A stretch of DNA of 64,000 bases from NCBI RefSeq assembly GCF_036880985.1, contig NZ_JBAJNO010000009.1, forward strand, positions 3,074,501 to 3,138,500. Reading direction: 5' to 3'. Both the position numbers and the translations under genes were made by a program. Below, piece after piece: positions 1 to 64,000 of this stretch; the stretch's first letter is position 1, and every line of letters starts with the position of its first letter. Below the pieces are notes generated by a model, which saw only the letters and a program-made list of their open reading frames with translations, was not told the DNA's origin and did no database searches. The stretch comes from Limibacter armeniacum (GTDB taxonomy: Bacteria > Bacteroidota > Bacteroidia > Cytophagales > Flammeovirgaceae).

Positions 1-170
1 TTGTGTTGTTCTTTTTCCTTGATGAAAAAGAACCAAAAAATCAAGGCTGTGGAGCTTGGGCTAAATTCTCTTTCCTTCGGCTAAAAATGCTGGAACTCGC
101 TTCGCTCAGACAGCAGCATTTTCTTTACGCCTTAGTCTGTCGAATTCTTTACGCCCATGCTCCAAGGCCG
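1..170 (+). repeat. Structured ~170-bp repeat, copy 1 (left end may be cut by the window)
   Basis: First of four copies. A 9-bp hairpin (TTCTTTTTC at 9-17 with GAAAAAGAA at 24-32) carries the loop CTTGAT, which is itself complementary to ATCAAG at 40-45, so hairpin loop and downstream strand could form an H-type pseudoknot. Further on, the arm starting GGCTGTGGAG can pair with GCTCCAAGGCC at the 3' end, enclosing an inner hairpin (AAAATGCTG with CAGCATTTT). A 60-codon reading frame runs through it but has no protein character. The spacer after it (183-231) is also duplicated at 456-503, so the repeating block is larger than the structured core. Confidence 0.85.
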
Positions 171-250
171 TATTCAATAATGTAGCCTATAATAGGGGCT
201 TGCTCTGCTTTGGGTATGGTGATGAATCTTGTGCATTGGTTGTTGTGGTT

Positions 251-419
251 TTGTGTTGTTCTTTTTCCTTGATGGAAAAGAACCAAAAAATCAAGGCTGT
301 GGAGCTTGGGCTAAATTCTCTTTCCTTCGGCTAAAAATGCTGTAACTCGCTGCGCTCAGACAGCAGCATTTTTTTACGCCTCTGTCTGTTGAATTCTTGA
401 CGCCCATGCTCCAAGGCCG
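251..419 (+). repeat. Structured ~170-bp repeat, copy 2
   Basis: Nearly identical to copy 1. In the first hairpin one A is replaced by G (GGAAAAGAA), which still pairs as a G-T wobble; the loop CTTGAT and its downstream complement are unchanged. The block following it (from about 456) repeats the spacer seen after copy 1. Confidence 0.85.
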
Positions 420-534
420 ATTTACTTTATGTTTTCAATAATATGGATCAGGTTGTAGCCTATAATAGGGGCTTGCTCTGCTTCGGGTATGGTGATGATC
501 TTGTAGTTGACTTTTAGCATTGGTATCTGTGGTT

Positions 535-704
535 TTGTGTTGTTCTTTTTCCTTGATGAAAAAGAACCAAAAAATCAAGGCTGTGGAGTCTGGGCTAAAT
601 TCTCTTTCCTTCGGCTAAAAATGCTGTAACTCGCTGCGCTCAGACAGCAGCATTTTCTTTACGCCTCTGTCGGTCGAATTTTTTACGCCCATGCTCCAAG
701 GCCG
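535..704 (+). repeat. Structured ~170-bp repeat, copy 3
   Basis: Same orientation and architecture as copies 1 and 2. It ends about 20 bases before the stop codon of the minus-strand 188-residue gene, so on that strand it would form the 3' end of the transcript. Confidence 0.85.
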
Positions 705-724
705 ATTTCAATACTGTATACCGA

Positions 725-1291
725 CTAGGGGTTCAGTCGGTTAAGTTCCTCGCGGGCTGCTTCGATTTTTGTGATCTCGTAGCGGTGGAAGGCTTCCAGT
801 TGGCAGGTTCCTGTGATGGTTTCGGTGCGGTAGAGTTTCATTCTGGCGGTGGCGGCTTTTAGCTTTTTGGTTGCTTCGGGGTCTGCCACTTCAAAGTCAA
901 ACTCGGCTATAAAGTACTTGGCGTTTGCTTTCTCATTTTTCTTTTCCGAGAGGCTACAATGCAGGATAATCTCTGCCATGGTGACTTCGGAATAGAATAG
1001 CTTGGCAGCCAACCCTTCAAGGTTTTCTCGGCTGTAGCCGTGAAAAAGCAGGGCGGAAAGGCAGCCTTCGGCGTCGACAAAAAACAGTTCGACCCATTTT
1101 CTTCTGTCCATGCCGAGGATTTCATCGGTAAAGAAACGCCAAGCCACAGGCTGAAAGGTGAGTTGGTTGCCCAGTGGTTCTATACCGTTGAGGTTAAACT
1201 GTCCTGCCTTGCAGTCTGCTCGGTACTGCTTTGGGGCGCCTTCGTAATATTTGATGGTGTTTTGTGCTTTATTTCTTGTATCTCTTTTCAT
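725..1291 (-). CDS. Conserved-looking orphan protein, 188 residues
   Basis: No function recognised. The protein is soluble, without signal peptide or membrane segment; it begins MKRDTRNKAQNTIKYY and has a hydrophobic, aromatic-rich middle (WRFFTDEILGM, WVELFFVDAEG, LLFHGYS) and a charged helical C-terminus. It resembles, from memory only, unassigned proteins of other Bacteroidota found in accessory regions. Structured repeat copies lie directly at both ends: copy 4 starts 7 bases upstream of its start codon and copy 3 ends 21 bases downstream of its stop. It is the last of a minus-strand series that also holds a SymE-like gene. Base composition is richer in G+C than the core genes further right, consistent with transfer. 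Confidence 0.75.
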   Translation of the reverse strand: MKRDTRNKAQNTIKYYEGAPKQYRADCKAGQFNLNGIEPLGNQLTFQPVAWRFFTDEILGMDRRKWVELFFVDAEGCLSALLFHGYSRENLEGLAAKLFYSEVTMAEIILHCSLSEKKNEKANAKYFIAEFDFEVADPEATKKLKAATARMKLYRTETITGTCQLEAFHRYEITKIEAAREELNRLNP

Positions 1292-1297
1292 AGCATG

Positions 1298-1470
1298 TTG
1301 TGTTTATTCCACTTTTTTCTTGATAAAAAAGTGGACAAAAAATCAAGGCTGTGAAGCTTGGGCTAAATTCTCCTTCCTTCAGCTAAAAATGCTGTAACTC
1401 GCTGCGCTCAAACAGCAGCATTTTTTACGCCTCTGTCGGTCGAATTCTTTACGCCCATGCTCCAAGGCCG
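1298..1470 (+). repeat. Structured ~170-bp repeat, copy 4 (divergent subtype)
   Basis: The most divergent copy and the most informative. The first hairpin is now CCACTTTTTT (1309-1318) with AAAAAAGTGG (1325-1334). Relative to copy 1, three positions have changed on both sides so that pairing is kept and one pair is added, while the loop CTTGAT (1319-1324) and its complement ATCAAG (1342-1347) are unchanged. The copy lies between two genes of the minus-strand series. Confidence 0.85.
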
Positions 1471-1488
1471 ATTATCTTAAAGGGTATG

Positions 1489-1731
1489 TTATAGATGTGT
1501 TTCGTAGAAGATTTCGGTAATGGCTTCTGTGAGGTTGAGGTTTTCTATGGTGTCGGTGATGTTGACAGCTTGCCCTGATGGGGTCATGGCTTCTACGCTG
1601 TGGAGGTTGAAGAATGCCTTGTAGCCTGTTTTGGGGTCATCTTCATCGACATAACCGGCTATGCGGAGGGTGAAGTCAGCGCCAAGGATGTCGGCGCTGA
1701 TCTCGAAGAGGTAAAAGCCTGGTGTCAACAT
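1489..1731 (-). CDS. Orphan small protein, 80 residues, coupled to the SymE-like gene
   Basis: Function unknown. The reading frame could be extended upstream, but the ATG at 1731 overlaps the stop codon of the upstream SymE-like gene (ATGTTGA), and the upstream extension is merely the antisense-free shadow of that gene in another frame, so this start is preferred. The protein begins MLTPGFYLFEISADIL and contains an acidic, beta-rich body (RIAGYVDEDDPKTGY, FFNLHSVEAM) and ends YETHL. No signal peptide, no membrane segment. Overlapping stop and start suggest translational coupling, and hence a shared role with the SymE-like protein, for example as partner or modulator; this last point is inference. 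Confidence 0.65.
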   Translation of the reverse strand: MLTPGFYLFEISADILGADFTLRIAGYVDEDDPKTGYKAFFNLHSVEAMTPSGQAVNITDTIENLNLTEAITEIFYETHL

Positions 1732-1898
1732 TTTTCGATGGTGATTTTGTGGTGCTCGATGCTGACCTTGACCTTTTCGCCTGCGGCAAAACCAGCGGTT
1801 TGGAGCTGTTTGCCTTCTAGGGCTAACGAGGGGAAGCATACTTCACGGAAGCGGCGGCGGTAGTACTTGCGCTGCATAATCTTAAAAGTGGTTTTCAT
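1725..1898 (-). CDS. SymE-like small protein (57 residues)
   Basis: A short gene translated from ATG at 1898 (a second in-frame ATG at 1877 would give 50 residues). The protein has a basic N-terminus (QRKYYRRRFREV) and then the pattern typical of SymE-type proteins with an AbrB/MazE-like swapped-hairpin fold: a residue stretch LALEGKQLQTAGFAAG followed by KVKVSIEHHKITIEK. In the E. coli family member, SymE is an SOS-induced protein first described as a toxin controlled by an antisense RNA and it binds nucleic acid. Assignment here rests on the short pattern only. The stop codon overlaps the start of the 80-residue gene, and an unrelated 118-residue gene lies 63 bases upstream. No antisense RNA promoter could be identified with confidence. 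Confidence 0.6.
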   Translation of the reverse strand: MKTTFKIMQRKYYRRRFREVCFPSLALEGKQLQTAGFAAGEKVKVSIEHHKITIEKC

Positions 1899-1961
1899 TT
1901 TGGTTGAGGGGATGAGGGATGGGAAAATATAGGGCAGACCTGTAAGCCTGCCCCTGTGGGG

Positions 1962-2318
1962 CTAAAAAGGCAGCTCGTTGATGCCTGCTTTTTGGATGCT
2001 GACATAGTGGTCTTGCTCAAAGTCTGACCACTGGCGAAGCATCTTGATGGCATGGCGGCGGATGCTGTAACGTACCGATAGGTACATGCGGTGGGGTGTG
2101 CCGATGGCTGTCAAACAGGTATGTAAGAGGGAGAGCCACTGCAAAGCCTTTTCTCGCTTCTGCTTGGTGTAATCGTTGCCTCTGGTCTTGTAGTGGCGAT
2201 CTGAGGCAAGGTTGTACAGGTAGGCGCACAGGCTGCGAATGGCGTGCTCTTCTACGACAGGCAATAAAACTTTAGCGTAAGAAGGTGTGAAAACTGCTGG
2301 AGATTGGTTATTTTTCAT
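1962..2318 (-). CDS. Orphan protein, 118 residues
   Basis: No family recognised. The sequence is mainly helical with many Arg, Lys, Leu and Tyr (for example IRSLCAYLYNLASDRHYKTR and QKREKALQWLSLLHTCL), no signal peptide and no membrane segment. It is the first gene of the minus-strand series 118 aa, SymE-like, 80 aa, 188 aa. The ATG at 2318 is preceded by a roughly 170-base intergenic stretch; no convincing TAnnTTTG promoter was found there. The helical basic character would fit a nucleic-acid or protein-binding adaptor, but this is not supported by any motif. Confidence 0.65.
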   Translation of the reverse strand: MKNNQSPAVFTPSYAKVLLPVVEEHAIRSLCAYLYNLASDRHYKTRGNDYTKQKREKALQWLSLLHTCLTAIGTPHRMYLSVRYSIRRHAIKMLRQWSDFEQDHYVSIQKAGINELPF

Positions 2319-2529
2319 AAAGATGAATTTTAAACGGGCTGCAAAACTTTGCCGAGGGATGCAGTTCGTTTTTTGTTGAAAGGAATTGTACGAAACGTGG
2401 ATAAAGGAGCGGGTTTCGGTTTGCTTATTTCCTTAACCCTATACCCTAATATAGCTAAAAAATGCCACTTTTTCAATGCAAAAAGCTGATTTAGAATGAA
2501 TTAAAGTTTACTTTTTGAGCGAAAATACT

Positions 2530-3120
2530 ACCTTGAAAACTTGCACTAAAGAAAGAAAAGCTACACACTGAGGGAGGGCGCGCATCCCCCTTCTTAGATA
2601 AGATATGAGCGAAGCGAATGCTACTAACTGGGGTGGGTAATGCAAGGGCAAAAGCCCAGGAAAGAAAGCTACCCCGACGGAGCCACGGCTGCAGAACCCC
2701 TATGCTGTATACTGACCATGGCTTGGGCCAAAAGCAAAAGAAGTGGGATTTTTGGGGTGATACTGTGGGGCTTTTGCTTTTGGAATTGCAGGGTTGGTAT
2801 TTGGCGGCCATGGCTATCTTGCAGCATAATAGGGGTGCATACCCTTGGTGCAGTGGGGATTAGCTTTTCGGGGGGAGTTGCCCTTGATAGTGTGTGGTGG
2901 TAGTTAGGGTGACTACTGCCCTGTCACGGGATACTGTCCTATGTGGTGGGTGGGTATGGAACTGCTACATTACTGCGAGCTGTGTGTAGGGTGTCGGCGT
3001 GGGAGCCGCTGGCAGCAGGCGAATGGGAGCGGCAGACCGAAAGAGCTTTTTGAGGGTAGATTGGCTGCCGAAACCCGCCGGATGACAGGGGCTGGAAGGG
3101 TTGGCAGTGGGTTTTATAAA
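2530..3120. other. G-rich gene-free stretch with a 148-bp imperfect palindrome
   Basis: Several short open frames exist on both strands but none has protein character. Within it, 2691-2838 is a large imperfect inverted repeat: CCCCTATGCTG near 2697 faces CAGCATAATAGGGG at 2822-2835, CCATGGC faces GCCATGG, and an uninterrupted CCAAAAGCAAAAG (2728-2740) faces CTTTTGCTTTTGG (2771-2783). A small hairpin GGGC-AAAA-GCCC lies just before. The base composition is much richer in G than the flanks. It could be a structured RNA, a palindromic mobile unit or the remnant of one. Confidence 0.5.
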
Positions 3121-3325
3121 TTATTATTTTTTATCGTTAGCTGAAACTAAGGTAATGAGCATGTTTTGTCAAAAGTGGTTAAGCAATAGATATGATTAGT
3201 TTGGTTTACCAACTTTTCAAAGTCTGGTGGCTGTCTTATACAAGTTTATGGTTGTATTGAGTTGATCTCCTACTATTCATTTTCCCTTATAATACGAATA
3301 TATTTAACCTGATATAAGCGCAATA

Positions 3326-3358
3326 TTGTTGCATTTAAAGTATACTGCCTTACATTTG
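3326..3358 (+). promoter_or_regulatory. Bacteroidota-type promoter
   Basis: TTG at 3329-3331, a 19-base spacer, then TACATTTG at 3351-3358, matching the TAnnTTTG -7 element. It stands about 85 bases before the ATG of the acyltransferase gene. Confidence 0.6.
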
Positions 3359-3444
3359 CGACTATGTTGCATTATGTCTTAGAAAAAGATAGGGATGACA
3401 ATGGCTATGAAAAATACTGACAATTATTGAATTACCCTGCTCCT

Positions 3445-4605
3445 ATGTTAGAACAAGAACAAACAATCAATCGATCACGGGTTTCGTCCATTGATATATT
3501 ACGAGGTTTTGTGATGGCCGTTATGCTTTTAGATCATGTAAGAGAGCGTTTCTTTTACCATGTTCCTATCAGTGATCCCATTGATATAGATCAAACAAGC
3601 GCTTCTTTATTCTTTACCCGAATGTTGGCCCATTTATGTGCCCCTGTTTTTGTGTTTTTAACAGGACTGTCTGCTTGGTTGTATGCCCACCCTAAGAATA
3701 AAGCTCCCCGCCCTGTAAGTTCTTTCTTGCTGAAGAGAGGACTATTCTTAATTATGCTTGAGGTGACTGTTATCAATTTATCATGGTTTGGGTACTATCA
3801 GACACTGTATTTACAGGTGATCTGGGCGATAGGAATCAGTATGATATGTCTATCTGTATTATGTAAGTTAAGCCTAAGTCATTTGTGGATTGGTATGATT
3901 GGCTTTTTTATCATATTTGGACATAATACATTAACTCCTATTTCCTTAGAGTCAGATGAATTGGGCTATACACTCTGGACAATCTTACATGACAGGGGGT
4001 ATCTACTAACAGATGGGTTTCTCAAAATAAAAGCATCTTACCCTGTATTACCGTGGATTGGTGTAATATTGATAGGTTACTTTGTTGGTCCATTATATGA
4101 TACCAAGGTGCCAGTTCTAACACGGAAAAAGGTAATGATTGGTATAGGAACTAGTGCTTTATCCCTATTACTTATCTTGAGGGGCTTTAACCTTTACGGG
4201 GAGACAGAACCTTGGATGGCACAAGGTACACTTATTCAATCCGTCATGTCTTTCTTCAACTATACGAAATATCCTCCTTCATTAGATTACTTGTTACTTA
4301 CAATTGGAGTTGGGTGTTTGTTGCTTTCTTGGTTTGAGCGAGTCACATATAAATGGACGGAAGTTTTAAGAACCTTCGGTACTGCTCCCATGTTTTTCTA
4401 CATTTTACACCTATACATTCTCTTGTTTTTATATAAGGTACTTGTGGCAATTTATGGAACACAACAAGGAAGTTATTTTGGGTTTGATACACTTTGGCAG
4501 GTATGGCTATTTACCATAGTACTTTTAGTAGTTCTATATTACCCAACAAGGTGGTTTTCTAATTATAAGCGTCATAGTTCTTCAAAATTGATAAAGTATT
4601 TTTAG
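3445..4605 (+). CDS. Membrane acyltransferase of the HGSNAT/DUF1624 type
   Basis: A 386-residue polytopic membrane protein. Its N-terminal part carries the signature RVSSIDILRGFVMAVMLLDH followed by a loop and FLTGLSAWLYA, typical of the heparan-alpha-glucosaminide N-acetyltransferase catalytic domain and its bacterial DUF1624 relatives; members transfer acyl groups from acyl-CoA across the membrane to sugars or related acceptors. About ten hydrophobic helices follow, with a conserved-looking FGTAPMFFYILHLYI near residue 315. A TTG 18 bases upstream is in frame, but the ATG at 3445 is preferred because it leaves a short soluble leader before the first helix. The acceptor cannot be deduced; the gene stands alone behind its own promoter. 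Confidence 0.8.
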   Translation: MLEQEQTINRSRVSSIDILRGFVMAVMLLDHVRERFFYHVPISDPIDIDQTSASLFFTRMLAHLCAPVFVFLTGLSAWLYAHPKNKAPRPVSSFLLKRGLFLIMLEVTVINLSWFGYYQTLYLQVIWAIGISMICLSVLCKLSLSHLWIGMIGFFIIFGHNTLTPISLESDELGYTLWTILHDRGYLLTDGFLKIKASYPVLPWIGVILIGYFVGPLYDTKVPVLTRKKVMIGIGTSALSLLLILRGFNLYGETEPWMAQGTLIQSVMSFFNYTKYPPSLDYLLLTIGVGCLLLSWFERVTYKWTEVLRTFGTAPMFFYILHLYILLFLYKVLVAIYGTQQGSYFGFDTLWQVWLFTIVLLVVLYYPTRWFSNYKRHSSSKLIKYF

Positions 4606-4639
4606 AACAACTATGCTATCTAAATTTTATTGAAATAAG

Positions 4640-4673
4640 GCCACCATTTCCCACAAACCAAGGAAATGGCGGC
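4640..4673 (+). terminator. Stem-loop after the acyltransferase gene
   Basis: GCCACCATTTCC and GGAAATGGCGGC form a 12-bp stem with one mismatch and a 10-base loop. There is no clear T-run, so intrinsic termination is possible but not certain. Confidence 0.35.
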
Positions 4674-4854
4674 TATCCATTTAGCAACCTTCAAAGGCCA
4701 TCTAAGATACCTCCCAACTTCCATTCCACAAGCCTGCGGTCTGGATCAGTTTTCTAAACTTATCACCTTGGGAAGGTTGGTGGAGGCAAGCGGACTGATA
4801 TACTTCTTTCTGTAAGGTCATCGGGTTAATGTTTTTTCATCTGCGGTTAGCTGG

Positions 4855-5508
4855 TTAGAGATTTTCCACAGTGATGGAAGCTGTATATTGATTATACTTG
4901 CGAGTACCTGTGATAGAGATATAAATGATATAAAACCTTGGGTAGATTAGGTCAATGACTCCATCGTTATTGTTGTCTATTTCAATGATATCATTGGGAT
5001 CAGGGATCACTTCCCAATAGTGCTGGTAAACACTGCCATATTGGACATCACGAGAAAGCTCAAAGTCAGACTTGATCTTTTCGACTGCTTCTCGATCAAG
5101 TGCTACGATTTTTGCTGGTCCGTAACGGTTTTCCAAGCGGTCTAGGTATTCTGTACGATAGAAAGTGAGTATATCCTCTGGACTCTTATTGGGAAGGTCT
5201 TCTTCGTACCACCATTCTTCCATATAGAAATCGATAAGTTCTCCTTTCAAGTTGGTGTAGATTTCTATGTTATTCCTGTTCTCATCACTACTGATTTGTA
5301 GGTCACTTCTTTCTCCAACCATGGCTGAATCATTAAATATATTGTTGATACCAGAAACGGTTAGTGTGGTAAAGTTGGCATTTAGTAGTAGCCTGCGGAT
5401 ATCACTGTTTTGGGGGTTGATAGTAGGAGTGGTTTCATCTTTATCTGAGCATCCAAAGCAGGTTGATATAATGAGTAAAAGGGTCAGGAGATGTGATTTT
5501 TTGTACAT
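4855..5508 (-). CDS. Lipoprotein of unknown function, 217 residues
   Basis: Begins with a type II signal peptide: two Lys, a hydrophobic core (LLTLLLIIS) and the lipobox FGC with Cys20, followed by the acidic SDKDE that Bacteroidota often use for surface export. The mature part has a WWYEEDLP segment and an Asp/Asn-rich loop DNNNDGVID that resembles a calcium-binding dockerin-like loop, then a beta-rich C-terminus ending ASITVENL. No enzyme motif seen. It is a single gene transcribed toward the acyltransferase gene; the 303 bases upstream (5509-5811) hold no other gene. Confidence 0.8.
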   Translation of the reverse strand: MYKKSHLLTLLLIISTCFGCSDKDETTPTINPQNSDIRRLLLNANFTTLTVSGINNIFNDSAMVGERSDLQISSDENRNNIEIYTNLKGELIDFYMEEWWYEEDLPNKSPEDILTFYRTEYLDRLENRYGPAKIVALDREAVEKIKSDFELSRDVQYGSVYQHYWEVIPDPNDIIEIDNNNDGVIDLIYPRFYIIYISITGTRKYNQYTASITVENL

Positions 5509-5811
5509 GGGTTTTAGGAATTAGGTTAATTGATTATTAAGTGAATATAAGCTCAATGTATGCTAAATAACAAAAGCAGTTTTGACTTTATGCTTAGGTA
5601 TATGGTGTGGTCACTTATTAGACTAATACTATGCTATTTTCCATGTAAGTTTAGACAAGGTTTTCTACTTTCTGAGCTGTCGGTATAGCTATATCAGGCA
5701 ATGGATTTGTGTATCTTTTGTATGGCACTTAGCTGTAAGAGGCTAATGCCGTTAACCTAATTTTGAGGCTTGGGATGCTGTGTGGCATCTCAATATTAAC
5801 AACGTACAGCC

Positions 5812-6096
5812 ATGTCAGTTAACTTACAGAAAATCGATTTGCAGAATGTGATTACCACCTTGGGGATTATGTCCTTTTTGGTGACGATACAGGTACAGGT
5901 TTCTTCCAACCAGGCTACCAGTGCAACGCAGCAGGCGACACTTTCGGAGGTGACCGAGAAGGTGAGTGTACTGAAGGCGGAGATGGTGTCTCGGGAGGTG
6001 GTGGACTTGAAGCTTCAGAATATTGAGCAGAAGCAGGAAAGTACCATTTCGGAGATTAGGGAGCTGAAGGAGATGATAGAAAGGATGAGGAGGTAG
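5812..6096 (+). CDS. Small membrane-anchored coiled-coil protein, 94 residues
   Basis: One hydrophobic segment at about residues 13-32 (VITTLGIMSFLVTIQVQV), then a Gln/Ser/Thr linker and a long amphipathic helix with heptad spacing to the C-terminus (LSEVTEKVSVLKAEM, LQNIEQKQESTISEIRELKE). The layout resembles small phage-type holin-accessory or cell-surface tether proteins, but no family can be named. The last 93 bases of the gene plus its downstream edge recur exactly at 10885-10977, where only this fragment is present. Confidence 0.6.
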   Translation: MSVNLQKIDLQNVITTLGIMSFLVTIQVQVSSNQATSATQQATLSEVTEKVSVLKAEMVSREVVDLKLQNIEQKQESTISEIRELKEMIERMRR

Positions 6097-6115
6097 TGGC
6101 TTTGGGGTGAGGGGG
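6023..6115 (+). repeat. 93-bp exact duplicate, copy 1 (3' end of the coiled-coil gene)
   Basis: Identical over 93 bases to 10885-10977, including the last 24 codons and stop codon of the coiled-coil gene and 19 bases after it. The two copies are in the same orientation 4.86 kb apart. Confidence 0.9.
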
Positions 6116-6163
6116 ATATTGAACACTAGTTACCAATACAGTGTCACAAGTGTGGGGTAAAAT

Positions 6164-6356
6164 GTCAAGCGTGCTGCAAGGAGGACTAGTATAAAGAAGT
6201 GGGCGACTCTCCATATACTAGAATTCATTTGCCACGCATTTACGGAAAAAGGAACTGACCTGCGATATATTCAGGCATTGCTAGATCATGACGGCAGAAA
6301 CCTACACACATATGGCAACTAAAAATTTGAACAAAATCAAGAATCCACTAGATTAG
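6164..6356 (+). pseudogene. Relic of the C-terminal part of a tyrosine recombinase
   Basis: Translation from 6164 reads VKRAARRTSIKKWATLHIL, then EKGTDLRYIQALLDH from about 6245; after a frame change at about 6290 it reads ETYTHMATKNLNKIKNPLD and a stop at 6354-6356. Together these match the C-terminal catalytic half of a Bacteroidota tyrosine recombinase (normally LHTLRHSFATHLLEKGTDLR, GH, then IYTH). The Arg-His stretch is destroyed by two small indels, and a frameshift separates the GH motif from the Tyr motif, so the enzyme is dead. Nothing of the N-terminal half is visible. It sits at the left edge of the repeat-punctuated gene series. Confidence 0.8.
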
Positions 6357-6473
6357 AGAAGTTTTTGACACAGTGCGTATATAAATAATTGTTCTTTTGT
6401 TCCTTGAATTCATAGGTTATGTACCACTCTGCATTATATACAATTGTTTTCTGCAATTAGAAAAAATTAAAAA

Positions 6474-7208
6474 ATGCTTGTAAATATTTTGGAAATACGC
6501 AATGATAAAGTTCAATCAAGAACTGAAGACTTCGAAAATAAAGGAGGAGAATTACTCTTTCATGTATTCCGAATATCAGAAAATTACAAAGGGATTAAGC
6601 CAACAGATAAATATGAATGCCACTTGATCGTTGCAAGACAAACAATGGAACGGGTAAATTTTGACATGAATTACCATTGGAACAGGTGTGCATCAAAGGG
6701 AAACCGTAAATCTTTACCCGAATTTCGAACGAATTTCGAAGAACTTGATAATAGTGGAATAAGCATAGGGTTAGAAGAATTCTTGGGAGCTTTTTATGAC
6801 TTAGAACAGGGTAAACCATTTGTGAGGGGTAAGAAAGGCAATGACACTAGAAATTCATATTTCTACTTTGATACTGAAGAAGCTGTAGTGAATAAAATTG
6901 ATATGAAGAAGAGGATTCAGGAATTTAATTTGAAATATCCAAATCGTAATGGAAATTTTGTTTATGCCTTTATGGAACCACCATACTCAATACAAACAGG
7001 TAAGACAATAAAGGAAAAAGGAGAATATCTTATAGATTTTATGAACTTCATTTTTACAGATATGACGAAAATAGAAATTATGAAATGGGGTACAGACTGC
7101 TCACCTTATTTCGATGCAGGAAAGGAATGGTGGGGGACATTCTTTTGGACAGTATATAATCCTGAAAAGGATTGGTATATAGGGATCTGTGGTTCGTCAA
7201 CAGATTAA
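6474..7208 (+). CDS. Orphan protein, 244 residues
   Basis: Function unknown. Soluble, acidic-basic mixed protein, no signal peptide. Noticeable segments: LLFHVFRISENYKGIKPTDKYE near the start, an aromatic-rich middle (YFYFDTEEAVVNKIDM, FVYAFMEPPYSI) and a Trp-rich C-terminus (MKWGTDCSPYFDAGKEWWGTF, FFWTVYNPEKDW). The overall feel is that of a single-domain accessory protein such as an immunity or small-effector protein, but no motif supports a choice. It is low in G+C (about 36 percent) and is followed within 80 bases by a palindromic segment ending ACCGTTATAGC, similar to the end of the element at 15271-15414, so it may be a mobile gene unit. Confidence 0.65.
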   Translation: MLVNILEIRNDKVQSRTEDFENKGGELLFHVFRISENYKGIKPTDKYECHLIVARQTMERVNFDMNYHWNRCASKGNRKSLPEFRTNFEELDNSGISIGLEEFLGAFYDLEQGKPFVRGKKGNDTRNSYFYFDTEEAVVNKIDMKKRIQEFNLKYPNRNGNFVYAFMEPPYSIQTGKTIKEKGEYLIDFMNFIFTDMTKIEIMKWGTDCSPYFDAGKEWWGTFFWTVYNPEKDWYIGICGSSTD

Positions 7209-7297
7209 AACAGAAAAACTGAGAACAGCTTGTATGATATTTATGCTTCCCATCTGGTTGGTATACCACATGCAGGAGACCGTTATAGCTTATTAAG
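7209..7297 (+). other. Possible attC-like gene-unit end
   Basis: The short spacer contains GGTATACC and then ACCGTTATAGCTTATT, like the right end of the palindromic element after the quinone reductase gene (ATACAATTTACCGTTATAAG). The left arm is poorly matched, so this is a weak call. Confidence 0.3.
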
Positions 7298-8065
7298 ATG
7301 AATCACCTGGTTATTTGGAAAGACTTCAGGCTATTTTATGGAAGTCATCCCCGGACTGTTACAGAACATAGTCACCCAATAGTTCAATTGGTTCTTGCAG
7401 TTCGAAGCACATTTCTCTCTAAAGACGACACAGGCATTTGGACAAACAAAAAGGGACTTCTTGTTGCTCCCAATTATTTACATGAATGCGATGCTAAAAA
7501 CGTTCCGATAATTAGTGTAGAGATTGATCCCGAATCTAGTCTGGGCAAATGGGTTTTGACTAATCAATTGAAAAACCGACCTATCCTTAATTACCCGTCA
7601 AACGATATAGCAACAATTGATATCGATGAGTTTTCTGTCTGCCTTAACAATGAAGACTGGCTAGCCATTAGAACGATGATTGAAAAAGTCTTCAGCTTTC
7701 GGCAAACTGATCAAACCTCTCAGAAAGACAAGCGAATACAGGATGTCTTGGATTTTATCTCAAACAATATCAATCAAAATATCACCTCAGAAAGACTCAT
7801 GGAAGTGGCTCATCTAAGTGAAAGTCGATTAATCCATCTATTCAAAGAGGTAATGGGATTACCCATTCGTAATTACATTTTATGGCATAGACTTCAAATT
7901 GTAATAGAATTGATATTGGAAGGAAATTTGCTTACTGCTGCATCTTACGAAGCTGGATTTGCAGATCAAGCTCATATGACACGAACGTTCACTAAAATGA
8001 TTGGAATTCCTCCTTCACTGATCGCTAAGAACAGCAAATTCGTTCAAGTTTCCTTTCCCCAGTAA
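7298..8065 (+). CDS. AraC-family transcriptional regulator
   Basis: 255 residues. The N-terminal half is a small cupin-like sensing domain (HSHPIVQLVLAVRS). The C-terminal 100 residues hold the double helix-turn-helix of AraC proteins: SERLMEVAHLSESRLIHLFK for the first and TAASYEAGFADQAHMTRTF for the second, with the usual FTKMIGIPPS close. The gene ends 27 bases before the metallo-hydrolase gene in the same direction, so the two probably form an operon and the regulator may respond to the substrate or product of that enzyme. Effector unknown. Confidence 0.85.
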   Translation: MNHLVIWKDFRLFYGSHPRTVTEHSHPIVQLVLAVRSTFLSKDDTGIWTNKKGLLVAPNYLHECDAKNVPIISVEIDPESSLGKWVLTNQLKNRPILNYPSNDIATIDIDEFSVCLNNEDWLAIRTMIEKVFSFRQTDQTSQKDKRIQDVLDFISNNINQNITSERLMEVAHLSESRLIHLFKEVMGLPIRNYILWHRLQIVIELILEGNLLTAASYEAGFADQAHMTRTFTKMIGIPPSLIAKNSKFVQVSFPQ

Positions 8066-8092
8066 GCCCAACTTTGCTCAAAAAACAAAGTC

Positions 8093-9016
8093 ATGAGCAA
8101 AAAAATCAAAATTCCATTGCTGGTACTAATCGTACTTATACTAGTTGTTGTGATTGGGTATCACCCCGTTAAGCCCACTCGATTGGTTTACACGCTACCC
8201 CCAAGCGAACTACCGGAGAAAAGCTGGGATGAAATACTCAATAGTAGTCCACTTATAGATCAATTTAAAGTTTTGAATACGGGTTCAGTTAAAGTGCCTC
8301 TTAGTGGAATGTTAAACACCGACAAACTAAGCGAAACTCATGATCTGAAGGAGTTCTTATGGGTGGACGTATTTGTATTCTTGTTTCATCATACGGATAG
8401 GGGGTGGTTTATGATTGATACAGGATTGGATAGTACTTTCCAAGAAGATGGCAATATTAAGGGGTTTCTGGCTACAAACTTTATCATCGAATCTAAGCAG
8501 CAAAAGAGTCAAAATATAGCTGCTCAGTTAAAAAGAGAAAATAAGGATGTAAAAGGGATATTCTTTACACATTTGCATGGTGATCACACAGCAGGTTTAC
8601 CTGAGTTGAATTCCTCAATACCCAAATATATTGGAAAAGGAGAGGAATACTTGGATATCCCGTTACTTTATCATGCTAATCATCTAACTTCTAATTCGCA
8701 ACTCATAGAACTCGATTGGTCACAAGGGATTGATAAACTTCCTTTCAGTCGTGTAATTGATATTTTCGGGGATGGGTCGATTTTGGGAGTTCATACTCCA
8801 GGTCATTCAACAAGTCACTTATCCTATCTGCTAATGACCTCCGATGGCCCAAAGCTTCTGACAGGAGATGCAAGTCACACAAGATATGGTTTTATAAATA
8901 ATATTGAACCGGGTTGGGTAGATGATCAGTTGTCAGCTGAAAACAGCCTTGCTCAATTAGTAGAGTTTCATGAAATGTTTCCAAATGTTGAGGTTATCTA
9001 TGGCCATCAACGATAA
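8093..9016 (+). CDS. Membrane-anchored metallo-beta-lactamase-fold hydrolase
   Basis: 307 residues. Residues 7-24 form an N-terminal membrane anchor or uncleaved signal (IPLLVLIVLILVVVIGY). The metallo-hydrolase core shows the zinc motif THLHGDHTAG (HxHxDH) at about residue 161, a second His in HTPGHSTSHLS, Asp in LLTGDASHT and a last His in VIYGHQ at the very end. This is the pattern of lactonase-like members such as N-acyl-homoserine lactonases; substrate is not determinable. The protein stops only one residue after the last His region, so it may lack a few C-terminal residues. Co-transcribed with the preceding AraC regulator. Confidence 0.8.
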   Translation: MSKKIKIPLLVLIVLILVVVIGYHPVKPTRLVYTLPPSELPEKSWDEILNSSPLIDQFKVLNTGSVKVPLSGMLNTDKLSETHDLKEFLWVDVFVFLFHHTDRGWFMIDTGLDSTFQEDGNIKGFLATNFIIESKQQKSQNIAAQLKRENKDVKGIFFTHLHGDHTAGLPELNSSIPKYIGKGEEYLDIPLLYHANHLTSNSQLIELDWSQGIDKLPFSRVIDIFGDGSILGVHTPGHSTSHLSYLLMTSDGPKLLTGDASHTRYGFINNIEPGWVDDQLSAENSLAQLVEFHEMFPNVEVIYGHQR

Positions 9017-9098
9017 TCGAACTGTAACAGGTGCTAAGCTTCATAGGCTTACTTAGTTATTTGCAAAGTGAAAACTGAGGCCTCCGCGACACAAGTGG

Positions 9099-9746
9099 GT
9101 GAAAGTCTCAACGCTACGACGTTGGATGAAGAAATGGGGTTACCGATGGAAAAGAAGCCGCAAAAGCTTGCTGCATAAACGGAATCAGGAAGACTTTGAA
9201 AAAGCCCACCAATGGCTGAAATCACTTAAGAAAAAGGAGGAGCAGGGAAGAATCGATCTTTATTTCTTTGATGAAATGGGCGTCAACCTTATCCCAAGTG
9301 TGCCTTATGCATGGCAACTAAAAGGTAAAAGGATATTGCTTCCTTCCGTGCCAAGTGCAAATCTGACCGTACTCGGGTTTATGAGTAGAACACAACCATT
9401 CAAGTCTTTTCTCTTTCAAGAGGCTGCTAACTCTGAAATAGTTATTGAGTGCTTTGATCGCTTTGCCAGTGACATAATTCGTCCAACCATTGTCGTGTTA
9501 GACAATGCACCTACACATCGAAGTCATAGATTCAAGGAACAAATCGAAAAATGGAGGGATAAAGGACTTACACTCTTCTTTATCCCTCCTTATTCTCCTG
9601 AGCTTAATTTGATTGAAAGACTCTGGAAAGAAATAAAATATACATGGTTGCCTAAGTATGCTTATACCTCTAAACAAGGCCTAGAAAAACAGATAATCTA
9701 TATCCTTGAAAACATAGGAGAGAAATTCTCCATTTCATTTCAATAG
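9099..9746 (+). pseudogene. IS630-type transposase, N-terminally truncated
   Basis: The 215-residue frame (starting at GTG) covers the catalytic half of an IS630/Tc1-mariner DDE transposase: FFDEMGVNLIP supplies the first Asp, VVLDNAPTHRS the second, and YSPELNLIERLWKEIK the Glu. The usual N-terminal helix-turn-helix region of about 110-130 residues is missing; the frame upstream is closed by stop codons within 60 bases. Homology seems to begin just before the annotated start (HKWVKVSTLRRWMKKWGYRW). No terminal inverted repeats were found, and a copy of the local terminator repeat begins 11 bases after the stop codon. Probably a dead fragment. Confidence 0.8.
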
Positions 9747-9756
9747 TTGCTTAATT

Positions 9757-9785
9757 AGCCAGACCTGTTGGGTTTGGCTTTTTTG
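9757..9785 (+). terminator. Intrinsic terminator of unit A
   Basis: Stem of about 10 bp (AGCCAGACC with GGGTTTGGCT, one G-T pair) and a T-run; it would end transcripts from the IS630 remnant. Confidence 0.7.
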
Positions 9786-9850
9786 TAACGGACTGCTTAT
9801 GTCAGAACCTTGATCTTAAAGATCTAAAGGATTGGGAGGATGAGGGGGAT
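9757..9850 (+). repeat. Intergenic repeat unit A (terminator block)
   Basis: Contains the stem AGCCAGACC...GGGTTTGGCT followed by TTTTTT, then a conserved tail with CCTTGATCTTAAAGATCTAA and GGATTGGGAGGATGAGGGGG. The same block recurs at 10758, 13468 and (left part only) 15466. Confidence 0.8.
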
Positions 9851-9960
9851 TGGTATTGATGGATCGCACATAAGCTGTGCCCAGCGCTGTGTTTATTTTA
9901 TTTTGTTAATAACAAGCTGCAAGGTCTATTTTGTCATTTGCTTCAGTTAATTGGAAATCA

Positions 9961-10015
9961 GGTTCGTGCTATATTGAGAAGGCGCAGGCTTGAACAAATG
10001 ATAGCTTGAGGTTAG
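9961..10015 (+). repeat. Intergenic repeat unit A (leader block)
   Basis: GTGCTATATTGAGAAGG followed by GCTTGAACAAATGATAGCTTG; the same leader precedes the sulfatase gene (11041-11090) and, diverged, lies at 13705-13750. In each case the next gene starts within roughly 30-70 bases. Confidence 0.7.
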
Positions 10016-10068
10016 GTGTTAAATGATTGACTGCTGACCGATATTAGACGAATAAGATATTTAGCATT

Positions 10069-10719
10069 ATGATCACTACTATATTTTTTGATTTTGACGG
10101 TGTAGTTATAGATTCTGAACCTGTTCATACGGAGACTAAGGCAATGGTGTTGGATGCTTATGGTATTAGCTATCCTGATGATGTGTTTGATAATTTTAAA
10201 GGTGTACCAGAAGATAAATTTTTTATGTATGCCTCTGAACATTTAGACTCCCAACATCGACCATATGAATTGTTTATAAAAAAGCGTCGTGAATATCTAG
10301 CTGAATTCCTTCCAAAGATGCCGATGATTACGGGCTTTTTGGACTTTATGGAGCATGTGAAGTTAAAAGGGCTTCGTACAGCATTGGTCACTTCTTCAAC
10401 TCAGCAAGAGCTTCAGAACCTGGATAAATATTTGAATATAATGGGACTTTTTGATCAAGTAATATCAGCTGATGCGACGTTAAGGCACAAGCCATTTCCT
10501 GATCCATACTTTAAGGCGCTGGATTTAATGGAGGTAGATCAGGATAATGCCATGGTTATTGAGGATTCCTTCAATGGGATATTGTCTGGTAAAAAGGCGG
10601 GCTGTAAGGTTTATGCTTTGACAAGTACATTCTCAAGACAAGAATTGATAAATGCTGGGGCGGATTGTGTCTTTGACAGTTATGAAGAATTGAGATTGTT
10701 GCTGGATAAAGAAGTATAA
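10069..10719 (+). CDS. HAD-superfamily phosphatase (beta-phosphoglucomutase-like)
   Basis: 216 residues. Motif I is FFDFDGVVIDSEP with the nucleophile Asp and acid Asp; the small helical cap follows (residues 15-85); motif II is ALVTSSTQQ; motif III Lys lies in RHKPFPDPY; motif IV is MVIEDSFNGI. Length and cap type match beta-phosphoglucomutases and sugar-phosphate or haloacid phosphatases. Cytoplasmic. The substrate cannot be read from the sequence. The gene stands alone between two copies of the intergenic repeat unit, each bringing a leader on one side and a terminator on the other. Confidence 0.85.
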   Translation: MITTIFFDFDGVVIDSEPVHTETKAMVLDAYGISYPDDVFDNFKGVPEDKFFMYASEHLDSQHRPYELFIKKRREYLAEFLPKMPMITGFLDFMEHVKLKGLRTALVTSSTQQELQNLDKYLNIMGLFDQVISADATLRHKPFPDPYFKALDLMEVDQDNAMVIEDSFNGILSGKKAGCKVYALTSTFSRQELINAGADCVFDSYEELRLLLDKEV

Positions 10720-10757
10720 TTAGGTGCCTAATTTAAAAGTACTATCGAAAAGGTGGG

Positions 10758-10880
10758 TATTTAAAGGAAATAATAAAGCTTAGCTAAGCCAGACCCTGTT
10801 GGGTTTGGCTTTTTTTGTGACTGACTACTTATATCTGAACCTTGATCCTAAAGATCTAAAGGATTTGGAGGATGAGGGGG
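10758..10880 (+). repeat. Intergenic repeat unit B (terminator block)
   Basis: TATTTAAAGGAAATAATAAAG, then TTAGCTAAGCCAGACCCTG and the same tail as unit A (AAAGATCTAAAGGATTTGG, GATGAGGGGG). Directly after it, unit B carries the 93-bp duplicate of the coiled-coil gene end, which unit A lacks. Confidence 0.8.
10787..10816 (+). terminator. Intrinsic terminator after the HAD gene
   Basis: AGCCAGACCC and GGGTTTGGCT form a 10-bp stem with a 4-base loop followed by seven T. Confidence 0.8.
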
Positions 10881-10884
10881 AGTG

Positions 10885-10977
10885 TTGAGCAGAAGCAGGA
10901 AAGTACCATTTCGGAGATTAGGGAGCTGAAGGAGATGATAGAAAGGATGAGGAGGTAGTGGCTTTGGGGTGAGGGGG
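10885..10977 (+). repeat. 93-bp exact duplicate, copy 2
   Basis: Identical to 6023-6115. Here no start codon or upstream part of the coiled-coil gene is present, so it is a non-functional fragment embedded in repeat unit B. Confidence 0.9.
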
Positions 10978-11040
10978 GTACTTGTTAAAGTAGTAATGTA
11001 AAACGGCTTATAACAACCTATATCCGTTTATTATATCTTA

Positions 11041-11090
11041 GGCTAGTGCTATATTAAGAGGGGGCAAGCTAGAATAAATGATAGCTTGCT
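11041..11090 (+). repeat. Intergenic repeat unit B (leader block)
   Basis: GTGCTATATTAAGAGG and AATAAATGATAGCTTG, matching the leader of unit A. It ends 28 bases before the sulfatase start codon. Confidence 0.7.
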
Positions 11091-11118
11091 TGATGTTATC
11101 AACAATAAACCTTCGACT

Positions 11119-13446
11119 ATGAAAAACTTCTTGATATTTATCCTGCCTTTATTGATATTCTCGTGCGGTCAAAACACCAAGACTGATACAAAACCTGAAA
11201 ACGTATTACCTCACCCTCCGCAAAAGTTTAATGGAAAAATAGGTGAAACTTTCGAAGATTCTAAGGAAGACTATCCGCAACCCTATCAAGCGCCTAAAGG
11301 GGCTCCCAATGTGCTTGTCATCCTTTTGGATGATGTAGGTTTCGGGCAAGCTGGTATTATGGGCGGGCCAATACCTACACCAGCTATGGATCAGCTAGCC
11401 AAAGAAGGGCTTACCTATACACGGTTTCATACGACAGGTATTTGTAGTCCTACACGTGCTGCTCTCCTGACAGGCAGAAACCATCATCAGACAGGTTTTG
11501 GAACGATATCCGAATTGTCAACTGGTTACCCGGGGTACAACAGTATTTGGGGAAAGGATGTTGGAACGATTGCCGAAGTGCTCAAACAAAATGGCTATAG
11601 TACCTCTGCCTTTGGTAAATGGCATAATACACCCGATTGGGAAACCAGTCCAATTGGACCTTTTGAGCAATGGCCAACCGGACTTGGTTTTGAATACTTT
11701 TATGGGTTTCAAGGTGGTGAAACCAATCAGTATGAGCCTCAGCTATTTAAAAATACCATACCTGTAGAGCCTGAGAAAACACCGGAAGAAGGATATCACT
11801 TGACGGAAGACCTTACTGATGATGCCATTGCTTGGATGAGTCAGCAGAAATCCATTGACCCTGAGAAACCCTACTTTATGTACTTTGCTACAGGGGCTAC
11901 GCATGCTCCCTTGCATGCACCAAAGGAATGGATAGATAAGTTTAGGGGCCAATTTGATGAAGGTTGGGATGCCATGCGTGAACATACCTTGGCACGTCAG
12001 AAGAAAATGGGCATTGTTCCGGAAAGCACTAAACTAACTGCTAGACCAGAGGCTATTCCTGCCTGGGAAAGTTTAAGTGCTGATGAAAAGAAACTATATG
12101 CCCGTCAGATGGAGGTTTTTGCGGGCTTCTTGGCACATACGGATTACTGGACAGGAAAATTGATAGAAAGCGCGAGAAGTTTGCCCGGAGGTGAGAATAC
12201 CATGATCATTTATATTATTGGAGACAATGGCTCTAGTGCTGAAGGGAGTATGACAGGGACATTGAACAATATGATGACCCAAAATGGGTTTCCTGACAAT
12301 GTAGAGAGACAGTTAAAAGAAATGGACAATTTGGGTGGGCCTGAGCATGAGAACCATTTTGCGGTGCCATGGTCTTGGGCAGGCAGTACGCCATTTCAAT
12401 GGATGAAACGTGTACCGTCTCATTTTGGTGGTACTCGCAATGGTATGATTGTTTCGTGGCCCGCATCAATCCAAGCCAAAGGGGAGAAAAGAACCCAGTT
12501 TCATCATGTGATTGATATCGCTCCTACAATTTATGAGGCTGCTCATATAGAAATGCCTACACGCATCAATGGCGTAGATCAGACTCCATTGGCAGGTGTA
12601 CCTATAAATTATTCATTCTCGGATGCCAATGCGGCTGATACCCGTACCACTCAGTATTTTGAAACGGGTGGACACCGTGCCATCTATCATGATGGCTGGG
12701 TTGCTGCTTCTTTTCATGGTGTGCCATGGGAATTGTCAGGGTCTGTCGGATTTAAGAATAACCAATGGGAGTTGTATAATATTGAGGAAGACTTTTCAGA
12801 GGCTTCTGACCTTTCAAAAGATCATCCTGAAAAGCTGGAAGAATTGAAAGGCATATTTGATGAGGAAGCTAAAAAGTTTAATGTGTATCCATTGGACGAC
12901 CGTTTTGTAGAACGTGCTACAAACCCTAACCGTCCATCGGTAGTGAGGGGAAAAACGGAATTTATCTATCTACCCGGGACTACACGTATTCCTGAGGGAA
13001 GTGCTCCTCCTGTGTATGCACGTACGCATACCATTTCTGCTAAAATCGATTATTCAAAAGGTGACGAAGGTGTAATCGTTGCTAATGGTGGTACCTCTGC
13101 GGGGTATTCCCTGTATGTTAAAGGAGGCAAGCTCATTTATTATTATAACTTCTTCCATTTGAACCACTATGAGGTAACATCTTCTGTTTTGCCTGAAGGA
13201 AATTTAGATATTCAGATGGTTTACACGCAAGAGTCTAAAGAACCAGGGGGTGGAGGCAGTGCGCAGTTATTGGTAAATGGCAAAAAGGTGGGCAGTGGTA
13301 AGGTAGATAAGGTTGTGCCTAGCAGGTATTCGGCTACAGAAACAATGGATATCGGTAAAGATTTAGGTTCTACTGTTTCTTCGGCTTATTCAGCTCCTTT
13401 TGCCTATACCGGCAGTATTGATCATGTTAAGTTTCAACTGAAATAG
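11119..13446 (+). CDS. Lipoprotein arylsulfatase (Cys-type, formylglycine-dependent)
   Basis: 775 residues from the ATG at 11119; an in-frame TTG 33 bases upstream is disfavoured because the ATG starts a clean lipoprotein signal (MKNFLIFILPLLIFSCG, Cys17). The sulfatase core shows the metal site VILLDDVGFG and the modification signature CSPTRAALLTGR, in which Cys is converted to formylglycine; GDNGSSAEG and the Lys/His residues further on complete the active site. Beyond residue about 600 the protein continues into a beta-sandwich, LamG-like or accessory domain (SYSLYVKGGKLIYYYNFF). It would hydrolyse sulfate esters at the cell surface or in the periplasm. No formylglycine-generating enzyme or other sulfatase lies nearby. 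The gene is alone between repeat units B and C. Confidence 0.9.
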   Translation: MKNFLIFILPLLIFSCGQNTKTDTKPENVLPHPPQKFNGKIGETFEDSKEDYPQPYQAPKGAPNVLVILLDDVGFGQAGIMGGPIPTPAMDQLAKEGLTYTRFHTTGICSPTRAALLTGRNHHQTGFGTISELSTGYPGYNSIWGKDVGTIAEVLKQNGYSTSAFGKWHNTPDWETSPIGPFEQWPTGLGFEYFYGFQGGETNQYEPQLFKNTIPVEPEKTPEEGYHLTEDLTDDAIAWMSQQKSIDPEKPYFMYFATGATHAPLHAPKEWIDKFRGQFDEGWDAMREHTLARQKKMGIVPESTKLTARPEAIPAWESLSADEKKLYARQMEVFAGFLAHTDYWTGKLIESARSLPGGENTMIIYIIGDNGSSAEGSMTGTLNNMMTQNGFPDNVERQLKEMDNLGGPEHENHFAVPWSWAGSTPFQWMKRVPSHFGGTRNGMIVSWPASIQAKGEKRTQFHHVIDIAPTIYEAAHIEMPTRINGVDQTPLAGVPINYSFSDANAADTRTTQYFETGGHRAIYHDGWVAASFHGVPWELSGSVGFKNNQWELYNIEEDFSEASDLSKDHPEKLEELKGIFDEEAKKFNVYPLDDRFVERATNPNRPSVVRGKTEFIYLPGTTRIPEGSAPPVYARTHTISAKIDYSKGDEGVIVANGGTSAGYSLYVKGGKLIYYYNFFHLNHYEVTSSVLPEGNLDIQMVYTQESKEPGGGGSAQLLVNGKKVGSGKVDKVVPSRYSATETMDIGKDLGSTVSSAYSAPFAYTGSIDHVKFQLK

Positions 13447-13467
13447 TAGTACTGTCAATATGCTATT

Positions 13468-13585
13468 TATTTAAAGGAATAAATCATGATTATCTGAGCC
13501 AGACCCTGATGGGTTTGGCTTTTTTTGTGACCAATTGAGCCTACATGTCTAACCCTTGATCTTAAAGATTCAAAGGATTGGGAGG
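13468..13585 (+). repeat. Intergenic repeat unit C (terminator block)
   Basis: TTATTTAAAGGAATAAATC, the AGCCAGACCCTGATGGGTTT hairpin and a diverged tail CTTGATCTTAAAGATTCAAA and GGATTGGGAGG. Confidence 0.75.
13497..13526 (+). terminator. Intrinsic terminator after the sulfatase gene
   Basis: AGCCAGACCC pairs with GGGTTTGGCT around a 4-base loop, followed by seven T. Confidence 0.8.
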
Positions 13586-13704
13586 TAAATTGGTGTTGAT
13601 GAGTAGCAAAATAGGCTAACCTCTATAAAATCTTCCTTTGTGCCTTGTCAAATAAATGCAGTAAAGTTATTTATAACACTTAGTATCTGTTTATTCAATA
13701 TTGG

Positions 13705-13750
13705 GATAGTCCTATATTGGAAAGGGTTAAGTTTGAACAAACGATAGCTG
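13705..13750 (+). repeat. Intergenic repeat unit C (leader block, diverged)
   Basis: GTCCTATATTGGAAAGG and TTTGAACAAACGATAGCTGG correspond to the leaders of units A and B. Here no plus-strand gene follows directly; the next gene (HxlR type) is on the minus strand and converges. Confidence 0.55.
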
Positions 13751-13805
13751 GGTATTGTGTGGCATATTGGAAACCCCTTACATACAGGGTGAAATTGGTA
13801 AATGA

Positions 13806-14132
13806 TTAGATATGAAATTCATCAATAGATTTTTCAAAAAGGATTCCTCCTTTATACATTCCTTTGAGGACAGGATGAATCTCTTTACCAAGTTCAGTTA
13901 AGCTGTATTCAACGCGAGGAGGAACTTCGGGAAAAACAGTTCGATTTATTAGTCCATCCGATTCTAATTCTTTTAGTTGTTTAGTCAGCATTCGTTCACT
14001 AATATCGGTTAATAGTTTAACCAATTCACTATATCTTTTATCACCTTGGAAAAGGTGCAAAATAATAGTGCCTTTTCGTTTCCCTTTAATAACATTTATA
14101 AATGTATCAATCGGACAATAACTTTTTTTCAT
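13806..14132 (-). CDS. HxlR-family transcriptional regulator
   Basis: 108 residues, a single winged helix-turn-helix domain of the HxlR (MarR-like) type: Cys6 in KSYCPIDTFINVIKGKRKGT, then the recognition part RYSELVKLLTDISERMLTKQ and the wing NRTVFPEVPPRVEYSLTELG. Family members often sense redox or electrophile stress through the N-terminal Cys and control an adjacent oxidoreductase gene. That fits its place here: it is divergent from the quinone-reductase gene, sharing a 132-base intergenic region that must hold both promoters and the operator. No clear operator palindrome was picked out. Confidence 0.85.
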   Translation of the reverse strand: MKKSYCPIDTFINVIKGKRKGTIILHLFQGDKRYSELVKLLTDISERMLTKQLKELESDGLINRTVFPEVPPRVEYSLTELGKEIHPVLKGMYKGGILFEKSIDEFHI

Positions 14133-14264
14133 TTTTTTCTTCCCTCAAAGTCTTTAAAATACTAAAACAGAAATAAATGTTCGTATACCAACCATTTGTA
14201 AGTTCTTGACAGACAAAATATTTATCCTGAAATTTGAGCAAAAATAAGTAAAATTTTAAGACAA

Positions 14265-15269
14265 ATGATGGTACAGAATAGTTCTACATTTAAAGCATTT
14301 CGAATTGAAGAGATTGATGGTAATTATCAAGGCTCAATTAAAGAAATGGAATTTAGCACTTTAAACAACAATGAGGTCTTAGTAAAAGTGCACTATAGTT
14401 CATTGAATTATAAAGATGCTTTATCAGCTTCGGGAAATAAAGGAGTAACGAGAAATTATCCACACACACCGGGTATTGACGCAGTTGGAACAATAGTAAA
14501 ATCGAACAGTGATTTGTTTACTATTGGTGAAAAAGCAATTGTAACCAGTTATGATTTAGGCATGAATACAGATGGCGGATTTGCTGAGTATATTCAAGTT
14601 CCATCAGAATGGGTTGTAAAATTGCCTGAGAAAATGACAATGCAAGAGGCAATGATATATGGTACTGCAGGTTTAACAGCAGGAATGTCAGTATTAAGAC
14701 TTACGGAGTTGATGAAGCCAGAGGATGGTAAAATTGTGGTTTCAGGTGCAACCGGTGGAGTTGGTGCGTTGAGTGTTTCCATTTTAAGTAAATTGGGTTA
14801 TTCGGTCGTAGCAATAACAGGTAAGGAAACAGAACGGGACTATTTAATTAATCTTGGAGCTGAGGAGGTGCTATTGCGTAGTGAGGTTGAAAATTTTGTT
14901 AAAAAGCCATTGTTAAAACCTTTGTTTGCCGGTGCTATAGATACTGTTGGTGGTATAATACTTGAAAATATAATTAAATCAATTGATTCAATGGGTGTTG
15001 TAACTTGTTGTGGAAATGTTGCATCTCCAGAACTTGATTTGACCGTTTTTCCCTTCATTCTGAGAGGTGTCACACTCATTGGAATAGATTCTCAAAACTA
15101 TCCAATGAAATACAGAAAAATAGTGTGGAATAAGTTAGCTCAAGAATGGAAACCTAAACAATTAGATTACACTTGCAATGAAATTAAACTTGAGGATGTA
15201 ACGCTAAAAATTGAATTAATGCTAAAGGGAAAATTAAAAGGAAGAACTGTATTAAATTTGACTGAATAA
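14265..15269 (+). CDS. Zinc-free MDR-type NADPH oxidoreductase (YhdH/AcuI family)
   Basis: 334 residues (a second ATG directly follows the first). Medium-chain dehydrogenase/reductase with the quinone-oxidoreductase N-terminus (VKVHYSSLNYKDALSASGNKG, HTPGIDAVGTIV) and the Rossmann motif VSGATGGVGALSVSIL at about residue 160. The sequence pattern, in particular SLNYKDALA and the TPGID stretch, is that of the YhdH/AcuI acryloyl-CoA reductase-like group, which reduces electron-poor double bonds with NADPH; no structural-zinc Cys cluster is seen. Divergent from an HxlR regulator that probably controls it in response to an electrophile. Low G+C compared with the mobile element to its right. Confidence 0.85.
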   Translation: MMVQNSSTFKAFRIEEIDGNYQGSIKEMEFSTLNNNEVLVKVHYSSLNYKDALSASGNKGVTRNYPHTPGIDAVGTIVKSNSDLFTIGEKAIVTSYDLGMNTDGGFAEYIQVPSEWVVKLPEKMTMQEAMIYGTAGLTAGMSVLRLTELMKPEDGKIVVSGATGGVGALSVSILSKLGYSVVAITGKETERDYLINLGAEEVLLRSEVENFVKKPLLKPLFAGAIDTVGGIILENIIKSIDSMGVVTCCGNVASPELDLTVFPFILRGVTLIGIDSQNYPMKYRKIVWNKLAQEWKPKQLDYTCNEIKLEDVTLKIELMLKGKLKGRTVLNLTE

Positions 15270-15270
15270 A

Positions 15271-15414
15271 TACGCAACACAACATTTTGTATAAGTAATG
15301 ACAGGTGATGTGGTAAATATCAAAGTTATTAGCACGCTCAAACTGCGTAGCGATTTGACAGGAAAGTGCCACGCAATCTGCCACTACTCATACAATTTAC
15401 CGTTATAAGCCATT
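15271..15414 (+). other. attC-like imperfect palindrome at the end of the reductase gene
   Basis: Begins directly at the stop codon. TTGTATAAGTAATG (15287-15300) can pair with CACTACTCATACAA (15381-15394), 13 of 14-15 positions matching allowing G-T; the right end reads ACCGTTATAAGCCATT. The interior holds CACGCTC and TGCGTAGCG. Similar CAAC...GTATA / TATAC...ACCGTT elements occur after single genes in many Bacteroidota (recollection). In form it resembles the folded attC sites of integron gene cassettes, though the canonical GTTRRRY core is imperfect. Confidence 0.45.
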
Positions 15415-15465
15415 CGGAAAGTCCTGCGTTATGGTGAAGAGGTGGTAAGCAAGGAGATAAGGAAG

Positions 15466-15540
15466 TTATTTAAAGGAAATTATAAAGCTTAGCTAAGCCA
15501 GACCCTGATGGGTTTGGCTTTTTGTTTTGATGGGTTATTG
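15466..15540 (+). repeat. Intergenic repeat unit D (terminator block only)
   Basis: TTATTTAAAGGAAATTATAA, then TTAGCTAAGCCAGACCCTGA, nearly identical to unit B over 55 bases; the tail and leader parts are missing. The left edge of the mobile element lies somewhere between here and 15724. Confidence 0.8.
15496..15523 (+). terminator. Intrinsic terminator of unit D
   Basis: AGCCAGACCC pairs with GGGTTTGGCT, then five T. It would end transcripts from the reductase gene. Confidence 0.7.
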
Positions 15541-15723
15541 TCAATAGAGAGGCAGAGGGCAAAATGCCTTCTGCTTCTACTTTTATTTCAGTTGCACTGG
15601 CAGCCGGAGGAAGTAACCCACTGTCCTTGGCTGCCCTTGATGCTGGCTGAGAAAAAACCCACTGTTCACTAAATCCAAATGGTGTCCTTTGGTGTTGGGA
15701 TGCCATTTGGAATACTGCTACTC

Positions 15724-16392
15724 CTATGGGGAGCGGCGGTAGGAGGTGGTTCTGTTGAGGTGGATGATATTGACCATCTCGTGGAGGCGGTCCACCATAC
15801 GGATATCGTAACGCTGCTCCATCTCTGTGATGGTAAGGTTTGTGGTGAAGTGGCTAGCGACCTGATGCTGTGTGAAGAGCCTGTGGCGGATATAGAGGAT
15901 CTCGTCCATGGCGTTGATGTCGTTGCCGTAGCGCTTGACCTTGTGTTCGATGCCGAGGTCGTCAAAGATCATGGGCTGTTTCTTGCGGTAGCCTTCCAGG
16001 TACTGGTCTGAGGCGCGTGCCTCGTTCATGATGTCGTGGCAGTAGTAGAGCTGTCCTGAGAGTTTCTTGAACTTGCGTCGGAAATGGCTGATGGCGGCTG
16101 TCTTGCCAATACCCGGTGCGCCAGAGAGCAGCAGTCCCTTGTGGGGCTGGATGTCGTACTGCTTGCAGAGTGAGATGCTGCCGACGCAGTAGGCGGTCAG
16201 CAACTGGTAAAGCCACTGGGTCCAGCTGTCAAGGGAGCCGTATAGGGTTTGTGCTTCACGGATCATGATGGTGTAGTAATGGTTGGCTCGGGTACGTATC
16301 TCATCGTCCGTTAAGCACCTGGTAGAAGTCTCCGATGACTTCTCCTGTGAAGGGGCTGAGGTTGGTGTTGAATTTTTTGGGTACTTCTCCAT
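15724..16392 (-). CDS. DnaC/IstB-type AAA+ ATPase, helicase loader
   Basis: 222 residues from the ATG at 16392. The AAA+ core has Walker A GAPGIGKTAA and Walker B PMIFDDLGIE, a sensor stretch SHFTTNLTI and the arginine-rich end MEQRYDIRMVDRLHEM, the layout of DnaC/IstB ATPases that load replicative helicase or activate transposition. The chosen start overlaps the 3' end of the upstream replication gene by 92 bases; a later ATG at 16266 would avoid the overlap but would remove LTDDEIRTRANHYYTI, which looks like genuine protein. Paired with the replication protein upstream, it probably serves replication of a mobile element. Confidence 0.8.
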   Translation of the reverse strand: MEKYPKNSTPTSAPSQEKSSETSTRCLTDDEIRTRANHYYTIMIREAQTLYGSLDSWTQWLYQLLTAYCVGSISLCKQYDIQPHKGLLLSGAPGIGKTAAISHFRRKFKKLSGQLYYCHDIMNEARASDQYLEGYRKKQPMIFDDLGIEHKVKRYGNDINAMDEILYIRHRLFTQHQVASHFTTNLTITEMEQRYDIRMVDRLHEMVNIIHLNRTTSYRRSP

Positions 16393-17296
16393 GTCTTGCT
16401 TGTCTGTTTGCTTGTTGATGGTCTTCGAGGTTGAGCTGTATGAGCTGCTGTATATTGGCGGCGATCTGCACCAGGCGGGTCTGCCGTGAGAGGAAGGCAT
16501 CTTTCTGTTTGATGGTGTTCCACTCGGTGAGGACCTTTTGCCAGAGGGTCAGTTTCTTTTCTGCGATCAGCTGCATTGATGCCTTGGGGTAGTGGTGCCA
16601 GACGACGGCTTCCAGGTAGCTTTCGATGCTGCGGAGTGCCTTGCGGTCTGCTGCCGGTGAGGCATGGCGGTTGGGTGGTATGCCCAGTTGCTTGTGGCAG
16701 AAGGTGTCGTAAGCCTGGAGGTATGGGTTGCTTTTTTCTTTTGGCGGCACTTTTCTTTTTTCCTGTGGTGTGATGTTCTCTTCTTCTCTTTCCTTGGTCT
16801 CTATCGATTTATTGAAATCAATCTGTTTTTGTGGTGAGGTCGGTGCGAAAGCACCTTTGCTTAAGTCAGTATTTGCTTTAGATAAGTCTTTGCTAACGTC
16901 AGTATTTACTATAGGTGCAGGTAAACCGATATTCGGGTTTTCTGAATGTCGGCTGAGCTGAGTATCGGTTTTGCTGACAGTTGGTTCAATCTTCTCCCGC
17001 TGTGGTTTCTCGTGGATGATCCACTCCTTTCCGGTGATCCTACCGCTTCGGGTGCGGAGGGTACGCATCTCGGCATAACCAAACTGCTGCAATTCCTTGA
17101 GTCCGGAGCGGATGGCGGTGGTGCCGTCTGGGGATTGCTTTTCAAGGTCCTTGAGGTTGATGCGCCAGTGGTCGGGCTTGGTCATGATGTAGATCATAAT
17201 GCCCTTTGCCTTGTAGGACAGGCGTCGGTCTGTGGCAAATGAGTTGTCTACGGTGGTGAAGCCGTGGGTACGGTTGGGAAGTCTTACGATGGACAT
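16301..17296 (-). CDS. Winged-helix replication initiator-like protein
   Basis: 331 residues. The N-terminal 85 residues form a winged helix-turn-helix domain of the type found in plasmid and phage replication proteins (RLSYKAKGIMIYIMTKPDHW, SPDGTTAIRSGLKELQQFGY). A Ser/Thr/Pro-rich linker with repeats of the theme DLSKANTDLSKG follows (about 125-165), and then a C-terminal helical domain (about 190-300, FCHKQLGIPP, LESYLEAVVWHHYPKASMQL) reminiscent of DnaD/DnaB-type loaders. It is followed, with overlap, by the AAA+ loader. Probable role: origin recognition and helicase recruitment for the element. The region is richer in G+C than flanking core genes. Confidence 0.7.
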   Translation of the reverse strand: MSIVRLPNRTHGFTTVDNSFATDRRLSYKAKGIMIYIMTKPDHWRINLKDLEKQSPDGTTAIRSGLKELQQFGYAEMRTLRTRSGRITGKEWIIHEKPQREKIEPTVSKTDTQLSRHSENPNIGLPAPIVNTDVSKDLSKANTDLSKGAFAPTSPQKQIDFNKSIETKEREEENITPQEKRKVPPKEKSNPYLQAYDTFCHKQLGIPPNRHASPAADRKALRSIESYLEAVVWHHYPKASMQLIAEKKLTLWQKVLTEWNTIKQKDAFLSRQTRLVQIAANIQQLIQLNLEDHQQANRQARHGEVPKKFNTNLSPFTGEVIGDFYQVLNGR

Positions 17297-17313
17297 GGAT
17301 ACAGGTTGTTTAT

Positions 17314-17559
17314 TCAGTTACAGTAATGGGTGCCGAACAGCCTTCGGGTGATGTTTTGGGTGATGCCAAGGGTGTGGCAGAAACAGGTGATGTCATGGTA
17401 GGCACTGTCGGGTTCGCCGAGGTGCTTGACTTCTACCAAAACCTGCGTTGCCAGCTGCGCCAAAGTGTCTGCCTTGGCGGGAAACTGCCAGGACTCGGGC
17501 ATGGTGACACGAATCCTGAAGTCCTTGCCGAGTATGGTTTCATGGAGGTAGAATCGCAT
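17314..17559 (-). CDS. Small orphan protein of the mobile element, 81 residues
   Basis: The ATG at 17559 lies 4 bases after the stop of the upstream HTH gene, so this start is preferred over an upstream extension that overlaps it. The protein starts MRFYLHETILGKDFRIRVTM and ends NITRRLFGTHYCN. No motif recognised. It is positioned between the excisionase-type gene and the replication gene, all in the same direction, so it is part of the same transcription unit. Confidence 0.6.
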   Translation of the reverse strand: MRFYLHETILGKDFRIRVTMPESWQFPAKADTLAQLATQVLVEVKHLGEPDSAYHDITCFCHTLGITQNITRRLFGTHYCN

Positions 17560-17563
17560 GGCA

Positions 17564-17899
17564 TCAGTATTTGCCTGAGAGGATTTGCAGTTCGGCTTCA
17601 CTCAGGGCAATGTCGTCTGCCTCGATGCGGTTGCGCAGCACGAAGTCACGGACGTCTTTGGGTGAGAAAAAGATGCGTCGGGTATTGCCGTTCTTGTAGT
17701 GGGGCAGCTGCCGGTTGCGGATGTAAGCATACACACGGTCACGGGAGACTTCGAGCATTTCTGCGACGTCATCGATGGAAAGGAAAGGCTTGGAGTTGAG
17801 CTGGTACTTGCGGACTTCGGTCTGCAATTGCTCCTTGAGCTTTGTGGCAATGATTTCTGCCAGTCGGTTTAGGTCTGGAGTTGGGTTAGTTTTGTCCAT
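17564..17899 (-). CDS. Excisionase-type helix-turn-helix DNA-binding protein
   Basis: 111 residues from the ATG at 17899 (an in-frame ATG at 17926 would add nine). A MerR-like/HTH_17 domain occupies the middle: LSIDDVAEMLEVSRDRVYAY followed by IRNRQLPHYKNGNTRRIFF and KDVRDFVLR. Such proteins act as recombination directionality factors or as regulators in integrative elements and are typical partners of tyrosine integrases in Bacteroidota. The N-terminal 40 residues are a helical leader (LAEIIATKLKEQLQTEVRK). First gene of the minus-strand replication unit; divergent from the XRE regulator gene, with 143 bases between. Confidence 0.8.
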   Translation of the reverse strand: MDKTNPTPDLNRLAEIIATKLKEQLQTEVRKYQLNSKPFLSIDDVAEMLEVSRDRVYAYIRNRQLPHYKNGNTRRIFFSPKDVRDFVLRNRIEADDIALSEAELQILSGKY

Positions 17900-18042
17900 A
17901 ATTTCTATATTCGTATTGTTATACATGATACATATAACTGTATTATCAAATACTTACACTAAATGTAATAATGTAGGCATATTAATACAAGTGTATCGGT
18001 TTTGATTCTGCCCTTTTTTTTCTACGACTGACAACAAATTTT

Positions 18043-18594
18043 ATGTTTACGATTACTGATAACATTGATGCATTGCTGAAAGAAAAAGACCTGACAAAGA
18101 CACAGTTAGCCAAGAAAATGGGGATAGCGAGGGTGACACTTTATGCGATGCTTTCGGGGGATATGAAACTCAGTACACTGGAGCGGTTTGCGGATGCATT
18201 GGATGTACAAGTAGAGGACCTGCTAGCCAATGCTGACAGGATGCGCCTGCGAGGTGACAGTGGGCATGTGGAAAAGCGGGAGCATGTGGATGAGTCAGGT
18301 AGCTGGTTTACGACGCTGGGGAGAATCTCATTCAAGGATCAGGCTTTTGTGAATGCTGACCTCCATCTGAAGGATATTGAGAAGGGAACGCTTCGTACCT
18401 GTTTCAAGGGAAGTTTTCGAATTGAGATTGAGGGTGTGGCAGAAGCCATTATTTGCAGGTTGCTGGAGAACAATATTGCGGTCAGCAACAGTATCAAGGT
18501 CAAAGCACTGGAAGGTGAAGAAGTGATTGACCTTGATATGGAGACTATTCAAAGGGTATCACTTATCAAAGAGATAAGGGCAGTTTTTGCATAA
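18043..18594 (+). CDS. XRE-family regulator with C-terminal domain of unknown type
   Basis: 183 residues. Residues 5-62 are a Cro/CI-type helix-turn-helix (LTKTQLAKKMGIARVTLYAM, LSTLERFADALDVQVEDLL). The remaining 110 residues have beta-rich character (SWFTTLGRISFKDQAFVN, GSFRIEIEGVAEAIICRLL) and no recognised family; they may sense a ligand or oligomerise. Placed divergently from the excisionase/replication unit, it is the obvious candidate repressor of the element. Its 3' end overlaps that of the next minus-strand gene by 29 bases. Confidence 0.8.
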   Translation: MFTITDNIDALLKEKDLTKTQLAKKMGIARVTLYAMLSGDMKLSTLERFADALDVQVEDLLANADRMRLRGDSGHVEKREHVDESGSWFTTLGRISFKDQAFVNADLHLKDIEKGTLRTCFKGSFRIEIEGVAEAIICRLLENNIAVSNSIKVKALEGEEVIDLDMETIQRVSLIKEIRAVFA

Positions 18595-18937
18595 GTCCGA
18601 TTGCTGATTCATGGTTATCTACAATTTGATTGAGGTTGTCTGTAAAGATGGCAAGCGATTGCCGTATGGCGATTTTGAGATGGTCATTCGCTCCTTGGAA
18701 GTAGGGGGAGTTAATGGTTTCCCGTAAGGCATCCGTAATAAATGACTTGGTAGACTTGTTGCATTCAAGCCCTTTGCAGTAAACTTTTTGACAGAATACC
18801 TGATGACAGAACATTAGACATGTGACTGTTAGGTAATTTTCTCTGGAGGTGCAGTTGCAGGTTGATAGGTGTTCGAGTGCTCCAGTTACAGCGACAGGAA
18901 ACAGTTTGAGTGTTTCTTTATTCTCATTAATATCCAT
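18566..18937 (-). CDS. Orphan Cys-rich protein, 123 residues
   Basis: The ATG at 18937 gives MDINENKETLKLFPVAV; an upstream in-frame start at 18988 adds a hydrophobic run that looks untranslated. The protein has eight Cys, six of them in a cluster within residues 27-60 (STCNCTS, CLMFCHQVFC, KVYCKGLECNK) and a helical C-terminus. The spacing suggests either metal binding or a helical bundle of unknown function. It lies between the regulator and the integrase and converges with the regulator gene, overlapping it by 29 bases. Confidence 0.5.
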   Translation of the reverse strand: MDINENKETLKLFPVAVTGALEHLSTCNCTSRENYLTVTCLMFCHQVFCQKVYCKGLECNKSTKSFITDALRETINSPYFQGANDHLKIAIRQSLAIFTDNLNQIVDNHESAIGLMQKLPLSL

Positions 18938-19053
18938 TGAGGTTAATAGGTCAATTTGTTGAAAAAGTAATAAGGTTAATACTCGCAATAAAATTATAAA
19001 ATCTTTAAATAGTTACATTTTGTGGGGTATTTCCTAGTAGGACTTCTTGAAGG

Positions 19054-20097
19054 TTACTGACTATCAAGAAGTTCTATTGCCTTTTGGCGTTTAAGGTTGA
19101 TGATCTTGGCATAGACCATGGTGCTGTTAAGGCTTTTGTGTCCGAGCAAGTCCTTGACGGTATAGATGTCAACACCTTTTGTCAGCAATAGGGTGGCAAA
19201 TGTATGTCGGGCAGTATGGATGGTTACTCTCTTGTCGATTCCTGCCCTTCGTGTCCAGTCTGCCAACCGATATGTTACCAAAGAGTTGGATGGAATTCTG
19301 AATACATATCCTCTGCCTTTTCTGTCCAGCAGGGATTTTGCAAATGCTGAAAGCGGTATAGTTACGCTGTCTGAGGTCTTGACCTGCTTGGAGATGTAGA
19401 CTGTGTTGTCCCTGATCTGGTCATAGGTAAGTGCTTTCAGGTCTGAGTACCTTAATCCGGTATAGCAGGCGAACAGGAAGTATCGTTTGAGTTCCTTGTC
19501 ATTGCAGCCTGTTCTCTTAAGCAGCTCCAGTTCTGATTCGTTGAGGTAGACCCGCTGACTGCTATCGCTCTTCCTTTTCTCTATATATTGGGCTGGGTTT
19601 TTTAATAGTATTTCCTTTTTGACGAAGTAGTTGAGCACTGCCTTGAAGTTGATAAAGCGTAGGTTAGCAGTACTGACCTTGCCACTGTCCTGACAGAGGT
19701 AATCGTAAAAGTCTCGACAATGGCTTTTGGTGAGCTCTGATAGCTTGAGATGGCTGCTGAAGAAGCCTTTGACCCGCTTGTTCATCTGCTGATACATGAT
19801 GCGGGTGTTCTCCTTGGTCTTGGTTGCGGTAAAATGGTCTACTGCATGGTGAAGGGTGATCCTGGAGGCTGTTTGTGAACCTGTACCTTCCTTTAAGGAT
19901 ACTTGCAGTTCGAGTGCCAACTTCTCGGCTGTAAGCCATGCCTTGCGGTTGTGGAGCCTTTCTTTTTCACCTCTTGGCTTCTCGAACAGCTTGATTCCTG
20001 TGGACTTGCGAAATCTTTTGCTGTTGTGTCGGTAGTAGAGGTATAGTACAATCCGACCGTCTCTTTGTTTACGTTCAGTTACTTTTACTTCTGCCAT
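19054..20097 (-). CDS. Tyrosine recombinase (integrase)
   Basis: 347 residues, full length. N-terminal Arm-type DNA-binding domain (VTERKQRDGRIVLYLYYRHN), SAM-like core-binding domain (about 75-170), and a complete catalytic domain: Arg in TGLRYSDLKAL, Lys in ISKQVKTSDS, HTARHTF with His and Arg, LLGHKS with the second His, and the nucleophile Tyr in MVYAKI. It is the kind of integrase carried by Bacteroidota conjugative and mobilizable elements. It stands at the right end of the element, reading inward, so the attachment site is expected between 20098 and about 20400. No tRNA gene and no convincing direct repeat to the left side could be found. Confidence 0.9.
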   Translation of the reverse strand: MAEVKVTERKQRDGRIVLYLYYRHNSKRFRKSTGIKLFEKPRGEKERLHNRKAWLTAEKLALELQVSLKEGTGSQTASRITLHHAVDHFTATKTKENTRIMYQQMNKRVKGFFSSHLKLSELTKSHCRDFYDYLCQDSGKVSTANLRFINFKAVLNYFVKKEILLKNPAQYIEKRKSDSSQRVYLNESELELLKRTGCNDKELKRYFLFACYTGLRYSDLKALTYDQIRDNTVYISKQVKTSDSVTIPLSAFAKSLLDRKGRGYVFRIPSNSLVTYRLADWTRRAGIDKRVTIHTARHTFATLLLTKGVDIYTVKDLLGHKSLNSTMVYAKIINLKRQKAIELLDSQ

Positions 20098-20406
20098 TGT
20101 TATTGCTTAGTTTATACTTTTGTTGGGTTACTTGCGTGGATGTCGTGTGGACGCCGTGTGGACAATATACAAATTATATACACATGGTGTATGTGTTTAG
20201 TATTACACATTGAAGTGGAATAGGAATGGGGACAGAAACCTGAATGGCTGTTTTTAGGGGTGTGAGCGGGGATTTAGTGAGGGAAGTTGTTGAGAATTAT
20301 AGGTATAAAAAAGGTTTATATTACTTTTGCTAATAACGTTTTTTCGATAAGAGATTGAAACCATTGGAGAATTGTATAGCAGTTCCCTTTCAAAATAAAC
20401 AAACTG
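20098..20406. other. Intergenic region beside the integrase: putative attachment region
   Basis: No gene. Contains GTCGTGTGGACGCCGTGTGG (a short direct repeat of CGTGTGGAC at 20150-20165) and the near palindrome ATACACATGGTGTAT (20179-20193). A -7-like TACTTTTG at 20322-20329 could serve the epimerase gene downstream, though no well-spaced TTG was seen. Confidence 0.35.
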
Positions 20407-21468
20407 ATGAGCGTAGTAATAATCACAGGCTCTGCCGGACTGATCGGCAGTGAGGCAGTAGAATTCTTTGCTGATAAATTTGATCAGGTGATTGGTATTG
20501 ACAACAATACCCGTCAGGTTCTGTTTGGAGCAGATGCATCCGTTGCGTGGAATATGACACGTTTGGAGCAGGAAATCCCAAACTATAAGCATTACAATGT
20601 AGATATCCGTGACTATTCGGCAATGGAGGAAATCTTCAAGACGTACAGCACCGATATCAAGATGGTAGTGCATACAGCTGCACAGCCAAGCCATGACTGG
20701 GCAGCGAAGGAACCCCTGACAGATTTTACCATCAATGCGAATGGTACCTTGAACCTGTTAGAGCTTACCCGTCTTTACAGTGAAAAAGCTGTTTTCATCT
20801 TCACTTCAACCAACAAGGTATATGGCGACAACCCAAACAAGTTACCGTTGGTAGAGTTGGAGAAACGTTGGGAAGTGGCGGAAGATCACGCGTTCTTCCA
20901 ACATGGAATTGATGAGACCATGAGCCTTGATGATACAAAACACTCCCTGTTTGGTGCTTCAAAGGTAGCTGCTGATATCGTCGCGCAGGAGTATGGTAAG
21001 TACTTCGGAATGAATGTGGGTGTATTCCGTGGCGGTTGTTTGACAGGGCCTAAGCACTCAGGTACACAGCTACACGGTTTCCTTTCTTACCTGATGAAAT
21101 GTGCGATTACGGGTGATCACTATACTGTATTCGGTTATAAAGGCAAGCAGGTAAGGGACAATATCCATAGCTGGGATTTGGTGAATATGTTCTGGCACTT
21201 CTACCAAAACCCAAGACAGGGCGAAGCTTACAATGCGGGTGGTAGCCGTCATTCAAACTGCTCAATGGCAGAAGCTATCGAGGTGTGTGAGAAAATCACG
21301 GGCAAGAAGATGAACTACTCTTACTCGGAAACAAACCGTATCGGTGACCATATCTGGTGGATCAGTGACGTGTCCAAGTTCAAGGCACATTACCCTACTT
21401 GGGAATATAAGTATGGACTGGAGGATATTCTGGTTCAGATCCATGACAGCATGGGCAAAAGAGTTTAA
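20407..21468 (+). CDS. NAD-dependent epimerase of the CDP-tyvelose epimerase type
   Basis: 353 residues, extended short-chain dehydrogenase fold. The dinucleotide motif is [14 protein letters not shown] at residue 8; [13 protein letters not shown] and [14 protein letters not shown] follow, as in CDP-paratose/CDP-tyvelose 2-epimerases and dTDP-glucose dehydratase relatives. The catalytic YxxxK position reads [12 protein letters not shown], that is Phe in place of Tyr, with Lys kept. [16 protein letters not shown] and [14 protein letters not shown] are strongly conserved-looking substrate-site segments. It probably acts on a nucleotide sugar for surface polysaccharide. A terminator and a glycosyltransferase gene follow. 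Confidence 0.85.
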
Positions 21469-21489
21469 GAAAACATAGCAGATATATTG

Positions 21490-21531
21490 AAGGCGAGGTA
21501 ATCATGTTAAGGTGAATGCCTCGCCTTTTTT
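21490..21531 (+). terminator. Intrinsic terminator after the epimerase gene
   Basis: AAGGCGAGG and CCTCGCCTT form a 9-bp stem with a 20-base loop followed by a T-run. Confidence 0.75.
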
Positions 21532-21543
21532 AAATTTTTTCCG

Positions 21544-22845
21544 ATGAAAAAAGTCCTGATGATTTCCTATTACTGGCCTCCCAATGCAGGTGTGGCAGTG
21601 TTGAGATGTCTGAAAATAGCCAAATACTTGAGGGAGTACGGTTGGGAGCCTGTGATCTATACAGCGGAAAATCCTGACTGGGCAGGGATTGACAACTCTA
21701 ACCTGAAAGATATTCCTGAAGGTATCACTGTAATCAAGCAGCCTATTTTCGAGCCCTACAAGTATTACCGCACATTGATGGGGAAGAAAAAGGATGAGAA
21801 CGTGATCAATGCGTTGGTGGCGAATGATGATAAGGAAAGCCTGTTGCACAAGTTCTCTGTATGGGTGCGCAGCAACTTTTTTATTCCGGATGCACGGGCA
21901 TTCTGGATTAAACCGTCGGTGAAGTATCTAACGACTTATCTGAAAGAAAATCCTGTAGACGCCATCTGGTCAAGTGGACCTCCTCATACCAACAATGCCA
22001 TTGCCTGTGAATTGAAGAAGCTTACAGGTCTGCCTTGGCTCTCAGACTTTCAGGACCCTTGGACACAGGTTGATTACTTCCAGAAGTTGAGGTTGGCTCC
22101 TTGGGGAAGGGCAAAGCACCATCGTATGGAGCAGGACGTATTCAAATGGGCTGACCGTATTACGATTGTCAGCGACCAATGGAATAAGGACTTGAAAGAA
22201 ATAGGGGCGAAGGAGGTCTCAACGGTAGCGCTAGGTTATGATGAAGCAGACTACAAGGACCTGAAACAAGAAAGTGATCAGCAGCTTACACTCGTTCATA
22301 TGGGACTGATGGGCGATGACCGTCACCCTTCAGCATTGCTAGAAGTGATTAAGGAGCTGTCAGAAGAACGTGAAGACTGGGACAAAGTATTTCGATTGAA
22401 GTTGATTGGTGAGGTAGATGCCGCTATCAAACAACATATTGAGTCATTAGGCATTGGCCATTTGGTAGGTATGATGGGCTATGTTCCAAGAGAGGAAGCA
22501 TTGCAAATCTGTGCAAGCAGTCAATTATTATTGTTGTTGCTCAATCAAGCAGAAAATGCGGGAGGCAGAATTCCTGCCAAGCTGTTTGAATACCTTGCGG
22601 TGAAGCGCCCGATCATTTGCATTGGAGATACCACGGGAGATGCTGTTCGCATGGTCAGGGATGCAGAAGCTGGCTATGCCTTCGAGTATGGAGAGAAAGA
22701 CGCGTTGAAGCAGGTATTGACAGAAATGCAGGACAAGTACCGGATGGATGGTAAAGTACCCGCCACAAAAGGCATTGCCGAACAATACAGCAACCAGCAG
22801 CTTACAGGGAAAGTGGCAGGACTTCTGGATGAGATCACACTTTGA
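21544..22845 (+). CDS. Glycosyltransferase, GT4-like (GT-B fold)
   Basis: 433 residues. N-terminal Rossmann half with SYYWPPNAGVAVLRCLKIAK (the Gly-rich donor/acceptor loop), VIYTAENPDWAG and WSSGPPHTNNAIACELKKL; the C-terminal half shows VHMGLMGDDRHPSALLEVI, LIGEV, a GYVPREEALQICASS segment and GGRIPAKLFEYLAVKRPIIC, in which the ExxxxxK-type donor site (KLFEYLA) is typical for family GT4. Cytoplasmic or peripheral. With the preceding epimerase it suggests surface glycan synthesis, though a terminator separates the two genes. Sugar donor unknown. Confidence 0.8.
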   Translation: MKKVLMISYYWPPNAGVAVLRCLKIAKYLREYGWEPVIYTAENPDWAGIDNSNLKDIPEGITVIKQPIFEPYKYYRTLMGKKKDENVINALVANDDKESLLHKFSVWVRSNFFIPDARAFWIKPSVKYLTTYLKENPVDAIWSSGPPHTNNAIACELKKLTGLPWLSDFQDPWTQVDYFQKLRLAPWGRAKHHRMEQDVFKWADRITIVSDQWNKDLKEIGAKEVSTVALGYDEADYKDLKQESDQQLTLVHMGLMGDDRHPSALLEVIKELSEEREDWDKVFRLKLIGEVDAAIKQHIESLGIGHLVGMMGYVPREEALQICASSQLLLLLLNQAENAGGRIPAKLFEYLAVKRPIICIGDTTGDAVRMVRDAEAGYAFEYGEKDALKQVLTEMQDKYRMDGKVPATKGIAEQYSNQQLTGKVAGLLDEITL

Positions 22846-22931
22846 CTGTTGTCAATTGGACATAACTTACCTGCCTCCAGAAGTAAGGGTTCTGGTGTCT
22901 ATAAGGTGTAAGGTTTTATAGCAGAATAGCT

Positions 22932-23504
22932 TTAACTGGCGGCGTTTTGCCGTAGTATTGTTGGCAGAGAGGCTATTCGGTCTGAATGGACAGTGTTGAT
23001 GGATGGATACGGAGTGAGTTCGCTCAGGTTCGTGTTCGTATCCACAGTACTGTCCATTTTTGTTTGCGGCTTTGCTTCCAAGGTCGGTTGTTGGGCAGCT
23101 GCTTTCTCTTCGTCTATCAGTTCTTTCAGGATTTGGCAGGTTTCTTCCACATGTGCCAGCATCGCTTCCATACTAGCCTTCTTTAGCCTAAGCTCAAGAA
23201 TGAAGTTGTTCGTATGCTTTTTAAGAAACTTTTCCGCAGACTTTATCTCGTTTAAGTGGCGGTATTTCTTGACAGAGATCTCAAGCTCATACTTGGCAAG
23301 TGCAGGGTCTTTGAGTTGTGCATCAGCGGTTTTTACCTCATAGCTTAGCAAGCGAATAAGGTCTGCTTTCTTTTCCCTTTTCTCCAATATTTTCTCAATC
23401 CGTAAACCGAGAAAGAAGGAGTCTGCAGCCAGCTTGTTTTTCTTGAGTACAAGCTGCTCGTAGGTTTTCAGCTTGTTGACGTCGTCTTTCAGAATTTCTC
23501 TCAT
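22932..23504 (-). CDS. Coiled-coil protein of unknown function, 190 residues
   Basis: Highly charged, almost wholly helical to residue 135 (KLKTYEQLVLKKNKLAADSF, KKYRHLNEIKSAEKFLKKH, LELRLKKASMEAMLAHVEET), then a Pro/Thr/Ser-rich tail. No signal peptide. The middle resembles the 182-residue protein encoded at 45507: both show E-I, then a Tyr, then I-x3-E-x-F or similar, H at the same distance, then L-x-EL-x-x-K and two Met. They are probably distant paralogues. The gene stands alone. Confidence 0.65.
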   Translation of the reverse strand: MREILKDDVNKLKTYEQLVLKKNKLAADSFFLGLRIEKILEKREKKADLIRLLSYEVKTADAQLKDPALAKYELEISVKKYRHLNEIKSAEKFLKKHTNNFILELRLKKASMEAMLAHVEETCQILKELIDEEKAAAQQPTLEAKPQTKMDSTVDTNTNLSELTPYPSINTVHSDRIASLPTILRQNAAS

Positions 23505-23827
23505 GTTTATAAATGTCTAATGTAAATGAAATGCGATCCTATTAAGATAATAGAAAGCACGTGCGATGGGAGGTGAATAGGATAAGCTCATTGTAAGAAA
23601 AAAGCCGCAATTACCTTTTTCAGGATTAGGAGGGGTTCAGCGTGTTCGGTTAGGGGAGTGCGGATGTAGGCCATCAATGCTTTTTATTCACCAAAGGTGG
23701 GGTGGAGAAGTGAAATTGTACTTTTCCAGATAAATTGTACTGCCTTTTGCGGAAGTAGAAAAAGTGTAGCGCATAAAAAAGCCGAAGCAAAGTGCTTCGG
23801 CAGCGTTATCTTAAAGGAAACCTAAAA
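23505..23827. other. Intergenic region without a gene
   Basis: Between the coiled-coil gene and the aroC gene. Apart from the aroC terminator no structured element or reading frame of interest was seen. Confidence 0.5.
23775..23801 (-). terminator. Intrinsic terminator of aroC
   Basis: GCCGAAGCA and TGCTTCGGC form a perfect 9-bp stem with a 3-base loop; on the minus strand it is followed by six T. Confidence 0.85.
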
Positions 23828-24916
23828 TCAAATCAACTGATCCAATCTGTTCACCTTGCTTCTTAACCAATGGTCAGCAATTACCAAGGCAGCCATTGCC
23901 TCTACGATAGGTACAGCTCTTGGAACTACACAAGGATCGTGACGTCCTTTACCCGTGACAATCGCTGTATTCCCATCAGCATCCACACTTTCTTGGTCAA
24001 TCATGATTGTGGCAACTGGCTTAAAGGCTACTTTGAAGTAGATATCCTCTCCATTTGAAATACCACCCTGAATACCGCCTGAGTGATTAGTAGCCGTACG
24101 GATATTCCCAGCTAGGTCTTGATAGAAAGCATCGTTGTGTTCAGAACCTTTCATCTTGGTACCCTCAAAACCACTTCCGTACTCAAAGCCTTTTACAGCG
24201 TTGATACTTAACATAGCCTTGCCAAGTTCTGCATGTAAACGATCAAAAATCGGCTCTCCCAGTCCGGCAGGAACTCCCTTGATCACACAGCTTACAATAC
24301 CACCAATCGTATCTCTGTTCTTACGGATATTGTCAATCAGCTCTACCATCTGGTCAGCCTTCTGGGCATCAGGGCAACGGACAATATTCTGTTCTATTTG
24401 TGAGAAGTCAAGCTTGGAGTAATCGTCATCTACTTTGATGTTGCCAACTTCTGAAACATAAGCCTGAAATGAGATACCTGCTTTGGCTAGCAATTGTTTG
24501 GCCACTGCACCAGCGGCTACTCTTGCAGCTGTTTCACGAGCAGAACTTCTTCCTCCTCCACGGTAATCACGTACTCCATATTTCACATGATAGGTATAGT
24601 CAGCGTGAGACGGACGGAATTGGTCCTTGATGTGCGAATAGTCCTTGCTGCGTTGGTCTTCATTAAAGATGACCATGCTGATCGGTGTGCCTGTTGTCAT
24701 GCCTTCAAAGACCCCAGAAAAGATTTCAACCTTGTCAGCTTCTTTACGCTGTGTCGTAATCTTTGACTGTCCCGGTCTTCGGCGGTCAAGCTCATTCTGG
24801 ATGTCTGTTTCGCTCAGCTCCAAGCCAGCAGGACAGCCGTCAATTGTTACGCCGATTGCCTTGCCGTGTGATTCTCCAAAAGTGGTTATTTTGAATATTT
24901 GTCCAAGTGTATTCAT
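23828..24916 (-). CDS. aroC: Chorismate synthase
   Basis: 362 residues, the usual length. Converts 5-enolpyruvylshikimate 3-phosphate to chorismate using reduced FMN, the last common step to aromatic amino acids. Family signatures are all present: [19 protein letters not shown] at the N-terminus, [17 protein letters not shown], the [20 protein letters not shown] motif and [20 protein letters not shown], with the C-terminal [17 protein letters not shown]. Single gene with its own terminator. Confidence 0.97.
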
Positions 24917-25007
24917 TAGTAAGTGCTTTGACTGTTAGTTGACAAAACCTCAAAGATTGAGAGTCGTGTTTGTAAAGTTCAAAATAATCTGTCCAATATA
25001 CTAGAAA

Positions 25008-26060
25008 CTATTCATGTTTACGCATGGAAGGTTGTGAATGCCACGTTGAAATGGTGAAATTATTTTGCTGAAAATGCTCTTCATGTAAAAACTGTGGAGG
25101 CATCTTCACATGATGATACTGGCTGGGAACATTGTTTGAATGCTGTAAATCATTTAACAGCAGCTCAAATGCTTTTTCTCCGATACTGTGAGGTGATACA
25201 TAAATTGGGTTCAATGGCTCTGAATCCTGATGAGGATTGTCAACCAAGCTAATTACTTTGATGTGTTGAGCCGCTAACTGTTGTAGAACATGCTGTATCC
25301 CATTTGCCAAAGAAGTGTTGTTGGTAATAATGGCTTCAAATGGGATCTCTTCTTTGAATAAGTAATGGGTATATTGGGCGCCAGTTTGAGCGTTTGCAAG
25401 TTCAAAAGAGGTGACCCATTCTTTTTTGACAGGAACATCACAATCTCTAAATGCCTGAAGGTAACCTTTCAAAAAATCAGGTTTTGCGTTTTTCTCCAAA
25501 AACAGAATCTGCGTGTATCCATCCGAAATCAGTTTTTTAGTGCTTTCATAGGCAATAGTGAAGTGGTCAGGAACGACAGTGTGCGCCTTGACAAAGGTTG
25601 TAGATGCCCTGTTAAAGAAAACAATCGGAATACCGGCGGCTTCAGCCTCGTAGAAATGAGTACAGTTTCCGTCTTCTTTTGCTATCGCCACCAAAAGACC
25701 ATCCACCCTTCTGTTTATTAATGTTGAGGTATGGTGTGCCTCTAATGTAGTAGCCCCTTTCGACTCGCAAACGATTACTTGTAATTCAGCAAGGTTAGCC
25801 TGATATAGTATGCTACTGACCATCTTGGTATAGGGCAAAGCAGTAAGGTCAGGAACAATGACACCGATGAGTTTACTGGATTGCTGACGTAATCCTGCCG
25901 CAACTGCATTGGGGTGGTAATGGAGTTTTTTTGCGAGAGATAATACTTTTTTTCGGGTGGATTCACTTACATCTGGGTGTCCTTTTAAGGCTCTGGTAAT
26001 GGTAGCGGTACTGACGCCCAATTGATGGGCCAAGTCTAAGATAGTAGTGTGTTTTTTCAT
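25008..26060 (-). CDS. LacI-family transcriptional regulator
   Basis: 350 residues from the ATG at 26060, which places the helix-turn-helix at the very N-terminus (TTILDLAHQLGVSTATITRA, hinge HYHPNAVAAGLRQQ); an in-frame ATG at 26102 would add 14 residues. The periplasmic-binding-protein-like sensor domain follows (KLIGVIVPDL, RVDGLLVAIAKE, GIPIVFFNRA). It is divergent from a TonB-dependent receptor gene, and two operator-like sequences with central CG lie between them at 26150-26173, so it very likely controls that receptor in response to a sugar. Confidence 0.9.
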   Translation of the reverse strand: MKKHTTILDLAHQLGVSTATITRALKGHPDVSESTRKKVLSLAKKLHYHPNAVAAGLRQQSSKLIGVIVPDLTALPYTKMVSSILYQANLAELQVIVCESKGATTLEAHHTSTLINRRVDGLLVAIAKEDGNCTHFYEAEAAGIPIVFFNRASTTFVKAHTVVPDHFTIAYESTKKLISDGYTQILFLEKNAKPDFLKGYLQAFRDCDVPVKKEWVTSFELANAQTGAQYTHYLFKEEIPFEAIITNNTSLANGIQHVLQQLAAQHIKVISLVDNPHQDSEPLNPIYVSPHSIGEKAFELLLNDLQHSNNVPSQYHHVKMPPQFLHEEHFQQNNFTISTWHSQPSMRKHE

Positions 26061-26149
26061 ATTCACCTTGAGTTTTGTTAACCTCTTTTCTTGGTATAAC
26101 ATTCATTTCACCATTTTTTATCACTTTTCTGTCCAATCGAAAGTTGGTT

Positions 26150-26173
26150 GTAATCGTTTACGGTAACGTTTAC
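26150..26173. promoter_or_regulatory. Two candidate LacI-family operators
   Basis: GTAATCGTTTAC (26150-26161) and GTAACGTTTAC (26163-26173) are near palindromes with a central CG, the hallmark of LacI/CcpA-type sites, placed about one helical turn apart in the region divergent between the LacI-type regulator and the TonB receptor gene. Confidence 0.6.
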
Positions 26174-26310
26174 GTTGTTAAAGTACTGAATGTCAAATTG
26201 ATAAGTGTTATTTTAACGGTTGATTGATTTAGGTAGGAAATTGATCATTAGGATTATTATTAGCTGTCAATCAGGTGAAAAACGATGTCAAACAACCAAC
26301 AATCAACGCT

Positions 26311-29001
26311 ATGAAATCTATAATAGCTACACTACTATCTTTAATGCTGTTAGCTGTACCTTGGAGCATCTATGCCCAAGATACAGGTAAGGTAATGGGT
26401 ACAGTCGTGGATGATACAGGTACCCCACTTCCAGGCGCCAGTGTGGTCGTAAAAGGTACGGCAACAGGCGCAACAACAGATGTTGATGGACACTATACTA
26501 TTGAAAATGCCCCTTCAGGGTCTCAAACAATTCAGGCATCCAGTGTCGGGTATGTTCGCTCAGAAAAGGATGTCACAGTACCTGCAGGAGGTACTGTTGA
26601 AGCCAACTTCAATCTTGAGGGAGACTTGATGGAGCTGGATAATGTAGTGGTAACCGGTGCGGTAAACCCTCAGTCAAAGCTGGAGTCCAGTGTGGCAATT
26701 ACGTCTGTGGGGCTAAAGCAAATAGAGGACTATGCACCCCGTAACTTACCGGATTTATTGAAAGTGGTACCGGGTTTTTATGTAGAGAGTTCTGGAGGCG
26801 AAGCCAATGGTAACCTTTGGGCAAGGGGGATCCCTGCTGATGGTAGCTACCGCTATGTCGTGATGCAGGAAAATGGGATGCCTGTTTTCGAATCACCGGA
26901 ATTAGCTTTTGGTAATGTGGACGTATTTGCCAGAGTAGACCAAAATATTGATAGAGTTGAAAACGTTCGGGGTGGTTCCAGTGCTATTTTCGCCAGCAAT
27001 GCCCCGGGTGGTATTATCAACTTTATTGATAAGATGGGAGGTTTGGATTTTGAAGGCTCTTTCAAACAAACGATCAGTGATTTTGGAATGTCCAAGACGG
27101 AATTGGAGTTTGGAGGACCCTTGTCGGATAAAGTATTCTATCATATTGGAGGTTTTTACAGAGAAGATGATGGTATAAGGGAGCCAGACTTTACAGCCAA
27201 CCGAGGTGGACAAATAAAAGCCAACCTCCGTTACGAGATGGATCGTGGATATGTGGTGGCAAGGGTAAAATACCTGAAGGATAGGGCAATTGCTTACTTG
27301 CCTATTCCAATGCAGAACCCCAATGACCCTGAAGAGTTACCGGGCTTTGATATCAACTTTGGGACCTTGACAGGTAATGATATGCGGATTATTCGCAATG
27401 TGACACCAACAGGTACTGAGGTCGTGGAAGATTTGGCAGATGGGATGAGTCCTAATGTATTTACAGCAGGAGGCGAGTTTCAGTATGACCTTGGTCGTGA
27501 GTGGGTAATTAAAGGTTACTTCAAAGCCAGTAATATCACTTCAGGCTTTAATGGTATTTTCCCGTTTGCCGGAGATATCCTTACCGCACAGGAGTTTGCT
27601 GATTCTAAAGGAATTTCTGCGCCACAATATAGTTATGCCAGAGGCTCACAGGCGGTTATTTCATCGGCTGATTTGGAAAACCTGAATGGCAATGGTCTGG
27701 TGACAGAGTTAGGTTGGTGGGCTGTAGACCTTAACTTGGATGATTATTCAAATAACCTATTGATCACCAAAACTATTGGCAACAATGAACTGACCGCAGG
27801 GTACTATACTTCCCATAGCCGAGTAGCAGGTAAATGGTGGTGGCACAATATCCTGACAGATGTCTCAGACCAACCACGGATGCTTAATCTGGTAGATGGT
27901 AACGCTGGAACATCCCTTACTATCAATGGCTTTACAAGGATTGGCTCAAACTACCAGAACTATGATTTCTTGACCAAAGTAAATGCCTTTTACTTGAATG
28001 ATATCATCAAGTTAGGAAGCCTGAACCTTGATTTGGGAGTGAGGTACGAAAGAGGGGACATGACAGGTACGGTAGAGACTAATCGTTCTTATAACTATGA
28101 TGAAGAAACCAGCTTTGGTGATCCTAATTCTCCGGCAGATGATGATGTCCTTTATGGAAGCAATGAATATCTCCCTGTCGAATTTGATTATGACAATTGG
28201 GCATGGTCAATTGGGGTGAACTATACTTTCACAGATCGCTTTGCGGTATTTGCCAGAGCCAGTCAAGGTTTTAGGGCTCCTGATGACTTGAATTTCAATT
28301 TCAATGTAGACCCAAGTGCTGATGGAGGTTTGTCTGACAATGTAATAGTGGAAGATATCTTTCAGTATGAATTGGGTACCAAACTCTCAAGCAAGAACTT
28401 TGGTCTCTTTGCAACGCTCTTCTTTAGCCAATTCAATGATGTACCATTCCAGGATCAGGTATTTAACCCAGATACAGGAGAGTTTGAAGGGCTGACAGAG
28501 TATGCCAAAAGTATTGGTTATGGTCTTGAGACAGAGTTCATCGGTAAGTTTGGTGGGGTAAATGTTAATGTCACCGCAACATTGCAGGACTTGCAGTACA
28601 AAGATTTTGAGCAGACTGTAGTTGTGGATGGTGAAGAACAGTTGTTAGACTTTGATGGAAACCAGATCAGAAGGATTCCTCAGTTTTATGGAACAGGACG
28701 GATTGCTTATACTTTTATAGAAGCGTTGACTGTCAGTGTAACGGGACAGTACTACAGTAAGCGTTATAGTGATGTCGCCAATTCATTTGAGCTGCCAGGC
28801 TATGGACAGATGAATGCTTCTATTGCTTATGATTTTGGAGACGTAACACTTGGTGTTTACGGAACCAACTTAACCAATTCAGCAGGGTTGACAGAAGGTA
28901 ACCCAAGATCTGGTACCATTTTATCAGACTTTGGTAATACATTTTTTGCCAGACCGCTGTTAGGTAGGTCATTTACAGCATCCGTTTTGGTGGACTTCTA
29001 G
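26311..29001 (+). CDS. TonB-dependent outer-membrane receptor with CarboxypepD-like N-domain
   Basis: 896 residues from the ATG at 26311, which begins a signal peptide (MKSIIATLLSLMLLAVPW, cleavage after YAQ); an in-frame GTG 36 bases upstream is disfavoured. Domains: carboxypeptidase-regulatory-like beta-sandwich (about 25-105, GTVVDDTGTPLPGASVVVKG), TonB plug (about 115-230, DNVVVTGAVNP, GGSSAIFASNAPGGIINF) and a 22-strand barrel ending in FTASVLVDF with a terminal Phe. Unlike SusC pairs, no SusD-like gene follows. A LacI regulator and two operators upstream suggest induction by a sugar or oligosaccharide as imported substrate; this is inference. Confidence 0.88.
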   Translation: MKSIIATLLSLMLLAVPWSIYAQDTGKVMGTVVDDTGTPLPGASVVVKGTATGATTDVDGHYTIENAPSGSQTIQASSVGYVRSEKDVTVPAGGTVEANFNLEGDLMELDNVVVTGAVNPQSKLESSVAITSVGLKQIEDYAPRNLPDLLKVVPGFYVESSGGEANGNLWARGIPADGSYRYVVMQENGMPVFESPELAFGNVDVFARVDQNIDRVENVRGGSSAIFASNAPGGIINFIDKMGGLDFEGSFKQTISDFGMSKTELEFGGPLSDKVFYHIGGFYREDDGIREPDFTANRGGQIKANLRYEMDRGYVVARVKYLKDRAIAYLPIPMQNPNDPEELPGFDINFGTLTGNDMRIIRNVTPTGTEVVEDLADGMSPNVFTAGGEFQYDLGREWVIKGYFKASNITSGFNGIFPFAGDILTAQEFADSKGISAPQYSYARGSQAVISSADLENLNGNGLVTELGWWAVDLNLDDYSNNLLITKTIGNNELTAGYYTSHSRVAGKWWWHNILTDVSDQPRMLNLVDGNAGTSLTINGFTRIGSNYQNYDFLTKVNAFYLNDIIKLGSLNLDLGVRYERGDMTGTVETNRSYNYDEETSFGDPNSPADDDVLYGSNEYLPVEFDYDNWAWSIGVNYTFTDRFAVFARASQGFRAPDDLNFNFNVDPSADGGLSDNVIVEDIFQYELGTKLSSKNFGLFATLFFSQFNDVPFQDQVFNPDTGEFEGLTEYAKSIGYGLETEFIGKFGGVNVNVTATLQDLQYKDFEQTVVVDGEEQLLDFDGNQIRRIPQFYGTGRIAYTFIEALTVSVTGQYYSKRYSDVANSFELPGYGQMNASIAYDFGDVTLGVYGTNLTNSAGLTEGNPRSGTILSDFGNTFFARPLLGRSFTASVLVDF

Positions 29002-29025
29002 TCTAAATACCAATCACAGTCGTTT

Positions 29026-29066
29026 AGCAGGCATTGATCTCTTATTGATTAATGCCTGCTTTTTTA
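29026..29066 (+). terminator. Intrinsic terminator after the TonB receptor gene
   Basis: AGCAGGCATT and AATGCCTGCT form a perfect 10-bp stem with a 15-base loop, followed by seven T. Confidence 0.85.
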
Positions 29067-29346
29067 TGTTGAGATAAATTTTGACTAACAACCTGTTTAA
29101 CGATGGCTTTTCTATGTATTACCCAATCATATAAAAGTGAAACTTTATTTCTGATTGGATTATTTAAAGTGAGGTTTGATTTAAAAGCGTATAAAAAAAC
29201 ACTCTAAGTTGTAACATTATTTACCTTCTCTAATGTTATGGGTAAAGCTTTTTCCCTTTTCACAAATTTTAAATAAACCTCTTCTTATTACACAAAATTC
29301 AAGGTGCTGTACATACAAATATCTATTTCACATAAATATAAGCACC

Positions 29347-31119
29347 ATGAAAAAAGTAAACATTTTGCTGCTGATGGCGATATTCCTGATGGGAGTATCA
29401 TTTACATCTTGTGACGATGATAGCAGTGATGGTATGTCCCCTGAGGAGGGAGAAACCAAGAACATTGCTGAGATTGTGGCAGGGAGCAGTAGTTTTAGTA
29501 CGCTGTTAGCAGCATTGGAAAGAGTATCACTGACAGCCACTTTTCAAGATGAAAATGCAGACTACACTGTATTTGCTCCAACAGATGCTGCCTTTCAGGC
29601 ATTATTGGATGCTGATAATGGTATCAACAGTTTGGATGATATTTCAGATGAAGAACTGACAACTGTACTGACCCACCATGTGGTACAAGGGAGTGTGATG
29701 GCATCAGACCTTTCAGACGGACAGGAATTGACCACCTTGGCAGGTACAAAGTTACTGGTTTCCATTGAAGGAGGTAATGTAATTGTAGGTGGAGGTGTAG
29801 TAGCCGAAGCTGATGTAGAGGCTAGCAACGGCATTATTCACGTTGTGAACTCAGTATTGTTGCCTGAAGAGCCAATGCCAACTATTGCAGAGCTGGTTAC
29901 TGAAAACGAAAACTTCAGTACACTACTTTCTGCGCTTACTACAGCCAACCTTGCAGAAGTGTTTGCTGATGAGTCAGCTTCTTTTACAGTATTTGCCCCA
30001 GACAACGCAGCCTTTCAAGCCCTGTTGGATGCCGATAATGGCATCAATGCTTTGACAGACCTTTCAGCAGACCAGTTGGATAGAGTACTGAAGTTTCATG
30101 TAGTAGCAGGCAATGTGATGTCGTCAGATTTGACTGATGGGCAGATGGTTGAAACACTGTCAGGAGCCAAGCTTGAAGTGAAAATCATGGATGGGAATGT
30201 ATATGTAGGTGGAGCCATGGTAACCACTCCTGATGTAGCAACAACCAATGGTACTATCCATATTGTAGGTGATGTGTTGTTGCCCAATACAATTCTGGAT
30301 GTGGCTTTGGGAAGCGCAGCCTTTTCTGTATTGGTAGATGCGCTGAAACGTGTAGAGCTGGCAGGTATGTTTGGCGTGGACGGAGAAACGAAGTATACGG
30401 TGTTTGCTCCAGCAAATGCAGCCTTTCAAGCCTTGCTGGATGTCGATAATGGCATCAATGCTTTGACAGACCTTTCGGCAGACCAGTTGGATAGAGTACT
30501 GAAGTTTCATGTAGTAGCAGGCAATGTGATGTCGTCAGATTTGACTGATGGGCAGATGGTTGAAACACTGTCAGGAGCCAAGCTTGAAGTGAAAATCATG
30601 GATGGGAATGTATATGTAGGTGGAGCCATGGTAACCACTCCTGATGTAGCAACAACCAATGGTACTATCCATATTGTAGGTGATGTGTTGTTGCCCAATA
30701 CAATTCTGGATGTGGCATTAGGCAATTCAGACTTCTCTATCTTGGTAGATGCGCTGAAACGTGTAGAGCTGGCAGGTATGTTTGGCGTGGACGGAGAAAC
30801 GAAGTATACGGTGTTTGCCCCTACGAATGCAGCCTTTCAAGCCTTGCTGGATGTCGATAATGGTATCAACAGTTTGGATGATTTGACTGATGAGCAATTG
30901 ATGGGTGTGTTGAAATATCATGTCGTAGGCGCTGAAGCGCTGTCAACGTCTCTTTCTGATGGACAAATGATCCAGACCTTAGAAGGTTCTGAAGTTACTG
31001 TGTCAATTGATGGCAGTACAGTTATGATAGATGGCGCTACTGTAGTGGCGGCTGATATCATGACAAGTAATGGAGTGATTCATGTGATTGATCAGGTGAT
31101 TATACCTGCGGTTCAATAA
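29347..31119 (+). CDS. Surface lipoprotein with four fasciclin (FAS1) domains
   Basis: 590 residues from the ATG at 29347, which starts a lipoprotein signal (VNILLLMAIFLMGVSFTSCD, then acidic DDDSSDG). Four FAS1 domains follow, each with the H1-like motif TVFAPTDAAFQALL or variants and the H2-like motif with a conserved His (VLTHHVV, VLKFHVVAGNVM twice, VLKYHVVG) and a closing NGxIHVV. FAS1 domains mediate cell-cell or cell-matrix adhesion. At DNA level a 411-bp tandem duplication makes domain 2 (from about 29990) and domain 3 almost identical. No operon partner; own terminator. Confidence 0.9.
   Translation: MKKVNILLLMAIFLMGVSFTSCDDDSSDGMSPEEGETKNIAEIVAGSSSFSTLLAALERVSLTATFQDENADYTVFAPTDAAFQALLDADNGINSLDDISDEELTTVLTHHVVQGSVMASDLSDGQELTTLAGTKLLVSIEGGNVIVGGGVVAEADVEASNGIIHVVNSVLLPEEPMPTIAELVTENENFSTLLSALTTANLAEVFADESASFTVFAPDNAAFQALLDADNGINALTDLSADQLDRVLKFHVVAGNVMSSDLTDGQMVETLSGAKLEVKIMDGNVYVGGAMVTTPDVATTNGTIHIVGDVLLPNTILDVALGSAAFSVLVDALKRVELAGMFGVDGETKYTVFAPANAAFQALLDVDNGINALTDLSADQLDRVLKFHVVAGNVMSSDLTDGQMVETLSGAKLEVKIMDGNVYVGGAMVTTPDVATTNGTIHIVGDVLLPNTILDVALGNSDFSILVDALKRVELAGMFGVDGETKYTVFAPTNAAFQALLDVDNGINSLDDLTDEQLMGVLKYHVVGAEALSTSLSDGQMIQTLEGSEVTVSIDGSTVMIDGATVVAADIMTSNGVIHVIDQVIIPAVQ
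30008..30825 (+). repeat. 411-bp tandem duplication inside the fasciclin gene
   Basis: Two units with period 411 (137 codons): for example CTTTGACAGACC at 30050 and 30461, and CGCTGAAACGTGTAGAGC at 30341 and 30752. The units differ at only a few bases over about 300, so the duplication is recent or maintained by gene conversion. The reading frame is kept. Confidence 0.9.
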
Positions 31120-31159
31120 GCATCATGACTTCTGTTCCCCAAACTAGTTAGATGAAAAA

Positions 31160-31188
31160 AGCGGCCTGGAAAATTCCGGGTCGCTTTT
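31160..31188 (+). terminator. Terminator after the fasciclin gene
   Basis: AGCGGCCTGGA pairs with TCCGGGTCGCT (two G-T or mismatched positions), followed by five T. Confidence 0.6.
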
Positions 31189-31255
31189 TAGATTCAAGGG
31201 TAATTAACGAACAATATAAGTCCCCGCCAATGGCTAGGCGGGGGGAGGATATTTG

Positions 31256-32692
31256 CTAGTTATTATTGGTTAAGGAAGCTCCTCCACCCAGTGCTTTGTA
31301 AAGCGTAATGATGGAATTGAGCTGTTGGTATTTGCTGTCAATCGTATTCAATTCTGAACTCAGTGCCTGATCACGGGCAACAAGTACTTCCAAATATGTA
31401 GTAGCACCGTTTTCCAAAAGGACTTCAGAGTATTTGGCTGCTTTACGAAGTGCATCCAACTCTTTTTCTTTGATGACTAACTTTTCAGTGGAAGTTTCAT
31501 AGCTGTATAATGCATTGGATACTTCATTTCCGGCAGTCAGTAGTGACTGTTCGAAACGTAGTAGAGCCTGTTTTTGCTGTGCTTTTGCTACTTCCAGTCT
31601 GGTTTTATTCAACCTCTTGTTAAAGATCGGTTGTGTCAGACCTGCCACTAGGTTCGTGAAGATAGAACCTGGGTTGAACAGGTTGTCAATACCAAGACTT
31701 TGGTAACCACCCGTAGCTGTAATAGTAAGCGAAGGGTAGAAGCTGCTGCGTGCTACATTGGTTAGCTCAAATGCATTGACCAAGCCATATTCAGCAGCAG
31801 TAACGTCAGGTCTGTTTTGCAACAGTTGAGACGGTACACCGATACTCAAGTTTGTTTCAATTTGCTGGTCAGCCAATACACCTCTTTCAATCGCATGAGG
31901 AGCTTCACCAATCAGCAGACACAATGTGTTCTCAAGTACCCTTCTTTGACGTTTCAGGTCAACAAGAATGGCTTGGGAAGTGTACAGTTGTGCTTCATTC
32001 TGCTTAACAGATACTTCTGTTACATTTCCGGATGCTTTCAGGGAGTTAATTGTCTTGATACTCTTTTCCCTGTTGCTGACAGTTTCTTCCGTCACCTTGA
32101 TTTGGGCATCCAAAGCCAGCAGTTGGTAATAAGAAGATGCGATGGAAGCAACCAGTTGTGTTTGGACAGCACGCTGTGCCGCTTCAGTCTGAAGGTATGA
32201 GGCATAAGCAGCACGTTTTTGGCTGCTTAGCTTACCCCAAATATCAATCTCCCAAGAAAGGTTTGCTGACAACTGGTACAGTTCAAGTACCGTTGTGTTA
32301 GACATACCTGTAATCTCACCAATCTGTGAATGCTCTGAGTTAGTGGTATAGGTAGCACTAGGTCCCAAAGAAACAGATGGCAGCAATGCAGCCTTACCTT
32401 GCTTGTAGTAAGACTGAGCTACATTGATGTTTTCAATTGCAATCTGGATATTCTGATTGTTTTGCAAACCAGAATCCAACAGTGTAAGCAGGTAAGGATC
32501 CGTAAAGAATTCACCCCATTGAATATTGGCAATGGATGTTGAATCATTTAATTGGATATCCTCAACACGGTATAGCTTACTAGTATCGAGTTGTGAGCCC
32601 TCATACTTCTTGGCCACAAAACATGATTGGGCCAACAAGGCTACTGAGACAGTAGCGAGTACTCGTAATATTTTATAGTTCATCAGTTTCAT
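31256..32692 (-). CDS. Outer-membrane factor of an RND efflux system (TolC/NodT type)
   Basis: 478 residues. Lipoprotein signal (ATVSVALLAQSCFVA, Cys24) and two repeats of the outer-membrane efflux protein fold with long helices (IAIENINVAQSYYKQGKAAL, EVAKAQQKQALLRFEQSLL); LLQNRPDVTAAEYGLVNAF is typical for NodT-type factors. Exports substrates across the outer membrane with the permease and adaptor encoded upstream in the same operon; its start lies two bases after the stop of the permease gene. Confidence 0.92.
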   Translation of the reverse strand: MKLMNYKILRVLATVSVALLAQSCFVAKKYEGSQLDTSKLYRVEDIQLNDSTSIANIQWGEFFTDPYLLTLLDSGLQNNQNIQIAIENINVAQSYYKQGKAALLPSVSLGPSATYTTNSEHSQIGEITGMSNTTVLELYQLSANLSWEIDIWGKLSSQKRAAYASYLQTEAAQRAVQTQLVASIASSYYQLLALDAQIKVTEETVSNREKSIKTINSLKASGNVTEVSVKQNEAQLYTSQAILVDLKRQRRVLENTLCLLIGEAPHAIERGVLADQQIETNLSIGVPSQLLQNRPDVTAAEYGLVNAFELTNVARSSFYPSLTITATGGYQSLGIDNLFNPGSIFTNLVAGLTQPIFNKRLNKTRLEVAKAQQKQALLRFEQSLLTAGNEVSNALYSYETSTEKLVIKEKELDALRKAAKYSEVLLENGATTYLEVLVARDQALSSELNTIDSKYQQLNSIITLYKALGGGASLTNNN

Positions 32693-32694
32693 GC

Positions 32695-35600
32695 TTAATA
32701 TTCTGCCAGTTGTTTTTCTGAAGAAGGGTTAACTGCTTCTTCCTTGTTTCCACTGATTTTTTCCTGTAGCCACTGGAACATGATAAACAGTACAGGGATA
32801 ACAAACACACCCAGTAGCGTACCGATCAACATACCACCTGCTGCACCAGTACCGATCGAACGGTTACCAACAGCACCTACACCTGTGGCCATTGCCAAAG
32901 GCATCAGACCTAGGATAAAGGCAAAGGATGTCATCAGGATTGGACGCAGACGTGAAGTGGCTGCTTCCAGTGCTGAGTCTACTAGTGAAAGCCCCGCTTT
33001 TCGACGCTGTAGGGCAAACTCTACAATCAGGATGGCGTTCTTGGCCAATAGACCAACCAGCATGATCAGTGAAATCTGGAAGTAGATGTTGTTTTCCAGT
33101 CCCAGGAACTTGGTAGACAGGAATGCACCTGCAATACCTACCGGAAGTGACAGCAGTACTGACAATGGCAGTAGGTAGCTTTCGTATTGTGCCGCCAGCA
33201 GGAAGAATACGAACAGGATACTCAAACCAAAGATTAGAGGTGCTTCACCTGTTGAGTTAACCTCTTCACGAGTCAGACCTGAGTAGTCAATGTCATACCC
33301 TTTAGGAAGTACTTCCTTAGCTGTTTGCTCAATGATCTCAATCGCTTGGCTAGTACTGAAGCCTGGGTTCACCTGTCCGTTTACTGAAGCTGAGTTGTAC
33401 AGGTTGAAACGGTTTACTGATTGAGGTCCATATACCTTATTCAGTGAAACGAATGATGTAATTGGCGCCATTTCACCTTTTGGTGTGCGCACAAAGATAT
33501 TGTTTAGGTCATCCTTGCTGATACGGTCTTCAGGTGGAGCCTGAATGTATACACGGTACTGCTTACCAAAGCGGCTGAAGTCATTGACATAAGCACCACC
33601 CAAGTACATTTGCATGGTTGTCAAGATATCCCTTACTGCAAGTCCAGCTTCTTTTACTTTCGCTGTATTGACATCGATCATATACTGCGGGAAGTTGGTA
33701 TTGAATGAAGAAGAAGCATACATGATCTCAGGACGCTGCATCAGTGCACCAAGCAGTGTTTTGGTATTCTTGTCAAGGTCTGTAAAGCTACCGCCTGTAC
33801 GGTCCTGTACCTTGAACTCAAAACCACTGGCATTACCATAACCACGAATACTTGGTGGCGAGAAGAAAATCAACTTGGCATCAGGGAATTTGACTGAAAG
33901 ACCAAATAGTCTACCGATGACACTTTTTACGTCAGTACCTGGTGCTTTTCTTTCTTCCCAGTTTTTCAGCTTGATGATACCCAAACTGTAAGAGCTACCA
34001 GCCCCTGAAAGGATACTGTAACCTGTTACAAACGAACGGCTTTCGATTACGTCGCTCATTTTCGCCAGCTCTTGGTCCAGTTGGTTGATTGTCTTCTGAG
34101 TACGGTCCAAAGATGAACCAGCAGGTGTCTCGATATTGGCAAAGATATAACCTCTGTCTTCATCAGGGATAAAGCCTGCAGGAGTTGTTTCACTTGCCCA
34201 GAAAGTTACCGCTACAGATGCTACCAGAATCGCAATTGTAATCCACTTCTTCTTGCTCAGAAAACTCAACGCATTTTTATACTTGTTAGTCGTTACTTCA
34301 AATGCAGTATTGAATGCTGTATAGAAGCGTTGTAACCCACCTTTAGGGGCGTGATCCTTATCATGCGTTTTCAGCAACAGGGCACAAAGCGCAGGGCTAA
34401 GTGTAAGGGCGTTTACCGCAGAAATCAGGATTGCGATAATCAGGGTGATACCAAACTGTGTATAGAACACACCAGTAGGACCTTGCATAAATGTCACTGG
34501 AATAAATACCGCAGACATTACCAATGTGATGGAAATGATGGCACCACTGATCTCGCTCATGGCTGTCAATGTTGCAGACTTGGCATTATCATAGCCCTCA
34601 TCCAATTTGGCATGGACAGCTTCCACTACTACGATGGCGTCATCCACTACAATACCAATGGCTAGTACCAAGGCAAACAGTGTCAACAGGTTGATCGAGA
34701 ACCCGAATACATACAGGAAGAAGAATGTACCGATAATCGCCACTGGAACCGCAATAGCTGGAATCAATGTCGAACGGAAATCCTGAAGGAAGATAAACAC
34801 CACGATAAATACGAGGATAAATGCCTCAATCAGGGTGCTGATTACCTTACTGATGGATGCGTTCAAGAAGTCATTGGCATTTACGTTGATCTTGTATTTG
34901 ATGCCGTCAGGTAACGTAGACTCTGTTTCTTTCAGCTTAGCCTCAATAGTCTCAATAATTTCCTTGGCATTGGAACCTGGTGTCTGGAAGATACCAAGGT
35001 TAATACCTGGATAACCATCCGCAATGGTTGTTGTACTGTATGAAAGTGCTTCTAGCTCTACATCAGCTACATCACCCAAACGAAGGTATTGACCATTGTC
35101 AAATGTCTTGATAATAATGTCTCTGTACTCTTCTTCTGTCTTAAGTCTACCTTTGTAACGTAAGGTGTATTCAAATGCATGACCAGCATTCTGACCCAAT
35201 GCACCGGGAGCTGCTTCCAAACTTTGGTCGCTCAAGGCTGCACTTACATCAGCAGGTGTCAGGTTGTAGTTGGCAAGTTTCTCTGGTTTTACCCAAAGAC
35301 GCATCGTATAGTTCTTAGCGCCAAACAGACGTACCTCACCTACACCATAGATCCTTTGTAGTTCTGGAACTACGTTGATGTTCAGGTAGTTTTGGATGAA
35401 TTTCTCACCGTAGTCCTTGTTCTCAGAATAGAAAGCCAAGAACATCAGGGCACTGGTTTGCTGCTTCTGGGTGATTACACCTGTCTGCACTACTTCCTTA
35501 GGCAGCAAAGCGTTAGCTCTTGATACTCGGTTCTGTACGTTTACCGCTGCAATATCAGGGTCTATACCACCTTCAAAATATACCTGAATGGTAGCACTAC

Positions 35601-35856
35601 CATCGTTACTGGCAGTGGAAGTCATGTAAGTCATACCTTCCACACCGTTGATTTGCTCTTCAATAGGAACCACCACACTTTCAAGAATCGTCTGTGAGTT
35701 GGCACCTGGATAACTGGCTGTCACCTGAACGGTTGGAGGGGCAATGTCTGGATACTCCGTTACCGGAAGCAAGTACATCCCCAAGCCACCCAAAATCACG
35801 ATGATAATGGATACCACCGTAGACAGCACGGGTCTCTCTATAAATTTTTGTAACAT
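32695..35856 (-). CDS. RND multidrug efflux permease (HAE1/AcrB type)
   Basis: 1053 residues, full length. N-terminal FIERPVLSTVVSIIIVILGG, twelve membrane helices in two halves and two large periplasmic loops. The proton-relay Asp pair is present in IGIVVDDAIVVVEAVHA in helix 4, and the duplicated second half shows GLLAKNAILIVEFALQRRK. Conserved TEYPDIAPPTVQV at the start supports the hydrophobe/amphiphile efflux group. Works as the inner-membrane pump of a tripartite system with the adjacent adaptor and outer-membrane factor. Substrates likely include drugs, bile-like or metabolic amphiphiles; not determinable here. Confidence 0.95.
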   Translation of the reverse strand: MLQKFIERPVLSTVVSIIIVILGGLGMYLLPVTEYPDIAPPTVQVTASYPGANSQTILESVVVPIEEQINGVEGMTYMTSTASNDGSATIQVYFEGGIDPDIAAVNVQNRVSRANALLPKEVVQTGVITQKQQTSALMFLAFYSENKDYGEKFIQNYLNINVVPELQRIYGVGEVRLFGAKNYTMRLWVKPEKLANYNLTPADVSAALSDQSLEAAPGALGQNAGHAFEYTLRYKGRLKTEEEYRDIIIKTFDNGQYLRLGDVADVELEALSYSTTTIADGYPGINLGIFQTPGSNAKEIIETIEAKLKETESTLPDGIKYKINVNANDFLNASISKVISTLIEAFILVFIVVFIFLQDFRSTLIPAIAVPVAIIGTFFFLYVFGFSINLLTLFALVLAIGIVVDDAIVVVEAVHAKLDEGYDNAKSATLTAMSEISGAIISITLVMSAVFIPVTFMQGPTGVFYTQFGITLIIAILISAVNALTLSPALCALLLKTHDKDHAPKGGLQRFYTAFNTAFEVTTNKYKNALSFLSKKKWITIAILVASVAVTFWASETTPAGFIPDEDRGYIFANIETPAGSSLDRTQKTINQLDQELAKMSDVIESRSFVTGYSILSGAGSSYSLGIIKLKNWEERKAPGTDVKSVIGRLFGLSVKFPDAKLIFFSPPSIRGYGNASGFEFKVQDRTGGSFTDLDKNTKTLLGALMQRPEIMYASSSFNTNFPQYMIDVNTAKVKEAGLAVRDILTTMQMYLGGAYVNDFSRFGKQYRVYIQAPPEDRISKDDLNNIFVRTPKGEMAPITSFVSLNKVYGPQSVNRFNLYNSASVNGQVNPGFSTSQAIEIIEQTAKEVLPKGYDIDYSGLTREEVNSTGEAPLIFGLSILFVFFLLAAQYESYLLPLSVLLSLPVGIAGAFLSTKFLGLENNIYFQISLIMLVGLLAKNAILIVEFALQRRKAGLSLVDSALEAATSRLRPILMTSFAFILGLMPLAMATGVGAVGNRSIGTGAAGGMLIGTLLGVFVIPVLFIMFQWLQEKISGNKEEAVNPSSEKQLAEY

Positions 35857-35917
35857 GTTTCTAATTTTTCAGTAAGCTGGATGAAACCGTAGCTTAAAAA
35901 GTATTGACTAAACCGAA

Positions 35918-37090
35918 TCAGTTTTTGAATACAGGCTTGATGTTGTTTGAAACCTGATCAAATGGTACAGCCTGTGGTACAATGGATACATTAGACTTCA
36001 ACTTGCCTACACCTTCTGCCACAATCTTTTGTCCTGCTTCCAAGCCGGATTTAACCACTACAAGATTGTTTACCTCATCTGCTGGCTCAATGATAGTTCC
36101 CTTCACAGTATTGTCACTGTTGACAACATAGACATAAGTTTGACCTTGCATCTCATAAGTTGCCTGAGCAGGTACGACCACTGCATTTTTGTAAGTTTTA
36201 GGGATTCTGATCTGACCACTGCTACCACTTCTAAGAAGCTTTTCAGGGTTAGGGAATACTGCTCTAAAACTAATGGCACCTGTATTCGGGTTGATTTGTC
36301 CAGTTACTGTCTGGATTTTACCTGTATGAGAATAGGTACTTCCATCTGCTAGCATCAGTTCTACTGAAGGAATGTTCTTCAGCTTTTCATCCAATGATCC
36401 GCCTTCAGTATTTCTGGTGAATGCCAAAAACTCTTTTTCATTCATCGAGAAATAGGCATATACATTATCAATAGCTGAAACGGTAGTAAGCGGTTGAGTC
36501 TCTGTACGACCTACCAGTGTTCCTTGTCTGTAAGGAATTGTACCTACCACACCGTTTACAGGGCTTTTGATACGTGTATAGTCAATATTTTCAGAAACAC
36601 TTCTGTAGTTGCTTTGTGCTTGAGCCAATTGAGACTTGGCAGAAGCCAATTGCGCTTTGGCTGTTTCCAGTTGGACTTCACTGATAATACCTTCTTCTAC
36701 TAAAGGAACCAGTTTATCCACTTCAACCTGAGCTACATTCACTTGAGCTTTGGCTACCTCAATGGCTGATTTTGAGGCGTTAGCTTGTTGGCTAAGCGAT
36801 TGAGTTTCCAGTTTGAAAAGTGTCTGACCTTTTTTAACTGTTTGTCCTTCATCTACAAATATCTGTTGGATATATCCGTCGATTTTGGCTCTGATTTCAA
36901 TATTTTGAGTGCCTTCGATACTTACAGGGTAAGCATCAAAAGCTGTAATGTCTCGAGCTGGGGCTTCAGTTACTGGATAAGGCATAGCCTGCTGACCACC
37001 TGAAGGAGGAGCTTGGTTACTGGAGCAGCTGAAAAAGCTTGATGCAGCTCCTAGTACCAGAAGCGACATAGTAATACGCTTGATGTTCAT
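35918..37090 (-). CDS. RND periplasmic adaptor (membrane fusion protein)
   Basis: 390 residues. Lipoprotein signal (LLVLGAASSFFSCS, Cys22). Domain order: lipoyl half (IEIRAKIDGYIQQIFVDEG), helical hairpin with heptads (about 100-165, SKSAIEVAKAQVNVAQVEVD), second lipoyl half (YTRIKSPVNGVVGTIPYRQG), beta-barrel (NPNTGAISFRAVFPNPEKLL) and membrane-proximal domain. Links permease and outer-membrane factor. It lies between the regulator and the permease gene in the same operon. Confidence 0.93.
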   Translation of the reverse strand: MNIKRITMSLLVLGAASSFFSCSSNQAPPSGGQQAMPYPVTEAPARDITAFDAYPVSIEGTQNIEIRAKIDGYIQQIFVDEGQTVKKGQTLFKLETQSLSQQANASKSAIEVAKAQVNVAQVEVDKLVPLVEEGIISEVQLETAKAQLASAKSQLAQAQSNYRSVSENIDYTRIKSPVNGVVGTIPYRQGTLVGRTETQPLTTVSAIDNVYAYFSMNEKEFLAFTRNTEGGSLDEKLKNIPSVELMLADGSTYSHTGKIQTVTGQINPNTGAISFRAVFPNPEKLLRSGSSGQIRIPKTYKNAVVVPAQATYEMQGQTYVYVVNSDNTVKGTIIEPADEVNNLVVVKSGLEAGQKIVAEGVGKLKSNVSIVPQAVPFDQVSNNIKPVFKN

Positions 37091-37108
37091 AACTGTTTGT
37101 TAACTTTA

Positions 37109-37612
37109 TTAAGGTTTAGTTGAGATTGAATCCTTTATTCGTGAAAAAACTTGAATTGCTTCATTCAAAAATGAGGTATATGCTGTCATAAACTTACTAG
37201 AAGACTCTGAGTACTCTTCTGGCTTTACTTTCTGCATTGCCTCTTTATATTCAATAAGCTGGTTGTGTAATGCTGCTTCTTCTTTAAAATGTGCGATCAC
37301 CTCATTAATTCGGGAAATAAGTCTGTTTGGTGATATCACAAAGTATTTTTTTCGGTCACCTTCCTTTTGAAAGTAAGTAGCCATCTCAAGCTCTTCCAAT
37401 TGGTGAAGGCTAGTGCAGATTGAACTTTTACTAGCACCTAACGATTTGATTAGCTGATCGAAAGTGGTTCCTTTTCCTCCTTCAATAATTAAGAGTGCAG
37501 CCATGCGACCACTCAATGGTGGAAGTGGAACGGTTCTGCTTAAAAAGCAACCTAACTGCTCAATTAACTTTTCTTTCTGCTCTTCTAATGTTCTTAAGTC
37601 TGTCATATCCAT
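37109..37612 (-). CDS. GbsR/MarR-type regulator of the efflux operon
   Basis: 167 residues. Winged helix-turn-helix of the GbsR branch of MarR proteins: LSGRMAALLIIEGGKGTTFD, then IKSLGASKSSICTSLHQLEE and the wing YFQKEGDRKKYFVISP, followed by a long dimerisation helix. It is the first gene of the operon (regulator, adaptor, permease, outer-membrane factor), 18 bases before the adaptor gene. A 24-bp palindrome 26 bases upstream of its start is the evident operator, so the protein probably represses its own operon and is released by an efflux substrate. Confidence 0.9.
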   Translation of the reverse strand: MDMTDLRTLEEQKEKLIEQLGCFLSRTVPLPPLSGRMAALLIIEGGKGTTFDQLIKSLGASKSSICTSLHQLEELEMATYFQKEGDRKKYFVISPNRLISRINEVIAHFKEEAALHNQLIEYKEAMQKVKPEEYSESSSKFMTAYTSFLNEAIQVFSRIKDSISTKP

Positions 37613-37625
37613 TCTATCTTGAATA

Positions 37626-37661
37626 CAAAGATCAGACTTAGTTCGGTAACTACCGAACTAA
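37626..37661 (-). promoter_or_regulatory. Operator palindrome and -7 element of the RND operon
   Basis: TTAGTTCGGTA (37638-37648) and TACCGAACTAA (37651-37661) form a perfect 11-bp inverted repeat with a 2-base spacer. On the minus strand GATCTTTG (37633-37626), a near match to TAnnTTTG, follows directly, so a bound repressor would cover the promoter. Confidence 0.75.
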
Positions 37662-37883
37662 CTGGGTGAATGTTTGTTAATCATCAATTTAGAGTAATGA
37701 AAATCATTGGGTACAAACAGAATAGGAGTAGAGAAAAAGATTATTAAATGATGAAAGAATAGAGCTTATTAACTTGCGGGGAGTTCATTTGTTTGTCAGA
37801 AAATGAAAAGTTTTTAAAAAAATGAGTCTTTTTTTCTGATTGGTCTAAAGTAGGATAGGAAAGGATGGTTGACTGTTAAAAAT

Positions 37884-37916
37884 AAAGGCTGTCAGGTTTA
37901 GGATCTGACAGCCTTT
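37884..37916 (-). terminator. Terminator of the TonB receptor gene (Cu group)
   Basis: AAAGGCTGTCAG and CTGACAGCCTTT form a perfect 12-bp stem; the minus strand continues with a T-rich TTTATTTTT. Confidence 0.8.
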
Positions 37917-37922
37917 CGTGTT

Positions 37923-39935
37923 TTAGAAGCCTACTGAAAGACTTAAAGAAATATTCCTTCCCGGTCGGTAGATACCACCCCAATCAAGGTGCGTACGGTA
38001 GTAGGTGTCTAGCAAATTCTCGGCGGCGGCATTGACTTGCCAATGCGCGTTTTGCCATTGCCACTGGTAGCCGACTCTTAAGTTAAGGGTATGGTAGCTA
38101 TCAGTTGCCTGTTCTCCAAATGCTTCACTTACCCGTTCCTGCTGGGCTGACCATTCCAATTCACCTTGTGTGTAGAACTTATTGTATTGGTAACGGAGTG
38201 CCGTTACCCACCTCAGTGGAAGCATCATTGGTAAAGGGTCTCCTTCACTGGTTTCTCCACGGGTGTACTGTAAAGTATTGACCGATTGCCAATGTTCATT
38301 GAATGTGACGTTGGCTTCTGCATTGATCCCTGCCATATAGGCATTCGGTACATTGATAAAACGTTTCACGCCTTTGGCTCCAACAGTCATGCGCATTAGG
38401 TTCGGGTCTACTTCTCCCATGATATAGTCAGTGAGGTAATGGTAGAAGATGTTTCCTTTCAGCATTAAAATACCTTTATGGAATTGTGTGCCTGCTGTAA
38501 ACTGCCATGCCTTTTCATTTTCAATATCAGGGTTGCCGATGTAGTCGTAACCATCAAAGCGGTTGTAGAGATAGAAGCCATAAAGTTCTGTCACCGTCGG
38601 AAGCCTTGTGGTGTAGGCAGTCGTGAAATGAAGTTGCCAGTGGTTGCTTAGGTCGTAATCGAACCTGAGTGTAGGAGCTGCCAATATTCTTTTGTCTGCT
38701 TCAGTGATGCTGTAGTTCAACGTCTCGAACTGTTGCCTGCCAAACTCTGAGGTCATGTCTGTAGAAGCTGCATCTGTCCTTAGGCTTAACGTTGACATCC
38801 ATCTTTTTCCCCAGTTGCTTTTCCACTGTACAAAAAGACCTGCAGCATTTCTTTTGGCATCTGGCCATGTCAGCATAAACATGGGCACACCTCCTTCATT
38901 GGGCGGATACATGGTCATCTCTGCCCTTACCTTATTTTGGTAAGCCTCAGCTTTGACAGTCAGGCTGTGTTGTTTCCATCGCCACATGCCTTCCGTCATC
39001 ATGCCGTAAGTATCGCTCCATCCGGGCATGTCCATCCTGATTGGAACGTCAGGACGTTTGGAGTCATCCATGATGTGGGTGATATTGTTGCCATACACTT
39101 TAGCCTTGAAGTGATGGAAGTGTTCGGTGATCGCCATCTGCTCAAAGCCTATCCCGTAGATGCGGGCTTGTGCCTTGCTGACATCCATGGTCAGGGCAGG
39201 GTAGCCGACATCCCATGCGTCGTCGGTGACAAGTGACAAAGTGAGTTTTCTTTGATTACCTAAATCATAAAGGGCATGCAAGGCATGGTTCATCTTGCTG
39301 AACTGCGAGTAGAGTACCTCATTGCCGTTGCCATCTGTGTAGTTGCCGTGGTCACGATAGGTGCCCGAATAGCGGACGCCCAATTTTTTTCCAGAATAGT
39401 TGATGGCTCCCGTCATGTCCATACCATTGGAAACAGAGCAGTAACCTGTTGAAAGGTTTGCAGCCCACTGTTTTTCCTGATTGGTTTTAGCCTGCTTCAA
39501 TAACATGTTAAGGCTTCCGCCAATGTTGGCGCCCTGCTTGTTTCCTTCCGCACCTGTACTGATCTCCAATGAATGCATGTTGCTCGTCTCTACATAAGAA
39601 GTGACGGGGTCCATGCGGTCAGTGCAGGCACCGAATATCTTCATGTCATCGATGGTGATATTGAGCTGCCCTGCCGAATAGCCATTGATCATCGGCTCCA
39701 AGGCGTAGTTGCCTCTTTTGATCAGTGCCACTTCACTGGTGCGGTTCAGGATCTGTTCCACAGAAGCCAGCTGGCTGTACTGATAAAAATTTAAGGCATT
39801 CTGTCCATAAGGGTCTGCAATCACTACCTCTTTCAGTTGAATGGTCTTGAGCGTATCGGGAAGAGGGGCGTGCTGTGCAGAGACAAAGGAGACAACCAAA
39901 GACAGCAGGACTGACAGTTGTAATGTCTTTATCAT
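37923..39935 (-). CDS. TonB-dependent outer-membrane receptor, possible copper uptake
   Basis: 670 residues. Signal peptide (LQLSVLLSLVVSFVSAQ), then the plug (LKTIQLKEVVIADPYGQNA, NGYSAGQLNITIDDMKIFGA, GANIGGSLNMLLKQ) and a barrel ending in ISLSLSVGF. There is no N-terminal regulatory domain. The barrel is conspicuously rich in Met and His (DSKRPDVPIRMDMPGW, MTMYPPNEGGVPMFML). Directly upstream on the same strand are a Met/His-rich YtkA-like lipoprotein and a small Cys-rich membrane protein, which together point to a soft-metal substrate, most likely copper. Substrate is inference; the receptor class is sure. Confidence 0.85.
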   Translation of the reverse strand: MIKTLQLSVLLSLVVSFVSAQHAPLPDTLKTIQLKEVVIADPYGQNALNFYQYSQLASVEQILNRTSEVALIKRGNYALEPMINGYSAGQLNITIDDMKIFGACTDRMDPVTSYVETSNMHSLEISTGAEGNKQGANIGGSLNMLLKQAKTNQEKQWAANLSTGYCSVSNGMDMTGAINYSGKKLGVRYSGTYRDHGNYTDGNGNEVLYSQFSKMNHALHALYDLGNQRKLTLSLVTDDAWDVGYPALTMDVSKAQARIYGIGFEQMAITEHFHHFKAKVYGNNITHIMDDSKRPDVPIRMDMPGWSDTYGMMTEGMWRWKQHSLTVKAEAYQNKVRAEMTMYPPNEGGVPMFMLTWPDAKRNAAGLFVQWKSNWGKRWMSTLSLRTDAASTDMTSEFGRQQFETLNYSITEADKRILAAPTLRFDYDLSNHWQLHFTTAYTTRLPTVTELYGFYLYNRFDGYDYIGNPDIENEKAWQFTAGTQFHKGILMLKGNIFYHYLTDYIMGEVDPNLMRMTVGAKGVKRFINVPNAYMAGINAEANVTFNEHWQSVNTLQYTRGETSEGDPLPMMLPLRWVTALRYQYNKFYTQGELEWSAQQERVSEAFGEQATDSYHTLNLRVGYQWQWQNAHWQVNAAAENLLDTYYRTHLDWGGIYRPGRNISLSLSVGF

Positions 39936-40045
39936 AATTGTGAGCTGTTAGATACTAGTTTCCCATACTGATTCAAGATTTCGATTAAACCTAAATCATA
40001 CCTCAAGTAGTCGGGAGGTAGCTCTTCAATTAGTATGGAGAACCT

Positions 40046-40082
40046 AGACAAGAGATACAATGTCATATTGCATCTCTTGTCT
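40046..40082 (-). terminator. Stem-loop after the YtkA-like gene
   Basis: AGACAAGAGATACAAT and ATTGCATCTCTTGTCT form a 16-bp stem with one mismatch and a 5-base loop; no strong T-run, so it may attenuate rather than end transcription into the receptor gene. Confidence 0.5.
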
Positions 40083-40108
40083 CTGATCTTATGTCTTTAT
40101 CTGTTCAA

Positions 40109-41014
40109 TTAAAACTCAAGGTAGAAAGAGGCATCTGTTGCGTCTTCAGCCATGCTGTTCAGCAATACTTTTTCTCCGTCCATTACTTTTAGTTTTAATT
40201 CCCAGTCACCTGTCATGTTGAAGTTCACGGTGCCTTTGTAGTGACCGTCGCCCAATGCAATAGGGTTAACGTTGTTGGAAGAGCCATGTCCCATTGAAGG
40301 CATCCAAGGTTGGAATTCTACTGTCAGGTCATTGACAGGCATAAAACCGTTGTGCTCCATCTCCATACCTTCCATTGTGTCCATCGGCATCATCTTGTGT
40401 ACCGTGATCACGATCTCGTTTGAACCCACCATTGGCTTGTCTTCCACAAAGTAGTAGGCAACAAAATATCTAGTGCCGTCAACTTCCTTTCTGATGATCG
40501 TCTGATACTGGGCATTGTCCTGTCCAGAAGCATAAGTCAGGTTCTTGTCAGATACCGTAATAGGCAGCATGATCTCATCTGTCATGTCATTGGCAGACAC
40601 CGTTACATGCAAAGTCCATACACCTGTCTCTCCTGTGCTTGGCATAATGAAGTTGATGCCACCCTTGAAGAAGCCTTCTTCCATCAGTGTCGGTTGGTCA
40701 ACAGGAGCAGCGTGCGAGTGAGTCATTTCACCCATCACCATATCCATCATCGGCATTAGCTTTACTTCAGCATTGGTCACCTGATTGCCGTCTGCATCAG
40801 TTAGCTCAGCAAAAAACTTGTTGTATCCTGCAAAAAGGTCTGCCTCACCTGACCGTAAATTCAAGGTCAATCCTGTGTTGCTCAACGTTTGCTCAGTCAT
40901 TTGGTGGTAGCTAGCCAACGGTGACTCCTGAGGGGTTGCCTCGTCATTGTTGTCACAAGATGAAAGGATAAAAAGTGTTGCGATGATGGAGATAAAGAGA
41001 TTCAGCTTTTTCAT
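40109..41014 (-). CDS. YtkA/FixH-like Met/His-rich lipoprotein, probable copper binding
   Basis: 301 residues from the ATG at 41014, which opens a lipoprotein signal (LNLFISIIATLFILSSCD, Cys20); a longer upstream frame is not credible. The mature part has two YtkA-like immunoglobulin-type domains (NLRSGEADLFAGYNKFFAEL; VEFQPWMPSMGHGSSNN; HYKGTVNFNMTGDWELKLKV). Methionine-histidine clusters stand out: LMPMMDMVMGEMTHSHAAP, MMPMDTMEGMEMEHNGFMP, and WMPSMGHG. Such clusters bind Cu(I)/Cu(II) in CopC-like and YtkA-like proteins. It is followed by a TonB-dependent receptor and preceded by a Cys-rich membrane protein. Confidence 0.8.
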   Translation of the reverse strand: MKKLNLFISIIATLFILSSCDNNDEATPQESPLASYHQMTEQTLSNTGLTLNLRSGEADLFAGYNKFFAELTDADGNQVTNAEVKLMPMMDMVMGEMTHSHAAPVDQPTLMEEGFFKGGINFIMPSTGETGVWTLHVTVSANDMTDEIMLPITVSDKNLTYASGQDNAQYQTIIRKEVDGTRYFVAYYFVEDKPMVGSNEIVITVHKMMPMDTMEGMEMEHNGFMPVNDLTVEFQPWMPSMGHGSSNNVNPIALGDGHYKGTVNFNMTGDWELKLKVMDGEKVLLNSMAEDATDASFYLEF

Positions 41015-41273
41015 TCTAATTTTTTTTAAAAATAAGGTCATGTAAATGTCAGGTAGGGGCGGATGGACTCCTTTAGTTTGTGGTACAGGAAAGTTGACAT
41101 TGGAAATGAAAGACGTCTTGAGACGTACCTTTCCCAATGCACAGACAGAACCTGTCGTGCACAAACGGAGAACCGTTATATCCGACCATACAGAAAAGGG
41201 ATTGCACAATGTGTCAACCCGAAAAAGAATAAAAGACAAAAGGAACTCTTGCCTTTGTTAGAGAGAAATGACC

Positions 41274-41657
41274 TTAACAGGGTGGGTGAAAGATGTTGTG
41301 GGTGTAGAAGTCAAATAACTTCTGCGTGTAAGGGGTGGTGTGTTTGATAGCCAATAATGGCAGCACTGTTTTTTCCTGTGCTGCTACCTGTGTCATTTCT
41401 TGAATTAAGTAAACAACGGTGGAGATTGGCTTCTCCGCTTTCTTTTTCTGTTCAGAAGAAGTCTGTTCCACTTCTTTCATCAGGTGACATTGACCGTTAC
41501 AGTGAAGCTCAGGTTTGTCCTTGTTGATACAGAAGTATTCCGTGATGAAATCTTTGCGGAGTTCGTAGTCGAGGTAATACAAAGGTATAGCCAAGGTGTT
41601 CAGCAACAGAAGTGCTGAAAGCATCAAAAGACTATATTTTGTATAGCACTGCTTCAA
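41274..41657 (-). CDS. Small Cys-rich membrane protein, 127 residues
   Basis: Starts with TTG at 41657 (MKQCYTKYS) or ATG at 41624; the longer form gives positive residues before the hydrophobic helix LLMLSALLLLNTLAIPLYYL and is slightly preferred. After the helix comes the motif YFCINKDKPELHCNGQCHLM, with three Cys and two His that look metal-binding, then a basic linker and a C-terminal hydrophobic piece ending NIFHPPC. Proteins with this FC..HCNGxCHL pattern occur beside TonB receptors and copper genes in Bacteroidota (recollection, function unknown). First gene of the minus-strand group; a good promoter lies upstream. Confidence 0.7.
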   Translation of the reverse strand: MKQCYTKYSLLMLSALLLLNTLAIPLYYLDYELRKDFITEYFCINKDKPELHCNGQCHLMKEVEQTSSEQKKKAEKPISTVVYLIQEMTQVAAQEKTVLPLLAIKHTTPYTQKLFDFYTHNIFHPPC

Positions 41658-41690
41658 ACCAGATTGTTTTAAGTGATTTTAAAAGTGTCG

Positions 41691-41721
41691 CAAATATAGT
41701 CGCCAAGATTGTTAAGGACAA
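41691..41721 (-). promoter_or_regulatory. Bacteroidota-type promoter of the Cys-rich protein gene
   Basis: On the minus strand TTG (41721-41719), a 20-base spacer and TATATTTG (41698-41691), matching the TAnnTTTG consensus. It is about 35 bases upstream of the TTG start. Confidence 0.65.
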
Positions 41722-41770
41722 TAAAAGTGTGTGTGATTGAATGTTAATAAAAAGCCTGAACACGAATCTG

Positions 41771-41801
41771 TTTGGCAGTAGCGCTAATGCGGTTAACTTT
41801 G
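41771..41801 (+). promoter_or_regulatory. Bacteroidota-type promoter that sets the helicase start
   Basis: TTTG (41771-41774), a 19-base spacer and TAACTTTG (41794-41801). Transcription would begin near 41808, after the first in-frame ATG (41741), so translation must start at a later ATG. Confidence 0.7.
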
Positions 41802-41833
41802 CGGAACTCACTTTGAGTGATCTAAACTGTACC

Positions 41834-43258
41834 ATGAATACTTTGAATATGCAACCTTCAGACTACCTGCATCAGCAGTTCGGTTTTCCGCCTACGGCAG
41901 GACAAGCCAAACTTTTTGAACTGCTCAATGACTTTATTCTTGACAAGGAGCGAAAGCGAAAGGCTTTCCTGCTGAAAGGGTATGCAGGTACCGGTAAGAC
42001 GACGGTGGTAAGTGCATTGGTACAGGTGCTCAAGCGCTACAACCACAAGACCCTGATGCTTGCGCCTACGGGTAGGGCAGCGAAGGTGATGTCAATCTAT
42101 GCAAAGAAGATGGCATTTACCATTCACAAGATCATCTTCACGCAGAAAGAAGACCCTAATACGGGAGTGCTTCAATTCAAGCGTCAAAGAAATTACTACA
42201 CCAACACAGTCTTTATTGTGGATGAGGCTTCCATGATTGATGACAGGCAAGACATCAGCGGCAGGGGACTGCTGACAGAGTTGGTGAATTATGTGTATGA
42301 GAATCCGGACTCAGGCAATAAGTTGCTGCTGATCGGAGACACGGCACAGTTGCCGCCCGTTCACCAGACCTTAAGCCCTGCTTTGGACCCTGACTACCTG
42401 TCAAAAGAATTTCGTCTTGACCTGACCAGCCACTTATTGACAGAGGTCGTAAGGCAGGAGGCTGAATCGGGCATTCTTTTCAATGCGACTTCTATCCGTA
42501 ATGAAATTTCCAAGCATACGGCTCAGATAGGCTTGGTAACCAAAAGCTACAAAGATGTCTATCGTATGACAGCCGATAAGTTGGAAGACGGTCTCCGATA
42601 TGGCTACGACAAATTCGGCATTGAGAATACGGTGATCATTTGTCGTTCCAACCGTACAGCTACCCAATACAACCAGTATATCCGCCGAGCGATTCATTTT
42701 CGTGAAGATGAATTGGAAGCAGGGGACCATTTGATGGTGGTGCGGAACAACTACCATTGGTTACCAGAGGATTCACCTGCAGGCTTCTTGGCGAACGGTG
42801 AATTTATTGAAGTCATGGCAGTCCGCAATGTAGAAGAGATGCACGGGTTCCGTTTTGCAGATTTGACGATCCGACTAATTGACTATGAAAACCACCCGAA
42901 GGTAGAGGTAAAGGTGCATTTGGATACACTTCATTCTTTTACACCCAACTTGTCTAGAGAGGACAACCGTAAGCTGTTCGAAAGTGTGGTGGCAGGCTAT
43001 GCCGATGTGGAAGACAAGAAGGCACGCAACAAGATGATCCGTGAAGACGCATACCTAAATGCCTTGCAGGTAAAGTTTGCCTATGCATTGACTTGCCACA
43101 AGTCGCAGGGTGGTCAGTGGGATGCCGTGTTTGTCGATCAAGGTTTCCTGACAGACGAGATGCTGGACCATGATTTTATGAGGTGGTTATATACGGCGAT
43201 GACACGTTCCCGCAGCGAGCTTTACCTGATGAACTTCAAGCCAGAATTTTTTAAGTAA
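41834..43258 (+). CDS. RecD-like superfamily 1 DNA helicase
   Basis: 474 residues from the ATG at 41834, chosen because a good promoter lies inside the region upstream that a longer frame would include. Helicase motifs: Q-like PTAGQAKLFELL, motif I GYAGTGKTTVVSAL, Ia APTGRAAKVM, motif II VDEASMIDD, III IGDTAQLPPV, motif V/VI in the UvrD-like C-terminal domain (FAYALTCHKSQGGQWDAVFV and WLYTAMTRSRSELYLM). Cytoplasmic; belongs to the RecD2/exodeoxyribonuclease V alpha-type group of 5'-3' helicases. No recB or recC nearby. Divergent from the Cys-rich protein gene. Confidence 0.88.
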   Translation: MNTLNMQPSDYLHQQFGFPPTAGQAKLFELLNDFILDKERKRKAFLLKGYAGTGKTTVVSALVQVLKRYNHKTLMLAPTGRAAKVMSIYAKKMAFTIHKIIFTQKEDPNTGVLQFKRQRNYYTNTVFIVDEASMIDDRQDISGRGLLTELVNYVYENPDSGNKLLLIGDTAQLPPVHQTLSPALDPDYLSKEFRLDLTSHLLTEVVRQEAESGILFNATSIRNEISKHTAQIGLVTKSYKDVYRMTADKLEDGLRYGYDKFGIENTVIICRSNRTATQYNQYIRRAIHFREDELEAGDHLMVVRNNYHWLPEDSPAGFLANGEFIEVMAVRNVEEMHGFRFADLTIRLIDYENHPKVEVKVHLDTLHSFTPNLSREDNRKLFESVVAGYADVEDKKARNKMIREDAYLNALQVKFAYALTCHKSQGGQWDAVFVDQGFLTDEMLDHDFMRWLYTAMTRSRSELYLMNFKPEFFK

Positions 43259-43385
43259 CGATTGTGGCTTACGGGCAAAATCCAAAGCCTATCGATAAAG
43301 TGCAATCAACAGGTATTTGATCTTATGCCGAATGATTGATGCAATAAATATTAGGCACGATCAGACGGACCTCCGTTTTTGAAAG

Positions 43386-43407
43386 GGCGCTTCAAGCGCC
43401 TTTTTTT
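43386..43407 (+). terminator. Intrinsic terminator after the helicase gene
   Basis: GGCGC and GCGCC flank TTCAA, extended by flanking A/T pairs, followed by seven T. Confidence 0.8.
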
Positions 43408-43523
43408 ATTCTTGCCTTTTTTCATACATGGTTTGTGGATGGGGATGGTGTTGTTACTTTCGTGTTTTGGTTATTTTAATTGGGGTGGGGTGAAAAATCG
43501 GCAATAGATGGTTAGTGCATTTA

Positions 43524-43604
43524 TTGCGCCCTTTCAGGGCTTAAAAAAATAGCCTTTCCTTTTACGATGGGATAAATCCCATCACTGATGTATTTAGCCC
43601 CTTC
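43524..43604. repeat. REP-like palindromic repeat, left remnant
   Basis: Short hairpin modules in series: GCCCTTTCAGGGC, GATGGGATAAATCCCATC and GCCCCTTC, typical of Bacteroidota REP-like intergenic repeats. The insertion sequence begins at the TTC (43602-43604), which reappears on the right side at 45182-45184. Confidence 0.65.
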
Positions 43605-45181
43605 GGGTAGGGTGTCCAAAGGCATAAAAAAAACTCTTGCCATTTTTGTGTTGAACTGAAAATAAAATTTTCGCACAAAATACGGAAAGAGTTTATGTCG
43701 GTAAACATACAGCAAAAACAGCTACAGGACAAGTTTAATCACCGTTACACGGTTAAGAAGTTACGCGGAAGGGTCTGTGCACTGGAAAAAAGCAGAGGGA
43801 GTTGGAAGGGGAAATATCAGAATAGCCAACAGTTGCTCAAGGCATTGGAAAGAGAGAACAAGCAGTTGCGGCAACAGCTGTCATCTGTAGGTCCTCCAGC
43901 TGAGCACTCGCTCCCCATAGCTGGACATAAGTACAATGTCTTGATGGTGAGTATCTGTATACACCTCTATGTAGTGGGCGGCTGCAGCTTTCGGGGTGTG
44001 GTTTCTTGTCTGCAATATTTGAATAGTGCACTGGGCTGGCACTTGACCAGCCTTCCAAGCAAGAGCGCAGTCGAGACTTGGGTCAAGAAGCTGGGGTATT
44101 TTTCTTTCAATCAAGGAGAAGGCCGTTTTACCGACAAGGAGTATGCCCTGATTGTGGATGAATGCATGACCATTGGTGATGAACGGATGCTGATGGTACT
44201 GGGCGTGGAGGCAGAAAATACCACAGCAGAGGTACTTACGACCGCTGATGCGGATGTACTTCACATAGAAGTACAGAAATCTTGGAAGGCTGACCAGATC
44301 AAGCGTGTGCTGAAGGAGGTGGCCCAGACACAAGGCGAGGCACCTAAGTACGTCATCAGCGACTCGAACAACAATTTGGTCGCAGGTATCAAGGCTGCGG
44401 AACTTTGCCGAGTCAAGGATGTTGGTCACCAGCTGGCGCTACTGGCAGAAAGGTGCTACAAGAAAGATGATCGATATATCGCCTTCATGAAGTCGTTGGG
44501 AGCCTGCACCCACAAAAACATTATGAAGCCTGTGGCTTACCTATTGCCGCCAAGGCAGCGTGACCACTCCCGCTTCCTAAATCTGACGCCCACTATCGAT
44601 TGGGTGTTGGCGATACAAAAAAAATATTCCACCCTAACCCGGGAAGAACAGGAATGCTTTGCCTTCCTGCAGGAACATAACGAGATTGTCAAGGAGTTGG
44701 AAACACTTGTTGTTATCACCTGCAAGATCAACAAACACCTTAAGAACAGTGGATTATCCACCGAAAGCATTGATGTGTGCCTCTCGTACTGTGAGACAGT
44801 AACACCTTATGAGAAACTGAATAAATTCATAGAAACTGTGAAAACATACCTGAAGGAAGAGGTCTCGAAACTGGAAGAGCAGGCCTGCTGGCATTGCTCT
44901 TCTGATGTTATTGAGTCTTTATTCGGCATCTTCAAGTACAGGAAGTCTCCCAATAAGCTGTATGGTGTCACCTCCTATGTGCTCTACCTGGCACTGGTAA
45001 CAAGAAAACTTGCTGGCAAGGTGGTATTGGATATCGATATCAAGAGCGCTCAGGAACAGGTTTTTCTGTCCAAAATCAAGGAGTGGGAGGTTAATTACCT
45101 AAAAGAAAATCAAGTACTTAAACGTATGAAAGCACTCTCAAATTGACCGGAAGAAAATCTAATGTTTTGGACATCCTACCC
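43605..45181 (+). mobile_element. Insertion sequence, 1577 bp, with terminal inverted repeats
   Basis: Ends GGGTAGGGTGTCCAAA (43605-43620) and TTTGGACATCCTACCC (45166-45181) are inverted repeats with one mismatch in 16. The flanking TTC on each side (43602-43604 and 45182-45184) looks like a 3-bp target duplication. One transposase gene fills the element. The insertion interrupts a REP-like palindrome that would otherwise read CCCCTTCGGG. Confidence 0.75.
43695..45146 (+). CDS. Transposase of an unclassified DDE-type IS
   Basis: 483 residues, intact. A coiled coil occupies the N-terminus (VKKLRGRVCALEKS, LLKALERENKQLRQQL). The presumed catalytic triad: Asp in YALIVDECMTIGDERML (about residue 153), Asp in KYVISDSNNNLVAGIKA (about 217) and Glu in SSDVIESLFGIFKYR (about 413). 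The target choice and end structure support an active or recently active element. I could not assign it to an IS family with certainty. Confidence 0.75.
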   Translation: MSVNIQQKQLQDKFNHRYTVKKLRGRVCALEKSRGSWKGKYQNSQQLLKALERENKQLRQQLSSVGPPAEHSLPIAGHKYNVLMVSICIHLYVVGGCSFRGVVSCLQYLNSALGWHLTSLPSKSAVETWVKKLGYFSFNQGEGRFTDKEYALIVDECMTIGDERMLMVLGVEAENTTAEVLTTADADVLHIEVQKSWKADQIKRVLKEVAQTQGEAPKYVISDSNNNLVAGIKAAELCRVKDVGHQLALLAERCYKKDDRYIAFMKSLGACTHKNIMKPVAYLLPPRQRDHSRFLNLTPTIDWVLAIQKKYSTLTREEQECFAFLQEHNEIVKELETLVVITCKINKHLKNSGLSTESIDVCLSYCETVTPYEKLNKFIETVKTYLKEEVSKLEEQACWHCSSDVIESLFGIFKYRKSPNKLYGVTSYVLYLALVTRKLAGKVVLDIDIKSAQEQVFLSKIKEWEVNYLKENQVLKRMKALSN

Positions 45182-45450
45182 TTCGGGAATAGGTCACCGA
45201 TCTTTCTTTATCTTAATCATTGTCCTGGAAGGACAACATCTGTAAGTGGTGGATTTTAATCCATCGACGTATCCATCGATCAAACAATCAAATATGGGTC
45301 AGTCCTTAGTTAAAAACTATGTTCATCTTATCTTCAATGTATTCCATTCGATGGGTTAAAACCCACTTCTCAAGTTTAATCATTGTCCTGAAAGGACAAC
45401 ATCTGTTAGCGGTGGATTTTAATCCATCGATGTATCCATTGACATATCCC
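45182..45450. repeat. REP-like palindromic repeats with a 60-bp direct repeat
   Basis: Right remnant of the interrupted palindrome, then two 60-bp near-identical copies 163 bases apart (45215-45274 and 45378-45437) with hairpins GTCCTGGAAGGAC or GTCCTGAAAGGAC and TGGATTTTAATCCA, and a related piece GATGGGTTAAAACCCA between them. No gene. Confidence 0.75.
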
Positions 45451-45506
45451 ATCGAACATAATTACCACTCCCTTTACCACATGTTTCATATAAACCAATC
45501 CACCTT

Positions 45507-46055
45507 ATGAGTATCAATCAAATGGCCTTGCGAAAAAGGCAAGAAGAATTGGAACGCTTGCAACTCAAGCGTGATTCTATCCTTTGTGATTATATGAAGG
45601 TCAATATCAGGATCAGAAAAATAGAGATGAAACGCAGGCAACTCGAAGAAGCGTATAGCCGGATGGAAACCTTGCATAAGAAAGCCTCTTCCGTGATGGT
45701 AAATGGCAAAGGAAGTAGTCTTGATGTTGAGATTGATTTTTATCAGAGCCGTTACCAAATGGGAAAAATTGAGCGCTTCTATGCCAAGCATTCCGATTGG
45801 TTGTTGGCAGAACTAAAGGCTAAGGAAAGAGGCTTGAAAATGATGGCAGATGAATTGACGGCTGTGTGTGAAGCGTTGGAAGCAGAGCTGAATAAAACAG
45901 AAGAGCCTGTATCGTCACCAACAACAAGTGATAAACAAAGTAATCAGGCAGTTTCGCCACCCATTGACTTGCCCCATATTGAAAATGTAGAGGAGAGAAT
46001 GTTGATTGGTTTAGGGCTTGGTCACGGGGAGTACAAAAAAATTAAGGCCGGCTAA
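45507..46055 (+). CDS. Coiled-coil protein of unknown function, 182 residues
   Basis: Mostly charged helix (LRKRQEELERLQLKRDSIL, MKRRQLEEAYSRMETLHKK, AELKAKERGLKMMADEL) and a Ser/Thr/Pro-rich C-terminal tail ending HGEYKKIKAG. No signal peptide. Distantly similar to the 190-residue protein at 22932-23504 in pattern and layout. No neighbours in the same operon: REP-like repeats lie upstream and a lipoprotein di-haem gene begins 160 bases downstream. Confidence 0.65.
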   Translation: MSINQMALRKRQEELERLQLKRDSILCDYMKVNIRIRKIEMKRRQLEEAYSRMETLHKKASSVMVNGKGSSLDVEIDFYQSRYQMGKIERFYAKHSDWLLAELKAKERGLKMMADELTAVCEALEAELNKTEEPVSSPTTSDKQSNQAVSPPIDLPHIENVEERMLIGLGLGHGEYKKIKAG

Positions 46056-46216
46056 AGTATTTTCATCCATAAACTTACATGATACCTGTTGCTGTTTGAG
46101 ATAGATAGCAAACGGGAGAGGTATGTCCTACGCTTTGTAACTACTTTGCCTATCGCATTTTTTGTCTTACTTTTAGGTGATGCTGATTTGTCGCATCCCA
46201 ATTTTTCAAGACCTCT

Positions 46217-47350
46217 ATGAACACTCGCTTCACTGTACTGACTCGGCAACTCCCTTTTATATTGAGTATCCTTCTGATATATGGCTGCAAAGATACGCCT
46301 TCACCTATAAGTGAACCTTCCAACAAGCCTTTATCCCTTGAGCTTCCTCCTCAATTTGGGAATGGTTATGTCTTGCCCGAGAACAATCCACTTACTGTAA
46401 AGGGAGTGGAACTGGGGCGTAAGCTTTTCTATGACAAAAGGCTTTCGGGAGACAACACCCAATCCTGTGCGAGCTGTCACCAACAGCAGTTTGGTTTTGC
46501 TTCCAATATGGTGGCTGATAAAGGAATTACAGGGGAAACAACAGGCATGAATACCATGGCGCTTTCCAATTTGATCTGGCAAAAGAAGTTTTTCTGGAAT
46601 GGCAGGGTCAATACATTGGAGCAACAGGCATTGGCACCTATTGAAAACCCTTTGGAGATGCATCAGGATTTGGATGAACTAGTGGAAGAGCTGGAAGCGG
46701 ATGAAGTATATGTCAAGCTCTTTGAACTGGCATTTGACTCGGCAGGCATTACGGCAATTAGGATAGCCGAAGCCTTGTCACAGTTTGAGCGGACACTGAT
46801 CTCGGCAGACAGTAAGTATGACCGTTATCTGGAAGGAACTTATGAGCCAACCGATATGGAGTTGAAAGGGATGGAATTATTTTTCACGCATCCAATTCCC
46901 GATCAGGGATTGAGAGGGGGCAACTGCGGTGACTGCCATTTGGGTCCCTTGGTCGATGGAGACCAGTTAGGCTTTCAGGGTTTTCACAACAATGGATTGG
47001 ATTCGGATGAAAACCTGAAGGACGGATTGGCTGCCGTTACAGAAAAAGCAACGGATAAAGGCAAATTTAAAGCGCCTTCTCTACGGAATATAGCATTGAC
47101 GGCTCCCTATATGCATGATGGCAGGTTTAATACATTGGAAGAAGTGGTGGAGCATTATGATGAACACATTATAAAGAGTGAAACATTGGACCCGCTGATA
47201 TTGGAGGCGAGTAATGAGAAGCTGTTTCCTGATGACCCGATCAAACTTTACCTGACCGATGAAGAGAAGCAGGCTATCGTTGCTTTCTTGCATATGCTGA
47301 CGGACGATACTTTTGTTACCAACCCTGATTTTGCAGACCCAAATCAATAA
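46217..47350 (+). CDS. Di-haem cytochrome c peroxidase/MauG-type lipoprotein
   Basis: 377 residues. Lipoprotein signal (QLPFILSILLIYGCKD). Two c-type haem motifs: CASCH at residue about 88 (TQSCASCHQQQFGFA) and CGDCH at about 236 (GGNCGDCHLGP), with LGRKLFYDKRLSGDN before the first and YMHDGRFNTLEEVVEHY near the end, the usual layout of cytochrome c peroxidase/MauG proteins. Such enzymes reduce peroxide or oxidise protein side chains in the periplasm. The next gene, encoding an MbnP-like protein, starts 4 bases after its stop, so it is the first of an operon with a second di-haem gene. Confidence 0.9.
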   Translation: MNTRFTVLTRQLPFILSILLIYGCKDTPSPISEPSNKPLSLELPPQFGNGYVLPENNPLTVKGVELGRKLFYDKRLSGDNTQSCASCHQQQFGFASNMVADKGITGETTGMNTMALSNLIWQKKFFWNGRVNTLEQQALAPIENPLEMHQDLDELVEELEADEVYVKLFELAFDSAGITAIRIAEALSQFERTLISADSKYDRYLEGTYEPTDMELKGMELFFTHPIPDQGLRGGNCGDCHLGPLVDGDQLGFQGFHNNGLDSDENLKDGLAAVTEKATDKGKFKAPSLRNIALTAPYMHDGRFNTLEEVVEHYDEHIIKSETLDPLILEASNEKLFPDDPIKLYLTDEEKQAIVAFLHMLTDDTFVTNPDFADPNQ

Positions 47351-47354
47351 AGCC

Positions 47355-48119
47355 ATGAAAATCCTGAATGTGATATGCCTTGCCAGCCTACTATTGTTGT
47401 TGGGCTGCGATAAAGAAAATGAGGCGACCAAAAATGTACAGCTTTCCATACAGCTGGAGTTGCTGATGGACGGGGCACCATTGGTACTGGAAGAGCAGCA
47501 TTATACCAATGCATTGGGAGAAACGTTCGAGGTGAGCGACTTCCGCTTTTACCTGACCAATATTTCCCTGCAAGGCGAATCGTCTGATGCGGCATTCAGC
47601 GAGTCGGAAAGTTATCACCTGATTGCACACGATGGCATGAGCAACGAAGCATCGTTTACAGTCTCGGGTATTCCATCCAAACAGTACGATACCATTACGT
47701 TTGCGGTTGGTGTAGATCCTGACCGCAACTATTCCATTGACAACACAGGAGACCTTGACCCAAACAATGCGATGGCATGGAACTGGAATACGGGTTACAA
47801 GTTTGTCTTGCTCGAAGGAAAGTATTACCCCGATGGAGGTGAGGCAAGAGGATTGGCTTACCATATCGGTGGTGATGACAACTATAGGGTCGTGACCTTG
47901 CCAGCTGCGATGGACTTGTCAAAAGGAGACGGCACGCTAAAGCTAAAGGTAAATGTGGACAAGATATTTGGAGACAAGGCAGAGCAGTCGTTGCCGGAAG
48001 CATCAAGAAAAACCACCTTTATCACTTTGGAACGCAATGGTCCGGAAGATACCATGTTTGGTCCCTACACACAGTTGATTGCTAACAATTACGCCCAGAT
48101 GTTTGAAGTGGTTCAGTAG
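47355..48119 (+). CDS. MbnP-like lipoprotein, probable copper-binding partner of a di-haem enzyme
   Basis: 254 residues from the ATG at 47355, 4 bases after the preceding gene. Lipoprotein signal (ILNVICLASLLLLLGCDK). The mature part has the MbnP pattern: EVSDFRFYLTNISL, IPSKQYDTITFAVGVDPDRN, a DLDPNNAMAWNWNTGYKF segment and LEGKYY. In characterised MbnP proteins the partner di-haem enzyme MbnH converts a conserved Trp to kynurenine, which enables copper binding; the two Trp in MAWNWN are the candidates here. It is sandwiched between two di-haem enzyme genes in one operon. Confidence 0.8.
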   Translation: MKILNVICLASLLLLLGCDKENEATKNVQLSIQLELLMDGAPLVLEEQHYTNALGETFEVSDFRFYLTNISLQGESSDAAFSESESYHLIAHDGMSNEASFTVSGIPSKQYDTITFAVGVDPDRNYSIDNTGDLDPNNAMAWNWNTGYKFVLLEGKYYPDGGEARGLAYHIGGDDNYRVVTLPAAMDLSKGDGTLKLKVNVDKIFGDKAEQSLPEASRKTTFITLERNGPEDTMFGPYTQLIANNYAQMFEVVQ

Positions 48120-48173
48120 AGGATTTTATAGGGCGACCACATTGAGTCGCCCCACAGTTATATTGAAAAAGGA

Positions 48174-49151
48174 ATGGGAAACACAAACTTCCTTAGTGTG
48201 CTAGTCTGTCTGATAATCGGGTTGTGGTCATGTACTGCGACACCCGAGTTGTCGCCACCTGCACCTGAAAGAAATCCTACCACTTCGGCAGGCATTGCGT
48301 TGGGAAAGCAATTATTTTTTGATCCGTTGCTTTCTGCAAACCGCAAAGTGTCCTGCGCCACCTGTCACCAACCAGACAAAGCCTTTACGGACGGCGTATC
48401 CCTATCAACCGCAGGTGTAACAGGAAACCAATTGTTACGCCATGCGCCGACACTGATGTATATAGGCTGGTCAGAAAAATTATTCTGGGATGGCGGTGCC
48501 AATGATTTGGAGTCACAGGCATTTGGGCCACTGACCCATCACGATGAGATGGGCATTGACCTGAAAGAACTAACCAAAAGGTTGAATGAGGACGCAGGTT
48601 ACCGCCAGCAGTTCCAAGACTTGTTTGGAATAGATTCCGTACAGAGTGCTTATGTAGCCAGAGCATTGGCACAGTACCAACGTTCGCTCTATCTTTTCAG
48701 CAGCCAGTATGATGCAGTGAAGAAAGGAAAGGCTGCTTTTTCGGAAGAGGAACTGAGAGGGGAAAAAGTTTTTATCCGCCATTGTGAGCGCTGCCATCGG
48801 CTTCCGTTGTTTACGGACTTCCGTTACCACAACAATGGTTTGGACACCTTATATAGTAGTGCACATGAAGGAATGGCACAAGGTCGTTACCGCATCACGC
48901 TGGACAGTGCAGATATGGGCAGGTACAAGACACCAACCCTAAGGAACATTACACTGACTGCTCCGTATATGCATGACGGTCGGTTTGCAACCTTGGACGA
49001 TGTGCTGGAATTTTATCAGCAAGGAATTAATCAGACTGTTTATCTTGATACTTTATTGTTGATGTCCAAGAAAGAGGAACGCTTCTCTGATGAGGAGCAG
49101 CAAGCCCTAAAAGTTTTTCTTCAAACCTTAACGGATGACTTCACCGAATAA
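48174..49151 (+). CDS. Di-haem MauG-family enzyme, MbnH-like lipoprotein
   Basis: 325 residues. Lipoprotein signal (LSVLVCLIIGLWSCTA). Haem motifs CATCH (VSCATCHQPDKAF, residue about 62) and CERCH (RHCERCHRLPLFTD, about 206), and the C-terminal TAPYMHDGRFATLDDVLEFY. It directly follows the MbnP-like gene, the standard MbnP-MbnH arrangement, so it is the best candidate for the enzyme that modifies the MbnP-like protein. It is shorter than the paralogue at 46217, with which it shares order of motifs; division of labour between the two is unknown. Confidence 0.85.
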   Translation: MGNTNFLSVLVCLIIGLWSCTATPELSPPAPERNPTTSAGIALGKQLFFDPLLSANRKVSCATCHQPDKAFTDGVSLSTAGVTGNQLLRHAPTLMYIGWSEKLFWDGGANDLESQAFGPLTHHDEMGIDLKELTKRLNEDAGYRQQFQDLFGIDSVQSAYVARALAQYQRSLYLFSSQYDAVKKGKAAFSEEELRGEKVFIRHCERCHRLPLFTDFRYHNNGLDTLYSSAHEGMAQGRYRITLDSADMGRYKTPTLRNITLTAPYMHDGRFATLDDVLEFYQQGINQTVYLDTLLLMSKKEERFSDEEQQALKVFLQTLTDDFTE

Positions 49152-49186
49152 AAGAACATAACGAACTAACTTTAATCTCGATTTTT

Positions 49187-49978
49187 ATGAAATGGCTTTT
49201 CAGGCTTGCCCTGTTTTTTATACTGACTGTACTGACGCAAGTTGGCGGCATGATCTACCTGATCACTTTATCCTTGATAAGACCCAAGTCACAAAGAAGC
49301 ATCAAACGTCTAGGTACATTCGTGTTGCTTTATGCGGTGAGTAACTTATGGCTTGTCCCCCAATTGGCAAGGTTGGCAGGACGTGAACCTGTCGCAAAGC
49401 ATACCCATCTGGAAGCCGCTTCCTTTGTGACAAACCTTTGTTTCAGGAATTATGTCAGGCCCCAGCTCAATGAGGTATTGGCAGCAACTGCTGATAAGGT
49501 GGCGCAACAATACCCAGTCATTAAAGTCCATTACCTTGATGCCAACTTTCCTTTCCTTAATGGTTTTCCATTGATCCCGCATTTAAGCCACAATGATGGC
49601 AAGAAGGTCGATCTTTCTTTTATTTATCAGGATGCAGACGGAAAGCTGGTCAATGAAGTGCCGACCGTCACGGGTTATGGCGTGTTTGAAGCACCGAAAG
49701 AAAATGAGAAGGATACAGCAAAGGAATGTGAGCAGTCAGGGTATTGGCAATACAGTTATGCTCGCTACCTGACAATGGGAACAACGCATTCGCAGTTGAG
49801 CATGAATGTAAAGGCTACCCGTTACTTGCTTCAAAGTCTGCTCTTATCTGAGGAAGTGGGAAAAGTTTTTCTTGAACCACATCTTGTCAAGCGAACAGCT
49901 GTGCAGGATGCCCGCATCAGGTTTCACGGATGCCATGCCGTCAGACATGATGACCATATTCACTTACAGTTGAGATGA
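49187..49978 (+). CDS. Membrane-anchored protein with LAS-type metallopeptidase motifs
   Basis: 263 residues. Two N-terminal membrane segments (about 4-27 and 42-57, LALFFILTVLTQVGGMIYLI, LGTFVLLYAVSNLWLVPQLA). The outer domain contains LSHNDGKKVDLSFIY, matching the HxxGxxxD zinc motif of LAS peptidases (MepA, D-Ala-D-Ala carboxypeptidases), and near the end RHDDHIHLQL, matching HxDHxH. The remaining zinc ligand is compatible. It may trim peptidoglycan, or act on another peptide substrate. Located 35 bases after the MbnH-like gene, so perhaps in the same operon. Assignment rests on motifs alone. Confidence 0.55.
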   Translation: MKWLFRLALFFILTVLTQVGGMIYLITLSLIRPKSQRSIKRLGTFVLLYAVSNLWLVPQLARLAGREPVAKHTHLEAASFVTNLCFRNYVRPQLNEVLAATADKVAQQYPVIKVHYLDANFPFLNGFPLIPHLSHNDGKKVDLSFIYQDADGKLVNEVPTVTGYGVFEAPKENEKDTAKECEQSGYWQYSYARYLTMGTTHSQLSMNVKATRYLLQSLLLSEEVGKVFLEPHLVKRTAVQDARIRFHGCHAVRHDDHIHLQLR

Positions 49979-49988
49979 TGATACGCAT

Positions 49989-50027
49989 AAAAAATCCCCT
50001 GTCTCTTTAGGAGGCAGGGGATTTTTT
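49989..50027 (+). terminator. Bidirectional terminator
   Basis: AAAAAATCCCCTG and CAGGGGATTTTTT form a perfect 13-bp stem with a 13-base loop, T-rich on both strands; it separates convergent genes. Confidence 0.85.
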
Positions 50028-50058
50028 CATCTAATGTCTAGCACTGGTACCTAACGGC

Positions 50059-51444
50059 TTATTTTTTACTAAACGTCTCTTTATTCAACCTGTGATTGAT
50101 ACGTGATACAAAAGTGGCTGCACTTGAAACACCAAAAATATTGGTAGCAGTACGTCCCATGTCAATCAATGAGTCAACAGACAGTACAAAGGTCAGGACA
50201 ATACCCATTACGGCAGGGTCAAGTCCCATTAGCGTCATGGCTGTGATGGCTGCAAAAGAGGCTGTGCCTGGAAGTCCTGCTATTCCGAACGAAGAAACCA
50301 GTACTGCCAGCAGCATTGTCACGATAGACGAGACAGAGAATAAGTCTACGACTGTTGTTCCTGCCAAGGCATTGGTTACGCCCACACCCAGTACGATCAT
50401 AAATACAGGCCACATAGCGCCACATGCGTTCATACCCATTGTAGTTCCTAGTGAGGCTGTAATGTTGGCTGTTTCCGTATCCACGCCATTTCTTTCTTCC
50501 AATGACTTAATGGTAACAGGAAGCGTTGCACCACTTGACTGTGTGGAGAAACCCGTCACAATAGCAGGTAGCAGGTTTTGTATATGGTTGATCGGGTTCA
50601 GGCCACTTGCCGCCTTCACGACCATATGCATCACAAATATCAACGCCATCGTCAGGTATGATACGCCCACAAACTTGGCAAGATCTCCAAACAAGGCAGG
50701 GCCTTTGTCAGCCACCGCCACACTTATCAGGGCAAGGATTCCATAAGGAGTCAGTTTGATGACCGTCATGGTGATGGAGTTGACGATCACTTTTATGGCA
50801 TTGAGTCCGTCCACAACCAGCTGCACTTTTTCAGGTTTTTTGCCATACATCCTGCGGGTAGCAAAGCCAACCATCAGCGCGATAATCAGCGTACCGAGGA
50901 TATTGTTTTCGGCGAAAGCTGCAAAGATGGAGGTAGGAACATTTTTGGTGTAACCATAAATCACTTTTCCCAGTGAAGCATCCCCAATACTGCTGATGCG
51001 TTCTGCAATCCTGCTGTCCGACTGTTCGGCAGTATTTTTTGTGATATCAATCAAGTGACCGAAGTCAAAGGCATTGGAAGTGGCAAAGGCAATCAGTGCA
51101 GCACCTGTGATTGATAATATAAAATAGGCTAAAACCTGCCCAATAGATTTGCCAAGGTTGTTCTCTTTTCCGATATGAATCAGGGTAGTGGTAATGCTTA
51201 CAAAAATAATAGGGACGATCATTAACCTTAATAACCGAATATATACCCCAGAGACGGACTTGATATAAAATTTAAGCTCTGCGTAGATATCAGCAGGCAT
51301 AAAGTGATAGATCAATAAACCAAAAGCAGCTCCAAGTCCAATCGCGGAGAGGTTACGGTAAAGGAATTTTACCTTTTTGCTTGAAAGTGTTCTCAGTAAA
51401 ATGATTAGGGCTAAAAATGCCAGCAATCCGATTATCAATGCCAT
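50059..51444 (-). CDS. Dicarboxylate/amino-acid:cation symporter (DAACS family)
   Basis: 461 residues. Glutamate-transporter fold: eight to ten membrane segments, the HP1-like loop VTGFSTQSSGATLPVTIKSL and the Gly-rich GTTMGMNACG region (normally NMDGT). The HP2 region is GIAGLPGTASFAAIT and the last helix SLIDMGRTATNIFG carries the Asp, Arg and Asn of the substrate site. The GxPGTA pattern is closer to the cystine transporter-like members than to GltP; the substrate stays open. Single gene. Confidence 0.88.
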   Translation of the reverse strand: MALIIGLLAFLALIILLRTLSSKKVKFLYRNLSAIGLGAAFGLLIYHFMPADIYAELKFYIKSVSGVYIRLLRLMIVPIIFVSITTTLIHIGKENNLGKSIGQVLAYFILSITGAALIAFATSNAFDFGHLIDITKNTAEQSDSRIAERISSIGDASLGKVIYGYTKNVPTSIFAAFAENNILGTLIIALMVGFATRRMYGKKPEKVQLVVDGLNAIKVIVNSITMTVIKLTPYGILALISVAVADKGPALFGDLAKFVGVSYLTMALIFVMHMVVKAASGLNPINHIQNLLPAIVTGFSTQSSGATLPVTIKSLEERNGVDTETANITASLGTTMGMNACGAMWPVFMIVLGVGVTNALAGTTVVDLFSVSSIVTMLLAVLVSSFGIAGLPGTASFAAITAMTLMGLDPAVMGIVLTFVLSVDSLIDMGRTATNIFGVSSAATFVSRINHRLNKETFSKK

Positions 51445-51680
51445 AATGTTTTAAAAAAAGATGAGCAAAGAGAAAGTGACTTATAATCAATGTCCTCTTT
51501 TAAGCCTATATATTTGATAGAGAAATGTCCCGAATGAGTTAACATTATCAGGTTAGGAATGTTCTCCCTACTTGTTTAAGAATTCTCAAATATTAACAAC
51601 GCTAGAATGTATTGTAGTTTACAATGATAATAAATTCGATGAATTTTTAAGACCGAATCAAAAACGAACAACGGATTACC

Positions 51681-52301
51681 ATGAAAAAGGAGATTACGGC
51701 TATCAGGAATTTTCTGAAAGAAAGTGAAAAGCTGAAGTTTGAGTTACGACATAGCTATTTGTCTAATGGGAGAGTAGAAAGTGTAGCCGAGCATTGTTGG
51801 CAATTATCTTTACTGGCCATGATGATCACACCTTACCTTAAGGTACAGGTAGATACACTAAGGTTACTCAAGATGATTGTAGTACATGACCTTGTAGAGA
51901 TTTATGCAACAGATATTCCATTGACCGAATCCCTTTCCAATCCTGAAATCAAAAAGCAGAAAGAGCTGAATGAGAAGAAAGCGATGGAGAAGATTCAGAC
52001 CTTGTTGCCGAAACTGATTGGTGAGGAAGTGTTTGATCTTTGGAATGACTATGAAAACTACTTGAGCAATGAGGCGAAGGTAGCGCACGCACTGGATAAA
52101 ATGGAAGCACAGGCACAGCACAACGATGCGGGTGCAGACACATGGGAACCTGCTGAGTATAGGTTTGCATTTATGCTCGAACGTTATGCCGATATTGATC
52201 CTGCCCTAATGCAATTAGCAGACCTTCTGTCAGAAGAGGCGGAGCAGATGCTGATAGCAAAAGGGGTGGATGTCGCCCAAGTGAAAGCGCAAATCAAGTA
52301 A
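51681..52301 (+). CDS. HD-domain phosphohydrolase (YfbR-like 5'-deoxynucleotidase)
   Basis: 206 residues. The HD motif residues are His in RVESVAEHCWQL, His-Asp in MIVVHDLVEIYATDIP, and a later Asp in HALDKMEAQAQHNDAG. This spacing fits the HD_3 family, which includes YfbR nucleotidases that dephosphorylate deoxynucleoside monophosphates. Cytoplasmic. It is followed after 40 bases by a secreted metalloprotease gene on the same strand, which seems functionally unrelated. Confidence 0.85.
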   Translation: MKKEITAIRNFLKESEKLKFELRHSYLSNGRVESVAEHCWQLSLLAMMITPYLKVQVDTLRLLKMIVVHDLVEIYATDIPLTESLSNPEIKKQKELNEKKAMEKIQTLLPKLIGEEVFDLWNDYENYLSNEAKVAHALDKMEAQAQHNDAGADTWEPAEYRFAFMLERYADIDPALMQLADLLSEEAEQMLIAKGVDVAQVKAQIK

Positions 52302-52341
52302 GTAAAAGAGGACTAGATTTTTATTATCAAAAAATAACCCA

Positions 52342-53223
52342 ATGAAATACACACTGCTTTTGAGTTTGCTATTGGTTTGCAGTACGCTTCTCGGTCAGAG
52401 CAAGTTTACAACCGATCCTGATGCTGCTCAGCTCGTGACCAGTGATATCGATAATTTCTGGAAAGCTTTTAACCTGTTGGGAGGTGGCTATCCGAGAAAC
52501 CCTTTTGGTGACAAATACCTTGAGATAGGTAGCCAAGGGCTTAAGGATTTTATTCCCCATCGTATTCAGCATGCCGATACATTATTGCAACGAGTAAGGG
52601 ACAACAAGGAAAAGTATCTCGGGTTGAGGGACAATACTTATCGAATCAAGGAAACAGAGAAGCAGATCAGGTCAACATTTTATGCGTTCAAGTATTGGTA
52701 CCCTGAAGCGCAGTTTCCGCCTGTATATTTTGTAATCGGTGTGTTTAACTCTGGAGGGACAGCCACCGAAAATGGATTGATTATCGGAGCGGAGATGCAA
52801 AGCCGCATTGAAGATGTGCCATACATTGTGGCACATGAGCTGATTCACTTTCAGCAAAAATATGACAATGAAAATCCTACGCTGCTAGAGCAAGCAATAA
52901 AGGAAGGTAGTGCAGATTTTTTGGGTGAGTTGATCTCGGGAAAACATATCAATCAAACAGCCTTTGCTTATGGAGAAGCCCATAAGGAAGCATTGGAAAA
53001 AGAGTTTCAGGAAAAAATGAATGGAATGGATTACAATGGTTGGCTTTATGGAGGCTATGAAAAGGATGACCGCCCGAATGACCTTGGCTACTGGGTGGGC
53101 TATCAGATTACCAAGGCATATTTTGATAAGCAACCTGACAAGCACAAGGCGGTGAAAGATATTTTAAACATCAGTGATTATGAGTCTTTTCTAAAGGCGA
53201 GCAAACATTTCGATCAGAAATAA
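52342..53223 (+). CDS. Secreted DUF2268-like zinc metalloprotease
   Basis: 293 residues. Sec signal peptide (YTLLLSLLLVCSTLLGQ). The zinc site is VAHELIHFQQ (HExxH) at about residue 158 with a downstream EGSADFLGE that supplies the third ligand, the gluzincin pattern of DUF2268 proteins; GYWVGYQITKAYFDK closes the domain. The family is related to the gliding-associated GldB fold, but this gene lacks other gliding genes nearby. Own terminator downstream. Confidence 0.8.
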   Translation: MKYTLLLSLLLVCSTLLGQSKFTTDPDAAQLVTSDIDNFWKAFNLLGGGYPRNPFGDKYLEIGSQGLKDFIPHRIQHADTLLQRVRDNKEKYLGLRDNTYRIKETEKQIRSTFYAFKYWYPEAQFPPVYFVIGVFNSGGTATENGLIIGAEMQSRIEDVPYIVAHELIHFQQKYDNENPTLLEQAIKEGSADFLGELISGKHINQTAFAYGEAHKEALEKEFQEKMNGMDYNGWLYGGYEKDDRPNDLGYWVGYQITKAYFDKQPDKHKAVKDILNISDYESFLKASKHFDQK

Positions 53224-53226
53224 AAA

Positions 53227-53264
53227 AAAACGGCTGAGTGAAGTTGAGTTCACTCAGCCGTTTT
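53227..53264 (+). terminator. Bidirectional terminator
   Basis: AAAACGGCTGAGTGAA and TTCACTCAGCCGTTTT, a perfect 16-bp stem with a 6-base loop between convergent genes. Confidence 0.9.
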
Positions 53265-53270
53265 ATATAG

Positions 53271-55061
53271 TTACAGGAAGTTTGGAAGGTCAAGCTTCTT
53301 GGCTATTCGGTATGCCGCGTTGATCTGTCCCACATGACTATACGTCTGAGGGAAGTTACCCCACTGGCTGCCGTTCCTTTCGTCCACATCCTCACTGAGC
53401 AATCCCAAATGGTTGGAGTATGAGCTGATCTGTTCAAAATATTTGATCGCTTCTTCCAGCCTTCCGACACAGGCCAATGCTTCAATGTACCAGAATGCAC
53501 AAACAAGGAAAGTGGATTCCGGCTTACCGAAGTCATCGGAGTGCTTGTACCGGTAGAATAAACCATCGCTGCCTTTTAGCTCCGTTTCCATTCCAGCAAG
53601 GTGCTTACGGGCTGCTTCAGAGTTAGGATCAAGGTAGTGCATGGAAATCAGCTGTAAACAACTTGCATCCATATCTTTTGAACCTATCGCCTGCATATAG
53701 ACACCTGTTTCTGGATCTCGGCAAGCCTCTATTCTTTCAGCTGAAGCCTTCTTGAGGTTTCTGGCCTTGAGCTTCATGCTCTTGTCCCCAAAGTAGTCTG
53801 CAATTTTTTCAGCTGAACTGGCACCTGCCCAATGGAAGAGGTAAGTGTAACAGTGGCGTTGGGCCTTGTTCCTGAATTCCCACAATCCAGCATCCGGCTG
53901 ATCCATTGTTTCCTCAATCTTATCGATGACATCCATTATTTTTTGGCGGGTGTATTGCCTGTTGGGATTCTTGAAGCGATTATCTGCATAGAATGGAAGC
54001 AGGGAGACGAGCACTTGGCCGTAAACATCATTCTGTATGTGGGTGTAAGCATCATTGCCGACTCTGACGGGCTTATTGCCAAGGTAACCATCCAGATGGC
54101 TTAGCTCTTTTTCGATCAATTTGTCTTCGGCAGTAATACTGTAGAGCGGCTGGAGGTGATTACTTTCTTTTTGGGCGACATTCTCAATGTACCGGAAGTA
54201 ATCTTCCATTTCCTCAAAGTGACCAATGTTGTTAAATGCATTCAGTGTATAGTAGGTGTCCCGCATCCAACAGTATCGATAATCCCAGTTTCGGGTACTT
54301 CCGGGGTGTTCCGGTAAGCTTGTGGTACCTGAGGCGATGATGGCCCCTGTGTCTTCGTATTGATGGATCTTGAGGACAAGAGCAGACCGAATCATCTTTT
54401 CCTGATGGAAGGCACTGATACTGGTTGATTTAACCCATCGGCGCCAATATCGCTTGGTCTTGATCAGGAACTCTTCCACTGTTGATTCCAAGGATGCTTC
54501 TAGTGGTACTCCATAAGTAAGCACCAGATAGACAGCACCAGTAAGGACAAAGGAAGTATTATCCATAATGTAGCTTAGCGGGATATTGGTCGTTAGCCGC
54601 ATTTGCTGGTCATATCCGAGGAAGCGAACGTGGTTACTGCCTTGTTGCTTTTCAGGTACACGCTTTCCGTAATTGCCAACTGGGTCGCATTGAACACTTA
54701 CACGGGGAATACCTTTGGTGGGCTCAAGTTTTCTAACCAGCATCAGGGGTTTGTAGTACCTCTCGTACTGATAGAATCGAGGAGCAAAATCTGTTACTTT
54801 GAAACCACTTCCGTCAGAAAGGTGAAACTCTGTCGTCAGGATATTGGTATTCTTCACATAATGTTGACTGGTTTCGAAGCTGTCAGTTTCTGGAATTATT
54901 TTGAAGCTGCCACCTTTTTCTTTGTCTAGCAGGCCGCCAAAAACAAAACTGCTGTCAAAGCGAGGCCAACAAAGCCATTTCACATCTGCTTCCTTGTCAA
55001 TGTATGCCATATAAGCACAATTGCCGACGACACCCATATCATATTTGTGAGTTTGATCCAT
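53271..55061 (-). CDS. Glycoside hydrolase family 15 (glucoamylase/trehalase-like)
   Basis: 596 residues, cytoplasmic (no signal peptide). N-terminal beta-sandwich (GNCAYMAYIDKEADVKWLCW, GGSFKIIPET), then an alpha/alpha barrel with STRNWDYRYCWMRDTYYTL (substrate site), VGNDAYTHIQNDVYGQVL, and the catalytic Glu in GLWEFRNKAQRHCYTY and LLSEDVDERNGSQWGNFPQT. The pattern fits bacterial GH15 enzymes described as glucoamylases or alpha,alpha-trehalases. Single gene, terminator shared with the convergent protease gene. Confidence 0.9.
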   Translation of the reverse strand: MDQTHKYDMGVVGNCAYMAYIDKEADVKWLCWPRFDSSFVFGGLLDKEKGGSFKIIPETDSFETSQHYVKNTNILTTEFHLSDGSGFKVTDFAPRFYQYERYYKPLMLVRKLEPTKGIPRVSVQCDPVGNYGKRVPEKQQGSNHVRFLGYDQQMRLTTNIPLSYIMDNTSFVLTGAVYLVLTYGVPLEASLESTVEEFLIKTKRYWRRWVKSTSISAFHQEKMIRSALVLKIHQYEDTGAIIASGTTSLPEHPGSTRNWDYRYCWMRDTYYTLNAFNNIGHFEEMEDYFRYIENVAQKESNHLQPLYSITAEDKLIEKELSHLDGYLGNKPVRVGNDAYTHIQNDVYGQVLVSLLPFYADNRFKNPNRQYTRQKIMDVIDKIEETMDQPDAGLWEFRNKAQRHCYTYLFHWAGASSAEKIADYFGDKSMKLKARNLKKASAERIEACRDPETGVYMQAIGSKDMDASCLQLISMHYLDPNSEAARKHLAGMETELKGSDGLFYRYKHSDDFGKPESTFLVCAFWYIEALACVGRLEEAIKYFEQISSYSNHLGLLSEDVDERNGSQWGNFPQTYSHVGQINAAYRIAKKLDLPNFL

Positions 55062-55831
55062 AGCGCAATGAATGTTGATTTTTATGAAAAAATATTTTGT
55101 CTAGGTGAAATGTTCAAAACGTATTCCGATATACTGAAACACACACACAAGCTTAATATAAATAAGTATCATTGAAAGAAGAAGGACTTTTGTTATTCTT
55201 GGAATATGTGTTTGGCTTTTTGGTAAGTAGTAATGCATTAACATTTGACTATATTAACAATATACACCCTGTTGAAAATCCGGTTTCTGCGTTATTCAGG
55301 AGGGTTGGTAATAAAGTATTTGTAATGTTAGATCCAGTTTGGAAAGATATTTGCCAATTCGATACGGAACCATTTAATACATTACATTGGTTAGGAAAGG
55401 GTTGGTTCATTTTGACAAAGCCTTTAACTTATTGAAAATTATAAGTTGTATAGAGGGAAAGACTTGTAATTTTCTTAAAAAAAGATAAAATTGTACAAAT
55501 CTATTAAGGTTGGTATTGGATAAACGTAAAAGTTGTTTGGAACAACTCATGTAACAAACAAGGAATGTCTCGAGCATAAAGCCTCCTTTTGGCGAAAAGT
55601 CATAAAGTATATATAAATATTTATCGCTAAGATTGAATTATTTACATAAATTTTAGAGCTTTATAGTCCAAGATGATTGAAGAATAGCAATTCTGAGGCT
55701 TGTATCTTATAGCCTATATTATTTTTCCTACAACTTTACGTATTAATAAAAGGAAGTAGATCGACCTACTCCTAAAGAACTTCGTTGAATTAGCATTTTT
55801 ATTGACTCCCTCAAAACTCGAAAGTGAAGGT
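55062..55831. other. AT-rich intergenic region
   Basis: About 770 bases without a convincing gene. One 87-codon frame starting at TTG (55172) has no coding character. No repeat or strong palindrome was seen. Confidence 0.5.
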
Positions 55832-56245
55832 ATGAATTCAGTATTACTCGCAGAATCCAAAGCAATCGATGCCGCCCACATGGAATTAATGCTGAAGCGG
55901 CTTGGATGGAAAACAGACATCGTAAACGACGAAACAAACCTGAAGGCCAAACTTAAGGCTGAACAGTACAGTATGATTATTCTTGATGAAGCAACTTTAG
56001 GTGATGAGTTGCGTGAAACTGTCAAGATGATCAGAGATCGTGAAAACGTGACAGGTGTACCTGTTACAATCATTGGAACAACAGCTTATTCTCTAAGGGG
56101 ACAATTGAGGAAGCTATTGCAAATCGGAATGGATTTCTCACTGAGTAAGCCTATTTACAATCAGGACCTGGTTGGAATTCTTGAGGCAGTAGCAGAAAAG
56201 GAGGAGCAAAGAAAAGAAAAGCATTTGGTGATCGCAGCAAGCTAA
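55832..56245 (+). CDS. Stand-alone receiver-domain protein
   Basis: 137 residues from the ATG at 55832. The response-regulator receiver fold is recognisable: VLLAESKAIDAAHMELMLK at the start, SMIILDEAT with the phospho-acceptor Asp at about residue 51, VTIIGTTAYS with the Thr and LSKPIYNQDL with the Lys. The usual acidic pair near the N-terminus is reduced to one Glu (AES), so phosphorylation may be weak. No output domain. Role not deducible; single gene with a terminator. Confidence 0.75.
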   Translation: MNSVLLAESKAIDAAHMELMLKRLGWKTDIVNDETNLKAKLKAEQYSMIILDEATLGDELRETVKMIRDRENVTGVPVTIIGTTAYSLRGQLRKLLQIGMDFSLSKPIYNQDLVGILEAVAEKEEQRKEKHLVIAAS

Positions 56246-56260
56246 CCAAGCCAAATTAGA

Positions 56261-56295
56261 AAAGCCATTACACATTTAGATGTAATGGCTTTTTT
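56261..56295 (+). terminator. Intrinsic terminator
   Basis: AAAGCCATTACA and TGTAATGGCTTT form a perfect 12-bp stem with an 8-base loop, followed by a T-run; it serves the receiver gene and perhaps fabD on the other strand. Confidence 0.85.
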
Positions 56296-56305
56296 AGTAG
56301 TGTTA

Positions 56306-57178
56306 TTAGATCGAAGCAACTTCAGCGCTGCGGTCAATCTTTTTCACAAGTCCTTGCAGTACTTTTCCTGGTCCGCACTCGGTGAATGTTGTTGCACCGT
56401 CAGCAATCATTTGCTGAACAGATTGTGTCCATCTTACTGGTGAAGTCAATTGAGAGATCAAGTTTTCCTTGATCTTAGCTGCTTCAGTATACGGTTTAGC
56501 ATCCACGTTTTGGTAAACAGGGCAAGTAGGCTCTGAGAACTCAGTAGCTTCAATAGCTTTTGCCAACTCTTCTCTTGCTGGTTCCATCAGCGGAGAGTGG
56601 AAAGCTCCACCTACAGGAAGTGGCAAGGCACGCTTAGCACCCATTTCTTTTGCCAATGCGCAAGCTTTTTCAATAGCCTCATTAGCACCTGAGATTACAA
56701 GCTGTCCTGGGCAGTTGTAATTGGCAGCAACTACTACGCCTTCCGTTTTTGTACATACTTCTTCTACTTGCTCATCGCTAAGACCCAAGATAGCAGCCAT
56801 TGTAGAAGGATTCATTTCACAAGCCTTTTGCATTGCCATTGCTCGTTGAGCAACAAGCTTCAGTGCATCTTCAAACTTTAGTGTGCCGTTAGCCACAAGT
56901 GCTGAAAACTCACCTAAAGAGTGACCTGCAACCATTTCTGGCTTGAAGTTGTCAGCAGTTAAGGCAAGTGCAACAGAGTGCAAAAAGATAGCAGGTTGTG
57001 TTACTTTAGTTTCTTTCAGCTCCTCAGCAGTTCCTTCAAACATCACTTTCGTGATACTGAAACCTAAAATTTCATCAGCTTTATCAAACAGTTCTTTAGC
57101 TTTTGCTGAGCTTTCGTAAAGATCTTTTCCCATACCCGGAAACTGGGAACCCTGTCCCGGAAATACGTATGCGTTCAT
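56306..57178 (-). CDS. fabD: Malonyl-CoA:ACP transacylase
   Basis: 290 residues. Transfers the malonyl group from CoA to acyl carrier protein for fatty-acid synthesis. GQGSQFPGMGKDLYES at the N-terminus, the nucleophile in MVAGHSLGEFSALVANG (Ser about 90), ISGANEAIEKA and GGAFHSPLMEPA with the catalytic His (about 199). Single gene in this window; a perfect palindrome lies upstream at 57251-57264. Confidence 0.95.
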   Translation of the reverse strand: MNAYVFPGQGSQFPGMGKDLYESSAKAKELFDKADEILGFSITKVMFEGTAEELKETKVTQPAIFLHSVALALTADNFKPEMVAGHSLGEFSALVANGTLKFEDALKLVAQRAMAMQKACEMNPSTMAAILGLSDEQVEEVCTKTEGVVVAANYNCPGQLVISGANEAIEKACALAKEMGAKRALPLPVGGAFHSPLMEPAREELAKAIEATEFSEPTCPVYQNVDAKPYTEAAKIKENLISQLTSPVRWTQSVQQMIADGATTFTECGPGKVLQGLVKKIDRSAEVASI

Positions 57179-57250
57179 TGAGTTCTTCGTTTAGTTTTGA
57201 GATTTGAGTTGGTACAATGAAAGACCAACACTGTAATATTAAGGTTACAT

Positions 57251-57264
57251 GGTCGCTAGCGACC
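57251..57264. promoter_or_regulatory. Perfect 14-bp palindrome upstream of fabD
   Basis: GGTCGCTAGCGACC. On the minus strand a TATATTTG -7-like element (57275-57268) ends a few bases before it, so the palindrome would straddle the fabD transcription start, the place of an operator. No matching -33 element was found. Confidence 0.45.
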
Positions 57265-57443
57265 GTACAAATATATAGATTCTAGAATAGAGTTCGGCGG
57301 AGACCCAATTATAAACCCTTCACAATTGATAAAAGGCTCAATAATGTAACATAATCAGGTTTTTGTACCTTTGTACCTTGTCTGGTGGTTTACTGGACAA
57401 ATAGGTATTAAAAACCTGTAGGAATACGATATAAAATATAGTA

Positions 57444-58058
57444 ATGGAAATAAAGCAAGCAAAGTTTGTGATGAGTAATTCGGATCATAAAAAGTGTCCG
57501 AATAAAAGCTTACCGGAATATGCCTTTATTGGGCGTTCTAATGTTGGTAAGTCTTCTCTGATCAATGCAATGACCAACTTTAGCAAGTTGGCTAAAACAT
57601 CGGGTACACCAGGTAAGACACAGTTGATTAATCACTTTCTTATCAATGAAGATTGGTACTTAGTCGATTTGCCTGGTTATGGATATGCAAAGGTAAGTAA
57701 GACACTAAGAGCAGATTTCCGTAAAATCATTGATGGTTATCTACTGAATAGAGAAAACCTACTTTGTACTTTTGTCCTGATTGATATCAGACATGCTCCA
57801 CAAAAGATAGACTTGGAGTTTATGGAATGGATGGGAAAAAAAGGACTTCCATTTGTCATTGTCTTTACAAAGCAGGATAAGCTTAAGCCTGGTGCTGTGA
57901 CCAATGCTGTTGATAAGTATACTGCAAAGTTAATGGAGACTTGGGCTGAGATGCCTCCTTATTTTGTAACATCCTCTGAGACAAAAGTGGGGTTGGACGA
58001 TATATTGGACTTTATTGAGCAAATTAACCGAGACTACCTGAAGAGCCTTTCTAAATAA
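57444..58058 (+). CDS. engB: Ribosome biogenesis GTPase EngB (YsxC/YihA)
   Basis: 204 residues. G1 [18 protein letters not shown]2 region [19 protein letters not shown]3 [10 protein letters not shown]4 FTKQDK, and G5 SSETKVG. Full-length circularly normal Era-like GTPase needed for assembly of the large ribosomal subunit. Divergent from fabD; a TACCTTTG -7-like box lies at 57366-57373. Confidence 0.95.
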
Positions 58059-58088
58059 AGGAAGAACGGGGTTAAGCATAAATCAATG

Positions 58089-58129
58089 GCGGTATATACA
58101 GGGATAATCCTAATATACCGCTATTTTTT
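58089..58129 (+). terminator. Intrinsic terminator after engB
   Basis: GCGGTATAT and ATATACCGC form a 9-bp stem with a 15-base loop, then TATTTTTTT. Confidence 0.8.
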
Positions 58130-58210
58130 TGCCGAGTATTAGATAGTGGATCACTTAACTTTTCTAACTTTAATCCTTAAAGTGAAAGTTGACCAATTTG
58201 ATTAGATAAA

Positions 58211-59200
58211 GTGATGAATACCCAAACTGAACACTGTCTGAACTGCAATCATATGCTTAGTGAGGACATGACTTACTGTCCTCATTGTGGGCAAAAAAAG
58301 ACAACATACAAAGTGTCATTTCGAATTTTGTGCCTTGATTTTATTGAAAACTTATTCAGTTTCGATTCCAAGATAGGGCGCTCAGTCATTCCATTTATTT
58401 TCGCACCAGGTAAACTTACCAATGAGTTTTTGGCGGGTAAAAGAGTAAAATATGTGCACCCAATCAGAATATATCTGGCTTGTAGTATTCTATTCTTTTT
58501 GTTGATAGGACTCTCTAATCGTAGTACTCATAGTGTTGGTGTAGAAGGAGGGCTTGCTGAAATGCAGGACTCATTAGAGAAAGAGTTGGCATTGGCGGAT
58601 ACTGTAACAGACTTGCCAATGGGCATCAAGCATAAAGTAGATGAGGAGCTAAACCCAAATTTACTGTTAGCTGTCCGATTGTTTATGCTTTCAAAAGAAC
58701 AACGGAATTTATCTGATGATGCATTTCTTGATAGCTTGGGTGTTCAAAGTCCAAGTTATATCAAAAAGACCATCTTTCTTCAAAGTCGAAAAGCAATTGA
58801 AGATAATGGCGTACAGTTGACCCATGCAGTGCTTAACAATATTCCCCAAGCCCTATTTATTTTATTACCTCTTTTTGGACTGTTATTAGGGCTGTTCTAT
58901 TACCGTTTAAAACGTTACTACGTCGAACACCTGGTTTTTTCAATACACTTGCATGCGTATTTCTTTTTCTGGATGATCCTGATCTGGCTTGTGGGATATT
59001 TACCTAGTTCGACATCAAGTTGGCTTTATTATGGGCTATTCACGATGCTTTGTTGGTATGTCTTCCAAATGTTTAGAAGGGTATATAAAGAGAAGTGGAG
59101 CCGGTCACTTATGAAGATGGGTATGATAGGAAGTATCTATTCCGTGTTTGTCATTATTGTGATTTCAGGAGCAATGCTGATTACTGCCATGATATTCTGA
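58211..59200 (+). CDS. DUF3667-type membrane protein with N-terminal zinc ribbon
   Basis: 329 residues (in-frame double Met at the start). Zinc ribbon CLNCNHMLSEDMTYCPHCGQ at residues 8-27, followed by the DUF3667 signature FIENLFSFDSKIGRSVIPFI and APGKLTNEFLAGKRVKYVHP. About five membrane helices, two near residues 90-105 and the remainder after residue 210 (LFILLPLFGLLLGLFYY, FFFWMILIWLVGYL). The family is frequent in Bacteroidota and uncharacterised. Confidence 0.8.
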   Translation: MMNTQTEHCLNCNHMLSEDMTYCPHCGQKKTTYKVSFRILCLDFIENLFSFDSKIGRSVIPFIFAPGKLTNEFLAGKRVKYVHPIRIYLACSILFFLLIGLSNRSTHSVGVEGGLAEMQDSLEKELALADTVTDLPMGIKHKVDEELNPNLLLAVRLFMLSKEQRNLSDDAFLDSLGVQSPSYIKKTIFLQSRKAIEDNGVQLTHAVLNNIPQALFILLPLFGLLLGLFYYRLKRYYVEHLVFSIHLHAYFFFWMILIWLVGYLPSSTSSWLYYGLFTMLCWYVFQMFRRVYKEKWSRSLMKMGMIGSIYSVFVIIVISGAMLITAMIF

Positions 59201-59311
59201 GCAGTGTAAATCAAAATATTTTGGCTAATTGAATGAATTCGTATTGTTTTGCCACTCTGTAATGAAGTTAGAGGGTGAATTAGATTCAGACAACAGACAA
59301 ACAATAGTATA

Positions 59312-59836
59312 ATGAATAAGACAGTAGTGACATCAGCAATCATTGCTTTTGTACTTTTAATTGGAGGAATGGCGTATGTGAAATATGGAAATTTCAACGA
59401 AATACAGCCAACAATAGTAGAGGAAGAAGCATTTAAGCTTGTCGGTAAGGAGTATAAAGGAAAAGTAACAGATGAGGAACTGACAGAAATGTTGGATGAG
59501 GTTTATATGGCAATTAATTCACATAAACTGGAAGGTAAGCTGGTTATCTGTTATGATGGTAATCCTGATCAGGATAAAAGTGATGTAAAGGTTTTTGCAG
59601 GCGTTCTTGCGAAGGGTAGTCAATTGGAGGCTGAAGGCTTTGAAGTAAAAGAATTGCCAGCCTATAAAGCTGTGAGTGTTAATGTAGATGTAAGTAGTAT
59701 GTTTGCGCCCAATCCTGCAAATATTAATAAGAAGCTGAAGGAGTTTGCAGAAAAGCAGCAAATTAGCCTCAAAGATATTTATCTTGAAAAATATATTTCT
59801 GACAAGGAAATTCGCAATGAAATCATTGTAAAATAA
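59312..59836 (+). CDS. Membrane-anchored GyrI-like small-molecule-binding protein
   Basis: 174 residues. One N-terminal membrane anchor (VVTSAIIAFVLLIGGMAYV). The rest looks like a single GyrI/SOUL-type ligand-binding domain: EEEAFKLVGKEYKGKV, YDGNPDQDKSDVKVFAGVL and FEVKELPAYKAVSVNVDV, the last being the usual LPA-x-Y/K-hallmark. It stands 32 bases before a sensor kinase gene and may deliver an extracytoplasmic ligand signal; that is inference. Confidence 0.65.
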   Translation: MNKTVVTSAIIAFVLLIGGMAYVKYGNFNEIQPTIVEEEAFKLVGKEYKGKVTDEELTEMLDEVYMAINSHKLEGKLVICYDGNPDQDKSDVKVFAGVLAKGSQLEAEGFEVKELPAYKAVSVNVDVSSMFAPNPANINKKLKEFAEKQQISLKDIYLEKYISDKEIRNEIIVK

Positions 59837-59868
59837 TTCCAGCCTAAGTTTTGCCAACCTGTTTTTGA

Positions 59869-61065
59869 ATGAAGTACAGTATCTACCGAAATACGACAGC
59901 AATTAAATGGATTATCGCAATTCTAGGTATTCTGATTGGAGGGACTTCCGTTATTTATACCAATATTCTGGTAAGGAGATTAGCTGATCGTGAAAAAAGA
60001 CAGGTTGACTTCTTTGCCAAGGCACAGGCAAGGATGGCAAGCCTTTCAGAAGATAATCCTGATGTTACTTTTCTATTGACGGAAGTACTTCAAGCAAACG
60101 ATCTCATTCCTGTTGTACTTTTGGATGGGAATAAGCATCCAATCAGTTCTAGAAATATCGAAATACCAGAAGAATTGGAAGGAGTGTCCAAAGACAGCTT
60201 TTTACTAGAGATGGTAGATTTGATGGAGCAAGAATATCCTCCAATTGTGATTGAGATAGCTCCTGATGTACATAACTATATTTACTACACAAACTCTACC
60301 CTAGTAAAGGAACTTAGGTTTGCTCCCGTGATTCAGCTCTCTGTACTTGGGGTCCTGTTCATTATTGCCTATATGATCTTCAGGTCTTCCAAAAGGGCTG
60401 AGCAAAATCAGGTTTGGGCTGGTTTGGCGAAAGAAACCGCACACCAGCTAGGGACTCCAATATCCTCTCTGATGGCTTGGATTGAATATTTCAAGACAGA
60501 TGAATCGTTTGATCAAGAAATAATCACTGAGTTAGAAAAGGATATTAGCCGTTTGGAAATGATTACAGCCCGTTTTTCGAGTATTGGTTCGGTGCCTCAA
60601 CTTCAGCGGGCTGATTTGAATATCGCAGTTCGTAGGGCGGTTAGCTATCTGTCAAAGAGAATTTCCTCAAAAGTGATTATGTCTGTCAAATCTTATGATG
60701 AGGGATTAAATGCCAAGGTAAGTGCCCCACTATTTGAATGGGTAATTGAAAACCTGTGTAAGAATGCAGTTGACGCCATGAACAGTCAAGGACATATTGA
60801 TATTGAACTATCTTTAAGCAAGGACAGTAAAATGGTTGTTATTGATGTCACAGATGATGGAAAAGGTATTTCCAAATCGAAAATCAAGACAGTATTCAAA
60901 CCAGGTTTTACAACAAAGAAACGGGGGTGGGGATTAGGACTGACCTTGGCAAAACGTATTGTGGAAGATTACCATGGTGGAAAAATCAGTGTCAAGAGAT
61001 CAGCACCTGGTATAGGAACCACATTTCGTATCGTATTGCCTAAAGACAGTGGGGAAGTGGCTTAA
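59869..61065 (+). CDS. Sensor histidine kinase
   Basis: 398 residues. Two membrane segments (about 12-31 and 150-167) bracket a small extracytoplasmic domain of about 115 residues. The phospho-acceptor His is in LAKETAHQLGTPISSLMAWI; the ATPase domain shows VIENLCKNAVDAM (N box), DVTDDGKGISK (G1) and KKRGWGLGLTLAKRI (G2). No response-regulator gene is adjacent. It follows a GyrI-like protein gene, and its stop codon directly abuts the stop of the convergent AraC-type gene. Confidence 0.92.
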   Translation: MKYSIYRNTTAIKWIIAILGILIGGTSVIYTNILVRRLADREKRQVDFFAKAQARMASLSEDNPDVTFLLTEVLQANDLIPVVLLDGNKHPISSRNIEIPEELEGVSKDSFLLEMVDLMEQEYPPIVIEIAPDVHNYIYYTNSTLVKELRFAPVIQLSVLGVLFIIAYMIFRSSKRAEQNQVWAGLAKETAHQLGTPISSLMAWIEYFKTDESFDQEIITELEKDISRLEMITARFSSIGSVPQLQRADLNIAVRRAVSYLSKRISSKVIMSVKSYDEGLNAKVSAPLFEWVIENLCKNAVDAMNSQGHIDIELSLSKDSKMVVIDVTDDGKGISKSKIKTVFKPGFTTKKRGWGLGLTLAKRIVEDYHGGKISVKRSAPGIGTTFRIVLPKDSGEVA

Positions 61066-61893
61066 TCATGCCATCCCCATTACTAAGTCTATTTTTTTAC
61101 GTTCCTTGGCCTTCAGGTGTGAAGGTACAACTCCCATGAATTTCCTGAAATCCTTTATCAGGTGTGAAGGATCATAGTATCCACATTCGTAACTAATGCT
61201 TTCTAAGGATTGATGTGGTTGTTTGACCATCATACGGAAAGCATTGTTGAAGCGTACAAGACTGATAAACTGTTTAGGGGACAAACCAATCGCTTTTTTA
61301 AAATCACGTTGAAGATTTCTTAGTGTCGTGCAACAGGTCTCTGCCACCTCAGACACATCCATTCGCCCAGCTTGCTCTAATATATAGTGTAAAGCTTCCT
61401 GTGTTCGGGCTGATAAGTTTTTGGCAGGAGTGTGGATGTGCTGGTTGTTGATCAAGAAATTGGATAGAATTTCCACTTTTCTGACAGGTAGTTCTTCTGC
61501 ATAGATTTGTTCCTGCAATTGGGTGAAACAGTTACCCATATACGCTTCCATATCAATAAAGCAGCTGGAATTCTTGGTAACATCAATACCCAAGAGTTGA
61601 ATGCATCCATGAGGGGTGAGTTCTACTCCTGTGGCTTTTACGCCACCTTCTTGTGGTAATGTGAGAGTGTTGTTGTTGCGAGGCAATAGCAATACAGCAT
61701 TGGGGAGTGCAACGATTTTTTTACTGGATAAACTAATTTGTGGAGGAGCGGTTTCAAATATCACTAGTAGGGGACAAGCTCGAGGGACTGTCCGTTGACC
61801 TATCGTAGTGAAAGGTGCATTTGCTTCAGCTACCCAAAAGTGCCTAACAGCAGCACTTAGCTGGGAAGAAGGGACAAAAGTTTGATAAAGCAT
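61066..61893 (-). CDS. AraC-family transcriptional regulator
   Basis: 275 residues. The N-terminal sensing domain is beta-rich (VPSSQLSAAVRHFWVAEANA, RACPLLVIFETAPP). The C-terminal AraC domain begins about residue 160: MDVSEVAETCCTTLRNLQRD and QSLESISYECGYYDPSHLIK with FRKFMGVVPSH. A DUF6597-like N-domain (HFWV-type) would fit. Target unknown; single gene. Confidence 0.85.
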   Translation of the reverse strand: MLYQTFVPSSQLSAAVRHFWVAEANAPFTTIGQRTVPRACPLLVIFETAPPQISLSSKKIVALPNAVLLLPRNNNTLTLPQEGGVKATGVELTPHGCIQLLGIDVTKNSSCFIDMEAYMGNCFTQLQEQIYAEELPVRKVEILSNFLINNQHIHTPAKNLSARTQEALHYILEQAGRMDVSEVAETCCTTLRNLQRDFKKAIGLSPKQFISLVRFNNAFRMMVKQPHQSLESISYECGYYDPSHLIKDFRKFMGVVPSHLKAKERKKIDLVMGMA

Positions 61894-62454
61894 AGCTCGC
61901 TGGTAGTAAGGGTTTAGTTAGTTGATAGTACCCGTTGTTGAAAGTGAGTCAGCTAGAAGTGTAGCTGCATAGTAGTAAGGCTGTCTATTCAAGACTAAGC
62001 CAAGGAGCATGGTTTTAAAATCTTAGACAAAGACAAGATTTGATTTTAGTTGTTGTGATATAAAGACAATAATAATTAGTTAAAAAAGGGTTGTGAAATA
62101 TATGTAAGGTTTTCTTTCTCAAGGTTAATGCTTATTACCAAAAGTTAGAAATCAATATATACTATACATCTATAGATGGGATTCAACAAGGAGGATGTAG
62201 GCTCTTTTGAAGTTGACAGTTCAGTAGATAGCCTATTAAGGCAAGGTGTTGTCTATTACTAATAAGTATTTAGGTTACTTATTCTTTAAACAGGTAAAGT
62301 TACAGCAGTTGTGAGGTTTAACACATAACTGCTATATAAAGTATATTAGACCTACAGTGTCATTGTTAAAAGGATAGAAAGAGCAGTTATTGAAAACGTA
62401 CAAAAAAAGTGTTGGTACCGAGGGTTTCCAACACTTTGTTAGCAGACTTTAATT
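61894..62454. other. AT-rich intergenic region
   Basis: About 560 bases between two minus-strand genes. No reading frame, repeat or strong palindrome apart from the agmatine deiminase terminator at its right end. Confidence 0.5.
62402..62437 (-). terminator. Intrinsic terminator of agmatine deiminase gene
   Basis: AAAGTGTTGG and CCAACACTTT form a perfect 10-bp stem; on the minus strand it is followed by seven T. Confidence 0.85.
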
Positions 62455-63477
62455 TTAAAGAGTTCCTTCAGGGTACTGCATCGTGACACAATGTAAAGAA
62501 CCATGTTGTTTAATAAGTACAGAGCAGTCAATACCGATAATTTCCCTGTCAGGAAAAGCTTCAGCTAGTGCATTCAGTGCAATGGCATCTGCTTCTTCCG
62601 CCTTATAAGTAGGCACGAGTACGGCACCATTCATAATAAGGAAGTTCGCATACGTTGCAGGAAGCCTATGTCCATCATCAGGGTCTCGCCTTTCTGGTGC
62701 CATAGGTAAAGCAATCAACTTATAAGGCTTGCCACCTTTAGTTCTGAAAGCTTTCAACTCATCTTCCATTTGTTTTAAAGCATGGTAATGAGGGTCTTCT
62801 TTATCTGTACACTGTACGTAAGCAATGGTATTGGTGTCACATAATCTAGCTAATGTGTCAATATGGGCATCTGTATCGTCACCTTCAAGGTGTCCATGAT
62901 CCAGCCATAGTACGTTGTTAGCTCCAAAAAACTCTTTCAGTTTATTTTCTACCTCTATTCTGCTATAAGTAGGGTTTCTATTATATGAAAGTAGACAGTT
63001 TGAGGTGGTTAATAATGTTCCTTGACCATCTGATTCTATAGAACCTCCTTCCAAGACAAAACCAAATGTTACTATTGGAGTATTCCCAAAAGTATTTTGT
63101 TCATGAAGCCTGCGTGTGATTTGATTATCTTGGTCTGAAGCAAACTTAAGCCCCCATCCATTGAACATAAAGTCAAAAAGAACCAATTGCTCGTTGTCAT
63201 ATACTGTAAAAGCAGCATGGTCACGAGCCCACGTATCATTGGAAGGAACTTGTTTGAAAATAACGTTGTCATAGTTAATATCGCCAAGCCAAGTCTTGGC
63301 CTCTTCAATATCCTGACAAGCTAAGATTAGCTTTTGCCTTTTGCTGATTTCTGTCGCAATGGCACTAAAGCACTGTTGTGCTTCTGGGAGTACGTCACAC
63401 CAGTCAGTATCTTGGTGGGGTAGTGTCAGCTGAACAGCATCTTGAAATTCCCATTCTGCAGGCAATCTTCTACTCAT
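62455..63477 (-). CDS. aguA: Agmatine deiminase
   Basis: 340 residues. Porphyromonas-type peptidylarginine/agmatine deiminase fold. Catalytic residues can be seen in WARDHAAFTVYDN (Asp), FVLEGGSIESDGQGTLLTT (Glu), LDHGHLEGDDTDAHIDTLAR (His) and the C-terminal HGSLHCVTMQYPEG, where Cys is the nucleophile. Hydrolyses agmatine to N-carbamoylputrescine in polyamine synthesis. The N-carbamoylputrescine amidase gene is not in this window, which is unusual but may be elsewhere. Confidence 0.9.
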   Translation of the reverse strand: MSRRLPAEWEFQDAVQLTLPHQDTDWCDVLPEAQQCFSAIATEISKRQKLILACQDIEEAKTWLGDINYDNVIFKQVPSNDTWARDHAAFTVYDNEQLVLFDFMFNGWGLKFASDQDNQITRRLHEQNTFGNTPIVTFGFVLEGGSIESDGQGTLLTTSNCLLSYNRNPTYSRIEVENKLKEFFGANNVLWLDHGHLEGDDTDAHIDTLARLCDTNTIAYVQCTDKEDPHYHALKQMEDELKAFRTKGGKPYKLIALPMAPERRDPDDGHRLPATYANFLIMNGAVLVPTYKAEEADAIALNALAEAFPDREIIGIDCSVLIKQHGSLHCVTMQYPEGTL

Positions 63478-63672
63478 ATCTCAGATTAACAATTATGTAG
63501 TGATAATTGACTAATATTCAGTAATGATTATATTAGCAAGAATACGCAAAATCCGCCATAGAATGCGTCTTTTTAATGCTGAAATCCATTCTTTTTGAAG
63601 GTTCTGAATGCTAATGTGTTAGGAACGAGAAATAAAAGATTGAGGATAAAACCTTTATAGAAGAAAGCAGAG

Positions 63673-63703
63673 TTGGCATTTAAAAAAAAGATCACTACTT
63701 TTG
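63673..63703 (+). promoter_or_regulatory. Bacteroidota-type promoter of rpmH
   Basis: TTG (63673-63675), a 20-base spacer and TACTTTTG (63696-63703), 27 bases before the rpmH start codon. Confidence 0.75.
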
Positions 63704-63730
63704 CAAGCCGAATAAAAAATTGATAAAACG

Positions 63731-63886
63731 ATGAAAAGAACATATCAACCTTCGAACAGAAAGAGAAAAAATAAGCACGGGTTCAAATCTAGAATGGCTA
63801 CTCCTGCAGGTAGAGCTGTATTGGCAGCTAGAAGAAAGAAAGGCAGAAAGAAACTGACTGTTTCTAGCGAGAAAAAAGGCAAATAA
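63731..63886 (+). CDS. rpmH: Large-subunit ribosomal protein L34
   Basis: 51 residues, normal length. [20 protein letters not shown] followed by [20 protein letters not shown] is the L34 sequence; a short extension VSSEKKGK closes it. Highly basic, binds 23S rRNA. No dnaA, rnpA or yidC is visible on the right within the window. Confidence 0.97.
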
Positions 63887-63931
63887 GCTTGAGTTGAGGT
63901 AATTCTGGTTTCATCTGAAAAATATACTATT

Positions 63932-64000
63932 ATGAAAAAGAGAGTAGCGAAAAAAGTCGCGAAAAATCAGGAAGTTCTGAACTACAACAAAGGTCAAGTA
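63932..64000 (+). CDS. Start of a small basic protein (cut by the window end)
   Basis: ATG at 63932 opens a frame MKKRVAKKVAKNQEVLNYNK that runs off the right edge. The Lys-rich start and its position 45 bases after rpmH suggest a co-transcribed small basic protein; it does not look like the RNase P protein that follows rpmH in many bacteria. Family not recognised. Confidence 0.4.
   Translation, partial: MKKRVAKKVAKNQEVLNYNKGQV

Follow-up and report, generated by a model that had tools for sequence, protein, structure and literature searches.

The window, a 64,000-nucleotide stretch of Limibacter armeniacum DNA, carries at 46217-49151 three genes, H1-P-H2, all on the + strand, in which ORF calls and family profiles place an MbnP lipoprotein between two MauG/MbnH-like di-haem enzymes of two different groups. 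From observed family membership, the modelled fold of P, residue conservation, the arrangement of the genes and their grouping in trees, we arrive at a reading to which we give a probability of about 0.65, namely that H1 makes a kynurenine-containing Cu(I) site in P, that H2 is kept for the same P, and that the system serves copper acquisition.

Two di-haem enzyme genes flank the single MbnP gene of the genome

H1 (46217-47350, + strand, stop codon at 47348-47350) encodes a 377-residue MbnH/MauG-like di-haem c-type enzyme, P (47355-48119, +) an MbnP lipoprotein of 254 residues, and H2 (48174-49151, +) a second MbnH/MauG-like di-haem c-type enzyme of 325 residues. H1 and H2 are both predicted lipoproteins, with the lipoboxes LLIYGC and GLWSC, respectively; in P, the lipobox LLLLLGC is followed by DKENE. 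Four bases separate H1 from P, and 54 bases P from H2. An earlier, sequence-only reading of this DNA had proposed two di-haem enzymes around an MbnP-like protein with a 4-base first gap, an arrangement confirmed by the coordinates and by matches to PF03150 (H1, 2.3e-57; H2, 5.4e-53) and PF20243. P was the one PF20243 match in the 8.04-Mb genome, which held seven PF03150 matches, five of them away from the P locus; the presence of PF03150 genes within 1.5 kb on both sides of P and on the same strand has a chance expectation of ~4e-7 (42 x (1500/16.08 Mb)^2). A search of the whole genome with the TIGR04159 profile at E 0.01 returned no match for MbnB, and the absence of methanobactin genes claimed in the same reading was to that extent borne out. 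No relative of P was found on plasmids by tblastn at E 0.001.

The gene after H2 (49187-49978, +, 263 residues) begins 35 bases downstream and had been described as metallopeptidase-like, a label unsupported by our searches of Pfam and NCBIfam (no match at E 0.01) and of the PDB (no match at E 1). None of the other 240 loci compared here containing a relative, and its position being outside the conserved locus, this ORF of no matched family was set outside the system.

P has the predicted fold and the conserved residues of MbnP

P passed the gathering cut-off of PF20243 (6.7e-43; 147.2 bits, cut-off 27) and scored under that of the TIGR04052 equivalog (51.8 bits, cut-off 140), for which a methanobactin-linked MbnP scores 264.4. 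Sequence searches matched P only weakly to 7L6G, which, like 6E1C for MbnH, we take to represent MbnP of Methylosinus trichosporium OB3b (E 0.43 with a single sequence, 0.008 with a profile), so that a fold prediction was needed. The AF2 model of P (pLDDT 92.1) matched 7L6G at 1.6e-8 in Foldseek and with a VIA Z score of 16.1 (rmsd 3.4, 205 residues), the next entry in the VIA ranking standing at Z 5.7.

Exactly two Trp residues, 142 and 144, are present in P; both sit in the motif MAWNWN singled out by the sequence-only reading, and they align with the WxW of all five reference MbnPs. The motif M140-A-W142-N-W144 is encoded at 47772-47786 (+). The first Trp of WxW is the one reportedly modified (Manesis et al. 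2021), and W142 is our candidate for kynurenine. Among 248 distinct (dereplicated) Bacteroidota MbnPs, W142 was found in 246, W144 in 236 and M140 in 220, the last also in four of the five references. The candidate copper ligands are H170 (47862-47864, +), a His in 236/248 Bacteroidota MbnPs and in 5/5 references, and M234 (48054-48056, +), the position of which is occupied by Met in 159 and by His in 45 of the 248, and by Met in every reference. Alignment to true MbnPs, suggested alongside the earlier reading as a check on ligands and Trp, thus recovered W142, W144, H170, M140 and M234 but not the six Cys that each reference carries (signal/lipobox Cys excluded), P having none beyond that of its lipobox. 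Nine of the 248 relatives keep WxW while having Glu at H170 and having lost both M140 and M234, which indicates that the MbnP fold is able to change ligands. On the strength of profile, predicted fold and conserved residues, which together bear out the proposed MbnP-like identity, P is an MbnP.

H1 and H2 are MauG-type enzymes that group apart

H1 and H2 each contain two CxxCH motifs and have 6e1c as their top PDB match (9.2e-52 and 3.6e-46, respectively). Both fall under the cut-offs of TIGR04039 (MbnH; 267.5 and 211.6 bits, cut-off 362.85, a methanobactin-linked MbnH scoring 485.5) and of TIGR03791 (MauG; 152.5 and 172.6 bits, cut-off 443.85). Residues W127, P141, E147 and Y314 of H1 align with W93, P107, E113 and Y294 of MauG, and the same W, P, E and Y are present in H2. 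The haem motifs and these four residues were found throughout (43/43 H1 rows and 40/40 H2 rows after dereplication, 5/5 references), while position 137 of H1, the equivalent of MauG Q103, is Gln in the H1 and H2 of the window and Leu in 34 of 40 H2 rows. Classical bacterial di-haem cytochrome c peroxidases have an axial Met at the position of Tyr294. That position being Tyr in both enzymes, H1 and H2 were rejected as ordinary peroxidases, and the assignment of both flanking proteins to the MauG/MbnH type was upheld. The axial Tyr also occurs in three of the five PF03150 proteins encoded elsewhere in the genome, however, so that Tyr alone is no proof of a modifying role.

Several positions are particular to H1. 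Before the second haem motif, its rows carry T-H-P (40, 43 and 43 of 43) and R-G (42 and 43 of 43), with N333 in 41/43, and all of these columns are gaps in 40/40 H2 rows; M114, invariant in the 43 H1 rows, is replaced by Pro in 39 of 40 H2 rows. In a careful, unrooted tree of 45 chosen rows, H2 grouped with Bacteroidota enzymes of P-H loci and H1 with the MbnH references (support 100/99). H1 formed one clade in 16% of the bootstrap trees of this analysis, and an AU test left a single clade of H1 and H2 unrejected (p 0.084). In a larger quick tree, the H1 group received a support of 95, and the MbnH references were found with Saprospiraceae enzymes, apart from H1. Membership largely followed gene position: the H1 group has 46 rows, of which one (L147) is a downstream enzyme, and the H2 group has 56, of which 52 are downstream enzymes, the other four being two first enzymes of H-H-P loci, one enzyme upstream of P-P-P (L094) and one between two Ps (L133). 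The upstream enzyme of L208, an H-P-H locus from outside the order, fell outside the H1 group. Judged from these trees, H1 and H2 are of two distinct groups. A recent tandem duplication was rejected on the basis of this separation into groups of mostly constant position, the AU p value of 0.084 being insufficient alone.

A cluster of probably copper-related genes lies upstream of H1-P-H2

Three genes on the opposite strand, 4.6-8.3 kb upstream of the operon, encode an OprC-like TonB-dependent receptor (37923-39935, -), a Met-rich YtkA-domain lipoprotein (40109-41239, -; PF13115, 1.2e-15) and a small Cys protein of family c with the pattern CxN...C...C (41274-41657, -; profile A3, 3.8e-24), with three ORFs in the 4.6 kb between this cluster and H1. 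The receptor matched OprC (6fok) at 1.7e-21 and has CxxxM (CTDRM, residue 104) and HxM (HIM, residue 287) motifs that both align with the copper motifs of OprC. Its best-scoring NCBIfam model is TIGR01778 (TonB-copper; 1.2e-46), yet its 159.7 bits are under the cut-off of 472.45. The YtkA ORF as called starts with TTG, the true start probably being an internal ATG before the lipobox. RND efflux genes occupy 32695-37090 of the window.

Family c had 125 matches among the ORFs of the 241 loci and lies upstream of many MbnP genes; a DUF2946-annotated protein beside an Ideonella MbnP was rejected as a member, no similarity having been found. An OprC-like receptor was seen in three of the 241 loci, the window included, most stretches reaching 4-7 kb from MbnP, so that a layout like that of the window would often be missed. 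Long ORFs of related loci considered as receptors turned out to be YfhO (Flexithrix-type) and, in a Flammeovirga, FUSC. In a distant genome (G303), the receptor, YtkA and c genes are on the same strand as MbnP and its enzyme. Locus by locus, the one-strand orders are c-YtkA-receptor-P-H (L221) and P-H-YtkA-receptor (L223), the latter with c absent from the stretch covered. In two genomes besides that of the window, the receptor gene thus shares a strand with the genes for MbnP and its enzyme, which links MbnP to copper uptake. Because an OprC-like copper receptor is nearby, a copper role of the system is likely; each of the three genes is a putative partner of H1-P-H2.

The two-enzyme layout recurs in Cytophagales

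The second di-haem enzyme, presented in the sequence-only reading as an additional one, is not peculiar to the window. Among the matches listed, 160 stretches around MbnP matches and the window made up a first set of 161 loci; seven were left unparsed by the ORF-overlap filter and, upon re-inspection, none of them was H-P-H. The parsed genomes numbered 123, counting that of the window. Again among the matches listed, H-P-H or H-P-P-H was found in 10 of the 87 genomes of the order Cytophagales with a parsed locus, spread over six family groups, and in one of 36 parsed genomes outside the order (L208). A named set consisted of the best 80 of 129 loci retrieved with one peptide pattern and thus favours relatives of P; one of the 80 was unparsed, 17 of the 79 parsed have an MbnP already present in the first set, and the layout occurred in 37 of the 79, a proportion to be read in light of this choice for likeness to P. 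No account of the two-enzyme layout was found in the openly licensed literature.

H1 and H2 co-occur in loci of Flexithrix, Algoriphagus, Echinicola, Pontibacter, Rufibacter and Marivirga. Scored by adjacency only, a single enzyme adjoins P in Flammeovirga (H2) and in L076, L162 and L269 (H1). In the H1-Pa-c-Pb-H2 loci (L079, L081, L085 and L180), each enzyme is beside its own MbnP. One branch of the MbnP tree (support 82) holds 29 of the 31 Ps (after dereplication) that stand alone in H-P-H loci, that of the window included, together with six of nine first Ps and one of nine second Ps of H-P-P-H loci; the first Ps of L085, L180 and L285 and the single P of L077 fall outside it. W144 was conserved in 118/119 P-H loci and 37/37 H-P-H loci (not dereplicated). 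A second MbnP elsewhere in the L. armeniacum genome was rejected as the substrate of H2, there being no further PF20243 match.

Discussion

P would be a membrane-anchored, Cu(I)-binding MbnP that, going by the signals generally known for surface lipoproteins, perhaps faces the surface. A MauG-type enzyme, most likely H1, would use peroxide-derived oxidizing power (a bis-Fe(IV) state) to convert W142 to kynurenine, which may then join H170 and one Met, either M234 or M140, to complete the Cu(I) site. H2 appears to be kin of the ordinary Bacteroidota MbnP partner; the second MbnP (Pb) that it adjoins in some relatives is missing here, and H2 has probably been retained for action on the one P present, a role that it may also have in Flammeovirga, whose P has no other adjacent enzyme. 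The OprC-like receptor, the YtkA protein, the small Cys protein and the operon would then form a copper-acquisition set. Both the direction of copper flow and the division of labor between H1 and H2 are put forward here as inferences.

The retention of two enzymes might instead reflect different chemistry on one P, with H1 acting on one Trp and H2 on the other, or with successive steps such as hydroxylation and ring opening, resulting in a copper site that is modified twice or is under finer control. The only two Trp of P both being in WxW, the uniqueness of PF20243 in the genome, the near-invariant T-H-P, R-G and N333 of H1 and its M114 in place of Pro, and the co-location of both enzymes across six genera would all fit such a scheme. 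W144, however, is equally conserved with one adjacent enzyme as with two, Flammeovirga and three other loci have a single adjacent enzyme, and one MbnH suffices in M. trichosporium; we hold this scheme to be improbable. Its full form, in which two old, non-equivalent MauG-type enzymes flanking one MbnP in Cytophagales carry out two oxidations on one WxW (both Trp or successive steps) and the doubly modified Cu(I) site works with the OprC-type receptor in import, strikes us as quite improbable. We see no better prospects for one enzyme, most likely H2, leaving P unmodified and instead scavenging or supplying oxidant as a peroxidase or electron-transfer partner. Peroxidases do exist in the superfamily, and the genome has five further PF03150 matches, but both H1 and H2 carry the axial Tyr (shared, admittedly, by three of those five), and the P of Flammeovirga is adjoined by H2 alone.

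The purpose of the site is a separate matter. A surface role in copper tolerance or storage, in place of acquisition, would be compatible with a copper direction that sequence leaves unfixed and with RND efflux genes in the window, yet appears rather unlikely given an OprC-like receptor with copper motifs and given that CorA, related in kind, is copper-repressed and proposed for acquisition (PMC3912023). That P should no longer bind copper, its MbnP fold serving another function, we regard as very unlikely: the Cys are missing, and nine of 248 relatives have Glu at H170 and neither Met, but the P of the window retains W142, W144, H170, M140 and M234.

The preferred reading, modification of P by H1 with H2 kept for the same substrate, can be set against known systems. 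The window shares with MbnP/MbnH of M. trichosporium OB3b the P fold, WxW, the His/Met positions and an adjacent Tyr-bearing di-haem partner; in contrast, it has no MbnB match, lacks the six Cys, and its enzymes are under the TIGR04039 cut-off. It further has two enzymes per MbnP with H1 5′ of P, whereas MbnH is 3′ of MbnP in the five reference pairs. MauG of methylamine dehydrogenase has four residues in common with H1 and H2 but differs in substrate and product. Ordinary Bacteroidota P-H loci have an MbnP, the enzyme group nearest H2 and family c in common with the window; they often show c ahead of P and an outer-membrane protein behind H, and have one downstream enzyme, whereas in the window c is 4.6 kb off and no outer-membrane protein follows H2, nor was one found in the genome with a three-row profile, which is weak evidence of absence. 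The window receptor can be aligned with OprC over CxxxM and HxM while remaining under the TIGR01778 cut-off.

A copper system of this chemistry without methanobactin had been considered of real interest, but MopE and CorA are described as demonstrated kynurenine copper proteins (PMC3912023), and such sites without methanobactin are already published. According to PMC3912023 and PMC3621798, the MopE/SACCP and CorA/CorB systems of methanotrophs resemble the window in having a di-haem partner gene, a kynurenine copper site and no methanobactin operon, and CorA is on the cell surface; they differ in having one di-haem partner, the CorA site consists of two His, water and Kyn, and the sequence of MbnP is described as not markedly similar to MopE or CorA. 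Neither MopE nor CorA came up among the listed fold matches of P, an absence that does not speak against kinship. The L. armeniacum locus would place a probable copper site of the kynurenine kind beyond the methanotrophs, in a large bacterial order, with two different candidate enzymes to modify each target. Natural comparisons are offered by loci that carry H1 alone, H2 alone, the pair, or the pair with two MbnPs, through which the role of each di-haem enzyme may be tested in cultured Algoriphagus, Pontibacter and Flammeovirga.

An operon of one MbnP gene and two di-haem enzyme genes

The upstream di-haem enzyme gene H1 (46217-47350, + strand) and its downstream counterpart H2 (48174-49151, +) matched PF03150 at 2.3e-57 and 5.4e-53, respectively, and the MbnP gene between them, P (47355-48119, +), matched PF20243 at 6.7e-43. 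The operon proposed in the sequence-only reading, namely an MbnP/MbnH-like pair with an additional MauG-type enzyme, was thus correct. All three genes lie on the same strand, with 4 bases between H1 and P and 54 between P and H2, and a pattern search found a lipobox in each product. Since the whole genome (8.04 Mb in nine contigs) holds a single PF20243 match and seven PF03150 matches, this arrangement is not due to chance.

Predicted fold and conserved residues of P

Compared with the solved MbnP, P yielded an E-value of 0.43 by single sequence and 0.008 by profile. An AlphaFold2 model built on 52 aligned sequences (mean pLDDT 92.1) was next submitted to structural searches. Foldseek placed six chains of 7L6G on top (1.6e-8 to 4.4e-8), the following match being at 1.1e-2, and VIA-align matched the model to 7L6G with a Z score of 16.1 over 205 residues (rmsd 3.4), the following entry scoring 5.7. 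On its predicted fold, P is an MbnP.

In MbnP, the first Trp of the WxW motif is reportedly converted to kynurenine and Cu(I) is reportedly bound by a His and a Met (Manesis et al. 2021). Both WxW Trp, H170 and M234 of P were aligned in all five annotated reference MbnPs, which came from plasmid records and two of which adjoin methanobactin genes; M140 was aligned in four. Apart from signal or lipobox positions, the reference MbnPs carry six Cys, and P has none beyond its lipobox. Among 248 distinct Bacteroidota MbnPs, W142 was kept in 246, W144 and H170 in 236 each and M140 in 220, and the position of M234 was occupied by Met in 159 and by His in 45.

Variants were seen among the loci fetched around MbnP genes of other genomes or records (L numbers). 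Nine MbnPs (L094, L121, L130, L133, L135, L185, L274, L278) kept WxW, had Glu in place of H170 and had lost M140 and M234; their sequences suggest an altered metal site or none. The first MbnP of the P-P(-H) loci L288-L290, L292-L294 and L302, mostly from Saprospiraceae, kept W142 and had Ala, Gly, Thr or Ser in place of the second Trp and an acidic residue at the M140 position. Finally, no di-haem gene adjoined the MbnPs of L080, L089, L090, L230, L232, L234 and L235 within the fetched stretch, several of these MbnPs having an intact WxW; their enzyme may be encoded elsewhere in the genome.

H1 and H2 are of the MauG/MbnH type by sequence

The best solved match for both enzymes was 6E1C, a PDB entry entitled 'di-heme enzyme' which we take to be MbnH. 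Both haem motifs and the equivalents of MauG W93, P107, E113 and Y294 were present in 43/43 H1 and 40/40 H2 sequences of the dereplicated sets, and in the five MbnH references. Tyr at position 294 separates the MauG/MbnH type from His-Met peroxidases; the five other PF03150 proteins of the genome have Tyr (three), Met (one) and Lys (one) there. Judged by these residues, H1 and H2 both belong to the MauG/MbnH type. Because their scores (267.5 and 211.6) fall under the NCBIfam MbnH cut-off of 362.85, they are MbnH-like rather than certified MbnH. Profiles, predicted fold and conserved residues give good inferential support for MbnP/MbnH-like chemistry. In plasmid records L308, L309 and L310, MbnH-type di-haem proteins bear the name 'methanobactin export MATE transporter MbnM', which looks like an annotation error.

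T-H-P and R-G ahead of the second haem motif, together with N333, are nearly invariant in H1 and peculiar to it. When 209 di-haem rows were placed in a quick tree, upstream enzymes made up 45 of the 46 rows of the H1 branch (support 95) and downstream enzymes 52 of the 56 rows of the H2 branch (support 99), which adjoins the enzymes of P-H loci found phylum-wide (78 rows, support 100). A more careful, unrooted tree of 45 chosen rows separated H2 and ordinary P-H enzymes from H1 and the MbnH references (support 100/99). H1 formed a single clade in only 16% of its bootstrap trees, yet this grouping was not rejected (p 0.396); a single clade of H1 plus H2 was not quite rejected (p 0.084).

Copper-related neighborhood and cellular location

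Upstream of the operon, on the opposite strand and three ORFs away, lies a cluster composed of c, a small Cys protein matched by profile (41274-41657, -), followed in the same direction by a Met-rich YtkA-domain protein (40109-41239, -) and, adjoining it, an OprC-like TonB-dependent receptor (37923-39935, -). At E 0.001 the receptor matched six distinct PDB sequences, every one of them OprC, and its CxxxM and HxM lined up with theirs; its top NCBIfam model was TonB-copper, with a score under the cut-off. On one strand, L221 (genome G303, same class) reads c - YtkA - receptor - P - H, and L223 (G218, same phylum) reads P - H - YtkA - receptor, c being absent from the fetched stretch. OprC-like receptors occurred in only 3 of 241 loci, most stretches being too short to show a layout like that of the window. 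From gene order, the link between the receptor cluster and the MbnP operon is suggestive. The open-licence papers searched yielded no account of a Cytophagales two-enzyme MbnP layout associated with an OprC-like receptor.

Members of the c family (~130 aa) are hydrophobic near the N-terminus, carry the motif CxN...P...C...CxLxK and recur near MbnP genes (125 ORFs across the 241 fetched loci); four members scanned had no Pfam match above cut-off. Members lie at 41274-41657 (-) of the window and at 5675-6082 (-) of L315, and in the window's genome the family stands beside two TonB-type receptors. The interval 32695-37612 (-), adjoining the OprC-like receptor, holds RND efflux genes together with an ORF weakly resembling MarR. 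Other neighbors are a 483-aa ORF with no more than sub-threshold likeness to an IS6 transposase between the receptor cluster and H1 (43695-45146, +), and a match to a GldB-type gliding lipoprotein, PF25594 (52342-53223, +).

In Bacteroidota, an acidic stretch after the lipobox directs lipoproteins to the cell surface. In loci where two enzymes flank one MbnP (H-P-H) or two (H-P-P-H), counted without dereplication, a lipobox was found in 61/61 P, 51/55 H1 and 43/47 H2, with on average 3.2, 2.2 and 1.8 acidic residues, respectively, at +2 to +7. Surface placement of P, given its acidic +2 to +7 stretch, would fit the location of CorA, a cell-surface protein (PMC3912023).

Recurrence and likely history of the two-enzyme layout

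PF20243 matches were obtained for 30 of the 38 relatives, for 101 of the 392 genomes sampled across the phylum and for 117 of the 156 from the order Cytophagales, the window's genome being included each time. The fetched stretches gave 158 gene strings containing MbnP, 103 of them P-H; c was also present in 54 of 100 P-H loci, and 46 had an outer-membrane protein belonging to one family. H-P-H or H-P-P-H was found in 10 of 87 Cytophagales genomes with a parsed locus (six family groups), in 1 of 36 outside the order, and in 37 of the 79 named loci parsed from the best 80 of 129 by likeness to P. The latter belonged to Cytophagales wherever taxonomy was looked up, and their genera include Algoriphagus, Echinicola, Pontibacter, Rufibacter, Adhaeribacter, Marivirga and Flexithrix. 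The additional enzyme is thus part of a recurrent layout. In the open-licence papers searched, no description turned up of a Cytophagales MbnP standing between two different MbnH-like enzymes. A kynurenine copper system without methanobactin, which the sequence-only reading held would be of real interest, is already known.

In L079, L081, L085 and L180, H1 and H2 each have an adjoining MbnP of their own, the order being H1 - Pa - c - Pb - H2 (Pa, first MbnP; Pb, second). Dereplication left 31 Ps that stand alone in H-P-H loci; in the P tree, 29 of these, including that of the window, shared a branch (support 82) with 6/9 first and 1/9 second Ps of H-P-P-H loci, and the remaining two fell with second Ps (L077) or elsewhere (L208). 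These loci and the P tree, together with the single-enzyme loci, suggest that Pb and the spacer were probably lost and H2 retained, the direction of change being inferred from unrooted trees. Only H2 adjoins P in the Flammeovirga-type loci, whose P is nearest to that of the window, and only H1 does so in L076, L162 and L269; judging from the enzymes that adjoin P, either one alone may therefore suffice in some lineages. These natural variants make the purpose of the second enzyme testable.
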